The notes under the pieces were generated by a model, which was not told where the DNA came from, did not search any database, and saw only the letters and a list, made by a program, of their open reading frames with translations. From Solirubrobacterales bacterium 67-14 (GTDB lineage: Bacteria > Actinomycetota > Thermoleophilia > Solirubrobacterales > 70-9), in NCBI GenBank assembly GCA_001897355.1, contig MKST01000011.1, positions 456,429 to 520,428 of the forward strand: 64,000 nucleotides of DNA, in the 5' to 3' direction. The position numbers and the translations under genes were made by a program. Positions 1 to 64,000 of this stretch are shown here, in pieces. Positions within the stretch are counted from its first letter, which is position 1. Every line of letters starts with the position of its first letter.

Positions 1-332
1 GGAAAACCCAGCCAGGCGGTGACGAAGAGCAGGGTCAGGGTTACGTTGCGGTCCGGCGCCTCGGTCCCGGCGAAACCGGCATAGATCGCCACCCCGAGCA
101 GGAACAGGCCGAGAGCGCCACAGAGGACGCGAACCGGAAGGCTGGTGATGACCCGGCCGAAGCCCGGGGCCACCGGATGCCAGGAATCACCCTCGTAGCG
201 GGCCCGACGCCAGCCGGCGGAGAGCGCGAAGAAGGAGACGACGAGCACGATCGAAGCCCCCCAGGCGAAAAGCCACGCCGGGATCGGGAGATCCTGTCCG
301 GCGGACAGGACGTGTGCGAGCGGAAGGCTCAG
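1..332 (-). CDS. Membrane protein, 3' part beyond window edge
   Basis: The minus strand reads without a stop from about 332 to the window edge: a short leader, then LPIPAWLFAWGASIVLVVSF and a second hydrophobic stretch (LCGALGLFLLGVAIYAGF), so at least two membrane segments are seen before the protein runs off. The pattern PIPxWLFxWG followed by a long hydrophobic helix is one I associate with actinobacterial multi-pass membrane proteins often labelled fenitrothion hydrolase-like or simply hypothetical; this is recall, not a search. No ATG, GTG or TTG lies in frame close to the first hydrophobic residues. The upstream diiron-enzyme gene ends at 329 and its TGA overlaps a CTG at 332-330, so translational coupling from a CTG or a start inside the upstream gene is possible. 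Start unresolved and 3' end missing. Confidence 0.55.
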   Translation of the reverse strand, partial: MSLPLAHVLSAGQDLPIPAWLFAWGASIVLVVSFFALSAGWRRARYEGDSWHPVAPGFGRVITSLPVRVLCGALGLFLLGVAIYAGFAGTEAPDRNVTLTLLFVTAWLGF

Positions 333-958
333 CTGCGTGCTTTCTCGACCCCGTCGAGCAGCTGCCAGTTGGCCTTGAAGGCCTCCTCGGCCGCTTCGAC
401 CAGTTCGTCGTCACTGAAATCGTCCATGTGCCGCTCGATCAGCTTGCGCCCCTCGGCGGCGTGGTGGACATCCATCTCCTCGTGGACCGTGAAGTAGAGG
501 TTGCCGGGCGCGTCGGTGATCTCGTAATGCCGACCGAGACCCTCGGTCTTGGTCTTGGAGATCTCCGGCTGGCCGGACTCGATCGCGAACATCCGGGCGA
601 GCTGGCGGCCGAACCCGTCGGCCCGCGTCCAGGCCTCCACGCACTCGAGCGTTTCCGCGTTGGGCTCGGCCCCGACCGTGCCGCCGACCGCGTCCACGAA
701 GCCGTCCCAGAGGGCGACGTGATCCGCTTCTTCGACCGCGTGGGCATCGAGTGCGGCCCGCTCGGGCTCCGGCGCCTGGGCGGCGATGTCGGCGCTCAGC
801 TTGGCGATCGCCTCGGTGGCGTAGCGGTACTGCCCGGCGTAGTGGGCGAGCTCCTCGCCGGTCAGACGACCGGCCGACCAGCGTTGGTAAAAGGGGTGTT
901 CCACGACGTTGTGTTGGGCCCGGGCCTGCTCGATGCGGTCCCACAGGTTCGCGTTCAC
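329..958 (-). CDS. CADD/PqqC-like heme-oxygenase-fold diiron enzyme
   Basis: A 209-residue, all-helical protein of the TENA/PqqC/CADD fold. The six metal ligands known for chlamydial CADD (Glu, His, Glu, His, Asp, His spaced 7-54-32-4-3) can be laid exactly on E66, H73, E127, H159, D163 and H166 here, so a dinuclear iron site is very likely. CADD-type proteins make p-aminobenzoate from tyrosine by self-sacrifice, and other members oxidise small amino or fatty acids; the substrate of this one cannot be read from sequence. The start ATG at 958 sits 31 bp from the divergent start of the DipZ-like gene at 990, so the two share a very short promoter region. The stop overlaps the next leftward ORF. 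Confidence 0.85.
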   Translation of the reverse strand: MNANLWDRIEQARAQHNVVEHPFYQRWSAGRLTGEELAHYAGQYRYATEAIAKLSADIAAQAPEPERAALDAHAVEEADHVALWDGFVDAVGGTVGAEPNAETLECVEAWTRADGFGRQLARMFAIESGQPEISKTKTEGLGRHYEITDAPGNLYFTVHEEMDVHHAAEGRKLIERHMDDFSDDELVEAAEEAFKANWQLLDGVEKARS

Positions 959-989
959 GAGTTTCTCTCCTCGCAGAGCTCGAAGGGGA

Positions 990-1841
990 GTGACTGAAGC
1001 CCGATCATATCCATACGATCACCCCATCCACCCGCTTCGAGATGACATAGCGGCGCCCGAACTGCCGGGCAAGGCGACCTGGGTCGGCAAGGATCCCGGC
1101 AAGATGCCGGTCCTGACCGCGAAAGGCCCGGTACTGGTCCATTTCCTCGACTACAGCCAGCTCAACAGCGTCCGTACCCTGCCCTACCTGAAGGAGTGGC
1201 ATGAGCGCTACGAGCCGCTCGGCCTGAAGGTCTTGGGGGTCCAGGCACCGCGCTTTCCGTTCGGGGCCGATCCGGCAGCCACCGAGCGGGGACTGGCCCG
1301 GCTGGGGATCGGTTTCCCGGTACTGATCGACGACCGCCAGCTGCTCTGGACGGGCTACGGCTGCGAGGGCTGGCCCAGCCTCTTCCTCTGGGGAAGGGGC
1401 GGCATCCTGCGCTGGTTCCACTTCGGCGAGGGTGATTACGCCGGGACCGAGGAGGCGATCCAGGAAGCGCTGAAGGCCGCCTTCGAGGAGCTGCCGGAGA
1501 TGCCGGCTGCCATGGACCCGGTCCGGCCCACCGACGCCGCCGGGATCGAAGTGATCCCGCCCGGCCAGGAACTGGTCCCCTTCGAAGGACGACCTTGGAC
1601 GGCCGAAGACGGCCAGGCCTTCGACGTCGAGTACGAAGGCGGCGGCGCCTACGCCACCGCCGAAGGTTCAGGCCGGTTGCTGGTCACGCTCGACGGCGAG
1701 CCCGAAGCAGAAGTAGAAGTCGACGGCCCGGGCCTCTACGCGCTGGCCGAGCACGACCGCCACGGAGCCCACCGGATCGGGATCGAGCTGGAAGGCTCGC
1801 CGGCGATCTGGTCGGTCAGCTTCGCCCCGGCGCTCGCCTGA
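990..1841 (+). CDS. DipZ/TlpA-like thioredoxin-fold protein without CxxC
   Basis: GTG start at 990 chosen because GAAGGGG lies just upstream; product 283 aa. Residues about 45-170 follow the TlpA-like domain of actinobacterial DipZ (…RTLPYLKEWHERYEPLGL, then VLGVQAPRFPFG), and about 190-283 form a beta-rich domain like the sugar-binding-like tail of DipZ. The position where DipZ has a YSCINC redox motif reads YSQLNS (residues 55-60), so both active-site cysteines are gone and disulfide chemistry is not expected. No signal peptide or membrane helix is visible, so it probably acts in the cytoplasm. It is divergent from the CADD-like gene. A role as a non-redox binding or chaperone domain is inference. 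Confidence 0.7.
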   Translation: MTEARSYPYDHPIHPLRDDIAAPELPGKATWVGKDPGKMPVLTAKGPVLVHFLDYSQLNSVRTLPYLKEWHERYEPLGLKVLGVQAPRFPFGADPAATERGLARLGIGFPVLIDDRQLLWTGYGCEGWPSLFLWGRGGILRWFHFGEGDYAGTEEAIQEALKAAFEELPEMPAAMDPVRPTDAAGIEVIPPGQELVPFEGRPWTAEDGQAFDVEYEGGGAYATAEGSGRLLVTLDGEPEAEVEVDGPGLYALAEHDRHGAHRIGIELEGSPAIWSVSFAPALA

Positions 1842-1847
1842 GCTCAT

Positions 1848-1892
1848 CGAGGTTGAAGTAATTCGCACATGCGACGAATAACTTCAACCTCG
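1848..1892. repeat. Hairpin family 1, copy a
   Basis: Left arm CGAGGTTGAAGTAATTCG (1848-1865) and right arm CGAATAACTTCAACCTCG (1875-1892) pair over 17 of 18 positions around a 9-nt loop. It lies between the convergent ends of the DipZ-like gene (1841) and ispH (1901), where it could work as a two-way terminator. Related hairpins with the same GAGRTTGAAG core lie at 21162-21204 and 44828-44878. Confidence 0.75.
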
Positions 1893-1900
1893 GACTATCT

Positions 1901-2872
1901 CTAGGACTGGACCATCGGGAGGCCCTTGCGGATCTCCTTCGGCAGCATGAAGCGAACCGATTCGTCGACCGTGCGGAGCTCGGAGACGTCCTCCACCCCA
2001 CGGTCACGGAAGAGCTGGACCAGATCCTCGACCAGCTCCTCGGGGGCGCTGGCGCCGGAGGTGATGCCGACCGTCTCGACCCCGTCCAGCCACTCTTCCC
2101 TGACTTGGGTGTGATTGTCGATCAGGAAGGATTCGGAACCATGTTCGCGGGCCACCTCGACCAGGCGGTTCGAGTTGGAGGAGTTGGTCGAGCCGATCAC
2201 GAGCACCAGGTCGCACTGGCGGGCGAGCTGCTTGACCGCGATCTGGCGGTTGGTGGTCGCGTAACAGATGTCCTCGTTCTTGGCGGTGACTATCCCCGGG
2301 AACCGCTCGCGCAGGCGGGCGATGATCTCCGTGGTCTCATCGACCGAAAGTGTGGTCTGGGTGATCAGCGCGACGTGGTCGGGATCATCAAGCTCGAGCT
2401 GGTCGACCTCTTCGACGGTCTGGACCAGCACGATCGAGTCCGGGGCCTCGCCCATGGTGCCCTCGACCTCCTCGTGGCCCTCGTGGCCGACCATGATGAT
2501 CGTGTAGCCCTCGGCCGCGAACTTGCGGGCCTCGACGTGGACCTTGGTGACCAGCGGGCAGGTCGCGTCGATCGTGCGGAGCTGGCGTTCGGCCGCCCGT
2601 TCGTGGACTGCCGGTGCGACGCCGTGGGCGGAGAAAACCACGATCTCACCCTCCGGCACCTCGGTTTCCTCGTCGACGAAGATCGCACCCCGGGCGGCGA
2701 GCTGCTCGACCACATGTTTGTTGTGGACGATTTCTTTGCGGACGTAGATCGGGGCGCCGTGGTTGTCGAGTGCACGTTCGACCGTCTGGACGGCCCGGTC
2801 GACGCCGGCGCAGTAGCCGCGCGGGGCGGCCAGAATGACTTTCTCGATCCCGGTCGAGGATGTTTCGGGCAT
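1901..2872 (-). CDS. ispH: 4-hydroxy-3-methylbut-2-enyl diphosphate reductase
   Basis: Last enzyme of the MEP pathway: reduces HMBPP to IPP and DMAPP in the cytoplasm with a [4Fe-4S] cluster. All three cluster cysteines are visible in their usual settings: [10 protein letters not shown] near residue 21, [11 protein letters not shown] and [11 protein letters not shown]. The substrate-binding SAHGVAP motif and the TSGASAPE stretch near the C-terminus are also present. Start ATG at 2872 (MPETSS) is chosen because it places the GYCAGV motif at the usual distance from the N-terminus; two more ATGs at 2896-2899 would add nine residues. It is divergent from the WS/DGAT gene with about 50 bp between starts. 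At 323 aa it has normal family length. Confidence 0.96.
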
Positions 2873-2922
2873 TGGACAAGGGTACCCGAGTAGCATCATG
2901 TCTTAGTCCACGATGGGGAGCT

Positions 2923-4431
2923 ATGGAACCCGCCAGTCACGAACTTGATCGCCTAACTGCCATTGATGCGCAGTTTCTGACCAACGAGAGCGAAAGCTCC
3001 CACATGCACATCGGTGCGGTGATGATCTTCAGGGGAGATCCGCCGACCTACGACGAATTCAAGGCCCACATCGCGTCAAGGCTCGATTTCGTGCCCCGCT
3101 ACCGGCAGAAGCTGGTCTACCCGCCGTACAACACCGGCCGTCCGCTCTGGGCCGACGACCCGGACTTCAACCTCAACTACCACCTTCGCCACACCGCCCT
3201 GCCGAAGCCGGGCGGTGAACGGGAACTGAAGATCCTCGCCTCACGGCTCTTCTCCCAGGCACTCGACCGCTCGAAGCCGCTTTGGGAGATGTTCCTGGTC
3301 GAGGAACTGGAAGACGACCGTTTCGCGATCATCATCAAGAGCCATCACGCGATGATCGACGGGATCTCCGGGGTCGACATCGGCACCGTGATCTTCGACG
3401 TCACCCCGGATGCCGAGCCGATCGTCCCCAAACAAGAGTGGAAGCCGAAGCCGCTGCCCTCGAACATCAGCCTGCTGGAGCGCGGCGCGAAGGAGCTCGC
3501 GACCGAGCCGGTCAAGCTGGGTGAGAAGGCGATCAGCGCCCTGCGCAAGCCCTCGAGCCTGGCCGGGCGGGTCGGCGAGAGCGCCGAGGGGCTGGCCGAG
3601 GTGGCACGGGCGCTGGCTGACGCCGCACCCGACGTGCCGCTCAACGTGCCGATCGGCCCCCACCGCCGGATCACCTGGACTTCCGCCCCACTGGAAGATT
3701 TCAAGAAGGTCAAGGATGTCTTCGGGACCACGGTCAACGACGTGGTGTTGGCGATCGCCGCCGGTTCGGTCCGCAAGTGGCTGGTCAAGCGCGGGGTCGA
3801 CACCGACGGGCTCGAGCTGCGGGCGATGGTCCCGGTCTCGGTCCGCTCCGACGACGAGCGCGGCCAGCTCGGCAACAAACTGGCGACGATGCGAGCCCCG
3901 CTGCCGGTCTACGAGCCGGACCCGGTCGCACGCCTGGAGATCGTCAGTGCCTCGATGGACGGCCTCAAGCAGTCGAAGCAGGCGCTCGGGGCCGAGGTGA
4001 TCGCCCGGCTCAATGACTTCGCACCCCCCACCCTGCTCGCCCAGGCGGCCCGGCTCACCTTCTCGACCCGCCTCTTCAACCTGCTGGTGACCAACGTTCC
4101 CGGCCCCCAGATCCCGCTTTACGTGCTCGGACGCAAGCTGGAGCGGCCCTACCCGGTCGCCTTCCTGGCCAAGAACCACGGCCTCGCGGTCGGGGTGATG
4201 AGCTACGCTGGCCAGGTCAACATCGGCCTGATCGGCGACTTCGACGCGATGCCGGACATCGGCCAGGTCCGCCGCGGGCTGAACGAATCCCTGGACGAGC
4301 TCACGGCAGCCGCCGAAGAGGTCGAGAACTCGATCGCTCCCGACAAGCCGAAAAAGGCCCCGTCGAAGAAGGCTGCCTCGAAGAACGGCGCCGCGCCGAA
4401 AAGCTCGAAGAAAACCGCCCCGAAGGGCTAG
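2923..4431 (+). CDS. Wax ester synthase / diacylglycerol acyltransferase (WS/DGAT)
   Basis: 502 aa; ATG at 2923 with GGGGAG 4 bases upstream. Acyl-CoA-dependent O-acyltransferase that makes triacylglycerol and/or wax ester, a common storage-lipid enzyme of actinobacteria. The catalytic HHxxxDG motif is HHAMIDG at residues 141-147. The condensation-like N-terminal half (LTAIDAQFL…HMHIGAVMIF) is followed by the WSD1 C-terminal half with the NVPGP signature near residue 390. The last ~30 residues are a Lys/Ala/Ser-rich tail (PKKAPSKKAASKNG…) not needed by the family and possibly a nucleic-acid- or lipid-body-binding extension (inference). Single gene, convergent with the DUF59 gene 11 bp away. 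Confidence 0.93.
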   Translation: MEPASHELDRLTAIDAQFLTNESESSHMHIGAVMIFRGDPPTYDEFKAHIASRLDFVPRYRQKLVYPPYNTGRPLWADDPDFNLNYHLRHTALPKPGGERELKILASRLFSQALDRSKPLWEMFLVEELEDDRFAIIIKSHHAMIDGISGVDIGTVIFDVTPDAEPIVPKQEWKPKPLPSNISLLERGAKELATEPVKLGEKAISALRKPSSLAGRVGESAEGLAEVARALADAAPDVPLNVPIGPHRRITWTSAPLEDFKKVKDVFGTTVNDVVLAIAAGSVRKWLVKRGVDTDGLELRAMVPVSVRSDDERGQLGNKLATMRAPLPVYEPDPVARLEIVSASMDGLKQSKQALGAEVIARLNDFAPPTLLAQAARLTFSTRLFNLLVTNVPGPQIPLYVLGRKLERPYPVAFLAKNHGLAVGVMSYAGQVNIGLIGDFDAMPDIGQVRRGLNESLDELTAAAEEVENSIAPDKPKKAPSKKAASKNGAAPKSSKKTAPKG

Positions 4432-4442
4432 GTCGTCCGGCC

Positions 4443-4760
4443 CTAGAAGCCGAGCGCGAACTTGGCGTCGTCGGTCATCATCTCCGGTGACCACGGCGGA
4501 TCGAAGATCATCTTCGGATGGACGTCGCGGACGCCGTCGAGGCCGCCGACGAATTCCTTCATCTGCTCGGAGACCTGGGGGCCGATCGGACAGGCCGGCG
4601 TGGTCAGGGTGAAGGTGATGTACACGTCGGGCGATTCGAGTTCGACGTCGTAGACGAGGCCCAGTGAAACGAAATCGAGCCCGAGCTCTGGGTCGATCAC
4701 TTCTTCGAGGGCTTCGAAAACTTCCTCTTCGGTCGGCATGGTCGCCTGATCTTCAGCCAT
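4443..4760 (-). CDS. DUF59/MIP18-family iron-sulfur assembly factor (SufT-like)
   Basis: 105-residue protein of the DUF59 (MIP18, PaaD/SufT) family, which helps mature [Fe-S] proteins. Visible hallmarks: EVIDPELGLDFVSLGLVYDV near the N-terminus and the conserved reactive cysteine in TLTTPACPIG (about residue 57), ending with the usual FDPPWSPEMMTDDAKFALGF-type tail. Here it stands alone and not in a suf operon, so the exact client is unknown; ispH nearby needs a [4Fe-4S] cluster, but a link is only suggestive. The start ATG at 4760 is the first of two close methionines (second at residue 8). Confidence 0.9.
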   Translation of the reverse strand: MAEDQATMPTEEEVFEALEEVIDPELGLDFVSLGLVYDVELESPDVYITFTLTTPACPIGPQVSEQMKEFVGGLDGVRDVHPKMIFDPPWSPEMMTDDAKFALGF

Positions 4761-4820
4761 GGCTGCATCTTAACGAGGTCGAGATCCCGGCCGGGTCCAC
4801 CGCGTAACCTTTGTCCGACC

Positions 4821-5366
4821 ATGTTCGTCTTCATCCTTGCCCTGCTCATCATCTGGCCGATCGCGGAACTTTTCGTGATGGTCCAAGTAGCCGACTGGAT
4901 CGGCTTCTTCTGGATGCTCCTCCTGCTCTTTCTCTCGGCCGTGGCGGGGTTCACGGTGCTCAAGCACCGCGGCCGCGCCCACTGGCGTCGTTTCCGCGGA
5001 GCGATCGACGAGCGGCGCCCGCCGGCCCGTGAGGCCTTCAACGGAGTGATGATCACGGCCGGTGCGCTGCTGCTGATCATTCCTGGCTTCATCACTTCGG
5101 CCTTGGGGCTGATCCTGCTCTTCCCACCGACCCGATGGCTGCTCCGCCTCGTCGCTATCACCCTCTTCGCCTCCAAGTTCAAGGTCGCCGCGACCAGCGC
5201 CAGCTGGGGCAACCGGGGTTACGGCTACTACCGCTCCTCCCGCCGGACGGCCTACGACATCGACGGCGAAGCGGTCGACGTGACCGACCGGCCCGACGGT
5301 GAGCCCCTCCCCCAGCTACGCTCCGGGTCGGAAAGCGGTGAAGACCAAGACGATCGAAATCCTTGA
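4821..5366 (+). CDS. fxsA: FxsA family membrane protein
   Basis: 181 aa with two hydrophobic N-terminal helices (residues 1-20 and 25-45) and a hairpin of two more (about 75-110), the layout of FxsA, an inner-membrane protein known in E. coli for relieving phage T7 exclusion by F plasmids. Characteristic stretches are the WPIAELFVMVQVADWIGF start and IIPGFITSALGLILLFPPTR. The last 60 residues are soluble, Tyr/Arg then acidic. Its 3' end overlaps the next gene by 29 bp in another frame. Cellular role in actinobacteria is not known. Confidence 0.88.
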   Translation: MFVFILALLIIWPIAELFVMVQVADWIGFFWMLLLLFLSAVAGFTVLKHRGRAHWRRFRGAIDERRPPAREAFNGVMITAGALLLIIPGFITSALGLILLFPPTRWLLRLVAITLFASKFKVAATSASWGNRGYGYYRSSRRTAYDIDGEAVDVTDRPDGEPLPQLRSGSESGEDQDDRNP

Positions 5367-6081
5367 CCCCGAGAGCGGCCTTTTCGTCAGCCTGACGGCC
5401 GGCGGCAACGGCGCGATCATGCTCGGCGAAGACGTGATCGCGGCCGCCCCGATCCCGGCCGGCGGGCTCGACCCACTGGTTGACGGGGCGCCGCTCGAAC
5501 TCGAGACCGAACACGGCGAACTGGCGGTTTCGATCACCTCGACCGGCGAGCCGATCGGGTTCGACGGTGACCTCACCGGCCGCCGGGAGGCCAGCCTGGT
5601 CGAGTCGAGCGGGCGGCTGGTCCACCGCGGGCAGGAGTACGAGCTCGACTGCAAGGGTGTGCTCCACCGCCGCGACGAGGAAGCCCCCGAGCCGACCGGG
5701 CTGACCCGGGACGCGACGATCATCCTCGCCGACGGTGGCCTGATCTGTGTCGCCTCGGTCGCCCCCGGCGGCGACTTCGACCACGGCGACGAGGAGACCC
5801 TCGCGGCGATCTCACATCCCGGCGGATACATCGAGTTCGACGAAGTACTGCTCTCGACCGAGTACGACTCGGCCGGGCGCCAGAAGCGGGCCACGCTGGA
5901 ACTATGGCCCGCCACCGACGACGTCGCGGCACTCCACGGAGCCGGCTCGGTCGTCACCGGCTGCACCGCGAAGATCGGCGGCGGCGTGGTCAATACGGCC
6001 CTCTTCCGGTGGTCGCTCGACGGCCATCTCGGCCTCGGCCGCTACGAGATCACGCGACCCGTGACGGTGGCCGCCGCATGA
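5338..6081 (+). CDS. Hypothetical protein, beta-rich
   Basis: 247 aa from GTG 5338 (GGAAAG just upstream); a GTG at 5299 would add 13 residues. I do not recognise a family. The protein is acidic, has no signal peptide or membrane segment, and alternates short hydrophobic strands with turns, which suggests an all-beta fold. It sits between FxsA (29-bp overlap) and the HAD phosphatase (ATGA overlap at 6078-6081), so the three genes are probably one transcript. Confidence 0.7.
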   Translation: MKTKTIEILDPESGLFVSLTAGGNGAIMLGEDVIAAAPIPAGGLDPLVDGAPLELETEHGELAVSITSTGEPIGFDGDLTGRREASLVESSGRLVHRGQEYELDCKGVLHRRDEEAPEPTGLTRDATIILADGGLICVASVAPGGDFDHGDEETLAAISHPGGYIEFDEVLLSTEYDSAGRQKRATLELWPATDDVAALHGAGSVVTGCTAKIGGGVVNTALFRWSLDGHLGLGRYEITRPVTVAAA

Positions 6082-6710
6082 GCCGCATCGAGATGGTCAT
6101 CTCCGACTTCGGTGGCGTCCTGACCACGCCGCTGTTCGAAGCCTTCGCCTCGTTCCAGGACCAGGTCGGGATCCCCCCGAAGTCCTTTGGCCTGGCGATG
6201 AAGGCGATCGCCGAAAAGGGCGAGCCGAACCCGCTCTTCGAACTTGAATGCGGCCGGATCACCGAGCTCGAGTTCCAGCAGCAGCTGGCCGCGGCGCTCG
6301 AGCCCGTACTCGGCCACCGGCCCGAGATCGAGTCCTTCGGGATGCTTCTGTTCGAGGCGCTGGACCCGAACCCGGGCATGATCGACCTGATCCGGGAGGT
6401 GCGACGCGACGGTTTCCGGACCTCGCTCCTGACCAACAACGTCAAGGAGTGGGAAGCGACCTGGCGTTCGATGATGCCGATCGACGAGATGTTCGAGACG
6501 GTGATCGACTCAGCCTTCGTGGGCTGCCGCAAGCCGGACCCGCGGATCTACCAGCTGACCCTGGAGAGGGTCGGGCTCGAACCGGATCAATGCATCTTCA
6601 TCGACGACATGGAGATCAACGTCGACGCCGCCAAGGAGCTGGGCCTGCACGGCGTCCACTTCAGGGAAACCGCGCAGGCCCGAGCCGAAGTGCATGCGCT
6701 CCTGGCTTAG
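6078..6710 (+). CDS. HAD-superfamily (subfamily IA) hydrolase
   Basis: 210 aa; ATG at 6078 overlaps the preceding TGA (ATGA). HAD motifs are in order: motif I ISDFGGVL (nucleophile D11; the usual second Asp of DxD is Gly, as in epoxide-hydrolase-like HADs), motif II SLLTNN, motif III lysine in GCRKPDPRIY, motif IV FIDDMEINV. The DFGG form is common in the EHN/soluble epoxide hydrolase N-terminal-type phosphatases; the substrate is not predictable. Cytoplasmic. Confidence 0.9.
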   Translation: MSRIEMVISDFGGVLTTPLFEAFASFQDQVGIPPKSFGLAMKAIAEKGEPNPLFELECGRITELEFQQQLAAALEPVLGHRPEIESFGMLLFEALDPNPGMIDLIREVRRDGFRTSLLTNNVKEWEATWRSMMPIDEMFETVIDSAFVGCRKPDPRIYQLTLERVGLEPDQCIFIDDMEINVDAAKELGLHGVHFRETAQARAEVHALLA

Positions 6711-6744
6711 AGGTCATCGCCAATACCTGAGGTTGCGGATGTCA

Positions 6745-8112
6745 TCATGACGAATGCCTGAGCCGTCGAACGAAAAAACGTTCCTGGTCGCCGCGGTCGT
6801 AGCGGCCCGACAGGTAGGTCTTCCGACCGGCTCCGAAGATTGACGTTCCGACACTCGCTTTTCCAAGACCGATGTTCAGCACACCGTAATTGAAGAAGCG
6901 GGGGTCTCTTCTTCCGTTGGAAAGGAACCGCACGCCGATCGCGTGCCGCTTCTCCCGGGAGGCTTGACCGGCACTCCCCACAGCCCAGATACCGCCCTTT
7001 GAGTCGATTGTTACTCCATAGAGGCGGGTGAAACGCGCGCGCCGTTTGCCCGTGGCATAAAGCCGAACGACTCCTTTCGAGCCGAACGAATGATCGAGGC
7101 GCCCGTTCTTCCAGAACCGAGCGATTAGGCCAAATCCCGCTCCCGAACCGGAGTCCACAGGTTCTCCGTAACCAGCAACAACGATACGGCCCTTCCTGTC
7201 CCGTTCCATATTGCGAGCAACCAACCAACGGGTACCTACGCCCGGACGCACAACCACGCGTCCGCCGTTCCCAAACGAACGGTCCCGGCTCCCATCCTTG
7301 CGAAGCTTCATCACAAGCAAAGCATTCTGAAACACTCCTGACAGGAGAATCCGACCGTTCGCTAGGACATCTACGTCGAAGAACCCCGAAGGCTTCCCCG
7401 GTGCGCCCAGCACATTGACGCTGTCAACATTTTCTCCCCCAAAACCCCGCTCAAGAGTCCCATCAGTCGAGAAACTGTAAAGCGCGGCGTCGTCAGTGCG
7501 ACCAGTCTGCGAAATTTGCTTGAACGCGGCCACCACGAACCGACCGTCCGGCCGTAGCGCCACTCCCGTAGCGCCCCGAGGGGTTCCGAACGAAATCCCG
7601 CCGTCCTGCCCGAACGACTGATCGGGAGAACCATCCGGCATCAGCTGCTTCATGATCAACTTCGCAATCCCCTTGCGGCCATTTCCGACCAGAGTGCTGC
7701 CCTTGTAGCCCACCAACAGGATCCGCCCGTCGGGCCTGATCACGCCGGATGCAAGATTCGCCAGATCTACCCCGTGAGATCCGCCCCAATACGAAACCGT
7801 GACTTCGCCCCCATCACCGAACGATGCGTCGAGCTCCCCGTTCCGAAGAACCCGCCACACCTTCCATTCAGTCCAAGTCGCCGCGCCAACGATCACCCGT
7901 CCTTGGGCGTCTACCGCCAAAGCCTTCGGAGACAGCGTCGCCGAACTCTCGATCGGACCGACCTCGCCGGTGACTAATCCGCCGCGACCAAAGGCTCCAT
8001 CGTCCACGAACGTAGACCGCGCCTGAGCCAGCGTGTCACCAGCGGCAATCGCTGACGACAGCAGCAACGTCACCAACAGCAACGAACGCCCAAGACGCAG
8101 CAGGTCGATCAT
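6745..8112 (-). CDS. Secreted delta-60 repeat protein
   Basis: 455 aa from ATG 8112, which gives a good signal peptide (MIDLLRLGRSLLLVTLLLSS…LAQA); a TTG at 8160 would add 16 residues. The body consists of about seven ~55-residue repeats of the delta-60 type, each with a (D/R)xSFGxxG turn (DASFGDGG, DQSFGQDG, RSFGNGG, DHSFGSKG) and a GRI(L/V)(L/V)xG strand, which should fold as a beta-propeller-like or solenoid extracellular protein. Function unknown. The gene follows the RTX gene on the same strand with almost no gap, and both have lower GC than the flanks, so they likely arrived together. Confidence 0.8.
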   Translation of the reverse strand: MIDLLRLGRSLLLVTLLLSSAIAAGDTLAQARSTFVDDGAFGRGGLVTGEVGPIESSATLSPKALAVDAQGRVIVGAATWTEWKVWRVLRNGELDASFGDGGEVTVSYWGGSHGVDLANLASGVIRPDGRILLVGYKGSTLVGNGRKGIAKLIMKQLMPDGSPDQSFGQDGGISFGTPRGATGVALRPDGRFVVAAFKQISQTGRTDDAALYSFSTDGTLERGFGGENVDSVNVLGAPGKPSGFFDVDVLANGRILLSGVFQNALLVMKLRKDGSRDRSFGNGGRVVVRPGVGTRWLVARNMERDRKGRIVVAGYGEPVDSGSGAGFGLIARFWKNGRLDHSFGSKGVVRLYATGKRRARFTRLYGVTIDSKGGIWAVGSAGQASREKRHAIGVRFLSNGRRDPRFFNYGVLNIGLGKASVGTSIFGAGRKTYLSGRYDRGDQERFFVRRLRHSS

Positions 8113-8161
8113 ATTTCTACGAACCCGGAAACTTGGATGAAGTCGCGGAGCGAGCGGCAAC

Positions 8162-10078
8162 TCACGAATCAGCGAAAATCGGCAACGCTGGAGTCACGTT
8201 CTCGCAACCGCTTACAGAATCTGCCCCATATCCCGGCTTATCTACAAACGCAATATCACCGCCGGGAAACACGCCACCTGGCGCAGGATTAGCGGGTAGC
8301 GAACAATCAATGGTGTCGTTATCGCCGGAATTCGCAATAATTCGATCCTGCGAAGCGTACGAGTTCAACTCGTCGTTGGACGCCCTCCCTATCAGCTGAT
8401 TCGATGACGAATCTCCGCGCAGTTCGTCTCTATGACGGGAGCCTTCAAGATCTTCGAACTGGTCTATGGAATTCATCGCCCCCTCCCCGCTACAGGTCAG
8501 AACCCCACCCTCGAACCTCCCGACATTGCCGCTGTAAATACTTGCGAGCACCCCACTCTCTGTGCCCGCATCCGAGCCCGTCCGGTACTGCACCCACGAC
8601 GCGCTATCGACGTTGTTTCCTCCTATCAGGATATCTGCCTCGCATGCTGAGCTAGACTCAACTAAGTCGTCTCCGACGCCACCATCGATGGTATCGGCGC
8701 CGCTGGTATTGACGAATCCATCGTCACCAGCCAGACCGTCAACTATGTCGTTGCCGATGCCGTCGTGCATGAAATCATCTGTGTAATTCCCGCCCGACAA
8801 AGTATCGTTTCCTTGGCCACCCAAGAAGATCGGATTGGTAATCTCAGACACGTTGGAAATACTTAGGTCATCGTTGGAACCAAAGCCAGACAGATCCAAC
8901 GTCACTACCCTTGTAGTTGGGGCACAGGTCACCTGAGTTGCTGTATAGGAGCACCCGGGTGTCTGATCTTCTGGGAGAGTCGAGAACTGTCCCTTCAAGG
9001 ATGAAGCGGTCGTAGTGAACCGGAATGATGGCGGCGTCGTAGAAAGTTGCGTGACTACGACATCATCTTCCCCATTGCGGTTGAACCAGTTGGTCGTAGA
9101 TCCAGCCATGTACAGCTGAGATCTCGACTGCCCAGACCAGGTTGGAGAGGTCATGCCCACACTTATTTTGGTCGTATCGCGCGAGCCGACCCAGTTCGAT
9201 GGCTTCGACTCACAGTTAGCCACGGTGGTAGACCCGCCGCAGTAGTCCTCGCCCGCGCCACCAGCCAGCAAGCTGCCGGCTGGCGCGATCAGATTGTCAC
9301 CTCCGGCGTCTCCAATCAAGATGTCCGCAACTGAGCCACCTCCGCCGTTGATCACGTCAGAGCCACCTCCACCCTCCAGAACATTCATCCCTGTAGTGCC
9401 TACGATGTAGTCGGCAAACGGTGTACCTATGACGTGCTCGAAGTCCGAGAAGACAGTGCCGGGATTTGCAGGAGTATCGGCCTTATCCGTACCACCGCCT
9501 CCTCTTTTCACTGATCCATTGTCCGCCTTCCCGGCTGCCAGGTTCACGTAAATGCCACGCTCAGAGGAGTTCGTCGCCGGGAAGTTTGGAAACCCGCTCA
9601 TGGAAGGATCTGAAAAGCCGTCTGCTCCGCCTGACGCGAAGCTCAGTGTGTCAACACCGGCCCCATCTTCCATTTTGTCGCCGGTAGCGTCTCCTTGAAC
9701 AACGTCATTTCCCGGTCCCCCGAAAATGTAATCTGACCCAAAGCCACCCAGCAAGTAGTCGTTGCCTCCGTTGCCGTGCAGTTGATCGTCTTCAATACCG
9801 CCATAAATGAGATCGTCTCCATCAGCTCCATAAATCTCGTCGGTACCACGCCCTCCGTAGATAATGTTGGCGCCCGCATCTCCATAGACAGGATCATGTT
9901 CCCAGTCGCGGCTCGCAGTAGCCATCTGCGCCCCACCTATTTTTTCCATCTCCTGAAGTTTGGCCGTAATCACTGCTTGGCTTCTCTCCGATTCAGGGCG
10001 TAGGCGCTCGAAGTCCACCTCTAGGCTTCCGTCGCGCTGACTGTCAGGACTGCCCGGCGTGCCAACGACTTCCTGCAC
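8162..10078 (-). pseudogene. RTX-type calcium-repeat protein, C-terminal part (frameshifted)
   Basis: 638 aa readable from a GTG at 10078, but this is better seen as the downstream part of the gene that starts at 10620. It contains nonapeptide hemolysin-type calcium repeats (GGRGTDEIYGADGDDLIYGG, NGGNDYLLGG, GPGNDVVQGD) that bind Ca2+ as parallel beta-rolls in secreted proteins, separated by serine/threonine-rich beta stretches; it ends with SDNDTIDC-like and GADSVSGCENV segments. It has no signal peptide of its own. In its frame, coding sense continues upstream of 10078 (EKSQPNLGLRQEAIRTDPRVQEVV) to a run of six T at 10129-10134, where it meets the reading frame of the N-terminal part. See the matching entry at 10021-10620. 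Confidence 0.7.
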
Positions 10079-10620
10079 CCGAGGGTCTGTCCTAATCGCT
10101 TCCTGACGAAGACCAAGGTTGGGTTGGCTTTTTTCGTCTGAGCAACATTGTGCGCCTCTTGCAGCGCTTCGGCTACCGCATCTCGGAAGTCGGATGCTTC
10201 ATCAACCGAAAGGTCGGACGCGACTTGATCGATTAGTTTCTTGGCATTCGGAGCAAGTTCAGAAAGTAGGGGAGCTCGCCCAGCATCCAAAGTGTCGTTA
10301 CCCGATCCACCCTTCAAGATCGCGCCGTAGCTATTGCCAACAATGTAGTCCCAACCATCACCGCCGTTGACAAAAACGGTATTTGGAGCGCCAATTATCA
10401 CGTCGTCGCCAGAACTTCCGTCTACAGATGTCGTACTTTCATCAGCCACAATCACGTCCGTGCAAGCCGATCCGGAGATCTGTCCGGTGTCATCGCTGGA
10501 CGTAAGCACGCCGTTGAAACATGCTGCTGGTGAGCTTTCGGCGCTCACCGAAGGAGCCGAGACGACACTCCCTACGAGAACAACCAACGCAGACAGTGCG
10601 GGAACGAGACGGTTTGACAA
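10021..10620 (-). pseudogene. RTX-type calcium-repeat protein, N-terminal part (frameshifted)
   Basis: 199 aa: a signal peptide (MSNRLVPALSALVVLVGSVVSAPSVSA) and then calcium-repeat motifs (DGSSGDDVIIGA, NGGDGWDYIVGN, KGGSGNDTLDAG) and a helical stretch up to about ALQEAHNVAQT. After that the frame gives an Arg-rich out-of-frame-looking tail (CRKSLARRAVLTVSATEA) and stops, while natural-looking sequence continues in the -1 frame of the 8162-10078 ORF. The break point is a homopolymer, T6 at 10129-10134 on the plus strand. One intact gene spanning 8162-10620 would code for about 820 residues. The lesion may be real or an assembly error. Confidence 0.7.
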
Positions 10621-10924
10621 GACACCCCTCCTAGGCGATTCGTGTCAGCCGATCACGTGAGCGATCTCCGATCGTCTGTTTCTACATCAACAGGCTACCA
10701 TCGGGGATCAAGGGTGTCCAGCCTTGGTCAACCGGGTCTTGCCCGACGGAATCCGGAAAATAGTCGTCCCGAAAGTTCGAAAGATTCTCGCCTTGGCCGA
10801 TCTTGAGTTTGCATTCGACCGCCCTCTGTTTGAGCGTCCCGGAGACGCCTACCCGGCCCTTGGCTACCCGACAGTCCTCGAGACGCGCCAGAACCAACGT
10901 CCAGCGGGTCGTGCACAGGGGCCT
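10621..10924. other. Gene-free stretch upstream of RTX gene
   Basis: No convincing gene. The 60 bases next to 10620 must hold the leftward promoter of the RTX gene but no clear -35/-10 pair is seen. On the minus strand 10682-10900 reads open and ends in a plausible-looking peptide (…CRVAKGRVGVSGTLKQRAV… to a stop at 10682), which could be the remnant of the C-terminus of a beta-rich protein; it has no start of its own. GC content is close to that of the RTX block and lower than in the nar genes. Confidence 0.4.
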
Positions 10925-11026
10925 CCAGCCGCCCGCTGGCAAGGAGTAAAGCCGGAAGGGTCCGCGATAGTACCCACGTACGTGAGCTGACCCTTCCGGG
11001 CGTCGACGAAGCCAGCGGGCGGCTGG
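10925..11026. repeat. 102-bp nested inverted repeat downstream of narK
   Basis: Outer arms CCAGCCGCCCGCTGGC (10925-10940) and GCCAGCGGGCGGCTGG (11011-11026) are perfect 16-bp complements; inner arms CCGGAAGGGT (10952-10961) and ACCCTTCCGG (10990-10999) are perfect 10-bp complements; a 10-bp palindrome CACGTACGTG (10975-10984) sits in the centre. It starts 25 bp past the narK stop and may end the nar transcript, but it has no U tract and is far larger than a normal terminator. Confidence 0.8.
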
Positions 11027-11051
11027 TGGCTCCTGGGCGCGGTGCCCGGAC

Positions 11052-12236
11052 TTAACCAGGCTTGCTCGTATCTGAGGGAGCCACTCGGCCCTCGAAGGCG
11101 AGGCCGGCGCAGAGCCAGGCGAAGGCGACCAGGAGGACGAAGGCGAGCACGAAGTCTCCGGTTGCGTCCTTGACCACGCCGAGGAACAGCGGCGGGAAGA
11201 AGCCGCCCAGGCCGCCCGCGGCACCGACGATGCCGGTCGCGGCACCGGTCGCCTTGGGGAAGCTGAGCGGGACCAGCTTGAACACGGCGCCGCTGCCCAG
11301 CCCGAGGAACATGGCCATGGTCAGGCAGAAGAAGGTGGTCAGGGCCATGTTCGGCACCGAGGCCTGCCAGGAGAGCCCGATCGCGTCGACGCCGACCCCG
11401 AGGAAGGCGATCGCCAGCACCCGGTTGCCGCCGATCCGGTCGGAAAGCATGCCGCCGATCGGGCGGCTGGCGGTGGCCAACAGGGTGAAGCCGGCAGCAC
11501 GCAGACCGGCGTCGGTCAACGAGAGATCGAACCAGTCGACCAGCAGCTTCGGCAGGTACAGCGCCATCGCCACGAAACCACCGAAGGTGACGAAGTAGAA
11601 GAGGGCCAGCCGCCAGAGCTTCCAGCCGGAACGGAGCACCTCGCCGTACCTGGTCGGCGGACCCTTCTCGACCGGCGCCTGCCGGGCCATGGACATCCAG
11701 ATCAAGGCGTACACGGCGATCACCGCGCCGAAGACGAGGCCGGCAACCTCTTGGCCGGCCGAGTCGCGAATCGCCGGGACGGAGAAAGCGGCGACCGCAG
11801 TGCCGATGTTGCCCATGCCATAGACGCCGAGCGCGACGCCTTGCCGCTCCGGCGAGTACCACTGGGACACGAACGGCACGCCGACCGCAAAGGAAGCACC
11901 GGCCGCTCCCAGCAGAAAGCCGGCCCCGATCAGGGTCGCGTAGGAGGAAGCGAAGCCGACCAGCACCGCGGCCCCGGCCGAGTAGAAGAGCATCGCCGTG
12001 AAGACCACCCGGCCACCGACCCGGTCGGTGAGCAGGCCGAGCGGGATCCTGAGCAGCGATCCCAGCACGACCGGGATCGAGATCATGATCGAGGTCTGGA
12101 TGTTGCTCAGGTCCAGCTCCTTCTGGATGTCCGGAGCGATCGGGGCAAGCATCCCCCAGGCCGAGAAGCAGGCCGCGAAGGCAATCGTCGCCAGGGTCAG
12201 GTTTCTGCCTGAACCGCCAGTAGCTTCAGTTTCCAT
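11052..12236 (-). CDS. narK: Nitrate/nitrite transporter, MFS family (NarK-like)
   Basis: 394 aa, 12 hydrophobic segments, major facilitator superfamily. ATG at 12236 (METEATGG) is preceded by GGAGAAA; the open frame upstream of it is Pro/Arg-rich and not coding. NarK-family features are the first helix ACFSAWGMLAPIAPDI, the RIPLGLLTDRVGGR loop between helices 2 and 3, and the two glycine-rich nitrate-signature stretches GAAGASFAVGVPFVSQWY and GAAGGLGGFFPPLFLG. Exchanges nitrate and nitrite across the cytoplasmic membrane. It is the last gene of the leftward narGHJIK cluster, 49 bp after narI. Confidence 0.92.
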   Translation of the reverse strand: METEATGGSGRNLTLATIAFAACFSAWGMLAPIAPDIQKELDLSNIQTSIMISIPVVLGSLLRIPLGLLTDRVGGRVVFTAMLFYSAGAAVLVGFASSYATLIGAGFLLGAAGASFAVGVPFVSQWYSPERQGVALGVYGMGNIGTAVAAFSVPAIRDSAGQEVAGLVFGAVIAVYALIWMSMARQAPVEKGPPTRYGEVLRSGWKLWRLALFYFVTFGGFVAMALYLPKLLVDWFDLSLTDAGLRAAGFTLLATASRPIGGMLSDRIGGNRVLAIAFLGVGVDAIGLSWQASVPNMALTTFFCLTMAMFLGLGSGAVFKLVPLSFPKATGAATGIVGAAGGLGGFFPPLFLGVVKDATGDFVLAFVLLVAFAWLCAGLAFEGRVAPSDTSKPG

Positions 12237-12285
12237 CGATTTCTCCTGGTGTGATGTTGGACGGGTGGGAGCTTCTCGGGACCGG

Positions 12286-13107
12286 CTATTCCCCCTGCGC
12301 GGCGCGGGAGCGCCCGCCGGTAGATCCGGTCGGCTGCGGCCCGGCGGGAATGCTGGGCGAGTAGTCGGGGCTGCCGCTGCCGTATCGCTTCGCCCGCGCC
12401 ACGGCAACCTTGGGGTTGCGGGGTCGATAGACGATCGGGCTCCGGATCGGGTAGGCGACCGGCACGGTGAATGCGTGGATCAGCCGGCTGAAAGGCCAGG
12501 CGGCATAGAGGAACCAGACCGCGATCACGTGGACCTGGAAGATCGTCGCGACACCCTCCCCGGTCATCAGCGAGGGATCGGGCTGGAAGATGAAGATCTG
12601 CCGGAAGTACGGCGCGACCGACTCCCGGTAATTGACCGAGTCGGGGATGTTGAACACGGTCGCCGCCATGCCGGTGGCGATCCCGACCGCGAGCAGCCCG
12701 AAGATCACCAGGTCCATGTCGGTCGTCGTGACCCTGACCCGGGGATTGGTGAAGCGCCGGTACATTAGGGCGACGAAGCCGACCACCACCGCGGCGCCGG
12801 CCGAGACCCCGCCGAGCACCGCGACCAGGTGGTACAGGTGGTCGGAGATCCCGACCGCCTCGGTCCAGGACTCGGGGATCAGGATCCCCATCACGTGGCC
12901 GCCGATCGCCATCAGCACGCCGACGTGGAAGATCACGCTGGCGAAGCGCAGGATCCGGCCCTCGAGCAGCTCGGTCGAGCGGGCGGTCCAGCCGAAGCTG
13001 TCGGTACGGCGACGCCAGATCAGCCCGGTGATCCCGATCGCCAGGGCGACGTAGGGCAGCACCACATAGGCGGCGGTGGCCGGGACGCTGGTCGCAAACG
13101 GGATCAA
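12286..13107 (-). CDS. narI: Respiratory nitrate reductase gamma subunit, cytochrome b
   Basis: 273 aa. Five hydrophobic helices carry the diheme cytochrome b that oxidises menaquinol and passes electrons to NarH. Family marks: VVLPYVALAIGITGLIWRRRTDSFGWTARSTELLE at the N-terminus, the axial-ligand histidines in SVIFHVGVLMAIGGHVMG and in FQVHVIAVWFLYAAWPFSRLIHAF. About 40 extra hydrophilic residues (Ser/Gly/Pro-rich) follow the usual C-terminus. ATG at 13107 overlaps the narJ stop (ATGA), so translation is coupled. Confidence 0.95.
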   Translation of the reverse strand: MIPFATSVPATAAYVVLPYVALAIGITGLIWRRRTDSFGWTARSTELLEGRILRFASVIFHVGVLMAIGGHVMGILIPESWTEAVGISDHLYHLVAVLGGVSAGAAVVVGFVALMYRRFTNPRVRVTTTDMDLVIFGLLAVGIATGMAATVFNIPDSVNYRESVAPYFRQIFIFQPDPSLMTGEGVATIFQVHVIAVWFLYAAWPFSRLIHAFTVPVAYPIRSPIVYRPRNPKVAVARAKRYGSGSPDYSPSIPAGPQPTGSTGGRSRAAQGE

Positions 13108-13760
13108 CTCCGGCCCCCGATCATCGGCAGGGGCACCTCGCCCGCCTGGTTCGGCATGACCTCCGGCGGTGCGAACGGCTCCATCCCGACCTCCTCGCTC
13201 GGCGGCCCTTCCTCGGCCAGCCGCTTGATCCGGTTGATCTGACGTCGCGAGAGCCCGGGCATTCCGTCCCGGATCACGTCGAACAGGGGAAGCCAGGGGC
13301 TCTCGGCCCGGACGAGCCCGGCCCGGATCAGCTCGATCGACTCGCGATGGCCGTCGAGCAGGTCGCGGCCGGCCCCGTCGGGCGCGAGCACGGCGAACTC
13401 GAGCATCAGCGGCAGATAGTCCGGCAGCTCTTCCGCGGCGGGGACTAGCCCGGCGTCGCGATATACGTTCTTGATCTTGAGCAGGGCCAGCCCACGCTGG
13501 CGACTGTCGCCGTGGAGCTGGTAGGTCAGGTGGAGGCTGCGACGACGGTCGAAGTCGAAGTTGTCGACATAGGACTCGCGCAGCTCGTCGAGGCTCTGGA
13601 CCCGGTACCAGGCGAGGAACCCGCCGAGCGCGTCCCGGGCGCCCGCCGAAGCCGGCCCGACCTCGGCCAGGTCCAGTCCGCCCAGCTCCTCGACGGCCTC
13701 CGGCTCCGGGTACTGGAGCAGCAGCGAGACGACCTTCAGGGGATGGACCCGGTCAGGCAT
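13104..13760 (-). CDS. narJ: Nitrate reductase molybdenum cofactor assembly chaperone
   Basis: 218 aa, NarJ/TorD-type helical chaperone that inserts the molybdopterin cofactor into NarG and keeps NarGH in the cytoplasm until complete; not part of the final enzyme. Typical stretches: LLQYPEPE, then YVDNFDFDRRRSLHLTYQLHGDSRQRG (the substrate-binding HLTY segment) and LPDYLPLMLEFA. A Pro-rich tail closes the protein. Overlaps narH by 8 bp and narI by 4 bp, in the standard G-H-J-I order. Confidence 0.95.
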   Translation of the reverse strand: MPDRVHPLKVVSLLLQYPEPEAVEELGGLDLAEVGPASAGARDALGGFLAWYRVQSLDELRESYVDNFDFDRRRSLHLTYQLHGDSRQRGLALLKIKNVYRDAGLVPAAEELPDYLPLMLEFAVLAPDGAGRDLLDGHRESIELIRAGLVRAESPWLPLFDVIRDGMPGLSRRQINRIKRLAEEGPPSEEVGMEPFAPPEVMPNQAGEVPLPMIGGRS

Positions 13761-15417
13761 TGCCGCCTCCCGCGCCGGCGGTGCCGGGCTTTCCGCCGTG
13801 GCGGCTCAGGAGGTCGCGCACGTCGAAGTCGGGGTCGGGGTTCTCGACCGCCAGGGCGCCGTTCTCCGGCGCGTCGCCGTCGCGGGCGGCGGCCAGGGCG
13901 CCGGTGTACGGGTCCGGGGCGCCCACCCCGGTCATCTCACCCAGGCCGGGCACCGGGGCGCCGTTGGCGAACTGGATCCCGCAGGAACCCTGCTCGATGA
14001 AGGCACCCTCGGAGACCTCGCCGTGGCGCTTCGGGATCACGTAACGGTCGTCGTAATCGGCGATCGCGACCATCCGGTACATCGCTTCCAACTCATGCGG
14101 CTCCATGCCGGCGTCGGTCGCAATCTCGGGCCGGGCCTGGTCGCCGAGGTTGATGTCCCGCATGTAGCGCCGCATCGCGATCAGCCGCTCCAGTGAGCGT
14201 CGGACCGGGCCGACGTCACCGGCCGAGAGGATCGAGGCCAGGTAATCCATCGGGATCCGCATCTCGTCGATCGCGGCGAAGATGTTCGCCGCATCTTCGT
14301 CGTCGCCGTCGCGGATCAGCGCCTTGCCGACCGACTCCATCGGCGAGAGCGGCGGCACGTACCAGACCATCGGCAGCGTCCGGTACTCGGGGTGGAGCGG
14401 CAGGGCGATCTTCCACTTCTTCGCCATCGCGTAGACCGGCGAGTAGGAGGCGGCGTCGATCCAGTCGGCCGGGATCCCGTCCCTGAGCGCCTGCTCGCGC
14501 ACCTCCGGGTCATCCGGATCGAGCATCAGGTCGAGTTGCGCCTCGAGCAGGTCCTGCTCGTCTTTGACCGAGGCGGCCGCCTCGACCCGGTCGGTGTCGA
14601 TCAGCACCACCCCGAGGTGGCGCAGGCGGCCGACGCAGGTCTCGGAGCAGACGGTCGGCATGCCGGCCTCGATCCGCGGGAAGCAGAAGTTGCATTTCTC
14701 CGCCTTGCCCGTGTGCCAGTTGAAGTACACCTTCTTGTAGGGGCAGCCGGAGACGCAGAACCGCCAGGAGCGGCAGGCGTCCTGGTCGACCAGCACGATG
14801 CCGTCCTCCTCGCGCTTGTACATCGCGCCCGAAGGGCAGGAGGCAACGCAGGAGGGGTTGATGCAGTGCTCGCAGATCCGCGGCAGGTAGACCATGAAGG
14901 TGTCTTCGAAGCCCTGCTTGACCTCTTCCTGGATCTTCTTGAAGTTGGGGTCGAAGGCGGCGTGCTCGGCCGAGCCGGCCAGGTCGTCCTCCCAGTTCGG
15001 GCCCCACTGGATGTCGAGGTCGGCGCCGGTCACCTGTGACTTGGGCCGGGCCACCGGCTGGTGCTCGCTCGAGGGCGAGGAGATCAGCTTGTCGTAGTCA
15101 TAGGTCCACGGGTCGTAGTAGTCGTCGAGCTCCGGCAGGTCCGGGTTGGAGAAGATGTTGGCCAACTTGTGCAGCGGCCCGCCGGCCTTCAGTTTCAGCT
15201 TGCCGCGACGGTCCAGCTTCCAGCCGCCGTTCCACTTCGACTGGTCCTCGTAATCGACCGGAAAGCCCCGGCCGGGCTTGGTTTCGACGTTGTTGAACCA
15301 GACGTACTCGGTGCCCCTCCGGTTGGTCCACACGTTCTTGCATGTGACCGAGCAGGTGTGGCAGCCGATGCACTTGTCGAGGTTCATGACCATGCCCATC
15401 TGGGCCCGGACCTTCAC
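13753..15417 (-). CDS. narH: Respiratory nitrate reductase beta subunit, Fe-S protein
   Basis: 554 aa from GTG 15417, which overlaps the narG stop (GTGA). Electron-transfer subunit with four Fe-S clusters. Visible Cys groups: CIGCHTCSVTCKNVW near the start, CEHCINPSCVASCP, CRSWRFCVSGCPYKK and CNFCFPRIEAGMPTVCSETC. The tryptophan in CRSWRFC replaces a cysteine and marks the [3Fe-4S] site, as in E. coli NarH. The C-terminal half (MVWYVPPLSPM…, RYMRDINLG) is the usual NarH extension; a Gly/Ala/Asp-rich tail follows. It remains intact although narG is interrupted. Confidence 0.96.
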   Translation of the reverse strand: MKVRAQMGMVMNLDKCIGCHTCSVTCKNVWTNRRGTEYVWFNNVETKPGRGFPVDYEDQSKWNGGWKLDRRGKLKLKAGGPLHKLANIFSNPDLPELDDYYDPWTYDYDKLISSPSSEHQPVARPKSQVTGADLDIQWGPNWEDDLAGSAEHAAFDPNFKKIQEEVKQGFEDTFMVYLPRICEHCINPSCVASCPSGAMYKREEDGIVLVDQDACRSWRFCVSGCPYKKVYFNWHTGKAEKCNFCFPRIEAGMPTVCSETCVGRLRHLGVVLIDTDRVEAAASVKDEQDLLEAQLDLMLDPDDPEVREQALRDGIPADWIDAASYSPVYAMAKKWKIALPLHPEYRTLPMVWYVPPLSPMESVGKALIRDGDDEDAANIFAAIDEMRIPMDYLASILSAGDVGPVRRSLERLIAMRRYMRDINLGDQARPEIATDAGMEPHELEAMYRMVAIADYDDRYVIPKRHGEVSEGAFIEQGSCGIQFANGAPVPGLGEMTGVGAPDPYTGALAAARDGDAPENGALAVENPDPDFDVRDLLSRHGGKPGTAGAGGGNA

Positions 15418-16721
15418 TGGTACCTCACCTCCTCCTGGCGCTTGCGGATCATGATCAGCTGGTCCCGCTGGGTGCCGCAGGGCCCGTAGTAGTTGAAGCC
15501 GTAGGAAAGCTGGGCGTAGCCGCCGATCATGTGGGTCGGCTTCATCGAGATCCGGGTCAGCGAGTTGTCGGTGCCGCCCCGTCGCCCGGTCACCTCGGAG
15601 ATCGGCACGTTCACGTGCCGGTCCTGCGAGTGGTAGAAGAGCGCGATCCCGTCCGGAACCCTTCGGGAGACTGCGGCACGGCAGGAAACCGCGCCGTGGG
15701 AGTTGTAGACCTCGAGCCAGTCGTTGTCCTTCACGCCGACCCGTTCGGCGTCCTTTTCCGAGATCCACATCGCCGGGCCGCCCCGGAACAGGGTCAGCAT
15801 GTGGAGGTTGTCCTGGAACTCGGAGTGGATCGACCACTTCGAGTGCGGGGTGAGGAAGCGGACGGTCACCTCGAGCGGGTCGTCGGCACCGCCCCGAGGC
15901 GAGACCTGGGCCGAGCGGACCGGCGGCCGGTAGGCCGGCAGCCCCTCCCCCATGTCCAGCATCCAGGCGTGGTCGACGTAGAAACTCTGCCGCCCGGTCA
16001 GGGTGCGGAAGGGGATCAGGTGATCGATGTTCGAGGTGAAGGGCGAGTAGCGCCGCTCACGGGACTCCGAGCCCGACCATTCGGCCGAGGCATGGACCTT
16101 GCGCGGCTGGACCCGCAGGTCGGCGAAGTTGATCCGCTGGTCGATGTGCTCCTCGGAGATCACGGTCAGGTCCTTGCCGGTCCTGGCCCCGAGCGCCTTG
16201 AACGACTCGTTCGCGATCCGGCCATTGGTCGTTCCCGAGAGCGAAAGGATCACCTCTGCCGCATCGATGTCGGTCACGATCGCCGGGCGGCCGGCGCCCG
16301 GACCTTCGAGCACCTTGCCGTTGCGCCGGCAGAGCTCTTCGACTTCGATCTCCGGCTTCCAGCTGACGCCCTTGGCCCCGATCCCGAGCTTCTCGACCAG
16401 CGGGCCGAGCGCGTTCATCTTCTCGCCGACCGCGCCGTAGTCCCTTTCGACTTCGATCAGCTTCGGCATCGTCTCGCCGGGGATCGGTTCGCATTCGCCG
16501 AGCCGCCAGTCGCGGACCACGCCGCCGGGCTGGGCCAGCTCCTCGGGGGTGTCGTGGAGCAGCGGTGCGGTGACGATGTCGGTCCGCGTGCCGAGGTGAC
16601 CGGCGGCCAGTTCCGAGAAACGGTCGGCGATCAGGTTGAAGATGTCCCAGTCCGTCTTCGCTTCCCAAGGCGGCGGGATCGCTGCGTTGAAGGGATGGAC
16701 GAAGGGATGCAGGTCAGTCGA
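15414..16721 (-). pseudogene. narG: narG C-terminal part, beyond an in-frame TAG
   Basis: This is the same reading frame as the N-terminal part, entered directly after the TAG at 16724-16722: STDLHPFVHPFNAAIPPPWEAK continues the conserved EKHD…STDLHPF run of NarG without any frame change. It has all expected C-terminal features (DWRLGECEPIPG, AQPRK, TLTGRQSFYVDHAWMLD, FLTPHSKWSIHSEFQDNLHMLTLFRGGP and the cofactor-binding PTHMIGGYAQLSYGFNYYGP). No decay is seen downstream of the TAG. The first GTG that could restart translation is at 16520, about 67 codons in, without a convincing ribosome site. Confidence 0.8.
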
Positions 16722-19070
16722 CTAGATGTCGTGCTTCTCGTACCAGGTGGCGGCGGGCAGCACGATGTCCGAGTAGAGGCAGGAGCCGTTCATCCGGAAG
16801 TCGATCGTCATGAACAGGTCAACCTTGCCCTCGGGCGCTTCTTCGCGCCACTTGACGTCTTCCGGACGCCCCTCCGGTTCGCATTCCTCCGAGCGCACGG
16901 CGCTGTCGGTCCCGAGCAGGTGCTTGAGGAAGTACTCGTGTCCCTTGCTCGAGGAGCCGAGCAGGTTGGCCCGCCAGAGGTTGAGGATCCGCGGGAAGTT
17001 GGCCGGGTCGTCCGGGTCCTCGCAGGCGAAGCCGAGCCGGCCGGCCTTCAGTTCCTCGACCACGTAATCGGCGGATGACTTGCCGGCTGCCTTGGCCTCA
17101 TCGGCGAGGTCGAGCGGGTTGCGGTCGAGCGCCGGGGCGGCCGGCGTCCAGCCGAGCCGGACCGCCTTGGCGTTGGCGTCGACGATGTGGGTGTGCTCGA
17201 AGTTCCCGTTCCCCGCCGGCGAGACGAACTCATCCGGGCGGCGGGTCTCGTAGCGCCACTGGTCGGTGGCCAGGTACCAGAAAGGGGTCGCCGCCTGATG
17301 GCGGGGCGGCCGGTTCCAGTCGAGCGCGAAGGCGAGGGTCTGCCAGCCGGTGATCGGACGCACTTTCTCCTGGCCGACGTAGTGGGCCCAGCCACCGCCG
17401 TTGACGCCCTGGCAGCCGCAGAAGAGCAGCATCGAGAGGATCGCCCGGTAGGTCTGGTCGGCGTGGAACCAGTGGTTGATCCCGGCGCCCATCACGACCA
17501 TCGAACGGCCCCGGGTCTTCTCGGCGTTCTCGGCGAACTCGCGGGCGACCTGTTCGCAGACCGCCGCCGCGACCCCGGTGTGTTCCTGCTGCCAGGCGGG
17601 TGTGTACGGCTCGGCCGGATCGTCGTACCCCTTCGGCCATGTGCCGGGCAGACCCTCGCGGGCGACCCCGTACTGGGCCAGGCTGAGGTCGAAGACCGTG
17701 GTGACCAGCTTGCCGCCGATCCGCCGGGCCGGGACGCCGCGCACCATGGTCGTGCCGCCTTCGGTTTCGCCGCCGTCGAAACGCGGCAGGGTCACCTCGA
17801 CCAGTTCGTCGTGGTTGCCGAGCAGGGTGAGAGCCGGCTCGATTCCTTCCAGGTCGAGGTTCCACTTCCCCTCGCCTTCTTCGCCCCAGCGGTCGCCGAT
17901 CGTGCCGTTCGGGACCACCGACTGGTTGGTGTTCGAATCGATCAGGACGGTCTTCCAGTCGGCGTTCCCGCCGGTCTCGCCGATGTCCTCGGCCCGCAGC
18001 ATGGTGCCGCCGTGGACGGTGCCGTCACCGTGGTCTTCGAGCTCGACCAGGAACGGCAGGTCGGTGAACTGCCGGGCGTACTCGCCGAAGTACTCGGCCT
18101 CCCGGTCGACGAAGAACTCCTTGAGGATCACGTGGCCCATCGCCATCGCCAGGGCGCCGTCCGATCCGGCGGTGGCCGGCAGCCACTGGTCGGCGAATTT
18201 GGTGTTGCCCGCGTAGTCGGGTGAGACCACGATCGTCTTCTGGCCGCGGTAGCGCGCCTCGGTCATGAAGTGGGCGTCCGGGGTCCGGGTCTGGGGGATG
18301 TTGGATCCCCACATGATCAGGTAGGAGGCATCCCACCAATCGGCCGATTCGGGCACGTCGGTCTGATCGCCCCAGACCTGGGGCGAGGCCGGCGGCAGGT
18401 CGGCGTACCAGTCGTAGAAGCTGAGCGGCACCCCGCCGATCAGCGAGAGGAAGCGGCTGCCGGCCGCGTAGGAGACCTGCGACATCGCCGGGATCGGGCT
18501 GAAACCGACGATCCGGTCGGGCCCGTAGCGCTTGATCGTGTGGACGTGGGCAGCCGCGGCGATCTCGGTGACTTCGGCCCAGCTGGCGCGCAGGAACCCC
18601 CCCTTGCCGCGCCGTGACTTGTAGGCCTTTGCCTTCTCCGGATCCTCGACGATCGATTCCCAGGCTTCGACCGAGTCGCCCAGCCGCTGCCTCGCCTCGC
18701 GGTACATCGAGAGCAACTCCCCTCGGACGTAGGGGAACTTGGGCCGGAGCGGCGAGTAGACGTACCAGGAGAAAGAAGCCCCGCGCGGGCAGCCGCGCGG
18801 TTCGTAGTCCGGGGTCTCGGTCCCGTTCGAGGGATAGTCGGTCTGCTGGGTCTCCCAGGTGACCAGGCCGTCCTTGACGTGGATCTTCCACGAGCAGGAG
18901 CCGGTGCAGTTGACGCCATGTGTCGAGCGGACGACCCGGTCGTGTTGCCAGCGGTCCCGGTAGCCCTGCTCCCAGTCGCGGGGCCGGAGTGAAACTTCGT
19001 TCCAGCCGTCCTCGGAACGTTCGGGTTTGAAGAACTGCTTCGCCCGCAACAGGTGACCCGAGTCAGCCAT
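16722..19070 (-). CDS. narG: Respiratory nitrate reductase alpha subunit, N-terminal 782 residues
   Basis: Catalytic Mo-bis-MGD subunit that reduces nitrate to nitrite at the inner face of the membrane. The FS0 cluster ligands H51, C55, C59 and C94 and the molybdenum-binding Asp D224 (in YDWYADLPPASP) match E. coli positions 49, 53, 57, 92 and 222 with a constant offset of two. The frame ends with WYEKHDI and TAG at 16724-16722 where NarG proteins go on with S/N-S-T-D-x-H-P-F; a single C-to-A change of a TCG serine codon would explain it. The truncated product would lack the C-terminal cofactor-binding domain, so the enzyme should not work unless the TAG is read through or is a sequence error. 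Full frame would be 1218 codons, normal for the family. Confidence 0.9.
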   Translation of the reverse strand: MADSGHLLRAKQFFKPERSEDGWNEVSLRPRDWEQGYRDRWQHDRVVRSTHGVNCTGSCSWKIHVKDGLVTWETQQTDYPSNGTETPDYEPRGCPRGASFSWYVYSPLRPKFPYVRGELLSMYREARQRLGDSVEAWESIVEDPEKAKAYKSRRGKGGFLRASWAEVTEIAAAAHVHTIKRYGPDRIVGFSPIPAMSQVSYAAGSRFLSLIGGVPLSFYDWYADLPPASPQVWGDQTDVPESADWWDASYLIMWGSNIPQTRTPDAHFMTEARYRGQKTIVVSPDYAGNTKFADQWLPATAGSDGALAMAMGHVILKEFFVDREAEYFGEYARQFTDLPFLVELEDHGDGTVHGGTMLRAEDIGETGGNADWKTVLIDSNTNQSVVPNGTIGDRWGEEGEGKWNLDLEGIEPALTLLGNHDELVEVTLPRFDGGETEGGTTMVRGVPARRIGGKLVTTVFDLSLAQYGVAREGLPGTWPKGYDDPAEPYTPAWQQEHTGVAAAVCEQVAREFAENAEKTRGRSMVVMGAGINHWFHADQTYRAILSMLLFCGCQGVNGGGWAHYVGQEKVRPITGWQTLAFALDWNRPPRHQAATPFWYLATDQWRYETRRPDEFVSPAGNGNFEHTHIVDANAKAVRLGWTPAAPALDRNPLDLADEAKAAGKSSADYVVEELKAGRLGFACEDPDDPANFPRILNLWRANLLGSSSKGHEYFLKHLLGTDSAVRSEECEPEGRPEDVKWREEAPEGKVDLFMTIDFRMNGSCLYSDIVLPAATWYEKHDI

Positions 19071-19203
19071 GCTTCGAACCTATCCGAACTCCGGCCAGCC
19101 GAATCACGGCTTCCAGCTTCTTGTCGACTACAGGTTCTGCCCGATCCATGCGGCAACCCTAGTGGCCTCACCCCCCGTCAAAAACAGTATTTACCCGCAG
19201 ACT

Positions 19204-19845
19204 TTATTTCCCCGATTCGCGCTCGGAAAACGTCGCCGCGACCAGCTCCACGATCTGCCCGTCGGCCTTTTCCGGCGCCCCGGCGTCATGAGGGGGCTGG
19301 GGGTCGTACTCGATTCCCAGCTGAACCGCCTGCGCCACCTCCGGTCCGTAGATCTCGGTGACCAGGCTGAGGGCCATGTCGATCCCAGCCGAGACCCCCG
19401 CCCCGGTCACGTACTTGCCGTCGAAGACGACCCTGTCCTCGACCGGGTTGGCGCCGAGCTCGGCGAGTGTCTCGCGGGCGAGCCAGTGGGTGGTCGCGGG
19501 GCGCCCGTCGAGCAGCCCCGCGGCCGCCAGCAGCAGAGCACCGGTGCAGACCGAGGTCGTCCAGGTGGTGGTCTCGTCGACCGCCCGGATCCAGGCCAGC
19601 AGGGGTTCGTGGTCGAGCAGCGTCCGGGTGCCATATCCGCCCGGCACGACCAGGATGTCCGGGCTGGCCACCTCGTCGAGCGACTTGTCCGCGACCAAGG
19701 AAAGCGTGTCCGACTCGTTGCGGTACGCGCCGGCCTCTTCGCCGACGAAGATCGATTCGACCCCGGGCACCGAGTTGAGGACCTCGTGCGGCCCCGTCAC
19801 GTCGAGGGCGGTGAAACGGTGGTAGAGCAGGTATGCGACTTGCAT
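19204..19845 (-). CDS. DJ-1/PfpI family protein
   Basis: 213 aa with a class I glutamine amidotransferase-like fold. The nucleophile elbow is TSVCTGALLLAAAGLLDG (Cys about residue 98) and the N-terminal strand is AYLLYHRFTALDVTGPHEVL; the acidic residue at the end of that strand (GPxE) is the usual partner of the cysteine. Closest in style to isonitrile hydratase-like proteins, but the substrate is unknown. It lies 13 bp downstream of a GlxA-type regulator with the same domain, so the two are probably one transcription unit and may recognise related ligands. Confidence 0.88.
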   Translation of the reverse strand: MQVAYLLYHRFTALDVTGPHEVLNSVPGVESIFVGEEAGAYRNESDTLSLVADKSLDEVASPDILVVPGGYGTRTLLDHEPLLAWIRAVDETTTWTTSVCTGALLLAAAGLLDGRPATTHWLARETLAELGANPVEDRVVFDGKYVTGAGVSAGIDMALSLVTEIYGPEVAQAVQLGIEYDPQPPHDAGAPEKADGQIVELVAATFSERESGK

Positions 19846-19858
19846 GGTTCTCCTTTGG

Positions 19859-20884
19859 TCAGGCCGCGACCGGGTCGCGACGGAAACGCTGGCGGTATTC
19901 GGCCGGCGAGCAGCCGAGGCGGCGGGCGAAGGTCCGGCGCATCGTCTCGGGGGTTCCGAAGCCGCAGCGATCCGCGATCTGGTCGATCGGCTCCGGCGGC
20001 CCTTCGAGCAGCTGGCGGGCCCGCTCCAGCCGCAGGGTCTCGACGTAGGTGGCCGGGGTCATGCCGGTCTCCTTGCGAAACGCCCGGGCGAAGTTCCGCG
20101 GGCTCATCAGGGCCCGCTCGGCCAGCGCCTCGACCCGCAGGTCGGCGTCGAGATGGTCGGCCATCCAGAGCTGCAGTCCGCGCAGCCCGGGCCGCGCCGC
20201 CGGGGCCGAGACATGGGAGCTGAACTGGGCCTGGCCGCCAGGGCGACGGAGAAACAGCACCAGCCAGCGCGCGACCTGAAGCGCCACTTCTTCGCCCAGG
20301 TCTTCGGCGACCAGGGCCAGGGCCAGGTCCATGCCGGCGGTCACCCCGGCCGAGGTCCAGACCCTCCCGTCCTGAATGAAGATCGGGTCCGGGTCTACTT
20401 CGACTTCCGGGTAGCGGCGGGAGAGCTCCGAGCAGGCGGCCCAGTGGCTGGTCGCCCGGAGGCCGTCGAGCAGACCGGCGCGAGCGAGCAGCAGCGAGCC
20501 GGAGCAGACCGAAGCGACCCGGCGCGAGCGATCAGCGGCGTTGCGGATCCAGTTGACCAGGGTCTCGGACCCCTCGGCCTCGATCACACCGGTGCCGCCG
20601 GCGACGATCAGGGTGTCGATCGGACCCCGGCACTCGGCCAGCGTCCGGGCCGGAAGGATCGAGTAGGCGCCGGAGCGGGTCGCCAACGGCTCGACCGTCT
20701 CGGCTGCGACTTCGACCTCGTAGGCGGGGTCGACCGGCTCGCCGTCCACCCAGGTCGCGGCGATGTCACGGGCACCACCGAAGACCTCGGCCGGACCGAC
20801 CACGTCGAGCGGCTGAAGGTCGGGAAAGGTGACGATCACGATGCGCCGGGGAGCCGCGGCACGACCTGAACGAGCGGAAGTCAT
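19859..20884 (-). CDS. GlxA-family AraC-type transcriptional regulator
   Basis: 341 aa. Residues about 13-190 are a DJ-1/PfpI-like sensor domain (IVIVTFPDLQPLDVVGPAEVF, ASVCSGSLLLARAGLLDGLRATSHW), and about 225-330 an AraC-type double helix-turn-helix (LAERALMSPRNFARAFRKETGMTPATYVETLRLERARQLLE and ADRCGFGTPETMRRTFARRLGCSPAEYRQRFR). The likely target is its own operon with the PfpI-like gene just downstream; no operator can be pointed to. It is upstream of, and in the same direction as, that gene. Confidence 0.93.
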   Translation of the reverse strand: MTSARSGRAAAPRRIVIVTFPDLQPLDVVGPAEVFGGARDIAATWVDGEPVDPAYEVEVAAETVEPLATRSGAYSILPARTLAECRGPIDTLIVAGGTGVIEAEGSETLVNWIRNAADRSRRVASVCSGSLLLARAGLLDGLRATSHWAACSELSRRYPEVEVDPDPIFIQDGRVWTSAGVTAGMDLALALVAEDLGEEVALQVARWLVLFLRRPGGQAQFSSHVSAPAARPGLRGLQLWMADHLDADLRVEALAERALMSPRNFARAFRKETGMTPATYVETLRLERARQLLEGPPEPIDQIADRCGFGTPETMRRTFARRLGCSPAEYRQRFRRDPVAA

Positions 20885-20955
20885 GACCCCATAGTGACCT
20901 CAACCGGGTCTGGCCGCAAGGACTAGTACCGGACAAATCCTGCCACCCCTCTAGG

Positions 20956-20995
20956 TGGGTCGGATTTCCGGCATCGGTGCCGGTTATCCGACCCA
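20956..20995. repeat. Palindromic repeat family 2, copy a
   Basis: Arms TGGGTCGGATTTCCGGCA (20956-20973) and TGCCGGTTATCCGACCCA (20978-20995) pair in 16 of 18 positions around a TCGG loop. The arm sequence recurs at 21029 and 30467. Confidence 0.85.
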
Positions 20996-21028
20996 GTGGC
21001 TGCGGAAGGGACGGGTGGCCGTGCGCAG

Positions 21029-21068
21029 TGGGTCGGATTTCCGTCCCAGGCACCGGAAATCCGACCCA
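21029..21068. repeat. Palindromic repeat family 2, copy b
   Basis: Arms TGGGTCGGATTTCCG (from 21029) and CCGGAAATCCGACCCA (21053-21068) surround a short loop. Lies 33 bp from copy a, making a tandem pair. Confidence 0.85.
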
Positions 21069-21161
21069 CCCCTTTCGAACAGCGGCAAACGAGGGGGCGA
21101 AAACGGTAGCCGCTACCGGCCGACGCGACTCAACCAGCTTCGTACGGGGAGCCTGATCAGT

Positions 21162-21204
21162 GAGATTGAAGAAATGGTTCGTATAGAACCAAAAACTCAA
21201 TCTC
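21162..21204. repeat. Hairpin family 1, copy b
   Basis: GAGATTGA (21162-21169) pairs with TCAATCTC (21197-21204), and GGTTC (21176-21180) with GAACC (21186-21190), with an A-rich internal loop. Compared with copies a and c the outer stem has A-T where copy a has G-C at the same step, a compensating change. Confidence 0.6.
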
Positions 21205-21258
21205 GCAAGGCAAGTTGATCAGCGCGCAGCCGGTGGCTACCGGGCGCGTTGCCCGAGG

Positions 21259-21714
21259 TCAGTTATCCGAGCCGATTCTGTCCCAGACGTATAGCTCGAC
21301 TGCCTCGTTGGCCAGTTCGAGCAGTCGTTCCGGGGAGAGCCAGCCGACCACGGTTTCGAGGGCTAGTTCTTCGGTCAGTCCGTCTTCGAGGACCTCTTCG
21401 CCGCGAAAGCCGGCGGCGAGCTTGAGGGCTTCTCGGCGGTGCTCGCCGAGCGAGCCGAAGGCGCCCATCAGGAAGTCGCGGTTGGGGACCGGCTGGCCGA
21501 GATCCATCGAGCCGTGCCAGGCGGCCAGCAGGGAGAGATCGTCCTGGTCGAGGTCGGCGAGCGCGCGGGCGTACTGGGCTTCGAGTTCCTCTTCGGGGAT
21601 CTCGTCGACCCACGCACGCAGGGCCTCTCCGAGGATCTGGCGACGGGCCTCGCGGCCGACCGATTCGGAAATGACGTGAATCGCATCAGCCGGATCGACG
21701 AAACAAAGTGACAT
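21259..21714 (-). CDS. Hypothetical protein
   Basis: 151 aa from ATG 21714 (MSLCFVDPADAIHVISESVG). The open frame extends upstream to 21996 but that part runs through the RNA-like structure at 21844-22003 and reads as Arg/Pro-rich non-coding sequence. The protein is acidic and mostly helical (EEELEAQYARALADLDQDDLSLLAAWHGSMD, LSPERLLELANEAVELYVW) with no signal, membrane segment or catalytic motif. I do not recognise its family. Confidence 0.65.
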   Translation of the reverse strand: MSLCFVDPADAIHVISESVGREARRQILGEALRAWVDEIPEEELEAQYARALADLDQDDLSLLAAWHGSMDLGQPVPNRDFLMGAFGSLGEHRREALKLAAGFRGEEVLEDGLTEELALETVVGWLSPERLLELANEAVELYVWDRIGSDN

Positions 21715-21843
21715 TGAGGGCCGTCCTCGGGGTCGGGTGCGCGGACAACCATGAAGATAGAGATGCCACAGGACGCAAAAAATGTTGCAGAAGCCCGCAA
21801 TTTGCGGATGCCAGAAGGAAAACGATCCTTCCCGCAAAGGGCG

Positions 21844-22003
21844 AGAAGGCGTGGCCAAGACGTCCCGAAGGTATGGGGTCGTGTGCGGGTGGGATGCAAG
21901 CGGAAGGGCATGAGACGGGCTGGTGGCCCGGCGTTGCCCTTGTGCGAAGCAGGCCGCCCGCACACGGCCCCAGACCGAGGACAGAGTCTTGGCCACGCCT
22001 TCT
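21844..22003 (+). ncRNA. Structured RNA candidate, 6S RNA-like
   Basis: A 160-nt segment folds into one long interrupted hairpin. Terminal stem: AGAAGGCGTGGCCAAGAC (21844-21861) with GTCTTGGCCACGCCTTCT (21986-22003), 18 perfect pairs. Then a 13/14-nt internal bubble (21862-21874 and 21972-21985). Then an 18-bp stem (21875-21892 with 21954-21971) holding two G-U pairs that exist only in the plus-strand RNA, then a second internal loop and an apical part with AAGGGCA/TGCCCTT and CGGGC/GCCCG. A long rod with a central bubble is the form of 6S RNA, which mimics an open promoter and binds RNA polymerase. It lies between an unknown leftward gene and addB; no terminator or strong promoter is recognised. 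The 130 bases before it (21715-21843) show nothing else. Confidence 0.6.
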
Positions 22004-22047
22004 AAATGTCAGAAAACGGACGCCGCTCCCGACCATAAAGTTGCCCC

Positions 22048-24996
22048 GTGCCCCTGACCATCATCAAAGGCCCTCCGAATTCCGGCCGCACCGAGCTCGT
22101 GCGCGAGCGTTTCGAGGCCCGCCTGGCCGATGACCCGGTTCTGGTCGTACCGTCGACCGACGACATTTTTGGCTGGGAACGCCGCCTGACCAGGGATCGC
22201 GGCGCGTTCGTCGGAGGCAAGGTCGTCCACTTCAAGGATCTGGTCGACGAGATCCTCGGCGACGGGTCTGCCTCGCGGAACTACGGCGCAGAAGGAGGCC
22301 TTGCCTCCCCCCTGCGTCGCCGGTCGATCGCGACCGAGGCGATCCGGTCCGGGTGGCCCGCTATAGCGTCAAGGCTGCGCGATCAGCCGGGACTGGTCGA
22401 CGCGGCGCTTCAGGCGATCGACGAGTTCCGGGAGAACCTGGTCGGACTCGAGGCTTTCGACGACCCGGCCGTCACCGAAGCGGTCGGGCCGATCGCCGAG
22501 GTCTATCGCAGCTATCTCGCGAAGCTCGACGAAAGCGGACTGACCGACCTGCCGGCCCGGGCGGCCCGGGCCTCGACGAGGCCACTCGGTGAGTGGCAGG
22601 GCCGGCCGGTCTTCATCGCCGGCTTCGACGACCTGACCCGGCGACAACTCGAACTGATCCGACGCCTCGCCGGCGAGACCGAGGTGACGGTCGCGATGAC
22701 CCACGAGCAGGGCAATCAGGCGATGGCAGTGACCGAAGGTCTGCTTGGCGACCTGACGAAGATCGGAGGTAAGGTCGAGCGGGAAACGAGCCGACCGGAG
22801 ACCCCTCCCGATCACGACCCGCTGCTGGTCGATCTCGAACGCGCCTTCCTGGACCGATCGCGGGATGGCAGCCTACGTCCGGGCGACGCCCTCACCCTGA
22901 TCGAGGCTTCCGGCCGCCGGGGCGAGGCGGAGGCGATCGGAGCCGAGATCGCCTGCCTGCTCGATGCCGGGGTAGACCCCGGCGAGGTCGCGATCGCGAT
23001 CGATGCCCCGGCGGCCAACGGCGGCCCGATCCTCGAGGTGCTGACCGAGTACGGGATACCGGCCACGCTGGAGGCGGAGACCGGGGCCACGGAAACCGCC
23101 ACGGGGCAGGCGGTGATCGACCTGCTCCGGGCCGGCGTCCCTTCCGGCCAGGCCCGGGAGTTTTTCGCGCTGTTGCGAGGCCCGCTCGGCCTCGACGCCG
23201 GGAAGGTCGATGCGATCGAGTTCGATGCGGTGCGAGCCGACGTCGAGAGCGCCGCCGAAGCGAAGGCGATCGCCGATCGCCACCGACTGGAGATCCCCGG
23301 CTGGGATCAGCTCGCGGCCGGTGAAGTGGCCACGGCCGCGAAACTGGTCGCTCGCATATCGGCGGAGAACCTGATCCGCGGCGGCGGCCGCTCGCTCCCC
23401 GGCGCCTCGGTCGCCGTGGAGACACAGATGGCCACCGCGATCTGCCGTGCGGTCGACGAGCTCTCCGGCCTCGGAGATGAGAAGGTCACACCGGGACAGA
23501 TCGTCGACGCCCTCTCCAGCGGGACCGTGAAAACGTGGGCCGTGCCGACCGCACACACGATCCAGATCTCAAGCCCCTACTCGATGCGCGCCAAACGGGC
23601 CGGCTACGTCTTCATCGCTTCGCTCCAGGAGAAGGATCTCGGAGCCGGAGAGGGCAGCCCCTTGATGTCGAGGCAGGCCCGGTCCGAGCTCGGGATGCCC
23701 GACCTGACCGACCAGGAGCAGCAGGAGACCTACCTCTTCTACTCGTGCCTGGCGGTGCCGACCCGGCGACTCTGGCTTTCGCACCGGGTGGCCGATGTCC
23801 ACGGCAAGGCGGAATTCCCCTCGGCGATGATCGGCGAGGTCAAGCGCCTGTTCGAGGGGGGCGGTTCGGGGCTCAGGCTGATCCGCCGCTCGAGTTCCGA
23901 CATCGTCTTCCCGGCCGCGGAAGCCCCGAGTCCGCACGAGTGGGCACTCGGCGCGGCGACCATGAGCGAGCCGGACGGGCTGCCGGACCCTTCGCTGGCC
24001 GACGCGGCCGGAGAGGTGGCTCGGGCAAGGCTGGTCGAAGCCTCCACCCGTCGCTTCCGGAACATCGAATCCCCCGCCGCGAAGGCCGACCTCCAGACCC
24101 GGGACATGTTCTCGGCCAGCGCGCTCGAGGCTTTCATCGAGTGCCCGTACAAGTGGTTCTTCGAGCGGGCGATGCGGCCGGTCAGGTTCGGGCCGGACCC
24201 GGTCGCGATGGCTCGAGGGAACCTGATCCACGGGGTTCTGGCCGAGCTTTACGCCGCCCATCCGGGGGCTCTGCCGACCGAGGCCGACGTCGAGGAGTGG
24301 ATCGCGGAGATGCGGGAGCTCGTGGAAACGATCGGCCGCTCCTACGATCTCGGCGAGGACGTCGCCGACCACCGCATCCAGCGCCGGCAGGTCGTGACCG
24401 AGTTGACCCGCTTCCTGCGGCGCGAGGCGACCCGGCGAGAGAGCCGCTTCCGCCCGGTCGGGTTCGAGTTGAAGTTCGGTTTCGACGAAGAGGATTCGAT
24501 GCCGCCGGTCGAAGGTGACGGATGGATGCTGCGTGGCGCGATCGACCGGATCGACCGGGATCCCGACGGCAACGGGGTAGTGCTCGACTACAAGTCCGGC
24601 CCCACCTCCTACAAGTCGCTTGCCGAATTGCGGCGCGAGGGCAAGATCCAGCTCCACCTCTATCTGATGGCGCTCGAGCAGCATTGGGAGCTGGAACCGG
24701 CCGCCGGGCTGTACGTGCCGATTTTCGCGGCGAAGAAAGCTGCCCGCGGACTGGTCGACGAGAGCCGGGCCTCGTTGGTGGAGGACATCGGGCTGGTCGG
24801 CAACGACTTCACCCCGGATCTGGCGGCGGAGATCCGCGAAGGGTTCGAGAAGGCCGGGATCGCGGCGGGACGGATCCTCCGGGGCGAACTCGCCCATGAC
24901 CCGTCCGAGTGCCTGAACCATTTTGAACATGCCGGGGTGCCGGATTGGACGCCGGATTCCGGCTCGGACGGGAACGGGGCGGGCGGATGGACCTGA
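22048..24996 (+). CDS. addB: AddB-like PD-(D/E)XK nuclease/helicase subunit
   Basis: 982 aa from GTG 22048. The N-terminus has a P-loop-like IIKGPPNSGRTELV with Arg instead of the usual Lys, and the middle keeps only weak helicase motifs (AQISSPYSMRAKRAGYVFIASLQEKDLGAGEGSP), as in AddB, whose motor is inactive. The C-terminal RecB-type nuclease domain is clear: ECPYKWFFERAMRP, RGNLIHGVLAELY, then GAIDRIDRD and VVLDYKSG with D847 and K849. In AddB proteins four cysteines around this domain hold an Fe-S cluster; here only the ECPYKWF cysteine and one in DPSECLNHFEH are seen, so the cluster may be absent. Stop overlaps the next gene by 10 bp; the pair should form the complex that processes double-strand breaks for RecA. 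Confidence 0.85.
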   Translation: MPLTIIKGPPNSGRTELVRERFEARLADDPVLVVPSTDDIFGWERRLTRDRGAFVGGKVVHFKDLVDEILGDGSASRNYGAEGGLASPLRRRSIATEAIRSGWPAIASRLRDQPGLVDAALQAIDEFRENLVGLEAFDDPAVTEAVGPIAEVYRSYLAKLDESGLTDLPARAARASTRPLGEWQGRPVFIAGFDDLTRRQLELIRRLAGETEVTVAMTHEQGNQAMAVTEGLLGDLTKIGGKVERETSRPETPPDHDPLLVDLERAFLDRSRDGSLRPGDALTLIEASGRRGEAEAIGAEIACLLDAGVDPGEVAIAIDAPAANGGPILEVLTEYGIPATLEAETGATETATGQAVIDLLRAGVPSGQAREFFALLRGPLGLDAGKVDAIEFDAVRADVESAAEAKAIADRHRLEIPGWDQLAAGEVATAAKLVARISAENLIRGGGRSLPGASVAVETQMATAICRAVDELSGLGDEKVTPGQIVDALSSGTVKTWAVPTAHTIQISSPYSMRAKRAGYVFIASLQEKDLGAGEGSPLMSRQARSELGMPDLTDQEQQETYLFYSCLAVPTRRLWLSHRVADVHGKAEFPSAMIGEVKRLFEGGGSGLRLIRRSSSDIVFPAAEAPSPHEWALGAATMSEPDGLPDPSLADAAGEVARARLVEASTRRFRNIESPAAKADLQTRDMFSASALEAFIECPYKWFFERAMRPVRFGPDPVAMARGNLIHGVLAELYAAHPGALPTEADVEEWIAEMRELVETIGRSYDLGEDVADHRIQRRQVVTELTRFLRREATRRESRFRPVGFELKFGFDEEDSMPPVEGDGWMLRGAIDRIDRDPDGNGVVLDYKSGPTSYKSLAELRREGKIQLHLYLMALEQHWELEPAAGLYVPIFAAKKAARGLVDESRASLVEDIGLVGNDFTPDLAAEIREGFEKAGIAAGRILRGELAHDPSECLNHFEHAGVPDWTPDSGSDGNGAGGWT

Positions 24997-27900
24997 CCCC
25001 GCAACAGCGTGCCGCGATCGACAGCGACGCGGCCGACATCCTGCTCAGCGCCGGCGCCGGCGCCGGCAAGACGAGCACCACCGTCGCCCGGTACGAGCGG
25101 CTGCTGACCGGCGATTACACCGACGGTCGCCGAGGCGAACCGGTGGAACCCGCTTCGATCCTGGTTTTCACCTTCACCGACAAGGCCGCGGGCGAGCTGC
25201 GGGAGCGGATCCGCAAGCTCCGGGATGACCGGGGGCAGGACTTCTCGATGAGTTCGCTGTGGGTCGGCACCTTTCACTCGGTCTGCGCCCGCATCCTTCG
25301 TGGCCATCCGGTGGCAGCGGAGGTCGACCCGGCCTTCGACGTGATCGACGACGTGGTCGCGAATCGGCTCAAGGAGGCCGCGTACGCCACGGCGCTGGAA
25401 GCGACCGCCGGAGCCGACGGCACGATCGAGGTGCTTTCCCAGTTCACGCCGTCAACCCTCAAGAAGGGCATCCAGGCCGCCTACGAACGCCTCCGGGCCG
25501 CGGGCGAGTTCGAGCCGCGACTCCCCGATCCCCCGCCCGGCCGTCCGCTGGAGGAGATCCAGCGGGACCTGCTCCGGGAAGCGCTCGACGTCAAGGCGAA
25601 CGACGAGCTCCCGGCGGCCCCGATCCAGCGGGCCGACAACGTGATCGCGGCCCTCGAGAAGCTCGACCCGGAGGATCTCACCTTCGAGGTACTGGACGGC
25701 ATCGACATCTTCAAGAACTCGAAGGTGATCCGTTCGCTGTGCGAGAAGGTCGCGCGGGCGAAGGTCGAACTGCTGAGCCGGGAGATGGGACCGCGCTACT
25801 GGGAAGTCCTGGCGGACCTGCTCGCCGGTTACGGGTCCGCTTACGAGGAGGCGAAATCCCGCCGCGGAAGCCTCGACTTCGAGGACCTTCAACTGAAGAC
25901 CTTGGATCTGCTGCTCAGGCGGCCCGAGATCGCCGTGACCTATCGGGATCAGTTCGTCGAGATCATGGTCGATGAGTTCCAGGACACCAATCGCCTGCAG
26001 ATGGACCTGATCGACGTTCTTCGCTCCGAAACCACTCGGCTCTTCACGGTCGGCGACGAGATGCAGGCGATCTACGGGTTCCGCTACGCCGACGTCGAAC
26101 TGTTCCGCCAGCGGAGGTCGGGGATCTCCTTCCGCCTGCCCGAGGACGCGGAGCGTCGAAAGGCTGGGGAACGCGACGAAACCAGGTTCCCGATCGAGCT
26201 GCTTTCCCTCAATGCCAACTTCCGCTCCGAGGCGCCGGTAATCGCGGCCGTCAACGAGATCGGCCGTCAGTTCGAGGCCTTGGTCGAGGGCCTACGCACC
26301 GATGGTGAGCCAGGCGGTGTGACCGGCGGCACGAGGCACGAGTTCGACGAGCTCAAGGTGGGCCGATCGCCGGAGCCGATTTCGGACGGCGGCGATCCGT
26401 TGACGCCGAAGGTGGAGATCCTGCTCACCGAGGCGGGCACCTGGCAGGAGGCCGATCTCGGCCCGCTCGCACCGGCGCCGGGCCCGGACCAGCACATCAC
26501 CGAACACCGCGGCGAGCACGAGGCGGAGGCGCTGGCCCTGGCCTGGCACATCCGCGCCGCCGTCGACGAAGGGGTCCACCCCGGCGACATCGTCATCCTG
26601 CTCCGGACCAAGACCCGGATGTGGCTGTTCGAGGCGGCCCTGAAGCAGGTCGGGCTGCGCCCCTACGTGGTCGGCGGTACCGGCTTCTGGGAGACCCGTG
26701 AAGGCGTCGACCTGCGGGCCCTGCTGGCGACGATCGCCAACCCCCGCGATGACGAAGCGCTGACCGGCACCTTGGCCGGGCCGGCCTGCGGGCTCAGCCC
26801 GAGCGCACTCTGGCTGCTGGCCAGGGATCGCGGACACGACGAGCCGCTCTGGCCCCGGGTCGAGCTGCTCGCCGACCAGGGAATCGGCGGGATCGAAGCG
26901 GAAGACCGTGAGCTCGCGGCGCGCTTCGTGGCCACGCTGCGAAGCCTCGTCGCAAGGCAGGCCGGACTCTCGCTCTCGGAGCTGGTCAAGTCCGCGGTCT
27001 CGGAAACCGGCTACGACCTGGTCAGCCTGATGCGGGACCGGTCCGGCGCCGGACTAGCCAACATCCGGCGTGTGGCGGAGATCGCCGGAGAGTACGAGAC
27101 CACCGAGGGCCGTGACCTGCGAGGGCTTGTCGCCTGGATCGACGACAGTTCCCGCCTGGATTCGGAACAGGCGGTCGCGACCGAGGACGAACAGTCGGAG
27201 GCGGTCCGCCTGATGACCGTCCACAAGTCGAAGGGACTCGAGTTCCCGATGGTCTGCGTCGCCGACCTGGGACGCGAATCGAAGTCGACCTCCGAAAGCG
27301 TGGTCTGGATTTCACCCCGGGTCGAGGAGCCCGGCCGTTTCGACGTCGGCCTGCGCCTGCCCGAACCCGAGGGCAAGAGCCTCGACCTCTATGACTGGGC
27401 AGATCTCAAGGCCAGGGGGCGGCTCGAGACCACCGACGAGGAACTCCGCATCCTCCACGTCGCCCTGACCAGAGCCCAGAAGCGCCTGGTCCTGAGCGGG
27501 GTCGCCAACCTCGAGGAGGCACCCCGCTCGAGCGAGGCGAACCCAATCACCGCCCGCCTGACCCAGGCGTTCGGCCTAGACGGCCTGGAAGACGGTATCG
27601 AGATCCCGGCGGCCGACCCTCCGGAAGGCACCGAGCTCGACCTCCCGACGGGGCGGATCGAGGTGACCCTGGTCCGGGCCGAGGATGCCGAAGGCCTGGA
27701 AAGCGTCCTCGAGCCCCCGCTGGCGACCGAACCCGAGAGCGGGACCGAACGGCCGCCGCTCGGCCGTCCGCCGCGGGCGGCCTTCCCCGAGGTTCCGCTT
27801 TCCTACTCGGCGCTCGCCTCATATCGAGAGTGCCCGGCCAGGTTCTTCGCGACCCGGGTCCTGAAGCTCGACGATCCCGGCCGGACCGACGGAGGTTCCG

Positions 27901-28598
27901 CCGAAGAACCCGCGGCGGAACCACTCGATCCGGGCCTGGTCGATCGAAACCCAATCGATTCGACCGCTTTCGGCGTGGCCGTCCATCAGTTGCTCGAGCA
28001 GTTGCCGGGTCGCCGCTGGCTGCTCCCTGGCGAGGAGGAGGTCCGGCGGGTGCTGAGCCAACATGGCGTGCCGGGCGCCGAGGTCGCCACCGCGCGGGAG
28101 ATGCTCGAGTCCTTCCTGGGCTCGGACCTGGGCCGTGAAGTGAAGGCGGGTCGGGCCGAGGTCGAATCGAGCCTGCTGCTCGAGATAGACGGGGTGATGA
28201 TCCGAGGCTTCGCGGACCTGCTGGTTCCCGGTCCGGGTATCCCGCTGATCCTCGACTACAAGTCGAACCAGCTGACCGACACCAGCCCTTCCGACCTGAT
28301 GGAGAAGTACGACCTGCAACGAGACCTGTACGCGCTCGCGGTCTCGCAGGCGCTCGGCACAAGCGAGGTGGAGACCGCGTTCGTCTTCCTCCGCGACGCG
28401 GCGAACCCGGTCCGGGACAAGTTCGACCACCAGCGCCTGGCCGAGGCCCGGGACTCACTGGCCGGGCTGGTCGGCGACATCGCCCGGGGCCGCTATCTCG
28501 GCGGACCCGAAGCGACCCACCAACCCTGTGGCGAATGCTGGGCCTGCGAACTACTGGTCGGGCAGATCGAATCCGTCGGCCAGGCGGAAGTCGCCTAG
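24987..28598 (+). CDS. addA: AddA-like UvrD-family helicase-nuclease
   Basis: 1203 aa from ATG 24987 (MDLTPQQRAAID), 10 bp inside addB. Superfamily 1A helicase: Walker A GAGAGKT (residues 23-29), FTFTDKAAGELRERI, motif II MVDEFQDTN, GDEMQAIYGFR, MTVHKSKGLEFP and HVALTRAQKRL. The C-terminal RecB-like nuclease has ILDYKSN with D1090 and K1092. A cysteine in YRECPARFF (C949) plus CGECWAC (C1181, C1184, C1187) form the four-cysteine pattern of an Fe-S cluster nuclease. With addB it makes a two-subunit end-resection helicase-nuclease of the AddAB type; mycobacterial AdnAB is the nearest alternative. Confidence 0.92.
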   Translation: MDLTPQQRAAIDSDAADILLSAGAGAGKTSTTVARYERLLTGDYTDGRRGEPVEPASILVFTFTDKAAGELRERIRKLRDDRGQDFSMSSLWVGTFHSVCARILRGHPVAAEVDPAFDVIDDVVANRLKEAAYATALEATAGADGTIEVLSQFTPSTLKKGIQAAYERLRAAGEFEPRLPDPPPGRPLEEIQRDLLREALDVKANDELPAAPIQRADNVIAALEKLDPEDLTFEVLDGIDIFKNSKVIRSLCEKVARAKVELLSREMGPRYWEVLADLLAGYGSAYEEAKSRRGSLDFEDLQLKTLDLLLRRPEIAVTYRDQFVEIMVDEFQDTNRLQMDLIDVLRSETTRLFTVGDEMQAIYGFRYADVELFRQRRSGISFRLPEDAERRKAGERDETRFPIELLSLNANFRSEAPVIAAVNEIGRQFEALVEGLRTDGEPGGVTGGTRHEFDELKVGRSPEPISDGGDPLTPKVEILLTEAGTWQEADLGPLAPAPGPDQHITEHRGEHEAEALALAWHIRAAVDEGVHPGDIVILLRTKTRMWLFEAALKQVGLRPYVVGGTGFWETREGVDLRALLATIANPRDDEALTGTLAGPACGLSPSALWLLARDRGHDEPLWPRVELLADQGIGGIEAEDRELAARFVATLRSLVARQAGLSLSELVKSAVSETGYDLVSLMRDRSGAGLANIRRVAEIAGEYETTEGRDLRGLVAWIDDSSRLDSEQAVATEDEQSEAVRLMTVHKSKGLEFPMVCVADLGRESKSTSESVVWISPRVEEPGRFDVGLRLPEPEGKSLDLYDWADLKARGRLETTDEELRILHVALTRAQKRLVLSGVANLEEAPRSSEANPITARLTQAFGLDGLEDGIEIPAADPPEGTELDLPTGRIEVTLVRAEDAEGLESVLEPPLATEPESGTERPPLGRPPRAAFPEVPLSYSALASYRECPARFFATRVLKLDDPGRTDGGSAEEPAAEPLDPGLVDRNPIDSTAFGVAVHQLLEQLPGRRWLLPGEEEVRRVLSQHGVPGAEVATAREMLESFLGSDLGREVKAGRAEVESSLLLEIDGVMIRGFADLLVPGPGIPLILDYKSNQLTDTSPSDLMEKYDLQRDLYALAVSQALGTSEVETAFVFLRDAANPVRDKFDHQRLAEARDSLAGLVGDIARGRYLGGPEATHQPCGECWACELLVGQIESVGQAEVA

Positions 28599-28606
28599 GC
28601 GACTTC
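28587..28606. terminator. Perfect 20-bp palindrome between convergent addA and xseB
   Basis: GAAGTCGCCTAGGCGACTTC is fully self-complementary and covers the stops of addA (28598, TAG inside it) and xseB (28606). It could stop transcription from both sides, but without a loop or U tract this is tentative. Confidence 0.4.
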
Positions 28607-28944
28607 TAAAACGGGACGTCCGGTTCCGCCGGGGGTGGCGGAGATTCGTCGTCCGGCGGGGCCGCAGGGGAAGACCCTGCCGCAACCTCATCGCTGGTGA
28701 CGGGAGCGTTGCCGCCCGAGCCGGCCAACGAGGCGGCCAGGTCCTCGAGCTTGAGCTCCTTCAGTCCCTGGTCGACCGCGGCGAGTTCGCCGGCGCAGTA
28801 CTCGATCAGGCCCTTCGCCTCTTCGCAGAGTTCGAGCGTTTCACGGAGCTGGGACTCGCCGGAGTCCAGACGATGGATTATCTCGTCGAGGCGGGCGGTC
28901 GCCGACTCGTAGGTCCGGTTCTCCCCGGGGTTCTCTTCACTCAC
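28606..28944 (-). CDS. xseB: Exodeoxyribonuclease VII small subunit
   Basis: 112 aa from GTG 28944. The helical hairpin RTYESATARLDEIIHRLDSGESQLRETLELCEEAKGLIEYC is the XseB family core (usual length about 70-80 aa). The last ~45 residues are a Ser/Pro/Asp-rich disordered tail. The start lies 8 bp inside the end of xseA, so the two subunits are translationally coupled; several copies of XseB coat one XseA in the ssDNA exonuclease. Confidence 0.93.
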   Translation of the reverse strand: MSEENPGENRTYESATARLDEIIHRLDSGESQLRETLELCEEAKGLIEYCAGELAAVDQGLKELKLEDLAASLAGSGGNAPVTSDEVAAGSSPAAPPDDESPPPPAEPDVPF

Positions 28945-30424
28945 TTTCGTCCAGTCCTTCCATACTGATCTGTTCGAACTCTTCCGGCGGTTCATTCTGG
29001 CGTCGGCGGCGGCGTCTGGTGCCGCCGACCACCGCGCCCACGGCGTCATCGGCGAAGCGGATCTTGATTTCGGCGGCACGACGCGCGTCGGTCGCGCTCA
29101 CCACCGGTTCCCCGGCCCGGTCCTCGACCCGGGCATAGCCTCGCTCCAGGGTCCGCTGTGGGTCGTGGGCCCGCAATGCGACGCGTTCCGATTCCACCTT
29201 TCTCTGACCGGCTTCCAGTCGGCGTGAGACCCGGGCCGCCAGGCCTTGAGGCCGGGTGGCGTTGCCGACCTGCCCGTCCCGGACCAGGCGGGAGGCGCGG
29301 GCCGCGGCCGGGAGCAGCCCCCGCTGGAGGCCCCGCGAGGTCGCGTCGATGCGTGACCGGATCCCGCGGTCGGCCGAGGCGCGGATCTCCCGGGTCTTCT
29401 GGTTCAGCTTCGCCCTTTCGTTGCGGATCGCCCGGCCCGGTCCGCTGGCGAGTCCGGCCAGCGGGGCGATCCGGTCCCGCACCGCCAACTGGCCGGCCCG
29501 GGCCGCCCGCCCGGCCGCGGCCGCCAGGGTCGCCCGGGCTGCTGCGACGTCGATCCCGACCACCGCGTCGGCGGCGTGGGTCGGGGTCGACGCCCGCACC
29601 GCGGCCACGTCGTCGAGCAGGGTCACGTCCCTTTCGTGCCCGACCGCGGAGACGACCGGCACGGCCAGCACGGCGACCGCGCGACAGAGATCCTCGTCGC
29701 AGAAGGCCCAGAGGTCGGTCAGGCTGCCGCCGCCACGGCAGACCACGATCGCTTCGACGTCAGCGAAGGCCGCCATGTCACCGAGGGTGCGCCGAATGAT
29801 CGGCGCCGCCTTCCGGTCCTGGACCGGCGCGAAGCCCCAGACGATCTCGCCCTGCCAGCCACGGCGCTGGAGGCCGACCAGCAGATCCTGACGGGCGGCC
29901 CCGCCTTCGGCGGTGATCACGCCGATGCGGCGGGGCAGAACCGGGCGCCGGAGTCGCTTCTGGGGTTCGGTCAGGCCTTCGGCCGCGAAACGTTTGCGGA
30001 GTTCGGCCAGGCGGGCGATCAGGTCACCCTCGCCGGAAGGGCGCAGGTCGGTCGTGCGGAAACTGAAGGACGGCGAGGCGGCCTTGCCACCCTCGTAGTA
30101 GTCGGGGCCGCCGGTGGCGACGACCTGGGCGCCGACCCGGACTGCTTCCTCGGGCAGGTTCAATTGGTCGAACTCGCGGCGCCACATGGTGCACCGCACT
30201 CCCCCGCGCTCGTCCTTGAGCTGGAAGTAGACCTGGACCCGGGTCCGGTTGAACTCGGTGATCTCGCCGGTGATCGTCGCCCGCGGCAGCGTCTGCATCT
30301 GTCGCTTGAGGCCGATCGCGTACTCGCCAACCGGGATCGGGACGGGCTCCCCGGCCGCAGACGACTGGGCGGGTTCACCGGACCCGGTCGATCTCGCGTC
30401 AGTTCCAAGCTGCTCTTCGCTCAC
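28937..30424 (-). CDS. xseA: Exodeoxyribonuclease VII large subunit
   Basis: 495 aa from GTG 30424; sequence before it is non-coding. N-terminal OB fold (ATITGEITEFNRTRVQVYFQLKDERGGVRCTMW) then the catalytic domain with the GVITAEGGAARQD motif, VCRGGGSLTDLWAFCDE and VVSAVGHERDVTLLDDVAAVRASTPTHAA, and a long coiled-coil arm to about residue 420. Degrades single-stranded DNA from both ends in mismatch and damage repair. An N-terminal Ser/Gly/Glu-rich leader of about 30 residues precedes the OB fold. Co-transcribed with xseB, convergent to addAB. Confidence 0.95.
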   Translation of the reverse strand: MSEEQLGTDARSTGSGEPAQSSAAGEPVPIPVGEYAIGLKRQMQTLPRATITGEITEFNRTRVQVYFQLKDERGGVRCTMWRREFDQLNLPEEAVRVGAQVVATGGPDYYEGGKAASPSFSFRTTDLRPSGEGDLIARLAELRKRFAAEGLTEPQKRLRRPVLPRRIGVITAEGGAARQDLLVGLQRRGWQGEIVWGFAPVQDRKAAPIIRRTLGDMAAFADVEAIVVCRGGGSLTDLWAFCDEDLCRAVAVLAVPVVSAVGHERDVTLLDDVAAVRASTPTHAADAVVGIDVAAARATLAAAAGRAARAGQLAVRDRIAPLAGLASGPGRAIRNERAKLNQKTREIRASADRGIRSRIDATSRGLQRGLLPAAARASRLVRDGQVGNATRPQGLAARVSRRLEAGQRKVESERVALRAHDPQRTLERGYARVEDRAGEPVVSATDARRAAEIKIRFADDAVGAVVGGTRRRRRRQNEPPEEFEQISMEGLDESE

Positions 30425-30466
30425 CGTCTCAGCATGACACCGGCCCCCGACGGGCCGCCACGGCGG

Positions 30467-30506
30467 TGGGTCGGATTTCCGGCACATGCGCCGGAAATCC
30501 GACCCA
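30467..30506. repeat. Palindromic repeat family 2, copy c
   Basis: TGGGTCGGATTTCCGGC (30467-30483) and GCCGGAAATCCGACCCA (30490-30506) are perfect 17-bp complements around ACATGC. It lies 43 bp upstream of the xseA start, in the gene-free stretch before the sulfate transporter operon. Confidence 0.88.
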
Positions 30507-30614
30507 TCAGATGTCTGGGCGAGCCTTTGCCGCCTCTCGAGCGGGGGCTCGTTTCCCATCAGAACGAGGAAAGCCCCGGATCGCTGATCCGAAATACGAC
30601 CTTTGTGACCATCT

Positions 30615-30647
30615 GACTCGACATTCGACCCCGAGTCGTGCTACCTT
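30615..30647 (+). promoter_or_regulatory. Possible promoter with small inverted repeat, sulfate operon
   Basis: TCGACA (30618-30623) and TACCTT (30642-30647) are 18 bases apart and resemble a -35/-10 pair, though the -10 matches only three of six. GACTCG (30615-30620) and CGAGTC (30632-30637) form an inverted repeat across the -35 that could be an operator. The start of the binding-protein gene is 67 bases further, with GGGGGA as ribosome site. The remaining 30425-30713 holds only repeat family 2 copy c. Confidence 0.3.
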
Positions 30648-30713
30648 GCCGTTCTTCATTTATTGAGTTTGTAGGTAAAGAAAGTAACTTCATCAACAAG
30701 GGGGATAACCCGA

Positions 30714-31745
30714 ATGAGTGTCAGCAGTTCCAAGAAAACCCGGCGCAGCATCCAGGCGCTCCTGATCCTGTCCCTGGTCGCCTTCGGTGCGATCGTCGTC
30801 GGCTGCGGCAGCAGCAGCGACGGCAGCAGTGGCGACAGCGGCAAGGTCCAGCTGGTCGCCTACTCCACCCCGCAGTCCGCGTACGAGGAGGGGCTCGAGC
30901 CGGCCTTCCAGGAGACGCCGGAGGGTGAAGGCGTGAAGTTCTCGAACTCGTTCGGCGCCTCGGGCGACCAGAGCCGCGCCGTCGAGGCGGGCCAGCCCGC
31001 CGGATACGTCAACTTCGCCCTCGAGACCGACGTCACCCGCCTGGTCGACTCGGGACAGGTCGCGAAGGACTGGCAGAACAACAAGTACAAGGGCATCGTC
31101 ACCAACTCGGTGGTCTCGATCGTGACCCGTCCGGGCAACCCGGAGGGCGTCAAGTCCTTCCAGGACATCATCGACAAGGACCTCGAGGTCGTCACCCCCA
31201 ACCCGTTCACCTCCGGTGGCGCCCGCTGGAACATCATGGCGATCTACGGCGCTGCGCTGAACAGCGGGCAAAGCGAGAAGGAAGCGCTCGACACCGTCAA
31301 GCAGGTGCTTTCCCAGGCGCCGGTCCAGCCGGCCAGCGCCCGCGACGCCCTCCAGGCCTTCGTCGGCGGTGCCGGCGACGTCCTGATCTCCTACGAGAAC
31401 GAGGCGATCGCCGCGCAGACCGCCGGTGAGGACGTCGACTACGTGATCCCCGACTCGACCATCCTGATCGAGCAGCCGGCCGCGGTCACCGTCGACGCCC
31501 CGCAGTCCGCGACCGACTTCCTCAACTACCTCTGGAGCGACGCGGGCCAGAAGATCTGGGGCGAGCAGGGATACCGACCGGTCAACAAGAGCCTGGTCGA
31601 CGAATCGAAGTTCCCGACCCCGAAGGACGAGTTCACGATCGCCAAGTTCGGCGGCTGGGACAAGGTCGCCGACGAGTTCTTCGACGACCAGAGCGGCAAG
31701 ATCGCCGTGATCGAGAAGGAACTGGGAGTTTCCACTGAAAAGTGA
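30714..31745 (+). CDS. Sulfate ABC transporter, substrate-binding lipoprotein
   Basis: 343 aa. Lipoprotein signal: KKTRRSIQ, hydrophobic core, and the lipobox IVVGC with the modified cysteine at residue 31, followed by a Ser/Gly linker. The mature part follows the Sbp/CysP family (QLVAYSTPQSAYEE, SFGASGDQSRAVEAGQPAGYVNFALETDV, NPFTSGGARWNIMAIYGA, DVLISYENEAI, VNKSLVD). Binds sulfate or thiosulfate outside the membrane and hands it to the two permeases downstream. Clear AAGGGGGA ribosome site. First gene of a four-gene operon. Confidence 0.94.
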   Translation: MSVSSSKKTRRSIQALLILSLVAFGAIVVGCGSSSDGSSGDSGKVQLVAYSTPQSAYEEGLEPAFQETPEGEGVKFSNSFGASGDQSRAVEAGQPAGYVNFALETDVTRLVDSGQVAKDWQNNKYKGIVTNSVVSIVTRPGNPEGVKSFQDIIDKDLEVVTPNPFTSGGARWNIMAIYGAALNSGQSEKEALDTVKQVLSQAPVQPASARDALQAFVGGAGDVLISYENEAIAAQTAGEDVDYVIPDSTILIEQPAAVTVDAPQSATDFLNYLWSDAGQKIWGEQGYRPVNKSLVDESKFPTPKDEFTIAKFGGWDKVADEFFDDQSGKIAVIEKELGVSTEK

Positions 31746-31797
31746 CGCGACAGCCGTAGCGGCTCCGCCACCCCGGGCAGGCCTGCGCCTGCCCGGG

Positions 31798-32574
31798 GTG
31801 GAAGCCGGCCTGACCAAGGGCCTGGTAGTCACCTACCTGAGCCTGATCGTCCTGATCCCCCTCGCGGCGATCGCGGCCAAGGCGTTCTCCGACGGGCCGG
31901 GACATTTCTGGGACGCGGTCAGCCAGCCCCAGTCCGTGGCGGCCCTGAAGCTGACCGTGATCTGCTCTCTGGTCGTGGTCCTGATCAACGCGGTCATGGG
32001 CACCCTGATCGCCTGGGTGCTGGTCCGAGACGAGTTCCCCGGCAAGGGGATCGTCAACTCGGTGATCGACCTCCCCTTCGCCCTGCCGACCATCGTGGCC
32101 AGCCTGACGCTGCTCACCCTCTACGGCAACGACAGCCCGATCGGGATCCACGCCGCCTACACCAAGTACGCGGTGATCATCGCGCTGCTCTTCGTCACCC
32201 TCCCCTTCGTGGTCCGGGCGGTCCAGCCGCTGCTGCTCTCGCTCGACCGCGACATGGAATCGGCCGCCGAGTCGCTCGGGGCCGGCAAGCTCCGCATCTT
32301 CACCCGGATCATCTTCCCCAACCTCCTTCCCGGCATCGCGGCCGGCGTCGCTCTGGCCTTCGCCCGGGCGCTCGGCGAGTTCGGCGCCCTGGTGCTGATC
32401 TCCGGCAATGTGCCGTACAAGACCGAGGCTGCATCGGTCTTCATCCGCGGGCAGATCGAGTCCGACAACGTGGTCGGGGCCGCCGCGGTCTCGGTCGTGC
32501 TGCTGGTCATCTCGATGGTCATGCTCGCCTTCGTCAACCTGGTCCAGAAATGGGGGCTGCGCCATGACCGGTAA
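31798..32574 (+). CDS. cysT: Sulfate ABC transporter permease CysT
   Basis: 258 aa from GTG 31798. Six membrane segments, with the EAA loop (ESLGAGKLRIFTRIIFPNLLPGI) that contacts the ATPase. CysT marks: YLSLIVLIPLAAIAAKAF at the N-terminus and SLTLLTLYGNDSPIG. The frame stays open upstream to the end of the binding-protein gene with protein-like sequence (ATAVAAPPPRAGLRLPG), typical of CysT leaders, but has no ATG/GTG/TTG; the true start may be a CTG near 31735. Overlaps the next permease by 11 bp. Confidence 0.92.
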   Translation: MEAGLTKGLVVTYLSLIVLIPLAAIAAKAFSDGPGHFWDAVSQPQSVAALKLTVICSLVVVLINAVMGTLIAWVLVRDEFPGKGIVNSVIDLPFALPTIVASLTLLTLYGNDSPIGIHAAYTKYAVIIALLFVTLPFVVRAVQPLLLSLDRDMESAAESLGAGKLRIFTRIIFPNLLPGIAAGVALAFARALGEFGALVLISGNVPYKTEAASVFIRGQIESDNVVGAAAVSVVLLVISMVMLAFVNLVQKWGLRHDR

Positions 32575-33373
32575 CGCCGGCGGCAGGCTTTCCCGCTATG
32601 GCCTGCGCTTCGTCGCTCTGCTTTACCTGGCGGCGCTGCTGCTCGCCCCAATCGGAGTTGCCCTGGTCAAGACCTTCGACGAGGGCATCGGCGAGGTGAT
32701 CACCCAGGTCACCAAGCCTGATGCGGTCCACGCCCTGAAGCTTTCACTCATAACCGTGATCATCGCGGTGCCGCTGAACACGATCTTCGGGATCGCCGCC
32801 GCCCACGTGGTGGTGCGGACCAACTTCCGCTTCAAGTGGGCTGTCAACGCCCTGATCGACATGCCGTTCGCGGTCTCCCCCGTGGTCATCGGCCTCGCCC
32901 TGATCCTGGTCTACGGCACCGGCGGCTGGTTCGGCGCCGACCTGGCCAGCATGGGCATCCAGGTGATCTTCTCCACCCCGGGCATCGTCATGGCCGTGGT
33001 CTTCGTCTCCCTGCCCTTCGTGGCCCGGGAAGTGATCCCGGTGATGCAGGAGATCGGGACCGACCAGGAAACCGCGGCCGAAACGCTCGGCGCCGGTCCC
33101 TGGCAGACCTTCCGCTCGATTACCCTGCCGGCGATCCGGTGGGGCGTGACCTACGGCATCGTGCTGACCACGGCCCGTGCCTTGGGCGAGTTCGGTGCGG
33201 TCACCGTGGTCTCCGGAAACATCTCCGGCGAGACCCAGACCCTGCCGCTCTACGTCTCGAAGCAGTTCGAAACCTTCAACTCGGTGGGGGCCTACTCGGC
33301 ATCGCTGATCCTCGCGATCCTCGCGCTGGGCACCCTGCTCACCATGAACCTGTTGCGCCGCAAGGAGGACTAG
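32564..33373 (+). CDS. cysW: Sulfate ABC transporter permease CysW
   Basis: 269 aa from ATG 32564, 11 bp inside cysT. Six membrane helices; FVALLYLAALLLAPIGVALVKTF at the start, the CysW-type PFAVSPVVIGLALILVYG stretch and the EAA loop ETLGAGPWQTFRSITLPAIRWG. Forms the channel with CysT. The cysA start is 6 bp after its stop. Confidence 0.94.
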   Translation: MTGNAGGRLSRYGLRFVALLYLAALLLAPIGVALVKTFDEGIGEVITQVTKPDAVHALKLSLITVIIAVPLNTIFGIAAAHVVVRTNFRFKWAVNALIDMPFAVSPVVIGLALILVYGTGGWFGADLASMGIQVIFSTPGIVMAVVFVSLPFVAREVIPVMQEIGTDQETAAETLGAGPWQTFRSITLPAIRWGVTYGIVLTTARALGEFGAVTVVSGNISGETQTLPLYVSKQFETFNSVGAYSASLILAILALGTLLTMNLLRRKED

Positions 33374-33379
33374 GACCAA

Positions 33380-34459
33380 ATGAATGCCATCGCAGAAAAC
33401 CTGAAAACCGTCAGCCACGGCATCGAGGTCCGGGAAGTCAACAAGGAGTTCGGTGACTTCCAGGCGCTCAAGGATGTCGACCTGATCGTCCCCGACGGCT
33501 CGATGACCGCCCTGCTCGGCCCTTCCGGCTCGGGCAAGTCGACCTTGCTCCGCACCATCGCGGGCCTCGAGGTCCCGACCACCGGCCAGGTGTTCATCGG
33601 CGGTGAGGACCAGGCGAAGAAGCCGGTCCGGACCCGCAACGTCGGTTTCGTCTTCCAGCACTACGCCGCCTTCAAGCACATGACGGTGTTCGACAACATC
33701 GCCTTCGGCCTCAAGGTGCGCAAGTGGGACAAGCAGAAGACCCGGGACCGGGTCACTGAGCTGATCGACCTGGTCCAGCTGACCGGGCTGGCGAAGCGCT
33801 ACCCCTCGCAGCTTTCCGGCGGGCAGCGCCAGCGCATGGCCCTGGCCCGGGCGCTGGCGGTCGAACCTTCGGTGCTATTGCTCGACGAACCCTTCGGTGC
33901 CCTCGACGCCAAGGTCCGCAAGGATCTCCGCACCTGGCTCCGGCGCCTCCACGACGAAGTTCACGTGACCACGATCTTCGTCACCCACGACCAGGAAGAG
34001 GCGATGGACATCGCCCAGCAGATCGTGGTCATGAACGAAGGGCAGATCGAGCAGACCGGCTCGGCCACCGAGCTCTACGACCAACCGGCGAACGAGTTCG
34101 TGATGGGCTTCGTCGGCGAGGTCAACAGCCTCGACGGCAAGCTGGTCCGCCCGCATGACACGGAGATCCTCCCGGCTCCCACCCCAGGCGCGGTCGAAGT
34201 CGAGATCGACCGGGTGGTGAGGCTCGGCTTCTCCGGTCGGGTCGAGATGCTGACCGTGCCGGAGAAGAAGGAAGTCTGGGCTCAGCTGACCCGCTCGGAA
34301 CTGGAGACCTTGAACCTCGAGTCAGGGACGAAGGCCTACGTGCGGCCGCGCCCGGATGCCGTCACCAAGGAGGACACCGGCGCCCTCGACGACGCGTTCA
34401 AGGAAGAGAATCCTGCCATTCACAAGCCCACTTCCGTAGAGCCCGGACTGCCGGTCTGA
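33380..34459 (+). CDS. cysA: Sulfate ABC transporter ATP-binding protein
   Basis: 359 aa. ABC ATPase with Walker [10 protein letters not shown], the Q-loop in [13 protein letters not shown], signature [15 protein letters not shown], Walker [13 protein letters not shown] and the H-loop [11 protein letters not shown]. The C-terminal ~110 residues form the TOBE/CysA-type regulatory domain. Powers sulfate import with CysT and CysW. Its last 62 bp overlap the end of the convergent HxlR gene. Confidence 0.96.
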
Positions 34460-34781
34460 GCCCCTCCCCCATCTCGGTCAGGCTGTAGGTCACCTTTACC
34501 TGGGGGCCGTCCTCGACTTCGCGGGCCATCAGGCCCGCTTCCTCGAGTTCGCGCAGCCGCTGCGAAAGCAGCCGGTCGGAAAGGCCCGGGATCGAGCGTT
34601 TGAGCTCGGCGAAGCGCAGCGGCCCGTCATCGAGAGCCCAGATGATCGCCCCGCTCCAGCGCTTGCCGATCAATTCGATCGCGGCGTGAAAGTGGGGGCA
34701 GACCTCGGTCAGAGCCGGTCGTGGGGCATGCCCCCCGGCCGGCTGCCAGTCAGAACCCGTGCTGGCGGTTGACGCATTCAC
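34398..34781 (-). CDS. HxlR-family transcriptional regulator
   Basis: 127 aa winged helix: [58 protein letters not shown], the wing [11 protein letters not shown], and the usual tail [15 protein letters not shown]. The single Cys in the CPHF position is the residue that senses redox or electrophiles in some HxlR members (HypR, QorR). Its 3' end overlaps cysA by 62 bp on the opposite strand. Targets unknown; control of the neighbouring sulfate operon would be a guess. Confidence 0.93.
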
Positions 34782-34843
34782 CGTAAATCAACTTTAGCGG
34801 AGCCGATCCATGGGAAACTGCGAAATCGTGCCCGTGGGCGATC

Positions 34844-35986
34844 TCAAGCGCACGGCCCGGTGTCGACTTCCTTGCCGGTCGCCGCGTGGCTGATCCGGGC
34901 CAGCACCTTGTTCGGGATCGCCAGGCCACCCTCCGGCCCCTCGGTGGTCGCGGCAAAGACGGTGCCCAGCACACGGCCCTGCGAATCGACCAGCGGCCCG
35001 CCGGAATTGCCGTGGCGGACCAGGCCGCGCAGGGTCAGCATCGACCTCTCGAAGGGACCGTTGCCGTAGGCGTCGTCACCGAGCACGAGCCTGGTCTCGC
35101 CGGCCCGGGCCGGGGTGATCGTCAGGGGGCCGTCATTCGGGTAGCCGATCACGGCAGCGGCGGTGCCACGGCGGGCCCGGACCAGGGCGGGCAGGGCCGG
35201 CACGTCGATGTCGGCCTGGAGGATCGCGATGTCGTTGCGCTTGTTGAAGGCGATCGGTGTGGCGCTCGCCGTCTGCCCGTCGTGCGCCTGGATCTTGGTG
35301 TCCTCCTGGCCGGCCACGACATGCGCGTTGGTGACGAAGGTGTCGCGGCCGACCGCCCAGCCCGAGCCCATCACGCCGAACCCGTTGCAGGTGCCAGAGA
35401 CCTTGACCACTGATTCGGCGGCGGCCCTGACCGCCGCTTCGCTACCGGTCCCCTTGTCGGGCCGGGCGATCTCCCCGGTCGAGGTGGCGATCGTCGGGAA
35501 CGGGTCGATCCGGTGCAGGGCCTGCATCAGCGGCCCCGAAGGCGGCAAGAGGTCGTTGACGGCCCCGACCAGCAGCGATTTCTGGACATCGCGCCTGAGC
35601 CCTTCCGAACTCGGGTAGTAGACGGCGGCCGCGGCCAGCACCCAGACGATCCCCAGCCCGACCGCGGCGATCAGCAGAGCGCCACCGATGCCGTCGATCA
35701 CTTCCCAGAAGGGATGCCGCACCGCCGAGTCCCGCACCCGTTCACCCAGGCTCACGGCCAGGGCCAAGGTGACCGAGCCGACCATGATCGCCCCGATCAG
35801 GGCGGCCAGCGGCGCGTAAGGGGAATTCGAGCCGTGGTCGAGGAAGACCGGGGCCAGCCGTGACCCGAGGAAGGCGCCGATCGCGAGGCCCGAGAGGCCC
35901 AGCAGACCGACGATAAGGCCCTGCCTGAACCCCCACAGGGCGATCAGGAAAGTGAAGGCGGCGATGCCCCAATCAAGCGGTGTCAC
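34844..35986 (-). CDS. MarP-like membrane serine protease (CvpA + trypsin domains)
   Basis: 380 aa. Four N-terminal membrane helices (residues 1-120) form a CvpA-like domain, followed by a chymotrypsin-fold protease with H222 (TNAHVV), D252 (NDIAIL) and S328 (GNSGGPL). C200 and C379 are placed like the disulfide pair of mycobacterial MarP (Rv3671c), a periplasmic protease needed for acid and oxidative stress resistance that cleaves the peptidoglycan hydrolase RipA. It is divergent from a penicillin-binding protein gene, which fits a cell-wall role. Confidence 0.92.
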   Translation of the reverse strand: MTPLDWGIAAFTFLIALWGFRQGLIVGLLGLSGLAIGAFLGSRLAPVFLDHGSNSPYAPLAALIGAIMVGSVTLALAVSLGERVRDSAVRHPFWEVIDGIGGALLIAAVGLGIVWVLAAAAVYYPSSEGLRRDVQKSLLVGAVNDLLPPSGPLMQALHRIDPFPTIATSTGEIARPDKGTGSEAAVRAAAESVVKVSGTCNGFGVMGSGWAVGRDTFVTNAHVVAGQEDTKIQAHDGQTASATPIAFNKRNDIAILQADIDVPALPALVRARRGTAAAVIGYPNDGPLTITPARAGETRLVLGDDAYGNGPFERSMLTLRGLVRHGNSGGPLVDSQGRVLGTVFAATTEGPEGGLAIPNKVLARISHAATGKEVDTGPCA

Positions 35987-36067
35987 CCGGTCAATCTAGC
36001 CCCCGGACCACCGGGACGGACGGCCAGCCACTCTGACCACCGGCGACACCGGTATTTTTCAGGCTTG

Positions 36068-37798
36068 ATGGGGCGTCCGCCTTCACGCCTGGAAAGGCAA
36101 AGAAGACTCAAGACGAGGGCACTGCCTCTGGTCGGAATCGCGCTGGTCGCTTTCGTCCTCGGCGCGATCAAGGGCTGCCCGGGCAGTCCGCACCGGGACG
36201 CGGCCGAGGATTACGTCCAGGCCTGGCAGGACGGCGACTACTCAGCGATGTACGGGATGCTCAGCACCAAGTCCCGGGAAGGCATCTCCGAGGAGCGGTT
36301 CACCGACCGGTACGAGGCCGCGGCCGCCGAGGCCACGCTGCAGTCCCTCGACCACGACGACGCCAAAGGCGACGAGACCAACGCCGAGGTCCCGGTCGAG
36401 GCGAAGACCCTCGCTTTCGGAACGATCGATCAGCCCCTCAAATTCACCTTCGGCTCGGACGGGATCGCCTGGCAGAACAGCCTGCTCTTCCCCGGCCTCG
36501 AGTTGAACGAGGAGTTGACCCGCACCATCAAGCTCCCCACCCGGGCGAAGATCCTCGCCAAGGACGGCCAGGTCATGGCCGAGGGGCCGGTCGACGCCCG
36601 TGAGCATCCGCTCGGCGACGCGATGATCGACGTGACCGGGGTGACCGGAGAACCGGAGGACGGCGGCAAGAGCCTCGACGCGACCGCGATCGGTTACGAA
36701 CCCGGTGAGACGACCGGGACCAGTGGTCTCGAGCTCGCTTTCAACGCACGGCTGACCGGCGCCCCCGGGGGCACGCTCTACGCGAAACCGATCAATGGCG
36801 GCACCGACGGCCAGGGCCGCGAGCTCGGCCGTGGCAAGCCCTCCCCGGCCAAGCCGCTCAAGACCACGATCGACCCCAACCTGCAGAACTCGGCCGTCAG
36901 CAACCTCGCCGGGGCGCCCGGCGGCGTCGCCGTGCTCGACGCCCGGACCGGGGTGGTCCGGGCCTTGGCCGGCCAGGCCTACTCGGTGCTCCAGCCACCC
37001 GGTTCGACCATGAAGATGGTCACCGCGACCGCCGCCCTAGAGACCGGCGCCGCGACGCTCGACTCCTCCTACGACTACGTGACCGAGGCGCCGGCCGATG
37101 GTCGCATGATCAAGAACGCCCACGGCGAGGTATGCGGTGGCACCTTCACCGAATCGTTCGCCCATTCCTGCAACTCCGTCTTCGCCCCGCTGGCCGAGCA
37201 GATCGGCCCGGAGAAGTTCACCGCGACCGCCGAGAAGTACGGCTTCAACCGGCCGCCGCAGATCTGGGATCCGGCCAGCCTCGCGGTGGTCGACCCACCG
37301 ACCCCGACCATTCCCAAGGCCGACGAGTACGAGAGCGACCTCGGCGTCTCCGGGATCGGCCAGGGCAGGGTCCAGGCGACCCCGCTGCTGATGGCCAGCA
37401 TCGCCCAGGCGATTTCCAACAAGGGCGTTTCCCTGCCCACGCCGATCACCAGGGAAACCGGCCTCCAGCCCGATTCGGGGCCGGTCCGGGTGACCAGCCG
37501 GAAGGTCGCCTCGCAGGTCGCCGACCTGATGGTTGCGGTCGTCACTTCCGGGACCGGGCCGGCCGCCGCCATCTCCGAGGCCCAGGTGGCCGGCAAGACC
37601 GGCACCGCCGAGGTCGGACCGAGCGGCGAGCTGGACGAAAACGGCGACCCGATCAACATCGAGGACGCCTGGTTCGCCGGATTCGCCCCCTCCGACAAGC
37701 CGAAGCTGGCGATCTGCGTGATGATCATCGACGCCTCCGGCGACGGCGGCACCGTCGCCGCCCCCATCGCCGGAGCCATCCTCAGCGACGGCCTTTAG
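36068..37798 (+). CDS. Class B penicillin-binding protein (transpeptidase)
   Basis: 576 aa; ATG 36068 preferred, a TTG lies directly before it. One N-terminal membrane anchor (LPLVGIALVAFVLGAIKGC), an NTF2-like MecA_N domain (about residues 45-160, DAAEDYVQAWQDGDYSAMYGMLS) and a transpeptidase domain with S313-T-M-K316, S367-C-N369 and K510-T-G. Cross-links peptidoglycan outside the membrane; similar to mycobacterial PbpA-like/Rv2864c-type enzymes in the NTF2-like domain. The usual PBP dimerisation domain is short. Followed by hairpin family 4 copy a, 10 bp after the stop. Confidence 0.93.
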   Translation: MGRPPSRLERQRRLKTRALPLVGIALVAFVLGAIKGCPGSPHRDAAEDYVQAWQDGDYSAMYGMLSTKSREGISEERFTDRYEAAAAEATLQSLDHDDAKGDETNAEVPVEAKTLAFGTIDQPLKFTFGSDGIAWQNSLLFPGLELNEELTRTIKLPTRAKILAKDGQVMAEGPVDAREHPLGDAMIDVTGVTGEPEDGGKSLDATAIGYEPGETTGTSGLELAFNARLTGAPGGTLYAKPINGGTDGQGRELGRGKPSPAKPLKTTIDPNLQNSAVSNLAGAPGGVAVLDARTGVVRALAGQAYSVLQPPGSTMKMVTATAALETGAATLDSSYDYVTEAPADGRMIKNAHGEVCGGTFTESFAHSCNSVFAPLAEQIGPEKFTATAEKYGFNRPPQIWDPASLAVVDPPTPTIPKADEYESDLGVSGIGQGRVQATPLLMASIAQAISNKGVSLPTPITRETGLQPDSGPVRVTSRKVASQVADLMVAVVTSGTGPAAAISEAQVAGKTGTAEVGPSGELDENGDPINIEDAWFAGFAPSDKPKLAICVMIIDASGDGGTVAAPIAGAILSDGL

Positions 37799-37807
37799 CA
37801 TCTGCAC

Positions 37808-37880
37808 GTCATCCGGTCTTCGCCGGATGACAACGGAAACCCGCCCCTCCCACTCGAATCAAAAGATGGTTGGGAGGGGC
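37808..37880 (-). repeat. Bipartite hairpin element (family 4), copy a
   Basis: Read on the minus strand: stem A GCCCCTCCCA (37880-37871) with TGGGAGGGGC (37852-37843), 10 perfect pairs, then GGGTTTCC and stem B GTCATCCGG (37831-37823) with CCGGATGAC (37816-37808) around the hexaloop CGAAGA. The same two-stem layout recurs at 57725-57795 and 60093-60162 with compensating base changes. It sits between the convergent ends of the PBP gene and the DUF559 cassette. Confidence 0.85.
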
Positions 37881-37911
37881 TCTGCTCTAGGCTGCTCCGA
37901 ACGGGCAGCGC

Positions 37912-37947
37912 ACTTTTCAGACCTATTTGCCGACAAGTCCGCTGTCG
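37912..37947. repeat. 36-bp direct repeat, left copy
   Basis: Matches 39008-39043 in 34 of 36 bases (differences only at ACY and TTR positions), both beginning ACTTTTCAGAC and ending CGACAAGTCCGCTGTCG. Within it CCGACA/TGTCGG form a small inverted repeat around AGTCCGC. This copy encodes the last seven residues and the stop of the enclosed gene. Confidence 0.9.
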
Positions 37948-38909
37948 GCCCCTCGAGACCTCAACTTGTGTGCCACTTCGTCCAGGACCGCGTCCGAGTT
38001 CCGGTCGAACTGCCTTGAGGTGACCCGCATTACTTCGAGCCCTCGCTGCTCAAGGTCCCGTTGCTTGGCGGCATCGATTGCGCGCTGGGGCGGATCGCTG
38101 TGGTAGGTCTCTCCGTCCGCCTCCAGGACCACACCGTATTTCTGCCAGAAGAAGTCGACTTCGTAGCCGCCCACTTTGACGTTGACTTCGGGCAACGGAA
38201 GTCGACACTCGATCAGCCCCAGCAGGATCCGGCCTTCCAACACCGACCTGATTCGTCCGAGTTGTGGGACCCACAGAGCAAGCAGAGGCTTGAGCTTTCC
38301 GGCGCCGCGTCTTCCCTCCAGCCGGTCGTGGCAGTCCCGGACATCCCGACGGTTGAAGAGATTGAGCCGGCATGCCTCAAGAAACGCGAAACGTACTCCT
38401 CGCTCAGATGCCTCGGCTGCGAACTCGATCAGCGCCAGGACAGGGCTCGCCAGTTCGACTCCGCCTTTCTGTCGGACATCAGAGCGATCGAACTGACGCT
38501 TCCGAATGTTGATTCGGATTCGCCGAAGAGCCGGCGAGGCGCCATGAAGAGTTCTGGTACAGCCCGTCGTGGTGGCAACCTCGACTTGAGCCGGGACCGT
38601 GTCGCGCGCTTGGATTATCCCCCAGGCTTCGCAGGCGCTCCGGCCAGTCAGGATTGAACCGGGGCCCGCCGCCACCAGGGATGCCCGCCAGACCGCTTCC
38701 CGGGTTTCGACGTCCCGACCGTACGAGTAGACCCCTCGAACGACTTTGATGAGCCGACCGTTCCGGAGCCAGCAATCGATCCGTGACCGGCTGAATCCCG
38801 CCTCGACCAATTCGGCTCGTCCCGCGATGAACCAGCGGGAAGCCATGAATCGGTAAACACGTCGAAGCTGATGCGCCGACGACTCGACTGGTGTCGAGTG
38901 AGCGTCCAT
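37923..38909 (-). CDS. AbiEi-like wHTH + DUF559 (Vsr-type) nuclease protein
   Basis: 328 aa. Residues about 25-75 form a winged-helix like the N-terminus of type IV antitoxin AbiEi (RAELVEAGFSRSRIDCWLRNGRLIKVVRGVYSYG). Residues about 225-310 are a DUF559/Vsr-like PD-(D/E)XK nuclease: ILLGLIECRLPLPEVNV, then YEVDFFWQKYGVVLEADGETYH with the Asp and Glu of the active site, and a C-terminal strand LEVMRVTSRQF. Such proteins are frequent in actinobacterial accessory regions and their role is not established. The gene has lower GC than the flanks and is enclosed by 36-bp direct repeats, so it looks like a mobile one-gene cassette. Confidence 0.8.
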   Translation of the reverse strand: MDAHSTPVESSAHQLRRVYRFMASRWFIAGRAELVEAGFSRSRIDCWLRNGRLIKVVRGVYSYGRDVETREAVWRASLVAAGPGSILTGRSACEAWGIIQARDTVPAQVEVATTTGCTRTLHGASPALRRIRINIRKRQFDRSDVRQKGGVELASPVLALIEFAAEASERGVRFAFLEACRLNLFNRRDVRDCHDRLEGRRGAGKLKPLLALWVPQLGRIRSVLEGRILLGLIECRLPLPEVNVKVGGYEVDFFWQKYGVVLEADGETYHSDPPQRAIDAAKQRDLEQRGLEVMRVTSRQFDRNSDAVLDEVAHKLRSRGADSGLVGK

Positions 38910-39007
38910 GTCGCAACCATGCCGAGAATCTGCTCACAAGTGGCTCGATAGGTGTGACTTTTGTGCAACGCGAACACAGCCACTAGAGCCGGACGTCCCA
39001 ACAGCAG

Positions 39008-39043
39008 ACTTTTCAGACTTATTTACCGACAAGTCCGCTGTCG
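39008..39043. repeat. 36-bp direct repeat, right copy
   Basis: Same orientation as 37912-37947 with two mismatches. Lies about 100 bp upstream of the start of the enclosed nuclease gene and 22 bp from the end of the small membrane protein gene. Confidence 0.9.
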
Positions 39044-39064
39044 TCGGGCTTGGTTGCGCGGGGC

Positions 39065-39307
39065 CTAGGAGGGGCGGACCGGGGTTCCGAAGAAGACTGC
39101 GGTCAGGGAGACCACGGCGCCGGCGGTCAGGATGACTCCTCCGAGGGCTGGGAGCCAGAAGGCGAGGCCGAAGCCGATCAGGACCGCGAGGGCGGCGATC
39201 GCGAGGATCGACCACCACTCGACCATGACCGGCCCCGGATAGCGCCCGGCAGGGGCCGAGACGACCACGCCGACGATCAGGATCGCGACCCCGACCCCGG
39301 AGACCAC
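39065..39307 (-). CDS. Small membrane protein
   Basis: 80 aa from GTG 39307, with three hydrophobic segments (GVAILIVGVVVSA, ILAIAALAVLIGFGLAFWLPAL, VILTAGAVVSLTAVFFG). The open frame with hydrophobic, protein-like sequence continues upstream (SAVVGQVIAAVGAALALLGPFSD) almost to the lipoprotein gene but has no ATG/GTG/TTG there; a CTG at 39391 or a missed start is possible. Family not recognised; same direction as the lipoprotein gene. Confidence 0.55.
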   Translation of the reverse strand: MVSGVGVAILIVGVVVSAPAGRYPGPVMVEWWSILAIAALAVLIGFGLAFWLPALGGVILTAGAVVSLTAVFFGTPVRPS

Positions 39308-39416
39308 GTCCGAGAACGGACCGAGCAGAGCGAGCGCGGCTCCGACCGCAGCGATGACCTGGCCGACGACCGCCGACCCGTGATCCTCCAGCGCTTGCGG
39401 GCCCGGGCCCGCCGGC

Positions 39417-39974
39417 TCAGAGGTCGAGGTCGAAGGTGGCGGGGCCGTCTTCGCCCTCGATGGTCAGCTGGACCGGCCGCTGCTCGGCGGATTCGCGGTC
39501 GATCAGATAGAGCAGCATCGAAGCCTGGATCGGCCCGACCTGGGCGGTCGAGTCGACCCGCGGGATGTTGTCATGCGGTTCGACCGTCGCCCCCGGCTGG
39601 AGCGCGTAGATGCTCTTGCTGGGGATGTTCTCGTACTCGCGGCCGGCCGTAGTCGTGATCTTGAAGCTGTCGGGGATGGTGTGGGGGTCGTCGCTGTCGT
39701 TGTGGACGTGGACGAAGACCCCGATGTACATCTGGTTCGGGCCCGGCTTGGGCTGGCCGACCAGGTACTGCGAATCCTCGATGTCGTTGATGTTCAGAGG
39801 ACGGGTGAAGAGGACGTTGTACTGCAGCGGACCGAGTTCAACGATCTCGCCCTCGGCGAGTCCTTCCTTCTCCTCGTGGCCACCGCCGCAGGCGGCAAGC
39901 GCAAGGCCGGAGATCGCGACTACGAGGGCCAGGACGAGGCCACGGAACAGGTTGCTCTTCGAAATTCTTTCCAT
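39417..39974 (-). CDS. Putative lipoprotein
   Basis: 185 aa. Signal peptide LFRGLVLALVVAISGLALAAC with lipobox LAAC (Cys about residue 29), a Gly/His/Glu linker, then a beta-sandwich-like domain (YIGVFVHVHNDSDDPHTIPDSFKITTTAGREY) in the style of DUF4352 extracellular domains, which often carry immunoglobulin-like folds. Membrane-anchored on the outer face. No function can be given. Confidence 0.8.
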   Translation of the reverse strand: MERISKSNLFRGLVLALVVAISGLALAACGGGHEEKEGLAEGEIVELGPLQYNVLFTRPLNINDIEDSQYLVGQPKPGPNQMYIGVFVHVHNDSDDPHTIPDSFKITTTAGREYENIPSKSIYALQPGATVEPHDNIPRVDSTAQVGPIQASMLLYLIDRESAEQRPVQLTIEGEDGPATFDLDL

Positions 39975-40012
39975 CGCTGGGGGAGTCTATTCGGCCTTAT
40001 CGGGACGTGCGG

Positions 40013-40522
40013 CTACGCGACTCCGGTCGCGTGGCGGTTGCCTCCGGCTACCGGTACTTCGACCTTTTCCTCGCGGCCCGACTCGATCGCCTCGCGAAGG
40101 CGCTGGCCGGCCTTGTCCAGGCGACGCCGGTGCCATCCCGCACCGCCGGTCATCCGGTCGAATGCCTTGGCCAGCCCCGTTGGGACCGTCCAGTAGCTGA
40201 TCCGCACCCGGGTCACGCCGGTCGCGGTCTCCTCCATCTCCCACTCGGTTCCCGACGTGGTCTTGTTGTAGTTGCCGGTGACCCCGCGCTCGGAGATCCG
40301 CCGAGGCGGCTCGGCCGCTGTGATCGCCGAATCGGCCCAGGCCTTCTTGCGCTTGAACTGCCAGCGCGCCCCGGCACCGACCCCACGCGAGTTCAGTCTG
40401 AGCAGACGGAAATTCTCGACCGTATCGCCGTAGAGGAACGGCCGGGTGTCGAAGTCCAGGAGATAGTCGAAGATCTCTTCGCGGGGGGCGTCAATGTCTA
40501 CTTCGGTGAATACGGGACCCAT
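40013..40522 (-). CDS. SRPBCC/START-like domain protein
   Basis: 169 aa. Begins as a polyketide-cyclase/START-like hot-dog cup fold: TEVDIDAPREEIFDYLLDFDTRPFLYGDT, with the central strand pattern GARWQFKRKK…TEWEMEETATGVTRVRISYW. These proteins bind hydrophobic ligands; the ligand here is unknown. Small isolated gene, divergent from the ParA gene with about 50 bp between. Confidence 0.82.
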   Translation of the reverse strand: MGPVFTEVDIDAPREEIFDYLLDFDTRPFLYGDTVENFRLLRLNSRGVGAGARWQFKRKKAWADSAITAAEPPRRISERGVTGNYNKTTSGTEWEMEETATGVTRVRISYWTVPTGLAKAFDRMTGGAGWHRRRLDKAGQRLREAIESGREEKVEVPVAGGNRHATGVA

Positions 40523-40575
40523 CGGCGCCGATTCTAAGGGCTGGCGCCCGATCCCGACTTGAGCGGCGATAGGGT

Positions 40576-41385
40576 GTGCCGGTGTCTACGACCATCGCGA
40601 TCCTTTCCCAGAAGGGCGGAACCGGCAAGACCACGCTGACCCGGTCACTCGCGGAGGGGCTTCGGCGGTCCGGTCTCTCGGTGTTGGCGATCGACGCCGA
40701 CCCCCAGGGCAACCTTTCCGAGTACTTCGGAATCCCGGCCGACGCCTTCCCCACCCTGGGCGAAGTGCTGGCCGGCCGCGAGCGCGCGGTTGACGCGATC
40801 CACACTGGCCCCGGCGGCGGCGAGGTGATCCCGGCGAACCTCGGCCTGGCCGAAGCCGAACTGATGCTGGCCGGCAAGATCGGCCGGGAACTCACCCTGC
40901 GAAACGCCCTGCGGGAGCCGAAACGCCGTTTCGACGTGATCCTGATCGACTGCCCCCCGACCCTGGGGCTCTTGACCGTGAACGCGCTGGTCGCTGCCGA
41001 CCGGGCGATCCTTTCCACCCAGGCCGAGCATTTTTCCGAGCAGGGTGCCGAGCAGGCGATGGAAGTGATCGGCCTGGCCAAGGAGAACCTCAACCCGGAC
41101 CTGGAACTGCTCGGACTGCTGCTAAACATCGCCGACATGCGCACCAACCACGCCCGGTCGACCCTGGAGACGATGCGTGAGCAGTTCGGTGACCTGGTCT
41201 TCGACACGGTGATCAGGCGTTCGATCGTCTACCCGGAATCGGCCCGTGCCGCCACGCCGATCTTCGAGTACCGCAAGCGCAAGTCGCTCGACTACGCCCG
41301 GCTCACGGTGGAAGTCCTCGAGCGCCTCGACTACCCGGCGGCCCTGGCCGAAGCCAAAGCTCAACTCTCCAGACTGGGTTCCTGA
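40576..41385 (+). CDS. ParA-family ATPase
   Basis: 269 aa from GTG 40576 (a second GTG at 40582). Deviant Walker A KGGTGKTT, Walker A' DADPQGNLS, Walker B DVILIDCPPTLGLL, as in ParA/Soj. No ParB, parS or chromosome-partition gene is next to it, so it may be an orphan that positions some other cargo, or act in regulation. Its 3' end overlaps the convergent membrane protein gene by 25 bp. Confidence 0.9.
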   Translation: MPVSTTIAILSQKGGTGKTTLTRSLAEGLRRSGLSVLAIDADPQGNLSEYFGIPADAFPTLGEVLAGRERAVDAIHTGPGGGEVIPANLGLAEAELMLAGKIGRELTLRNALREPKRRFDVILIDCPPTLGLLTVNALVAADRAILSTQAEHFSEQGAEQAMEVIGLAKENLNPDLELLGLLLNIADMRTNHARSTLETMREQFGDLVFDTVIRRSIVYPESARAATPIFEYRKRKSLDYARLTVEVLERLDYPAALAEAKAQLSRLGS

Positions 41386-42311
41386 CGCCATAGCCAGCGC
41401 AGCAGGAGGACGACCGCCAGGGCGCTGAGCAGCATGTCGGGCCGGGCCAGTGGGGCGATGAAGAGGTCGAGGAGGACGAAGAAGCCGAGGATGCCGGTGA
41501 TCACGCGCAGCGCGTCGCTGCCGAACCGGTCGCCGGTTGCCCGGCGGGTGATCAGCCAGACCGCGATCACGACCGGGAGGGCCGCGATCAGCAGGCCGAC
41601 CGGCCAGGCGATTCCACTCTCGGGCAGGCCGTAGACCGTGAACCAGAAGATCAGCGTCGCGGCAAAGGCGATCCAGCCGATCGCCTTCCGTGACCGGCCT
41701 GGACTCGGTAGCTCGATCCGAGCCTTGAAGGCGAAACGCCGTTGCCAGAAGGCGACGGCGACCAGGCCGGCCATGACCAATGCCGCCGCAACCAAGTTCG
41801 GCGCCGAGGGCCAGTAGAACTCGCCGCAGACGAGCGGCACCACGACCGCGAAGACGACCACAGCCACGATCATCCCGCGCCGGCCGATCCAGGGCTGGGC
41901 CTGCCGCTTCGGGAAGATCTGTTCAACCACCAGCACCGAGCAACAGATGCTGACCGCGGAATGAAAGACGGTGAGCAACAAGGCGAGCAGGAGATTGGTC
42001 TGCCCGACCACGCTGTAGGCGCCGATGTTCTGGTCGTCCCAGAACGAGGGGTCGTACCAGTATCGGTCGACCAGCCCTTCCTCCCAGACGCCGTACGCTG
42101 CACCGAGGACGATGAGCCCGACCAGGCCGAGCTTGTACTTGAGCACCACCTCCCGGCAGATCAAGGCCCCGCAGCCGTACAGCCCGACCATCAGGGCCAG
42201 GTTCCACGGCAGGATCAGATCGAGGGGCGGGGTAGCGCCGGAAAGCGACTCACCAAAGAACGGGGCGATCAGCAGGATGCAGACCGCTGGCTTTTTCAGC
42301 TTGGCCAGCAT
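41361..42311 (-). CDS. Multi-pass membrane protein, unknown
   Basis: 316 aa with about eight to nine hydrophobic segments and charged ends (starts MLAKLKKPAV, ends RWLWRQEPSLES). Distinctive loops: ALICREVVLKYKLG and EEGLVDRYWYDPSFWDDQ; the EE…R pattern recalls CPBP-like membrane proteins, but the diagnostic histidines are not seen, so I do not assign it. It overlaps parA at the 3' end and follows thrB by 13 bp in the same direction. Confidence 0.75.
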   Translation of the reverse strand: MLAKLKKPAVCILLIAPFFGESLSGATPPLDLILPWNLALMVGLYGCGALICREVVLKYKLGLVGLIVLGAAYGVWEEGLVDRYWYDPSFWDDQNIGAYSVVGQTNLLLALLLTVFHSAVSICCSVLVVEQIFPKRQAQPWIGRRGMIVAVVVFAVVVPLVCGEFYWPSAPNLVAAALVMAGLVAVAFWQRRFAFKARIELPSPGRSRKAIGWIAFAATLIFWFTVYGLPESGIAWPVGLLIAALPVVIAVWLITRRATGDRFGSDALRVITGILGFFVLLDLFIAPLARPDMLLSALAVVLLLRWLWRQEPSLES

Positions 42312-42324
42312 CTGCCGAGGCCTC

Positions 42325-43200
42325 TCAGAGCTCGGGCACGTCCGCCCCCAGCGGACTGAAGCCGACTCGTTTCACCGTTGCCCAGCCTTCGCAGCGTTCC
42401 CTCAGCTGCTCGACCACGCCGCCGGTCTCCTGCCAGCCCGTCCAAACCAGGACGGTCGGGCCGGCCCCGGAGATGGTCGCACCGATCGCCCCCATCTCCC
42501 CGGCCTGTTCGACGATCTCCATCGACTTGGGGAAGAGGTGACGGCGGCGTTCCTGGTGGAGCCGGTCGTGGAGCCCCATGGCGATCAGGTCGAAGTCACC
42601 CCGGCTCAGGCCCAGGGTGAGGTGGGCGGCCGAAGCGGTGTTGGCCACGGCGTCGGTGATCGGGATCTGTTCGGGGATCGCCTCCCGGGCAAGTTTGGTC
42701 GAAACCTCGACGTCGGGGATCACGAGGATCCCTTCGAGGCCCTCGGGCGAGTCGATCACCGTCGCGGTCAGCCGCGGGCCGCTGGTGCAGACCACGAAGC
42801 CGCCGCAGATCGCCGCCGCGACATTGTCGGGGTGCCCTTCGAGGGCGGTGGCCCGCTCGAGCAGGTCCTGCCGCTCGAGGCCGAGTTCGAAGAGGTGGTC
42901 GGCGGCAACCAGCCCGGCGACGATCGCCGCAGCGCTGGAACCCATGCCCCGAGCCAGCGGTATCTCGCCACCGATCCGGAAGGAGATCCCGTCGGCCGGC
43001 TGCAGCGTCTCGAATGCCTGGACGACGAGGTTGCTCCGGTCGAGCGGGACATCGTGCTCCTCGCAGGTGACCGAGAACTCGCCGCACTCCCGGACTTCAA
43101 GTTCGAGATGAAGGTCGAGCGCGACCGCCATCACGTCGTAGCCCGGCCCCAGGTTGGCCGAGGAGGCGGGCACCTTCACGAGTCGGTGGCGTTCGGTCAC
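42325..43200 (-). CDS. thrB: Homoserine kinase
   Basis: 291 aa from GTG 43200. GHMP kinase: VPASSANLGPGYDVMAVAL at the N-terminus, the ATP-binding GEIPLARGMGSSAAAIVAG and the C-terminal GATISGAGPTVLV glycine motif. Phosphorylates L-homoserine in the threonine branch. It lies about 2.3 kb from the lysA-hom-thrC set instead of next to thrC, and is divergent from an ABC transporter gene. Confidence 0.95.
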   Translation of the reverse strand: MTERHRLVKVPASSANLGPGYDVMAVALDLHLELEVRECGEFSVTCEEHDVPLDRSNLVVQAFETLQPADGISFRIGGEIPLARGMGSSAAAIVAGLVAADHLFELGLERQDLLERATALEGHPDNVAAAICGGFVVCTSGPRLTATVIDSPEGLEGILVIPDVEVSTKLAREAIPEQIPITDAVANTASAAHLTLGLSRGDFDLIAMGLHDRLHQERRRHLFPKSMEIVEQAGEMGAIGATISGAGPTVLVWTGWQETGGVVEQLRERCEGWATVKRVGFSPLGADVPEL

Positions 43201-43234
43201 CCGGCAAACCTACCTTGCTATTGATTGGTGGGTG

Positions 43235-44041
43235 ATGCCGTCCTCCGCTCCCTCCTCCGCGCGGACCACCCCTGCGCTGGAGATAACCGACCTGGTCAAG
43301 CGCTATCCGAACGGGACCGAAGCCCTGAAGGGTGTTTCGTTGGAGATCGCCGATGGCGAGTTCTTCGGCTTGCTCGGCCCGAACGGAGCCGGCAAGTCGA
43401 CCCTGATCCATTGCTCGACCGGTCTGGCCGGGCCGACCTCCGGTGACATCCGGGTCTTCGGCCACAACGCGGTCAGCGACTACCGTGCGGCCCGGGAGGC
43501 GGTCGGCCTCGCCCCGCAGGAACTCAATATCGACTGGTTCCTGACCGTCGAGGAAACGCTCGACTTCCACGGCGGCTACTTCGGCATGACCAAGCAGGAC
43601 CGCAAGGAACGGGTCGACGAGTTGCTCGAATCGTTCTCCCTGACCGAGAAACGGAACGACCGCACCCGGGAGCTTTCCGGCGGCATGAAGCGCCGGCTGA
43701 TCCTGGCCCGGGCCCTGATGCACCGGCCGCGCCTGCTGATCCTCGACGAGCCGACCGCCGGGGTCGACGTCGAGCTCAGGCTGGAGCTCTGGCACTACGT
43801 GCGACAGGTCAACCTGGAGGGCACCACGATCCTGCTGACCACCCACTACCTGGAGGAGGCCGAGCAACTCTGCAGCCGAATCGCCTTCATCAACGGTGGC
43901 GAGATCGTCGACCAGGGTTCCAGCGCGGAACTGGCCGAGCGCTTCGGGGTCGGCAGCCTCGAGGACGCCTACCTGGAGCTGGTCGGCCGCAAGGAACTTT
44001 CGCGGGCCCACGTCGGGACCGAGGAGGAGGCGGAAGCTTGA
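43235..44041 (+). CDS. ABC-2 type transporter, ATP-binding protein
   Basis: 268 aa; ATG 43235, with a GTG directly before it. Walker A GPNGAGKST, Q-loop LAPQELNID, signature LSGGMKRRLILARAL, Walker B LLILDEPTAGVD, H-loop TTHYLEEAE. Belongs to the DrrA/CcmA-like exporters (YadG type). With the permease directly downstream (TTGA overlap) it makes a two-gene exporter; the cargo is not predictable. Confidence 0.94.
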   Translation: MPSSAPSSARTTPALEITDLVKRYPNGTEALKGVSLEIADGEFFGLLGPNGAGKSTLIHCSTGLAGPTSGDIRVFGHNAVSDYRAAREAVGLAPQELNIDWFLTVEETLDFHGGYFGMTKQDRKERVDELLESFSLTEKRNDRTRELSGGMKRRLILARALMHRPRLLILDEPTAGVDVELRLELWHYVRQVNLEGTTILLTTHYLEEAEQLCSRIAFINGGEIVDQGSSAELAERFGVGSLEDAYLELVGRKELSRAHVGTEEEAEA

Positions 44042-44805
44042 GCCCCTCGACGATCCGCTTCGTCGCCCTGACCCGGCGCGAGGTCAGCCGCTTCCTGAAG
44101 ATCCCTCGCCAGACGGTCGGCGCGCCGCTGCTCGAGACCTTCCTCTACATCTCGATCTTCGGCGCCGCCCTCGGCTCCCGGGTCGGCGAGCTCCACGGCT
44201 TCGACTACATCGTCTTCGTGATCCCGGGCCTGATCATGATGGCCTTCGCGATCAACTCGTTCAGCAACAACTCGTCCTCGATCCTCCAACAGAAGTTCCA
44301 GGGGGCGATCGACGACCAGCTCTCTTCCCCGGCTTCGCCCGGCCAGTTGCTGCTCGCCTTCACACTCGGCGGCTTCCTGCGCGGACTACTGATCTCGGTC
44401 GTGACCTTCATCGTCGCCAGCCTGCTGGTCGACCTTCCCGTCAAACACTTCTACGTCCTGATCCCGGCCCTGTTCCTGGTCGGCTGGTTCTTCGCCAGCC
44501 TCGGTGTCCTGGTCGGGGTGAGGGCCGAGCAGTTCGACGACGTCTCCTTCGCCCAGACCTTCATTCTGCAGCCGCTGATCTTCCTCGGCGGGGTCTTCTA
44601 CTCGGCCTCGCTCCTGCCCGAGCCATACCAGACCCTGACCCACTTCAACCCCGTCTACTACATGATCTCTCTGGTCCGCTACGGCTTCCTCGGCGTCTCC
44701 GACATCAGCGTCTGGCTGGCCCTCGGCTTCCTCACGGTCGCCACCGCCGCCCTCACCTACGCGAACTACCGCATGTTCAAATCCGGCTACAAACTCCGAA
44801 AATAA
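44038..44805 (+). CDS. ABC-2 type transporter permease
   Basis: 255 aa from TTG 44038, overlapping the ATPase stop. Six membrane helices with the ABC-2 signature (SPGQLLLAFTLGGFLRG…, LQPLIFLGGVFYSASLLPE…LTHFNPVYYMISLVRYGFLG). YadH-type. Ends with NYRMFKSGYKLRK. Partner of the upstream ATPase. Confidence 0.94.
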   Translation: MSPSTIRFVALTRREVSRFLKIPRQTVGAPLLETFLYISIFGAALGSRVGELHGFDYIVFVIPGLIMMAFAINSFSNNSSSILQQKFQGAIDDQLSSPASPGQLLLAFTLGGFLRGLLISVVTFIVASLLVDLPVKHFYVLIPALFLVGWFFASLGVLVGVRAEQFDDVSFAQTFILQPLIFLGGVFYSASLLPEPYQTLTHFNPVYYMISLVRYGFLGVSDISVWLALGFLTVATAALTYANYRMFKSGYKLRK

Positions 44806-44827
44806 GGAGTCGGGCGGGGTCCGCAGG

Positions 44828-44878
44828 CAGTGAGGTTGAAGTTTCGAGCGCTATGTGGCGAGAATTTCAATCTCACTG
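44828..44878 (+). repeat. Hairpin family 1, copy c
   Basis: CAGTGAGGTTGAAGTTTCG (44828-44846) pairs with CGAGAATTTCAATCTCACTG (44859-44878), one bulge and G-U pairs that exist only in the plus-strand RNA. It follows the ABC permease stop by 23 bp and could end that transcript. Confidence 0.75.
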
Positions 44879-44907
44879 GGAATAAAGCCAGGCGGAGGCG
44901 CCTTCAC

Positions 44908-45318
44908 CTATCCATGCTTCCTTGCTCGGTTCTCCTTGTGGTGCCGCTGTTTGCCTTGCTTCCGTCGTCTGCGCTCGCGAGGCGAAATGGTTCCTCGAAC
45001 CAAACAGGTGACCGCGGTCAGATCAGGTCCCCCGTCCGAAGCGAGGACCAGAACAAGGTCTTCGCCAAGCAAGAGATAGCCGGCATGCCCATCCTGTTCC
45101 GCGTTTCGCAGCCAGCCTGGACGCTCCGAAGTAACTGCTCCTATCGCTTTCAGCCGATCGAGATCCTCACGAGCCTGGGCGAGCGAAATCGAAGGCCTGA
45201 CCCGCTCGCGGTATCGAATGACCGCATGTTTGCTCAAGTGGATTTCGGGTGGCCGTCGCCTCCACGGTCGAGCCGTAAAGATTGACCTGAGGAAACCACG
45301 CACCGAAAAGGCTCTCAT
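44908..45318 (-). CDS. Small hypothetical protein (HAxxRYRERV type)
   Basis: 136 aa from ATG 45318; the frame is open to 45393 and could start earlier. The middle reads SKHAVIRYRERVRPSISLAQAREDLDRL, a pattern I have seen in small unassigned actinobacterial proteins, followed by a beta stretch GYLLLGEDLVLVLAS…AVTCLVRG and a very basic tail (RERRRRKQGKQRHHKENRARKHG). No function is known. GC is lower than in the neighbours, which fits recent acquisition. The 141 bases to thrC (45319-45459) show nothing clear. Confidence 0.6.
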   Translation of the reverse strand: MRAFSVRGFLRSIFTARPWRRRPPEIHLSKHAVIRYRERVRPSISLAQAREDLDRLKAIGAVTSERPGWLRNAEQDGHAGYLLLGEDLVLVLASDGGPDLTAVTCLVRGTISPRERRRRKQGKQRHHKENRARKHG

Positions 45319-45459
45319 GACCACGGGGTCAGAGCGATCCCGCATTCCTGACAGTTCCGCGGCCGGTATCGCCACCAACTGGAGCCGGCCCATCCATCAC
45401 TTGTTTCTGTGGGCCGGCGGGTTCGACTTGGAGGCGGAGCGAAGCTCGCCGACTTGTCT

Positions 45460-46494
45460 TTATTCGAAGACGGCTTCTTCTATGGCGCTGATTTCGTTGA
45501 CGCAGTTGATCACTGCGGGGGCTTTGCCGAGGGCGGTGTCGGGATCCTTGAGGCCGTGGCCGGTGAGGACGCAGACCACCGTCTCCGGCTTATCCATCCC
45601 CTCGACGGTGGGCAGACCGTGGTTGAGGATGCCGGCGACCGAGGCGGCCGAGGCCGGCTCGCAGAAGACGCCCTCGTTGGCGGCCAGCCAGCGGTAGGCA
45701 TCGAGGATCTGCTCGTCGGTGACCGCGGCGACCCGTCCGCGTGAGGTATTGAAGGCGTTCATCGCTTCCTCCCAGCGGGCCGGGTTGCCGATCCGGATAG
45801 CGGTGGCGACGGTCTCCGGCTTCGCAACCGGGGCGCCGTCGACCAGCGGTGCGGCTCCGGCCGCCTGGAAGCCGTAACAGATCGGCGCGGTCCCTCGCTC
45901 CTGGAAGCCCTTCCAGTAGGCGGAGATGTTGCCGGCGTTGCCGACCGGGATCGCCAGCGCGTCCGGCGCCTGCCCCAGCTCGTCGATCAGCTCGAAGGCG
46001 GCAGTCTTCTGGCCCTCGATCCGGTACGGGTTGACCGAGTTGACCAGTTCGATCGGGTGGCGCTCCGCCAGGTCGCGGACCGCGGTGAGGGCGTCGTCGA
46101 AGTTCCCCTGGAGGGCGATCACCCGGGCGCCGTGCATCAGCGCCTGGGCGAGCTTGCCGATCGCGATGTTGCCTTCCGGCACGATCACCGCGCCGCGCAG
46201 GCCGGCCCGCACCGCGTAGGCGGCGGCCGAGGCGGCGGTGTTGCCGGTCGAGGCGCAGATCACGGCCTTGGCGCCACGGCCCGCGGCCCGGGACACGGCG
46301 ACCGTCATGCCGCGGTCCTTGAAGGAGCCGGTCGGGTTCGCCCCTTCCACCTTGAGGTAGACCTGGGCCCCGACCCGTTCGGAAAGCCGGGGAGCCGGCA
46401 CCAGCGGGGTCGAACCCTCGTTCAGGCTGACCACCGGGTCGCCCGGTTCGAGCGGCAGGGTGTCGCGGTATCTCTCGATCAGTGGCTGTGGCAT
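45460..46494 (-). CDS. thrC: Threonine synthase
   Basis: 344 aa, fold-type II PLP enzyme converting O-phosphohomoserine to threonine. The PLP lysine is in [18 protein letters not shown], with the phosphate-binding glycine loop [14 protein letters not shown]… split here as [17 protein letters not shown], and [14 protein letters not shown]. Short form (about 350 aa) as in other actinobacteria. Downstream gene of the lysA-hom-thrC set, 21 bp after hom. Confidence 0.95.
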
Positions 46495-46515
46495 GGCTCC
46501 CTAGTCGTCAAGTAC

Positions 46516-47742
46516 CTAAGCGGTGAATTCTTCTTCGATTACGCGAATGAAGCGCGGGCTGGACCTGAGCGCGTCCAGTTCGGCGATCTGGGCGACCGCG
46601 GCCTTGAACTCGGATTCGAGGCAGTGGTGGACGACCATGACCAGCCGGGCGTCGTCGCCGAGGCCGCGCTGGACGACGCTCTTGACCGAGACCCCGCCGT
46701 CGGAGAGCATCTTCGCCACCTCGGCCAGCACCCCGGGCTCGTCGGCGACCTCGAGGTGGAGGTAGAAGGACGAGGCGACGTCGGTCAGGATCGGCAGGTC
46801 CCGGTCGGCGGTGTGGGTGCGGGCGTTGCCGGCGGCGACCGAGACGACGTCCCCGAGCACCGCGGCCGCGGTCTGCAGGCCGCCGGCTCCCGGTCCGGAC
46901 ATCGTCACCTCGGTGATCTCCGGCGCCTCGACCATGACCGCGTTGAAGGGGCCCTCGATCGGGGCCAGAGGATGGCCCGGGTAGAGGAAGCAAGGAAAGA
47001 CCCGCACCGTGATGCCCTGCTCGAACTTCTCGGCGACCCCGAGCAGCTTCAGCGAGAGCCCGAGCTCCTTGGCGTAGGCGAGGTCGTCGGGCTGGATGTC
47101 CTCGATCCCCTCGAAGTCGACCTGGTCGAGGGTGACCGGGGTGTGGAAGGCGAGCCGGGCGAGGATCGCCATCTTGGCGGCGGCGTCGGCCCCGTTGACG
47201 TCCTCGGTCGGGTCGGCCTCCGCGTAGCCCAGTTCCTGGGCCCGCTTCAGCACGTCGCCGTAGGAGGCGCCGGTGGCCGCCATCTCGGAAAGGATGAAGT
47301 TGGTGGTGCCGTTGACGATGCCGAAGACCTTGTTGAACTCGACCGCCCCGAAGCTCTCCTGGACCACGCGGATCACCGGCACGACCGCGGCGACCGCGGC
47401 CTCGAACCGCAGCTGGACCCCGGCCTCCTCGGCCGCGGCGAAGAGCTCCGCCCCGTGCTGCGCGAGCAGCTGCTTGTTGGCGGTCACCACCGGGACCCCG
47501 GCCTTGAGCGCGGCCAGCACGTGTTCGCGGGCGGTGTCGGTGCCGCCCATCAGCTCGACGATCACGTCGGCGTCGGGCAGGATCTCGCCGAAGTCGCCCT
47601 GGCTGCGGGTCAGCACGCCGGTCACCTCGGGGCGTCGGCCGGTCGCCGCCTCGACCTGGTCGGCCCTTTCGGCGACCAGTTCGTCGAAGGCCGAGCCGAC
47701 CGTACCGCGGCCGAGCAGGCCGATGCGGAGTTTCTCGCTCAC
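46516..47742 (-). CDS. hom: Homoserine dehydrogenase
   Basis: 408 aa. NAD(P)-binding GLLGRGTVGSAF, catalytic domain with the VVTANKQLLAQHG and NGTTNFILSEM motifs and ADPTEDVNGADAAAKMAILARLAF, and a C-terminal ACT domain (about residues 330-408: FYLHLEVADEPGVLAEVAKMLSDGGVSVKSV) that usually gives threonine feedback. ATG at 47742 overlaps the lysA stop by 4 bp. Confidence 0.96.
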   Translation of the reverse strand: MSEKLRIGLLGRGTVGSAFDELVAERADQVEAATGRRPEVTGVLTRSQGDFGEILPDADVIVELMGGTDTAREHVLAALKAGVPVVTANKQLLAQHGAELFAAAEEAGVQLRFEAAVAAVVPVIRVVQESFGAVEFNKVFGIVNGTTNFILSEMAATGASYGDVLKRAQELGYAEADPTEDVNGADAAAKMAILARLAFHTPVTLDQVDFEGIEDIQPDDLAYAKELGLSLKLLGVAEKFEQGITVRVFPCFLYPGHPLAPIEGPFNAVMVEAPEITEVTMSGPGAGGLQTAAAVLGDVVSVAAGNARTHTADRDLPILTDVASSFYLHLEVADEPGVLAEVAKMLSDGGVSVKSVVQRGLGDDARLVMVVHHCLESEFKAAVAQIAELDALRSSPRFIRVIEEEFTA

Positions 47743-49001
47743 ATGTCCCTCAGCATCAGGTCGTCCCAGGTTTCACGCCGGACCACGACCGTCGCCTCGC
47801 CGTCCTCGCAGAAGATCACGGGCGGCCGCGGCATTCCGTTGTAGTTGTTCGCCATCGAGTGGCCGTAGGCGCCGGTGGCCGGGGTAAGCAGGATGTCCCC
47901 CACCCGGGGGTCGGCGAGTTCGACATCACGGATCAGGATATCTCCGGACTCGCAGTGGGAACCGGCAACGGTGACCGTGGTGTCCGGCGTTGCGTCGGGC
48001 CGGTCGGCGATGACCGCCGTGTACTTGGCGTCGTAGAGCATCGGCCGCAGGTTGTCCGACATGCCGCCGTCAACCGCGACGTAGGTGCGGACCCCGGGGA
48101 TTTCCTTGACCGTGCCGATCGTGTACATGGTGACGCCGGCGGTGCCGACCAGGGAACGGCCTGGCTCGATCAGGATCTTCACGCTCTCGCCGAAGACATC
48201 CCTGACCGCCTGGACCTTGAGGTTCACGTACTCCTCGATCGGCGGCGGCGAGTCGTCCTCGTCGTAGGAGATCCCCAGGCCGCCACCGAGGTCGAGGATC
48301 CGGCACCAGTCGCCGCGCAGCTCCCCGAGCGCCTCGACCGCCAGTCGGAAGGGCTCGATCTCGAAGATCTGGGAGCCGATGTGGAAGTGGAGGCCGACCA
48401 GGTTGAGTCGGTCGGAGGCCAGGACCCGCTCGATCGCCTTCGCCGCGGTGCCGTCCTCGAGGCCGAAACCGAACTTGGAATCGAGCTGGCCGGTCTGGAT
48501 GAACGAGTGGGTCGAGGGCTTGATGCCCGGGGTGACCCGGACCAGCACGTCCTGGTCATCCTGCAGCACCCGCTCGCAACGATCGATCTCGTCGAAGGAA
48601 TCGAGGATCAGGTGGCCGACGCCGGAGCGGCTTGCCAGCACGAGCTCGACGTCGGTCTTGTTGTTGCCGTGCATGTAGATCTTCGCCGGGTCGAAGCCCG
48701 CGGTCAGGGCCATGGTCAGCTCGCCGCCCGAAGCGACGTCGACCGAAAGGCCTTCCTCGGCGAAGAGACGGTACGCGGCCGTCACCGGCAGCGCCTTGCT
48801 GGCATAGAGCACCTCGAAATGGGCCGTGTGGGCGGCGAACGCTCTCTGGTAGGCCCGCGCCCGGTTGCGCATCTCTGCGGTCGCGAACAGGTAGGCAGGA
48901 GTGCCAAACTCGCGGGCGAGCTCGATCACGTCGCAGCCCCCGATTTCGAGGTGGCCGGCATCGTTGGTGGTTGTCCCGACTGGGTAAGGCATCGCCGCCA
49001 T
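47739..49001 (-). CDS. lysA: Diaminopimelate decarboxylase
   Basis: 420 aa, fold-type III PLP enzyme making lysine from meso-diaminopimelate. PLP lysine in LYASKALP, HFHIGSQI for PLP phosphate, GGGLGISY, EPGRSLV and the substrate cysteine in GSHCESGDILI. First of the lysA-hom-thrC set; divergent from the CWB2 protein gene. Confidence 0.96.
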   Translation of the reverse strand: MAAMPYPVGTTTNDAGHLEIGGCDVIELAREFGTPAYLFATAEMRNRARAYQRAFAAHTAHFEVLYASKALPVTAAYRLFAEEGLSVDVASGGELTMALTAGFDPAKIYMHGNNKTDVELVLASRSGVGHLILDSFDEIDRCERVLQDDQDVLVRVTPGIKPSTHSFIQTGQLDSKFGFGLEDGTAAKAIERVLASDRLNLVGLHFHIGSQIFEIEPFRLAVEALGELRGDWCRILDLGGGLGISYDEDDSPPPIEEYVNLKVQAVRDVFGESVKILIEPGRSLVGTAGVTMYTIGTVKEIPGVRTYVAVDGGMSDNLRPMLYDAKYTAVIADRPDATPDTTVTVAGSHCESGDILIRDVELADPRVGDILLTPATGAYGHSMANNYNGMPRPPVIFCEDGEATVVVRRETWDDLMLRDM

Positions 49002-49047
49002 TCTTACGACTTCCGCCGCGGGACAGCATTTGGATACGGTTCACGCC

Positions 49048-50331
49048 GTGGCAAGCTCCGGACGACGGCCGATCAACGCACCGCCAGGGAGCCCGCAGGC
49101 CGCCGGTGTGCCCTGGCTGGGGCTCTCCATCCTGCTGGTCCTGGTGCTGATCCTCGGTGCCTTCGTCGCCTACTTTTTCTTCGATGTCGGTAAGGACGAT
49201 GAAACCGGCTCACCGGCCGAAGTGGCCGGGGTCGAGACCGGCGCCACCGGCCAGGCCGTGGTGGCCGGTCACGCGAACGGCCCGCTCGGCTTCCCCTCGA
49301 CCGCGACCCGGAACACGACCCGGATCGCCGGCAGCGACCCGGTCGACATCTCGATGGCCGCGGCGTTGGCGGCCTACCCGACCTCGGGCCCCGGCTCCCC
49401 GCCCGCGGCGGTCACCGTGGTCGATTCCAACGACTGGCAATCCGGTGTGGCGGCAGCGACCCTCACTGCGCTGCCGATCGGGGCGCCGATCCTGCTCGCG
49501 CCCTCCGGGACGCTTTCCGCCACCGGGATGGACACCCTCGCTCAGCTCAACCCGCTCGGTTCGCCGGACACCGGCGAGAACAAGGTGTTCACGGTTGGCC
49601 AGGTCGCTCCGCCCTCCGGCTACGACGTGGAACGGATCGCCGGCGGCGATCCGGCTGAGATCGCCGCCGCGGTCGCTGAGGAGAAAGCCAAACTCGTGGA
49701 CGGGCCGCCCGACGCCTTCGTCGTCGTCTCTTCGGATGCGCCGGAGTACGCCTCGCCCGCCGCGACCTGGGCGGCCCGCTCGGGTGACGTGGTGCTCTAC
49801 ACCAACAAGGACGACGTGCCCAAGGCCACCCTCGACGTGATCAAGGACAAGGCGAACAAGGGCGTGCCGATCTTCGTGCTCGGGCCGTCCGACGTCGTCT
49901 CCAGCAAGGCGCTGAAGAGGCTCGACAAGGCCGGTTCTACAGTCGAGCGGGTCGGCGGTGACGACCCGGCATCTGCAGCGGTCGAGCTGGTGCGCTACTC
50001 GAGCGGCCTGTTCGGCTGGAACCTCAACGTGCCCGGCCATGGCTACGTCCTGGCCAGGACCGACCGCCCGATGGACGTGGTCGCGGCGACTGCCCTTTCC
50101 ACCGGCGGCACCTGGGCGGCGCTGCTGCTGACCGATTCCAGCGACAAACTTCCACAGGTGGTCGAGGACTACCTGCTCGACGTCAAGCCCGGGTACACGA
50201 CCGATCCGACCCAGGCGATCTTCAGCCACGGATGGGTGATCGGGGACGACTCGATCATCTCGGTCGACGAGCAGGCGAGGTTCGACGACGCACTCGAGCT
50301 GGAAATCGTGGAGACTGCGAGCACAGGATGA
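49048..50331 (+). CDS. Cell wall-binding repeat 2 (CWB2) surface protein
   Basis: 427 aa from GTG 49048; a TTG at 49030 is the alternative. One membrane anchor (WLGLSILLVLVLILGAFVAYFFF), then three CWB2 repeats that bind cell-wall polymers: each has an R-IAGxDP(V/A) or VERxGGDDPAS turn and an ILLAPSG/VVVSSD/IFVLGPS strand. Exposed outside, anchored at the N-terminus. Followed by a small gene (ATGA overlap). Confidence 0.85.
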   Translation: MASSGRRPINAPPGSPQAAGVPWLGLSILLVLVLILGAFVAYFFFDVGKDDETGSPAEVAGVETGATGQAVVAGHANGPLGFPSTATRNTTRIAGSDPVDISMAAALAAYPTSGPGSPPAAVTVVDSNDWQSGVAAATLTALPIGAPILLAPSGTLSATGMDTLAQLNPLGSPDTGENKVFTVGQVAPPSGYDVERIAGGDPAEIAAAVAEEKAKLVDGPPDAFVVVSSDAPEYASPAATWAARSGDVVLYTNKDDVPKATLDVIKDKANKGVPIFVLGPSDVVSSKALKRLDKAGSTVERVGGDDPASAAVELVRYSSGLFGWNLNVPGHGYVLARTDRPMDVVAATALSTGGTWAALLLTDSSDKLPQVVEDYLLDVKPGYTTDPTQAIFSHGWVIGDDSIISVDEQARFDDALELEIVETASTG

Positions 50332-50570
50332 GCGAAGCCGAACACATCGGAGTCCTTGACTCGGACCAGAAGGTCACCCCGGATGACATCCGCGAACTCA
50401 CCGGTGCGGTGACGCCTCACTTCGCGCAGCAGGTACGGGTGCGGGTCGGCCGCCTGATCGAGGGCCTCGACCCGGAAGACCCGGCCCGGGTCTTCGGCGA
50501 GCGCGAGATGGCACGGCTCGAGGACCTGGCCCACCACAGTGGCCAGCCCGCCGCCGACCAGGCTCACTGA
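50328..50570 (+). CDS. Small hypothetical protein
   Basis: 80 aa; ATG 50328 overlaps the TGA of the CWB2 gene. Acidic, helical (SDQKVTPDDIRELTGAVTPHFAQQVRVRVGRLIEGL, FGEREMARLEDLAHHSG), no signal or membrane segment. Not recognised. Tight coupling to CWB2 upstream and to an MBL hydrolase 14 bp downstream suggests one transcript. Confidence 0.7.
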   Translation: MSEAEHIGVLDSDQKVTPDDIRELTGAVTPHFAQQVRVRVGRLIEGLDPEDPARVFGEREMARLEDLAHHSGQPAADQAH

Positions 50571-50584
50571 GCCACCGTCCGCCG

Positions 50585-51259
50585 ATGGCCTTGAAGGAAG
50601 TAGCGCCCGGAGTCGAGCGTCTCGGCCAGTTCCCCCTGCCGATGGTCAACGTGTACCTGGCCGGGGACATCTTGATCGACGCCGGCACGACCTGGGACCG
50701 GTTCCGCATACCCCGCCAGATCAGGGGCCGGAAGCTTTCGCTGCTGGCCCTGACCCACGTCCATCCCGATCACCAGGGCCTGGCCCGGGACATCTGCCGC
50801 GACCGGGACATCCCCCTCGCCTGCCACGCCGATGACGTCGACGCGATGGAGGGCCGCCGGCCGATCTCCGAAGGCCAGGCAACGAACCCGCTGCTGACCA
50901 AGATCCAGTCCTCCTGGGAAGGTCCGCCGCACAAGGTTTCCCGGGTGTTGGGGGACGGCGAGCGGGTCGGCGAGTTCACCGCCGTCCACACGCCGGGCCA
51001 CGCCCGCGGCCACGTCGTCTACTTCCGCGAGTCCGATGGGGTCGCGATCTGCGGCGACGTGATCCGCAACATCAACTACGCGACCGGCCGCACCGGCCTC
51101 GGCGAGCCGCCCGAGATGTTCACCTACGACGCGGCCGAGAACCGCCGCTCGATCCGCAGGCTCGCCGCCCTCGAACCGACCGTCCTTCTCCCCGGGCACG
51201 GCCCCGCGGTCACCGACATGGACGAGTTCCAGGCCTGGGTCGCCGCCCTCCCCCGGTAG
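50585..51259 (+). CDS. Metallo-beta-lactamase-fold hydrolase
   Basis: 224 aa, glyoxalase II-like MBL fold. Zinc ligands: THVHPDHQG (HxHxDH), H in HTPGHARGHVV, D in AICGDVI and the last His in LLPGHGPAV. Likely a thiolester or other ester hydrolase in the cytoplasm; substrate unknown. Confidence 0.92.
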   Translation: MALKEVAPGVERLGQFPLPMVNVYLAGDILIDAGTTWDRFRIPRQIRGRKLSLLALTHVHPDHQGLARDICRDRDIPLACHADDVDAMEGRRPISEGQATNPLLTKIQSSWEGPPHKVSRVLGDGERVGEFTAVHTPGHARGHVVYFRESDGVAICGDVIRNINYATGRTGLGEPPEMFTYDAAENRRSIRRLAALEPTVLLPGHGPAVTDMDEFQAWVAALPR

Positions 51260-51277
51260 GGCGGGGACGGCGAGCGG

Positions 51278-52213
51278 TCAGATCCGGAGGGCCACCCACA
51301 GCAGGGTGGTTGCGGCCAGGATTCCGGCGGGGACTGTGACCAGGCCGATCCGGGTGAACTCGGGCCAGGAGATCGCCGCCCCGCCCCTGATCATCTCGCG
51401 ACGCCAGAGCAGGTTGGCGATCGAACCCGGGTAGGCGAGGTTGGGGCCGACCCCGACCCCGATCAGCATCGCCAGCAGTGCCCCCTCGCCGGCCGGCGCG
51501 ACCGCCGGCAAGAGCAACAGCGTGGCCGGGATGTTGTTGACCAGGTTGGACAGCAGGGCAGCGCCGGCCGCGACCGCCAGCAGCGAAGCGAGGCCATGGC
51601 CCGACGGGACGAGGTCGGCCAGGAGCCCGGTCAGGCCCAGGTTCCCCAACAACCAGGCCAATCCGCCCAAGGCAAGCAGCCCGATCAGGAACAGCGGCCT
51701 GGTCGCCCGCAGCAGCTCGAACGTCCCGGCCCGGCCGCGGGCAAGCTCGCTGACCGCGAACACCAGCGCGCTCCCCCAGACGATCGCGAGCGGCTCGATT
51801 CCGAGCGGTCCGCTCGCCATCAGCCCGGCCAGGGTCAGCACCAGCAGAACCGCGGGCCAGGTCCGAACCCCGGGTGCTTCACCGGCAAGTTCGGGCGGAG
51901 CCTTGACCTCGGTCCCGTGGGACAACCGCGGCACCAGCAGCCACTCGACCAGGATCGCCCCCAGCCAGGGCAGGGCCATCAACGCCGTGAACCTCCCGAA
52001 TGCGAGGTTGCTCTCGTGGAAGACCATCAGGTTGGTCAGGTTCGAAACCGGCATCAGGAGCGACGCCGAGTTCGCCAGATGGATGGTCGAGATCGAGAAA
52101 GTGTCGTGGCCGAACCCGCGCCGGGCCGCCACGGCCAGCACCACCGGCGTCATGACCAGGACCGCCGCGTCGAGATTGATCACCGCGGTCGCGGCCGCCA
52201 TCGTCACGAAGAG
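51278..52213 (-). CDS. ArsB/SLC13-like permease, 5'-truncated
   Basis: Begins at GTG 52213 or ATG 52207 (309-311 aa, about nine membrane helices). Family marks: TAVINLDAAVLVMTPVVLAVA and LLSNLVNNIPATLLLLPAV, with the N-D/N-N-P pairs of ion transporters of the ArsB/NhaD type. Usual length is about 400 aa. In the same frame upstream of the start codons readable homologous sequence (TAAFLAALLLITDGCRRAGI…) continues to a TAG at 52357-52355, but no start codon lies in it, so the first one or two helices are missing. Probably a decayed gene; possible function would be arsenite or anion efflux. Confidence 0.75.
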   Translation of the reverse strand, partial: LFVTMAAATAVINLDAAVLVMTPVVLAVAARRGFGHDTFSISTIHLANSASLLMPVSNLTNLMVFHESNLAFGRFTALMALPWLGAILVEWLLVPRLSHGTEVKAPPELAGEAPGVRTWPAVLLVLTLAGLMASGPLGIEPLAIVWGSALVFAVSELARGRAGTFELLRATRPLFLIGLLALGGLAWLLGNLGLTGLLADLVPSGHGLASLLAVAAGAALLSNLVNNIPATLLLLPAVAPAGEGALLAMLIGVGVGPNLAYPGSIANLLWRREMIRGGAAISWPEFTRIGLVTVPAGILAATTLLWVALRI

Positions 52214-52364
52214 CGTGAGCAGCAGCCGCCGCTGGCCGGTCCCGGCGTGGGCGACCCTCCAGCCCGCGTACTCGAAGATCCCCGCCCGCCGGCACCCGTC
52301 GGTGATCAGGAGCAGGGCCGCCAGAAAGGCCGCGGTGTAGACGATCGCGTTGATCTACGGAGTA

Positions 52365-53393
52365 CTACTCGTTTTTTCCGAAAACTTCGATGATTCTCTC
52401 GTTGTACTCGGTGATCTGCTCGTTGGGGATGAAGTAGGTCGGGGCGCCGGGAAAGATCGCGTCCGCGAACTGGGCCACCTCGGCCACCTTGTCCTTGACC
52501 TGATCCGGGCTGCCGACCGCGCAGTAGGTCTCGACCATCTCGTCGGGTATCGCGTCGGCCACACCCTGGATGTCGCCGCGGCGGAAGGCTTCGCCGGCCG
52601 CGACCGCGTTCTGCCCGAAGCCATGGAGCTCGTACAGCGGCAGGTAGGTCTTGACGGTGGAGTAGAAGGCGACGGTGCGGCGGGCCGCGTCGAGGCCGCG
52701 CTGGTAGTCGTCGTCGATCGCCACGCAGATGCTGGGCAGGTAGGTGAAGGAGGATCGTTCCCGGCCGGAGCGGGAGAGGCCGAGCTCGAAGGCGGGCACG
52801 ATCTCCTGCTCGATCCAGCGGGCCGAGCAGAGCGGGTGGCCGATCAACCCGTCGGCGACGTCACCGGCCATGCGGGACATGCCCTTCTGGACGGCCGCCG
52901 TGAAGATCGGGATGTCGGCCCGGACCGGCGGGGTCGCCCGGTACCAGCCCTTGATGTCGAGGTCGTAGTACTCGCCCTTGAAAGAGGCGGCTTCACCGGC
53001 TGCGGCGGCGTGGATGATCGTCCGCACCGCCTGGATCGTCTCGCGCAGGTGCGGGGCGGGCCGCCCGTACTCGGCGTTGTGCCAGGTCTCGTTCAGCCGC
53101 TTCACGCCCGGGCCCAGGCCGAGCCGGAAGCGGCCGCCCGAGATCTCGTCGATGTCCATCGCGCTCATCGCCATGGTCATCGGGCTGCGTACGAAGCCCC
53201 AGGCGATCGCGGTGCCGACGTCGATCGACTCCGTCCTCGATCCGAGGAAGGTGGTCTGGGTGAAGGCATTGCGGAAGAGCTCGATCGCCCAGCCACACTC
53301 CAGCCCGGCCGCCTCCGCTTTTTTTGCGAGGGACGCCATGTCCTCCGGCGTCTCTCCCATGATCCCGATCGAAACCCTCTCCAAGGCGCTCAT
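52365..53393 (-). CDS. LLM-class (F420-dependent) oxidoreductase
   Basis: 342 aa from ATG 53393. Luciferase-like TIM barrel: starts VSIGIMGETPEDMASLAKKAEAAGLE, then IDVGTAIAWGFVRSPMTMAMSAMDIDEISGGRFRLGLGPGV, typical of F420-binding LLM enzymes, and a TIM-barrel tail ending VEVAQFADAIFPGAP…EYNERIIEVFG. The reaction is unknown. Its stop is 8 bp from the start of the readable remnant of the ArsB-like gene. Confidence 0.92.
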   Translation of the reverse strand: MSALERVSIGIMGETPEDMASLAKKAEAAGLECGWAIELFRNAFTQTTFLGSRTESIDVGTAIAWGFVRSPMTMAMSAMDIDEISGGRFRLGLGPGVKRLNETWHNAEYGRPAPHLRETIQAVRTIIHAAAAGEAASFKGEYYDLDIKGWYRATPPVRADIPIFTAAVQKGMSRMAGDVADGLIGHPLCSARWIEQEIVPAFELGLSRSGRERSSFTYLPSICVAIDDDYQRGLDAARRTVAFYSTVKTYLPLYELHGFGQNAVAAGEAFRRGDIQGVADAIPDEMVETYCAVGSPDQVKDKVAEVAQFADAIFPGAPTYFIPNEQITEYNERIIEVFGKNE

Positions 53394-53497
53394 GCGGCGC
53401 AGCGTACCTGTTTGAAATCCCGCCGCGGTGGTAGTTGGCCTGTGCGTACCCGTCCGTACGCAAGTGGAGAACAGGCACCCCAAGGGAAAGGGAAGAA

Positions 53498-55228
53498 ATG
53501 AACAGGCTGCTTACGAGACTGACCTGGCTGCTGGCTCTGGCTGTCGCCTTCTTCGGAATGAGCGCGATCGCTTCGGCCGAGCCGGTCGCCTTCAACTTCG
53601 ATCAGGCGATCATCAACCTGGGCGGAGGATCAGGCCCCCAGGGCGCCAAACTGATCGATCCCGATGCCGATCCGGCCGATGCCCCGGCCACCCTGCGGGC
53701 CGAAGTCGACACTTCGACCGACGCGCTGACTGCTTCTGCCACCGACTTCGTCTTTCCCCAGAAGAGCCTGAGCGTCTCCGGCACCACCGCCGTCGTCAGC
53801 ATCTCGGCCACCGGCGCGATCAGCGGCACCTTTGACGTGGACACCGGCGCGACCGACGTGAACATCCCCGTGCAGGTGAGCGTCACCGCCGCCGGCACCA
53901 CGTGCACCACGAACTTCCCCTTGGACTTGAAGTCGACCGGAACCCTGAGCGAGAACGGAAACGACCACGCGGCGGCGCCCTTCGACCCGGACAGCGGGGA
54001 AGGTGCCGTCTACAGCACCTTTACCGTGCCGGCGACGACCCCGTCCGGAGTCATCTGCGGGATCGTCGACGGACAGATCGGCGGTGCCGGTGACATCTGG
54101 ATGTCCGGCACCGGCAGCATCGACGAGGGCATCGTCACCGTCTACCCGGGCGGCGACGGGACCAGCATCGGCACTTCCGACGGCGGCTGGGTCCACAGCA
54201 CCCAGTACTCGGACATCTGCCAGCCCCTGGCGACCCTCCTCTGCCCCGCGATGAACGGCAGCCATGAGACAGCCGACGGCAGTGCCGGGGCAACCGACGG
54301 ATTCCTGCGCGATACGGCCCAGGGCCTTCTCGCCACGGTCATCGGCGGCACCTCGACCGGAATCTGGACCAGTCCCGAGTTCACCTACAACGGCGCCGAG
54401 GGCGAACCAGCCGAAAACCTTAGCTTTGCCCTGGCGAAGAAAAGTGCGATCTCCGACCTGCTCAGCCAAACGACCGCTGACTGGCAGGTGGATCTGGTCC
54501 GAAGCAGCGATTCGGACGTGATCCCGCTGATCTCGAACGGAGCCGCGACCGATACCGCCTCTTGGACCACCGTCCCAGGCAGCGCGCTGGCGGCCGATGC
54601 GCTGACGATCGGCGACAAGTACCGGATCGTGATCACCACCAACGTGACCACTTCCGCTCTGGCCTTGGTTCCGAGCGGAACCTTCGACTACGACGAAGTC
54701 GCCCTGACCGCACGCCGGCCGACCCCCACCGGGCCGACGGGACCGACAGGACCAACCGAACCGACCGGTCCGACCGGCCCGACTTCGCCGACCGGCCCAA
54801 CCTCCCCGACTGGCCCGACCGGGCCGACCGGACCCACCGGCCCGGGCAAGCCCGGCAATCCGGGTACCAAGCCACCCAACAACGTGACCGCGATGTACAA
54901 CGGCAAGTTCCTCTTCCTGCGGCTCAAGTGCCCGGCCCGCTTCAAGCCGAAGTGCCTCGGCCGGGCGGTGGCGGTGACCCGCAAGTCACCGAAGAAGAAA
55001 CTCGCCCGTCCGATGACGTCCTACGTCAACGCGAAGCAGAAGGCGGGCAAGTGGAAGGTCGTGAAGCTGCGGGTGAAGCCGAAGTACAAAGCGCGGATCA
55101 ACAAGTACGCGAAGCGGCCGAAGGTGAAGACGCTGGTGGTCCGTCAGGTGGTCCGGGCCAAGCGCTTCAAGCACGGCAAGCGGAAGATGATCTTCCACAA
55201 GTACCGGGTCCGCACCGCTTCGAAGTAA
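53498..55228 (+). CDS. Secreted protein with collagen-like Gly-Pro-Thr repeats
   Basis: 576 aa from ATG 53498 with GGGAAAGGGAAG upstream. Signal peptide ([24 protein letters not shown]), a long beta-rich domain (about residues 25-405) with one internal Cys pair region, then a low-complexity stretch of GPT, EPT and SPT triplets (nt about 54722-54845) like a short collagen helix, and a basic C-terminal domain ([19 protein letters not shown]… to KYRVRTASK) with about 30% Lys/Arg. The design fits a surface or matrix protein with a cell-wall-binding cationic end (inference). A strong terminator follows. Confidence 0.82.
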
Positions 55229-55250
55229 GCCGCCGGTCCTCTCCCAAGGA

Positions 55251-55286
55251 AAAAGGCCCGCGCTCCATCCGGAACGCGGGCCTTTT
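55251..55286. terminator. Bidirectional rho-independent terminator
   Basis: AAAAGGCCCGCG (55251-55262) pairs with CGCGGGCCTTTT (55275-55286). The poly-A on one side and poly-T on the other make it usable from both strands, between the collagen-like gene and the convergent thiolase gene. Confidence 0.93.
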
Positions 55287-55305
55287 CGTTGCAGCTCGCT
55301 GCTGA

Positions 55306-56478
<1,173 letters not shown>

Positions 56479-56598
56479 TTTCTGCCTTTCTCGGAATTCC
56501 AGTCGGTGGCAAGGGGAACGAAAAACTTGCCTTAATCGTAGCTGATTGACTCGTCAATCAACTTCGGGCGATTGTCGATCCCAATAGGGTTCACGGGG

Positions 56599-57426
56599 AT
56601 GACCGCAACACCGTACGAGTTCGTCGCGATCGCGGGCAGCGGCACGATCGCAACCGGCCTTGCCGCCGTCGCCTCCACTTCCAGCCCCCGGGTCGTGATG
56701 CTGGTCCGCTCAGCGGAATCGGCCGAGCGAGCGCTGGCCGCCGTCGAGAAGGCGGGCCGGAGGATTCCGGGAGCCGACCCTTCGCGGGTAACCGCCACGA
56801 TGGAGGTCGGTGACCTGGCCGAGGCCGACCTGCTGGTCGAAGCAGTGGTCGAGGATGCCGAGGTGAAGGCGGACCTGCTCCGCCGCGTATCCGCCGCCGC
56901 GCCGGCCGCCGATCTCGCCACCACCACCTCCTCGCTTTCGATCACCCGGCTGGGCGAGGAATCGGGATGTCCCGACCGGGTCTACGGCCTGCATGTCTTC
57001 AACCCGGTGCCAGCGATGAAGCTGGTCGAGCTGGTCTTCCCCGACCCGGTCAGGGAAGAAGTGGCCGAGCGGGCGCACGACTGGTGCCACATCATCGAGA
57101 AGACCGCCGTCGAGGTGCCGGACACGGCCGGCTTCGCCGTCAACCGGCTGCTCTTCCCCTATCTCTTCGATGCGGTCCGTTACCAGGAGCGGACCGGGCT
57201 GGAAGCGGCTGCGGTCGACCAATGCATGACCCTCGGCGTCGCCCATCCGATGGGTCCGCTTGCCCTCCTCGACCTGGTCGGCCTCGATGTCGCGGTGGCG
57301 ATCGGCCAGGCACTCAACAACGAGTCCGACAACCCGGATCACCTCGCCCCGGCCACGATCCAGGAGTTCGTCGCCGCCGGTCACCTCGGCAGAAAGTCCG
57401 GCCGAGGCTTCTACGACTACAGCTAG
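56599..57426 (+). CDS. 3-hydroxyacyl-CoA dehydrogenase
   Basis: 275 aa from ATG 56599 (GGGG just upstream). Rossmann fold AIAGSGTIATGLA, catalytic His in VYGLHVFNPVPAMKLVE with its Glu partner, the TTTSSLSI serine region, and the C-terminal domain (AGFAVNRLLFPYLFDAVRYQE, MTLGVAHPMGPLALLDLVGLDV…GRKSGRGFYDY). Oxidises 3-hydroxybutyryl- or longer hydroxyacyl-CoA with NAD+. The N-terminus is short before the glycine motif and has SGT where GAGxMG is usual. Ends within the 3' end of the convergent PCD gene. Confidence 0.94.
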   Translation: MTATPYEFVAIAGSGTIATGLAAVASTSSPRVVMLVRSAESAERALAAVEKAGRRIPGADPSRVTATMEVGDLAEADLLVEAVVEDAEVKADLLRRVSAAAPAADLATTTSSLSITRLGEESGCPDRVYGLHVFNPVPAMKLVELVFPDPVREEVAERAHDWCHIIEKTAVEVPDTAGFAVNRLLFPYLFDAVRYQERTGLEAAAVDQCMTLGVAHPMGPLALLDLVGLDVAVAIGQALNNESDNPDHLAPATIQEFVAAGHLGRKSGRGFYDYS

Positions 57427-57701
57427 CCCAGGGCTTGAATCTTGCCGGCCAGCTCGAAGTCGGCCTCGGTCAGGCCGCCTTCGGCGTGGTTGGTGATGGC
57501 GACCGTGACCTTGTTCCAGGAGATCCCCAGGTCGGGGTGATGGTTCATCGCCTCGGCCGGTTCGACCAAGGAATCGACGAACCGGACCGAGCCGACGAAG
57601 TCCTCCAGCTCGAACTCACGGACGATCCGCCGGCCCTCGAGGCTCCAACCGTCAAGCCCGGCCAGCCGATCTTGAATTTCCTTGTCGCTCAGCAGAGCCA
57701 T
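57423..57701 (-). CDS. phhB: Pterin-4a-carbinolamine dehydratase
   Basis: 92 aa, full family length. The signature HHPDLGISWNKVTVAITNHAEGGLTEADFELA contains the paired histidines and the conserved WNKV and TxH motifs of PCD/DCoH. Recycles 4a-hydroxytetrahydropterin; a phenylalanine hydroxylase is not in the window. Starts 24 bp from hairpin family 4 copy b. Confidence 0.95.
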   Translation of the reverse strand: MALLSDKEIQDRLAGLDGWSLEGRRIVREFELEDFVGSVRFVDSLVEPAEAMNHHPDLGISWNKVTVAITNHAEGGLTEADFELAGKIQALG

Positions 57702-57724
57702 ACTCTGAGGCTACCCAAGACAGA

Positions 57725-57795
57725 GCCCCTCCTAACCATCAGATTGTTCTCATAGGAGGGGCGGGTTCGATTGAAGGTCCGGCGAAGACCGGACC
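57725..57795 (+). repeat. Bipartite hairpin element (family 4), copy b
   Basis: Stem A GCCCCTCCTA (57725-57734) with TAGGAGGGGC (57753-57762), linker GGGTTC, stem B GGTCCGG (57776-57782) with CCGGACC (57789-57795) around CGAAGA. Relative to copy a, stem A has a T-A pair where copy a has C-G, and stem B has a different, still paired sequence. It ends 22 bases before the cobalamin-binding-protein gene start and so lies in its leader. Confidence 0.85.
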
Positions 57796-57817
57796 GACTG
57801 CAGTTAAGTTTGAAGCT

Positions 57818-58729
57818 GTGCGTATTGCTTCCCTTGTCCCTTCTTCGACCGAGATGCTCTTTGCGCTCGGGCTCGGCGAGCAGGTCGTCGCGGTCACCCA
57901 CGAATGCGACTACCCGGCCGAAGCGGCGGCACTGCCCCATCTCAGCGAGACGGTGATCCCGACCGGGCTCTCCCCGGCCGAGATCGACGCGGAGGTGAAG
58001 CGCCTGGTCGGCGGCGGCGAGCCGCTCTACCGGCTCAAGGCCGAGGTGCTCGAAGCCGTCCGGCCCGACCTGATCATCGCCCAAGACGTCTGTGCGGTCT
58101 GCGCCGTCTCCTACGACGACGTGCTGGCGATCGCCGCGTGCCTGCCCGGCGACCCGGTCGTGCTCAGGCAGGATCCGACCTCGCTGGCCGAGGTGCTGGA
58201 GAACGCGGTCGAGGTGGCCGAGGCGGCCGGAAGGCCCGAGGCCGGCACCACGCTCAAGGCAGAGATGGAATCGAGGATCGAGCGGGTTCGGGCGGCGGTC
58301 GCCGGCCGCGAACGACCGACCGTGCTCGCCCTCGAATGGCTCGACCCGCCCTTCACCGGCGGCCACTGGGTGCCGGAGATGATCGAGGTCGCCGGCGGCC
58401 TCGATCTGATCGGCAGGCCGGGACTGAAGTCGGCCGAGCACGACTGGAGCGAACTCGAAGGACTGGATCCGAACCTGGCCGTGGTCATGCCCTGCGGCTA
58501 CGACGCCGATGAGGCCGCGACGCAGGCCCATGAGTACATCGAGCGGATCAGGTCAACCGGAGCCGAAAGGATCGTCGCGGTCGACGCCGCCGCCTCCTTC
58601 TCGCGACCCGGCCCCCGCCTGATCGACGGAATCGAGCTGCTCGCCGGCCTCCTCCACCCAGATGCGGCCTTAGAGGAAGGGAAGATTGAGCACCGCGAAC
58701 TGGATGCCGGTGAGCGGCTCCGCGGCTGA
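57818..58729 (+). CDS. BtuF-like cobalamin-binding domain protein
   Basis: 303 aa from GTG 57818. Starts directly with RIASLVPSSTEMLFALGLGEQVVAVTHECDYP, the helical-backbone substrate-binding fold (BtuF/FepB type), and continues with YRLKAEVLEAVRPDLIIAQDVCAVCAV, EWLDPPFTGGHWVPEMIEVAGG. No signal peptide, so it is likely cytoplasmic or moonlights, unlike true periplasmic BtuF. Last 60 bp overlap the 3' end of the rhomboid gene. No transporter partner is in view. Confidence 0.85.
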   Translation: MRIASLVPSSTEMLFALGLGEQVVAVTHECDYPAEAAALPHLSETVIPTGLSPAEIDAEVKRLVGGGEPLYRLKAEVLEAVRPDLIIAQDVCAVCAVSYDDVLAIAACLPGDPVVLRQDPTSLAEVLENAVEVAEAAGRPEAGTTLKAEMESRIERVRAAVAGRERPTVLALEWLDPPFTGGHWVPEMIEVAGGLDLIGRPGLKSAEHDWSELEGLDPNLAVVMPCGYDADEAATQAHEYIERIRSTGAERIVAVDAAASFSRPGPRLIDGIELLAGLLHPDAALEEGKIEHRELDAGERLRG

Positions 58730-59539
58730 GATCGCGGCGAAGATCGAGACCGCGGCGATCGCGATCATCCCTCCGTACTCGAGCAGGCGGGAGTTCGAAC
58801 CGAGGTAGCCCCGCTCGCCGGCGATGACCAGGATGCCGCAGAGGGCGCCGCCGACCAGGCCGCCGAGATGGCCGCCGATGCTGATCCCGCTGATCGTGAA
58901 GGTGAGCAGCAGGTTGATGCCGATGATCACGCCGATCTCGTTGGCGACGTGGCCGAGCCCGCGGCCGTAGGCGATGATGAAAGTCGCGGCGAAGAGCCCG
59001 AAGACGGCGCCCGAGGCGCCGACCGTGAGGTCGATGTTGCTGCTCAGCAGGATCGCCCCGAAAGACCCGGCCAGGAGCGAAGCGAAGTAGATCATCAGGA
59101 ACCGCACCGTGCCAACCGACGGTTCCAGCACCCGGCCGAGGAAATAGAGGGCGATCATGTTGAAGGCGATGTGCATGAATCCCGCGTGGAGGAACCCGCT
59201 GGTGATCAGCCGGTACCACTCACCGTCGGCGACCAGGGCGCCCCGGAGGCCGAAGTCGGTGATCAGGTCCGAGGTGGTCGAGTTCAGGCCGCCAGAACCG
59301 GTCGCCATCTCGGCCAGGAAGACGACCACGTTGACCGCGATCAGGGCGATCGTCGCCGGGTAGCCGCCGACCTGCGAGGTGGCGGCCGGGCCGGTGCGGA
59401 CCCGGGTCTTCTCGCTCGCGCACTCTGGGCAGCGCATGCCGACCGGGGTCGGCGTCATGCAGTCAGGGCAGATCGGCCGGCCGCAGCTGGAACAGGAAAC
59501 GCCGGTCTCTACGTTGGGGTGGCGATAGCAAGTAGCCAA
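58670..59539 (-). CDS. Rhomboid-family intramembrane serine protease
   Basis: 289 aa from TTG 59539, chosen because it starts at ATCYRHPN like homologues; ATGs further upstream would add a non-homologous leader. N-terminal B-box-like zinc finger (CYRHPNVETGVSCSSCGRPICPDC…MRCPEC), then seven-helix rhomboid core: GEWYRLITSGFLHAGFMHIAFNM, catalytic Ser in VGASGAVFGLF and His in IGGHLGGLVGG. Cleaves membrane proteins within the bilayer; substrates unknown. Divergent from the DUF4383 gene. Confidence 0.93.
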   Translation of the reverse strand: MATCYRHPNVETGVSCSSCGRPICPDCMTPTPVGMRCPECASEKTRVRTGPAATSQVGGYPATIALIAVNVVVFLAEMATGSGGLNSTTSDLITDFGLRGALVADGEWYRLITSGFLHAGFMHIAFNMIALYFLGRVLEPSVGTVRFLMIYFASLLAGSFGAILLSSNIDLTVGASGAVFGLFAATFIIAYGRGLGHVANEIGVIIGINLLLTFTISGISIGGHLGGLVGGALCGILVIAGERGYLGSNSRLLEYGGMIAIAAVSIFAAISAAEPLTGIQFAVLNLPFL

Positions 59540-59594
59540 GGGACAGAACCCTACCGAGGCCACCGACCTCCGGTGATCCTGTGAGAATGACCCC

Positions 59595-60092
59595 ATGGAG
59601 AGGACCGCATACGCCCGTCTGTACGCGACCGTGACCGGTGCCTTCCTGGTGCTGCTCGGCTTCGTCGGGCTGCTGGTCAACACCGAGTTCAGCGCCCGCG
59701 AGCTGACCGACGAACTGCTCGGCTTCTACACGATCAACGGCTGGTCCGGCGTCTTCCACGTCGGGGCCGGGCTGGTCGGCCTGCTGCTCGCTCGCCCCCT
59801 CCCCCGCCTCTACGCATTGCTGGCGGGGATCGTCTTCACCGGCCTCGGGATCTGGGGGATCCTCGCCGCCAACGGGACCTGGCTGCTGGACGGCCTGCCG
59901 GCCACCCGCTGGGTCAACCTGGTCAACCTGCTGATCGGCCTGGGCGGCCTCTGCGCCTACGCGGCCAGCCGCTGGGACCGGATCACCGCCTGGTTCAGTG
60001 GGCTCGGCGCCCGGTTCGAGGCGCGAGCCGAGAAACGCCGCCAAAAGAGGCGGCGCCGCAAGGTCCGCAAGCGCCGAACGACTGCCAGCTGA
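59595..60092 (+). CDS. DUF4383 membrane protein
   Basis: 165 aa, four hydrophobic helices with the DUF4383 pattern (GFYTINGWSGVFHVGAGLVGLLLAR, GTWLLDGLPATRWVNLVNLLIGLGGL) and a C-terminal tail rich in Arg and Lys (AEKRRQKRRRRKVRKRR). Function unknown. Hairpin element copy c starts at the base after its stop. Confidence 0.88.
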   Translation: MERTAYARLYATVTGAFLVLLGFVGLLVNTEFSARELTDELLGFYTINGWSGVFHVGAGLVGLLLARPLPRLYALLAGIVFTGLGIWGILAANGTWLLDGLPATRWVNLVNLLIGLGGLCAYAASRWDRITAWFSGLGARFEARAEKRRQKRRRRKVRKRRTTAS

Positions 60093-60162
60093 GCCCCTCC
60101 CTCCATCAGTTGTCGCTCGGGAGGGGCGGGTTTCTGTGGTGCCCCGGCGAAGTCCGGGGCAC
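60093..60162 (+). repeat. Bipartite hairpin element (family 4), copy c
   Basis: Stem A GCCCCTCCC (60093-60101) with GGGAGGGGC (60119-60127), linker GGGTTTCTGTG, stem B GTGCCCCGG (60139-60147) with CCGGGGCAC (60154-60162) around CGAAGT. Stem B again differs from copies a and b while staying fully paired. Lies between the DUF4383 gene and the convergent small membrane protein gene. Confidence 0.85.
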
Positions 60163-60172
60163 ATCCTTGTGT

Positions 60173-60454
60173 CTAGCCGCGGAAACGGCTGCGGCGGCGG
60201 AAGCCGACCAGGATCAACGCACCGGTGGCCACCCCGCCGGCAGCCAGCGCGGTGACCGGTCGAATCCAGTTGCGCGGGTCGCGCAGTGACTGGAGCTCGC
60301 TCTCGGTCAACTCCTCAGCCCAGTCGGAGAGGTCGGAGGCGGCAGCGTCGGTGATCGCCGAGAAGGTGTCATGCAGCCGGTCCGACATCCGCTGCGGCGG
60401 GTCGACCGGCTTCAGCGCGTCGGCGAGCAGGTTCTCGATCCTGATCTCATCCAT
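60173..60454 (-). CDS. Small single-pass membrane protein beside an ECF sigma factor
   Basis: 93 aa from ATG 60454 (a TTG two codons earlier is possible). Acidic helical N-terminal half with one membrane helix near the C-terminus (PVTALAAGGVATGALILVGF) and a short Arg tail. Its start lies 8 bp inside the sigma factor gene, so the pair is translationally coupled; an anti-sigma role is a reasonable guess, but no zinc-binding or other anti-sigma motif is seen. Confidence 0.75.
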   Translation of the reverse strand: MDEIRIENLLADALKPVDPPQRMSDRLHDTFSAITDAAASDLSDWAEELTESELQSLRDPRNWIRPVTALAAGGVATGALILVGFRRRSRFRG

Positions 60455-61013
60455 GCTCAACCGGCGCTCCTTCCTCTTCGAGCAGTTCCTGCAGTTGCTT
60501 GATCGCGCGATGGATCAGCACCTTGGTCGCGCCGTCCGACTTGCCCATCGCCCGGGCGATCTCCCGGTTGTCCATGCCGAGGGCGAAACGCATGACCAGC
60601 GCCTCGCGCCGGTCGTCCGGCAGTTCCTGAAGGTTCTCGATCACCGCCCGCAGCTCGGCCCGCCCCTCGACCAGGTCCTCGGTCGAGTGCTGGGCGGCCG
60701 GCGGCTCGATGCTCTCCAGCGGCGTCTGCGGCTTGCGGGAACGGTCGCGGTGATAGTTCGCGGCTAGGTTGTGGGCGATCCTGATCAGCCAGGGACGGAG
60801 CGGACGCCCGTCCGATTCCCGCCGGGCCCGGGCGAAATGCCGGTAGGCCTGAAGGAAGGTCTGCTCGGTCAGGTCTTCCGCATCGTGATGGTTCCCGATC
60901 CGGTAGTAGGAGTACGAGTAAACGTCTTTGAGGTGATCGCGGTAGAGCTGCTCGAAGGCCCGATCGACTTCGGCCTTTGACTCCGGGGTTGGGTTGGCGC
61001 CGGGACCGGACAC
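60447..61013 (-). CDS. ECF-type RNA polymerase sigma factor
   Basis: 188 aa from GTG 61013. Region 2 (FEQLYRDHLKDVYSYSYYRIGNHHDAEDLTEQTFLQAYRHFARAR) with the DAEDLTQ-type helix, region 4 (LQELPDDRREALVMRFALGMDNREIARAMGKSDGATKVLIHRAIKQLQELL). Directs RNA polymerase to stress or envelope promoters in this kind of organism, but no promoter is assigned. The next gene overlaps by 8 bp. Confidence 0.92.
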   Translation of the reverse strand: MSGPGANPTPESKAEVDRAFEQLYRDHLKDVYSYSYYRIGNHHDAEDLTEQTFLQAYRHFARARRESDGRPLRPWLIRIAHNLAANYHRDRSRKPQTPLESIEPPAAQHSTEDLVEGRAELRAVIENLQELPDDRREALVMRFALGMDNREIARAMGKSDGATKVLIHRAIKQLQELLEEEGAPVEHG

Positions 61014-61073
61014 GCCCGCACCTTATCCCGAAAGTGCCCGCACCCGACCCGGCCCCGTCCGGCCTGGCGCGAT

Positions 61074-62738
61074 TCACGCTGCCCGCCTCGAGTGCCCGGA
61101 GCGGCGCAGCGCGGCCACCCACTCGTCGGAGCTGATCTGGCCGGTGGCGAGGTCGGCCAGCCCGGTCAGCGCATCCGCGGGACAGCCGGCCGCGGCCACC
61201 GTGGCCGCGATCTGCGGTACCGAGTCGAGCGCTTCGGATGCCTGACCGATCGTCTCGCGGATCTGATCGGGGGCGCTGCCCTTGCCGAGCAGCTCGCCGG
61301 CGCGGCGGTTGCGGCTACCGGAGGCCATCACCGTCGCCAGCAGGTCGCCGACCCCGGCTAGTCCGTTGAAAGTCTCCAGATCCGCCCCGTTCTTCACGGC
61401 GTAGCCGACGCACTCGTCCCAGACGGCGGCGGCGGCGATGCCGGCCGCATTCAATCCGTGCGGCTCGGCTGCGGCGGCAGCCAGCACGGCGGCGTTCTTG
61501 GCGGCGCCGGCCATCTCGACGCCGACCACGTCGCGGGAGCGCTCGCAGACCAGCCCGGCCCGGTCGAAGACATCGCCGAGTTGGGCCCGCAGGTCGCTGT
61601 CGCCGCTGCCCAGCACCAGGGCGGCGGAACCGGACACGGCCTCGCGGGCATGGGCGGGACCGCCCAGACAGGAAACCCCGCGCGAGCGGATCCGTTCGCC
61701 GACGTAGTCGGAAGGCAGTTGGCCCTTCGGGGCGATCAGGCCCTTGGCCAGGAGCAGGACCCCGGCCCGGCGGCCGACCCGGTCGGCGACCGCGCCCACC
61801 GCCTGCGGGTACGAGGCGGAAGGCACGGCGATCACCAGCAGGTCCACCCCGCCCAGCTCGATCTGGCTGGAAGGCCTCACCTCGATGCCGTCGGGCAGAC
61901 GGACGTCCGGCAGGTACTTCGAGTTCTCGCGGGCCAGCGCCATCGCCTCGGCCTGGTCGGCGGTGCGGGTGCCGAGCTGAACCTCGAGCCCGCCGCGGGC
62001 CAGGAGCACGGCGACCGCCGTACCCCAGCTGCCGGCCCCGATCACCGCGGCCCGGCGCATCGGCGGCAGGCCGCCGATGTCTTCCCATTGGAGTTCGACG
62101 TTGGGCCAGATCCGGTCGGTCACCGATGCGGCGAGGGCCGGTGACGGGCTCTCGGACTGCGGGAACGACATCGGCCGGCCGACCCGGATGTCGACCTTTC
62201 GCGGCCTGATCCGCCAGCCGCGCCGGACGTCCTCGGACCCGGTCACTGCGACCGGCACCACCGGTGCCCCGCTGCGCAGCGCGAGCCGCCCCACCCCACG
62301 CTTCGGCTTGCCGAGCGAGCCCTTCCGGATCCGGGTTCCCTCGGGGAAGATGCAGATGGTCCCGCCCCTCGCCAGGACCAGTTCGGCGGTTTCGATCGCC
62401 AGCTCGTCGGCTTCCCCGCGGCGGATCGGGAAGGCCCCGACCCGGCAGAGCAGGAAACCCTGCCAGCGCTTCTCGAAGAGCTCGACCTTCGCCACGTAGT
62501 TCATCGGCTTGCCCCAAGGCAGGCAGGTGCCGATCACGAAGGGGTCGAGGAAGCTGCGGTGGTTGGCGGCGACGATGGTCCCCCCCTTGATGTGCGAGTT
62601 CTTGCGCCCCTGCCGCGAAAGCCGTAGGTAGATCAGGAAAAACGGCTGCAGGATGACTCGGGCGAGAAGATAAAGCCCGCGGTTTACCCCATGTTTGCGT
62701 GTGTACTCGTGGTACGCCTCGAGCTGCTCTTGGGTCAC
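61074..62738 (-). CDS. PlsC-GpsA fusion (acyltransferase + glycerol-3-phosphate dehydrogenase)
   Basis: 554 aa. Residues about 1-220 are a 1-acylglycerol-3-phosphate acyltransferase: motif I AANHRSFLDP (HxxxxD), motif III CIFPEGTR, and APVVPVAVTGSE. Residues about 230-554 are an NAD(P)-dependent glycerol-3-phosphate dehydrogenase: GAGSWGTAVAVLLARGG, the AKGL strand LLLAKGLIAP, the catalytic lysine in VEMAGAAKNAAVLAAA, and TFNGLAGVGDLLATVMASGSRNRRAGELLGKG. The reading frame is continuous with no stop, so both enzymes come in one chain and link glycerol-3-phosphate supply to phosphatidic acid synthesis. Confidence 0.9.
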   Translation of the reverse strand: MTQEQLEAYHEYTRKHGVNRGLYLLARVILQPFFLIYLRLSRQGRKNSHIKGGTIVAANHRSFLDPFVIGTCLPWGKPMNYVAKVELFEKRWQGFLLCRVGAFPIRRGEADELAIETAELVLARGGTICIFPEGTRIRKGSLGKPKRGVGRLALRSGAPVVPVAVTGSEDVRRGWRIRPRKVDIRVGRPMSFPQSESPSPALAASVTDRIWPNVELQWEDIGGLPPMRRAAVIGAGSWGTAVAVLLARGGLEVQLGTRTADQAEAMALARENSKYLPDVRLPDGIEVRPSSQIELGGVDLLVIAVPSASYPQAVGAVADRVGRRAGVLLLAKGLIAPKGQLPSDYVGERIRSRGVSCLGGPAHAREAVSGSAALVLGSGDSDLRAQLGDVFDRAGLVCERSRDVVGVEMAGAAKNAAVLAAAAAEPHGLNAAGIAAAAVWDECVGYAVKNGADLETFNGLAGVGDLLATVMASGSRNRRAGELLGKGSAPDQIRETIGQASEALDSVPQIAATVAAAGCPADALTGLADLATGQISSDEWVAALRRSGHSRRAA

Positions 62739-62769
62739 AAGAGATTCCTACACGCAGCGTCGGACCCGG

Positions 62770-63948
62770 TTACAACCCGGTTCCGAGAACCCGCCGGCCT
62801 TCAGCTGGACCGCCCCCGGCCCCGGCCCAGGCGGCGAAGTCCTCGATCGCATCGATCGTGTTCTCGGTGCGGACCGACCGCAGCAGGTCGAATGAGTGCT
62901 GGGCGCCGGGCAGGATGGCCAGCGAAGCCTGGTTGCCTGCGTCCCCGAGGTCGTCGACGAGCGCCCGGGCGCCGTCCGGCCCCATCACGCTGTCGTGATC
63001 GCCGTGGATCAGCAGGAAGGGTGGCGCCCCGGGATGGACGTGGTCGCGCGGGCCGGAGGGAAGGCCGCTGATCGGGCCTCCGCGGACATCGAGGCTGCCG
63101 TAGTAGCCGTACAACCCGATCACCCCGCTGACCGCCGTGTCCGCCTGCTCGAAGCCGGGCTGGAGGTCGGCCCGGTCGGGGGTCAGAGCGGCCATGGCCG
63201 AAATGTGGGCTCCGGCCGAACCGCCGGAGAGGAAGATCCGGTCCGGGTCGAGCCCGAAAGAGCGGCCCTCGGTCCGTGCCCAGTCGATCACCCGTTTGAG
63301 GTCGATCAGGTAGTCGGGGAAGGTGCCTTGGGGGACCAGCTGGTAGTTGGCGCTGATCACCGCCCAGCCCCGGCGGGCCAGGCTGCATTTGATCGCCTGG
63401 GCTTCGCGGCGTTTGCTGCCCATCTTGAACCGGCCCCCATGGAGGTAGATCAGAGTCGGGCCGGTCACCTCGCCGCTGCGGGGCAGGTAGAGATCGAGCA
63501 GGTTGGCCCGTCCGGCTGCGGGCCCGTAGCTGATGTTCGATCGGAGCTTGATCCGGCTGCGGCCCATCGCGAAGGGCAGGGCCAGTGTCGTCAGATACCG
63601 GCCCGGGCCGGCCAGCGACCCGGCCTCGAAACCTTCGAACGAGCCCATTGCCCGCCGGAGCGCGGGACGACTGGGGAAGGACCGGGCCAGCAGCTCGATC
63701 ATCCCGGCCGCGACGAGCACGGCCAAGCCGACCGTGATCCATCCGGGACCCGAAACGTCACCTTCGCTGATCGCCAGCCCGACCGACGCGGCGAGCAGCA
63801 CCGCGAACCAGTGCCCTTGCTCGTTGAGCAGCAGCCCGCCCCAGAAGGAAATCCGGCGGAGCAGCCACGACCGCGGGACGTCGTCGCGCAGCAACAGCAC
63901 GCAGCCCCCGAGAAGAAAGATCGTGATCACCAAACCAGGGGGCATCAC
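62770..63948 (-). CDS. Membrane-anchored alpha/beta hydrolase
   Basis: 392 aa; two adjacent ATGs at 63948 and 63945. The N-terminal ~90 residues form three hydrophobic segments, then an esterase/lipase domain of the hormone-sensitive or BD-FAE type: oxyanion YLHGGRF, nucleophile SGGSAGAHIS, aspartate in IHGDHDSVM and histidine in GAQHSFDLL. The substrate is probably a carboxylic ester; related fusions (LipQ-like) occur in mycobacteria. The window ends 52 bp beyond its start. Confidence 0.88.
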   Translation of the reverse strand: MMPPGLVITIFLLGGCVLLLRDDVPRSWLLRRISFWGGLLLNEQGHWFAVLLAASVGLAISEGDVSGPGWITVGLAVLVAAGMIELLARSFPSRPALRRAMGSFEGFEAGSLAGPGRYLTTLALPFAMGRSRIKLRSNISYGPAAGRANLLDLYLPRSGEVTGPTLIYLHGGRFKMGSKRREAQAIKCSLARRGWAVISANYQLVPQGTFPDYLIDLKRVIDWARTEGRSFGLDPDRIFLSGGSAGAHISAMAALTPDRADLQPGFEQADTAVSGVIGLYGYYGSLDVRGGPISGLPSGPRDHVHPGAPPFLLIHGDHDSVMGPDGARALVDDLGDAGNQASLAILPGAQHSFDLLRSVRTENTIDAIEDFAAWAGAGGGPAEGRRVLGTGL

Positions 63949-64000
63949 CCAAACCTATTCCCGGGTGGCTGGGAGACAAACGGGCCGGCCCCGTGAGGGA

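What the first reader, a model, noticed from the sequence alone, without database searches (positions are those of the whole stretch)
57725..57795. Dispersed two-stem element with compensating base changes in both stems
Three copies (37808-37880 on the minus strand, 57725-57795, 60093-60162) share one layout: stem A of GCCCCTCCN type with loop starting CCATC, linker GGGTTTC/GGGTTC, stem B closing on the constant hexaloop CGAAG(A/T). Stem A pairs are CCCA/TGGG, CCTA/TAGG and CCC/GGG; stem B arms are GTCATCCGG, GGTCCGG and GTGCCCCGG, each with its exact complement. Sequence differs but pairing is kept, which is the mark of selection on structure (RNA or cruciform). Contexts differ: 3' of two genes, 5' leader of one. 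I know no described element of this form.
Basis: partly seen in the sequence, partly recalled or inferred. Interest (0 to 1): 0.8.

Follow-up and report, generated by a model that had tools for sequence, protein, structure and literature searches.

The report
REP-like two-hairpin repeat at gene ends
The three look-alike hairpin pairs are members of a family of about 90 scattered short repeats, found only in one branch of one genus of soil and sludge actinobacteria, sitting mostly just behind the ends of genes; they resemble the REP repeats of other bacteria, but this genome shows no sign of the enzyme that usually goes with REPs.

Summary
The window holds four copies, not three, plus a fossil. 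A covariance model finds 73-90 copies in the 3.23 Mb genome. Copies occur in sister species of one Solirubrobacterales genus and, one borderline hit aside, nowhere else in 232 genomes of the order. Both stems covary far beyond chance (score 0.419 against 0.122 shuffled and at most 0.060 slid). Copies prefer convergent gene pairs (31 seen, about 12 expected). The 3' tail usually abuts, and often supplies, the stop codon of the opposing gene. Sister species show empty sites, an orthologous copy with a compensating change, and sites holding a different stem type. Head-to-head pairs with 36-41 nt linkers occur. Stem B on the reverse strand carries a tag (AGTC) and a TCCA/TCCC tail, the architecture of REP elements. 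No Y1 (RAYT), RT or IS110 protein was found in any copy-bearing genome; T-tracts are uncommon; no Rfam family fits. Best reading: a new REP/BIME-like family with a two-hairpin unit and unknown mover. The compensating changes need not mean RNA selection; few G-T pairs point to DNA palindromes.

The parts
57725..57762 (+). copy 1, stem A (GCCCCTCCTA ... TAGGAGGGGC)
   Evidence: sequence
57776..57795 (+). copy 1, stem B (GGTCCGG-CGAAGA-CCGGACC)
   Evidence: sequence
57796..57807 (+). copy 1 tail GACTGCAGTTAA
   Evidence: sequence; tail common to many copies
37808..37880 (-). copy 2, stems A and B, between convergent genes; ends next to the stop codon of the penicillin-binding-protein-like gene (36065-37798 +)
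60093..60162 (+). copy 3, stems A and B; the bases just before stem A (GCTGAG) hold the TGA stop codon of the upstream gene (59595-60092 +)
44803..44823 (+). fossil: tail and half of a reverse-strand stem B (TAAGGAGTCGGGCGGGGTCCG); its TAA is the stop codon of the gene 44038-44805
   Evidence: one exact match to the 16-mer

Best explanation
It is a lineage-specific REP/BIME-like dispersed DNA repeat. The unit is about 85-90 bp: two unlike palindromes (A, then B) in fixed order with a conserved linker (CGGGTT) and tail. It also occurs as head-to-head pairs with a 36-41 nt linker in the own genome. Copies have been gained, lost or replaced among sister species, and they settle within a few bases of stop codons, with an excess between convergent genes. 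Shown: dispersal, covariation, placement, empty and filled orthologous sites, pairs, REP-like tag and tail. Inferred: that the hairpins are (or were) recognised as single-stranded or cruciform DNA by an enzyme not identified here, and that insertion is by that route. Also inferred, more weakly: that copies kept behind stop codons act as transcribed 3' hairpins that shield mRNA ends or limit read-through between converging genes.
For: 73-90 copies in one genome, otherwise in sister species. Empty orthologous site at copy 1 in G015, G012, G010, G011; copy 3 filled in G012, empty in G015, G010, G007 and G013. In about 790 kb of G001, 15 own sites were by my reading 4 filled, 3 with remnants, 8 empty. 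Same site and boundaries but different stem types, e.g. C7:367108 against its G012 orthologue. Four head-to-head pairs at 36-41 nt. AGTC tag on the reverse strand of stem B in 86 hairpins and TCCA/TCCC tail in 78; NGTC before stem B in 129 of 153 copies. Convergent bias chi-square p about 1e-8 to 3e-10. The published description of REPs matches on head-to-head dimers, gene-end placement and repeat-supplied stop codons (PMC3733652).
Against: No transposase of the REP kind (Y1, PF01797) is found in any copy-bearing genome, so mobility rests on comparative evidence alone. No clear target duplication (direct 7-mers 27 against 16.6 expected, weak), though IS200/REP-type insertion would not need one. 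Known REP dimers are inverted pairs; a fixed A-then-B unit is unusual. Sites conserved across species with different stems could also reflect retention with fast arm turnover instead of repeated insertion.
Confidence: 0.75

Rival explanations
1. A functional 3'-UTR or intercistronic RNA element (stability, or termination without a U-tract), kept by selection at RNA level, whose spread is secondary.
For: The 3' tail faces the stop codon of an opposing gene in 50 of 72 own copies, 37 of them within -10 to +4 nt, and in 16 of 21 G001 copies. Copy 3 and its G012 orthologue differ by a compensated C-G to T-A pair.
Against: G-T pairs are rare (about 1% of core cells; 5% with apical extension), although one-sided G-U changes would be tolerated in RNA. 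Nine own copies lie between divergent genes. Both orientations occur. Canonical hairpins with T-runs sit right beside some copies, so there the element is not the only candidate terminator.
Confidence: 0.3
2. Ordinary intrinsic (rho-independent) terminators with fixed arms.
For: GC-rich hairpins at gene ends, enriched between convergent genes.
Against: A T-tract follows stem A on the forward strand in 24 of 153 copies, and the other three stem ends in 13, 13 and 1. In the window the terminator scan found 10 against 7.6 and 4 against 1.8 expected. Shared linkers, loops and tails, and restriction to one clade, do not fit independent terminators.
Confidence: 0.05
3. The covariation comes from quasipalindrome correction (template switching that copies one arm onto the other), so compensating changes appear in one step without selection on structure. 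This concerns the cause of the covariation and can hold together with the best explanation.
For: Double changes far outnumber one-sided ones (240 cells against 17 in A4). Very few G-T intermediates. Arms are often exact Watson-Crick complements (90 of 153 for A, 101 of 134 for B).
Against: Both stems are kept near-perfect across about 150 copies and several clearly different arm types. A mutational bias alone would not keep linker and tail constant or place copies at stop codons.
Confidence: 0.3
4. A conventional MITE of a DDE transposon, with terminal inverted repeats and target-site duplications.
For: Head-to-head pairs form a composite about 210-215 bp long whose outer ends are inverted copies of the same tail.
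Against: No consistent target duplication. Most copies are single units, not pairs. The genes between three close pairs look like ordinary genes, not a transposase.
Confidence: 0.1

Closest known systems
CGTC-tagged REPs (PMC3733652)
   Same: Short palindrome with an NGTC tetranucleotide at one end and a short CCA-like unpaired tail; several stem and loop subsets; mainly head-to-head dimers; placed close behind stop codons and between convergent genes; no dedicated transposase known.
   Different: Tag here is mostly AGTC, with CGTC/TGTC in a minority; first stem pairs are usually GG/CC, not AT; loop mostly six bases; stem B is joined to a second, unlike palindrome (stem A). The text of that survey does not contain the word Actinobacteria.
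GTAG-tagged REPs, BIMEs and REPINs with RAYT transposases (PMC3116915, PMC2817692)
   Same: Dispersed palindromes, singlets and inverted doublets, compensatory changes in hairpins, extragenic placement; repeat ends that supply stop codons (stated in PMC3733652).
   Different: No GTAG tag among the common tags; no Y1/RAYT gene in any copy-bearing genome; two unlike palindromes per unit.
MITE-like small repeats such as NEMIS/Correia and RUP (review PMC2229807)
   Same: Small, intergenic, multi-copy, hairpin-forming.
   Different: No clear target duplication and no terminal inverted repeats on single copies.

Membership tests
CGTC-tagged REP | terminal CGTC (or TGTC/CCTC) tag | tested here: inconclusive
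   rc strand of stem B: AGTC 100, CGTC 14, TGTC 11, GGTC 4, none 24 of 153
CGTC-tagged REP | stem of 8-9 bp starting with complementary A-T pairs, loop 4-5 | tested here: not met
   stem B is 7 bp in 76 copies and 9-10 bp in 33; most arms start GG; loops mostly 6 nt
CGTC-tagged REP | short unpaired tail of CCA type | tested here: met
   rc tail TCCA 53 and TCCC 25 of 134 hairpins; met in the majority subtype only
REP/BIME in the broad sense | high-copy extragenic palindromes, near stop codons, convergent bias | tested here: met
REP/BIME in the broad sense | inverted (head-to-head) dimers | tested here: met
   four head-to-head pairs at 36-41 nt and one direct pair in the own genome; others in G001, L131, L132; most copies are singlets
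GTAG REP / RAYT system | Y1 tyrosine transposase (PF01797) in the genome | tested here: not met
   absent from all copy-bearing genomes (drafts, 73-96% complete); present only in G004, which has no copies
GTAG REP / RAYT system | GTAG tag | tested here: not met
   tag counts at stem B and flanks of stem A
Intrinsic terminator | hairpin followed by a T-tract | tested here: not met
   24, 13, 13 and 1 cases for the four stem ends among 153 copies
MITE (DDE type) | target-site duplication | tested here: inconclusive
   weak excess of direct 7-mers, 27 against 16.6
Rfam RNA family | match at gathering score | tested here: not met
   none in the window; only matches at E>1 in 57600-60300
Riboswitch or leader RNA | consistent position in 5' leaders of functionally related genes | tested here: not met
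   9 of 72 copies are between divergent genes and 31 between convergent ones; relatedness of flanking genes was not surveyed

The most novel reading that the evidence does not exclude
A REP-like system in Actinomycetota with an unknown mover. A two-hairpin DNA unit is inserted at stop codons, and its arms are exchanged at already occupied sites by a recombination or template-switching process, leaving boundaries intact while the stem type changes.
Probability: 0.2. Interest if true: 0.65.

Novelty: new variant of a known kind. Interest (0 to 1): 0.45.

Why it matters
REP repeats are linked mainly to RAYT enzymes, and the CGTC class without an enzyme is an open puzzle (PMC3733652). Here is a further, mostly AGTC-tagged class in a phylum that survey does not name, with copies gained or lost among close species and no Y1 enzyme in sight. 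That makes it a natural place to look for another mover, or to measure how palindrome arms change in pairs. It is also a caution: compensating changes in paired arms do not by themselves prove an RNA.

Tried and rejected
Rfam at gathering and relaxed thresholds: nothing. Plasmid, phage and viral collections: no match. RAYT/Y1, reverse transcriptase and IS110 as mover: absent from copy-bearing genomes. Genes between three close copy pairs as an autonomous element: ordinary-looking genes, judged by eye from the translations. Target-site duplication: weak at best. Integron attC: an RYYYAAC-like end (such as GCTTAAC) exists on one side of some copies, no matching core seen at the other; judged by eye, not pursued. 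Literature: no paper in the held library joins Solirubrobacterales with 'interspersed repeat'; the two that also hold 'palindromic' look unrelated from title and abstract (not read). Absence there is not proof.

Full report
OBSERVATION. They fold into the two stems as RNA and as DNA. A covariance model built from the three finds 73 copies in the 3.23 Mb genome at E<=0.001. A second model, built from copies in relatives, finds 90. The window itself has a fourth copy at 45379-45463 and a fossil half-copy at 44803-44823 whose TAA is the stop codon of the gene before it.

WHO HAS IT. A pattern scan of the 84,980 genomes of GTDB 220 hits almost only Solirubrobacterales MAGs (the pattern covers only the commoner stem A types). 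The exceptions are an 'Actinomycetota' bin and a 'Hyphomicrobiales' contig end; the latter has a 5' flank identical to own copy C2:183769, so it is probably a misbinned contig. The models find copies in G000, G001, G007, G010, G011, G012, G013, G015 and one in G014, and otherwise only one borderline hit (G108, E 9e-4) in 232 genomes of the order (in the wide search only 19 candidates per genome were scored). In trees of two proteins the bearers group together. The single G014 copy lies on a contig whose genes are 88-93% identical to the own genome, whereas the G014 orthologues of two window genes are at 59-66%, so it too may be a misbinned contig.

ANATOMY. Unit, 5' to 3': three variable bases and GA - stem A (mostly 9-10 bp, most often GCCCCTCCCA, also GCCGGCCCA, GCCCCGCCCA, GCCCGATCA and others) with a loop that starts near CCATC - GGGTT linker - stem B (7 bp, or 9-10 bp in one type) - a tail such as GACTGCAGTTAA. 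On the reverse strand stem B reads AGTC - palindrome - TCCA or TCCC in most copies. An NGTC tag precedes stem B in 129 of 153 copies, AGTC in 100. The hexaloop CGAAG(A/T) is one of several.

COVARIATION. On 66 distinct copies, nearly all from relatives: score 0.333 against 0.104 shuffled and at most 0.082 slid. On 75 distinct own copies: 0.419 against 0.122 and at most 0.060, with 240 double-change cells against 73. These alignments were fitted to models of this structure, so a second check was made on stem A: arms anchored only on flanking constant bases, 50 distinct arm pairs, 95.7% Watson-Crick at the six inner positions against 53.9% (maximum 65.3%) when arms are re-dealt. Double changes outnumber one-sided ones 240 to 17, and G-T pairs are about 1% of core cells, 5% with apical extension. 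That is the signature of a DNA palindrome or of palindrome correction as much as of RNA selection. Shared descent of copies is not modelled in any of these tests.

PLACEMENT. Of 72 own copies with two neighbours, 31 are convergent, 32 codirectional, 9 divergent, against 12 / 48 / 12 expected by junction count (p about 1e-8) and 11 / 37 / 23 by intergenic length (p about 3e-10) (the expectation comes from the window and about 790 kb of G001). In 50 the gene on the 3' side ends towards the element; its stop codon falls within -10 to +4 nt of the modelled end in 37, and inside the tail (-10 to -3) in 25. The 21 G001 copies repeat this: 16 face a stop codon, 15 of them between -7 and +6. The gene calls are from a codon-usage script, not from annotation.

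TURNOVER. Copy 1: the same divergent spacer is 40 nt and empty in G015, G012, G010 and G011. Copy 3: present in G012 at the same place with a compensated change (GCTCCTCCC/GGGAGGAGC against GCCCCTCCC/GGGAGGGGC), empty in G015, G010, G007 and G013. Copy 2: no element behind the orthologous gene in the other species, but the next gene differs there, so it is not a clean empty site. For 15 own sites with G001 orthologues I read 4 filled, 3 with remnants, 8 empty (scored by eye). Several filled orthologous sites hold different stem A and stem B types within matching boundaries. Other-species loci in that comparison were mostly fetched because they hold copies, so only the G001 contigs give a less biased sample.

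PAIRS. Head-to-head pairs with 36, 38, 41 and 41 nt between units occur at C11:46623/46744, C3:388327/388453, C1:33443/33571 and C5:63038/63164, plus one direct pair. One pair folds strongly as DNA (z -4.1).

WHAT IT IS NOT. No Rfam family. T-tracts are uncommon. No Y1/RAYT, RVT_1 or IS110 (PF02371) match in any copy-bearing genome; these are drafts of 73-96% completeness, so a gene could be missed in one, less likely in all. No clear target duplication. Not in the plasmid, phage or viral collections at the sensitivity used.

COMPARISON. The published REP survey (PMC3733652) describes GTAG- and CGTC-tagged palindromes. The CGTC kind often varies to TGTC or CCTC, ends in CCA-like tails, forms mainly head-to-head dimers and lacks a dedicated transposase; REPs of both kinds lie next to the 3' ends of genes. 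REPINs (PMC3116915) are inverted REP doublets with common compensatory changes. The present family looks like these. It is not filed as a CGTC REP, because the A-T start of the stem and the loop length are not met and the tag is mostly AGTC. It is not filed as a RAYT system, because the enzyme is not found.

VERDICT. A new REP/BIME-like family in Solirubrobacterales with an unusual fixed pair of unlike palindromes. Mobility is inferred from comparative evidence; the mover and any function at mRNA 3' ends are open.

Noticed in passing
window 44829-44886; also L104 near 1451: A different palindromic repeat (GTGAGGTTGAARTTTC ... TTCAATCTCAC) follows the fossil; its 16-mer occurs in one other fetched place, upstream of another element copy (the second listed locus, L123, is the window's own stretch).
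   Followed up: partly
L139 (JAFKJW010000054.1), positions 1-71: A contig binned as Hyphomicrobiales ends in a copy whose 5' flank is identical to own copy C2:183769; probably a misbinned contig of this or a very close species.
   Followed up: partly
L075 (G014:C22): The only G014 copy lies on a contig with genes 88-93% identical to the own genome while G014 orthologues of two window genes are at 59-66%; possible misbinning.
   Followed up: partly
G001 C45 about 12.0 kb and own C10 about 40.6 kb: Other long inverted repeats, such as GTAGGCATCTCGGTGTTTCGCTCTTCC with its complement, show up in intergenic regions at element sites.
   Followed up: no
L132 about 4860-5090: At least 12 nt (GGATGGGTCGGC), running on into linker and start of a unit, are repeated directly on both sides of a copy, as in tandem BIME arrays.
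   Followed up: no
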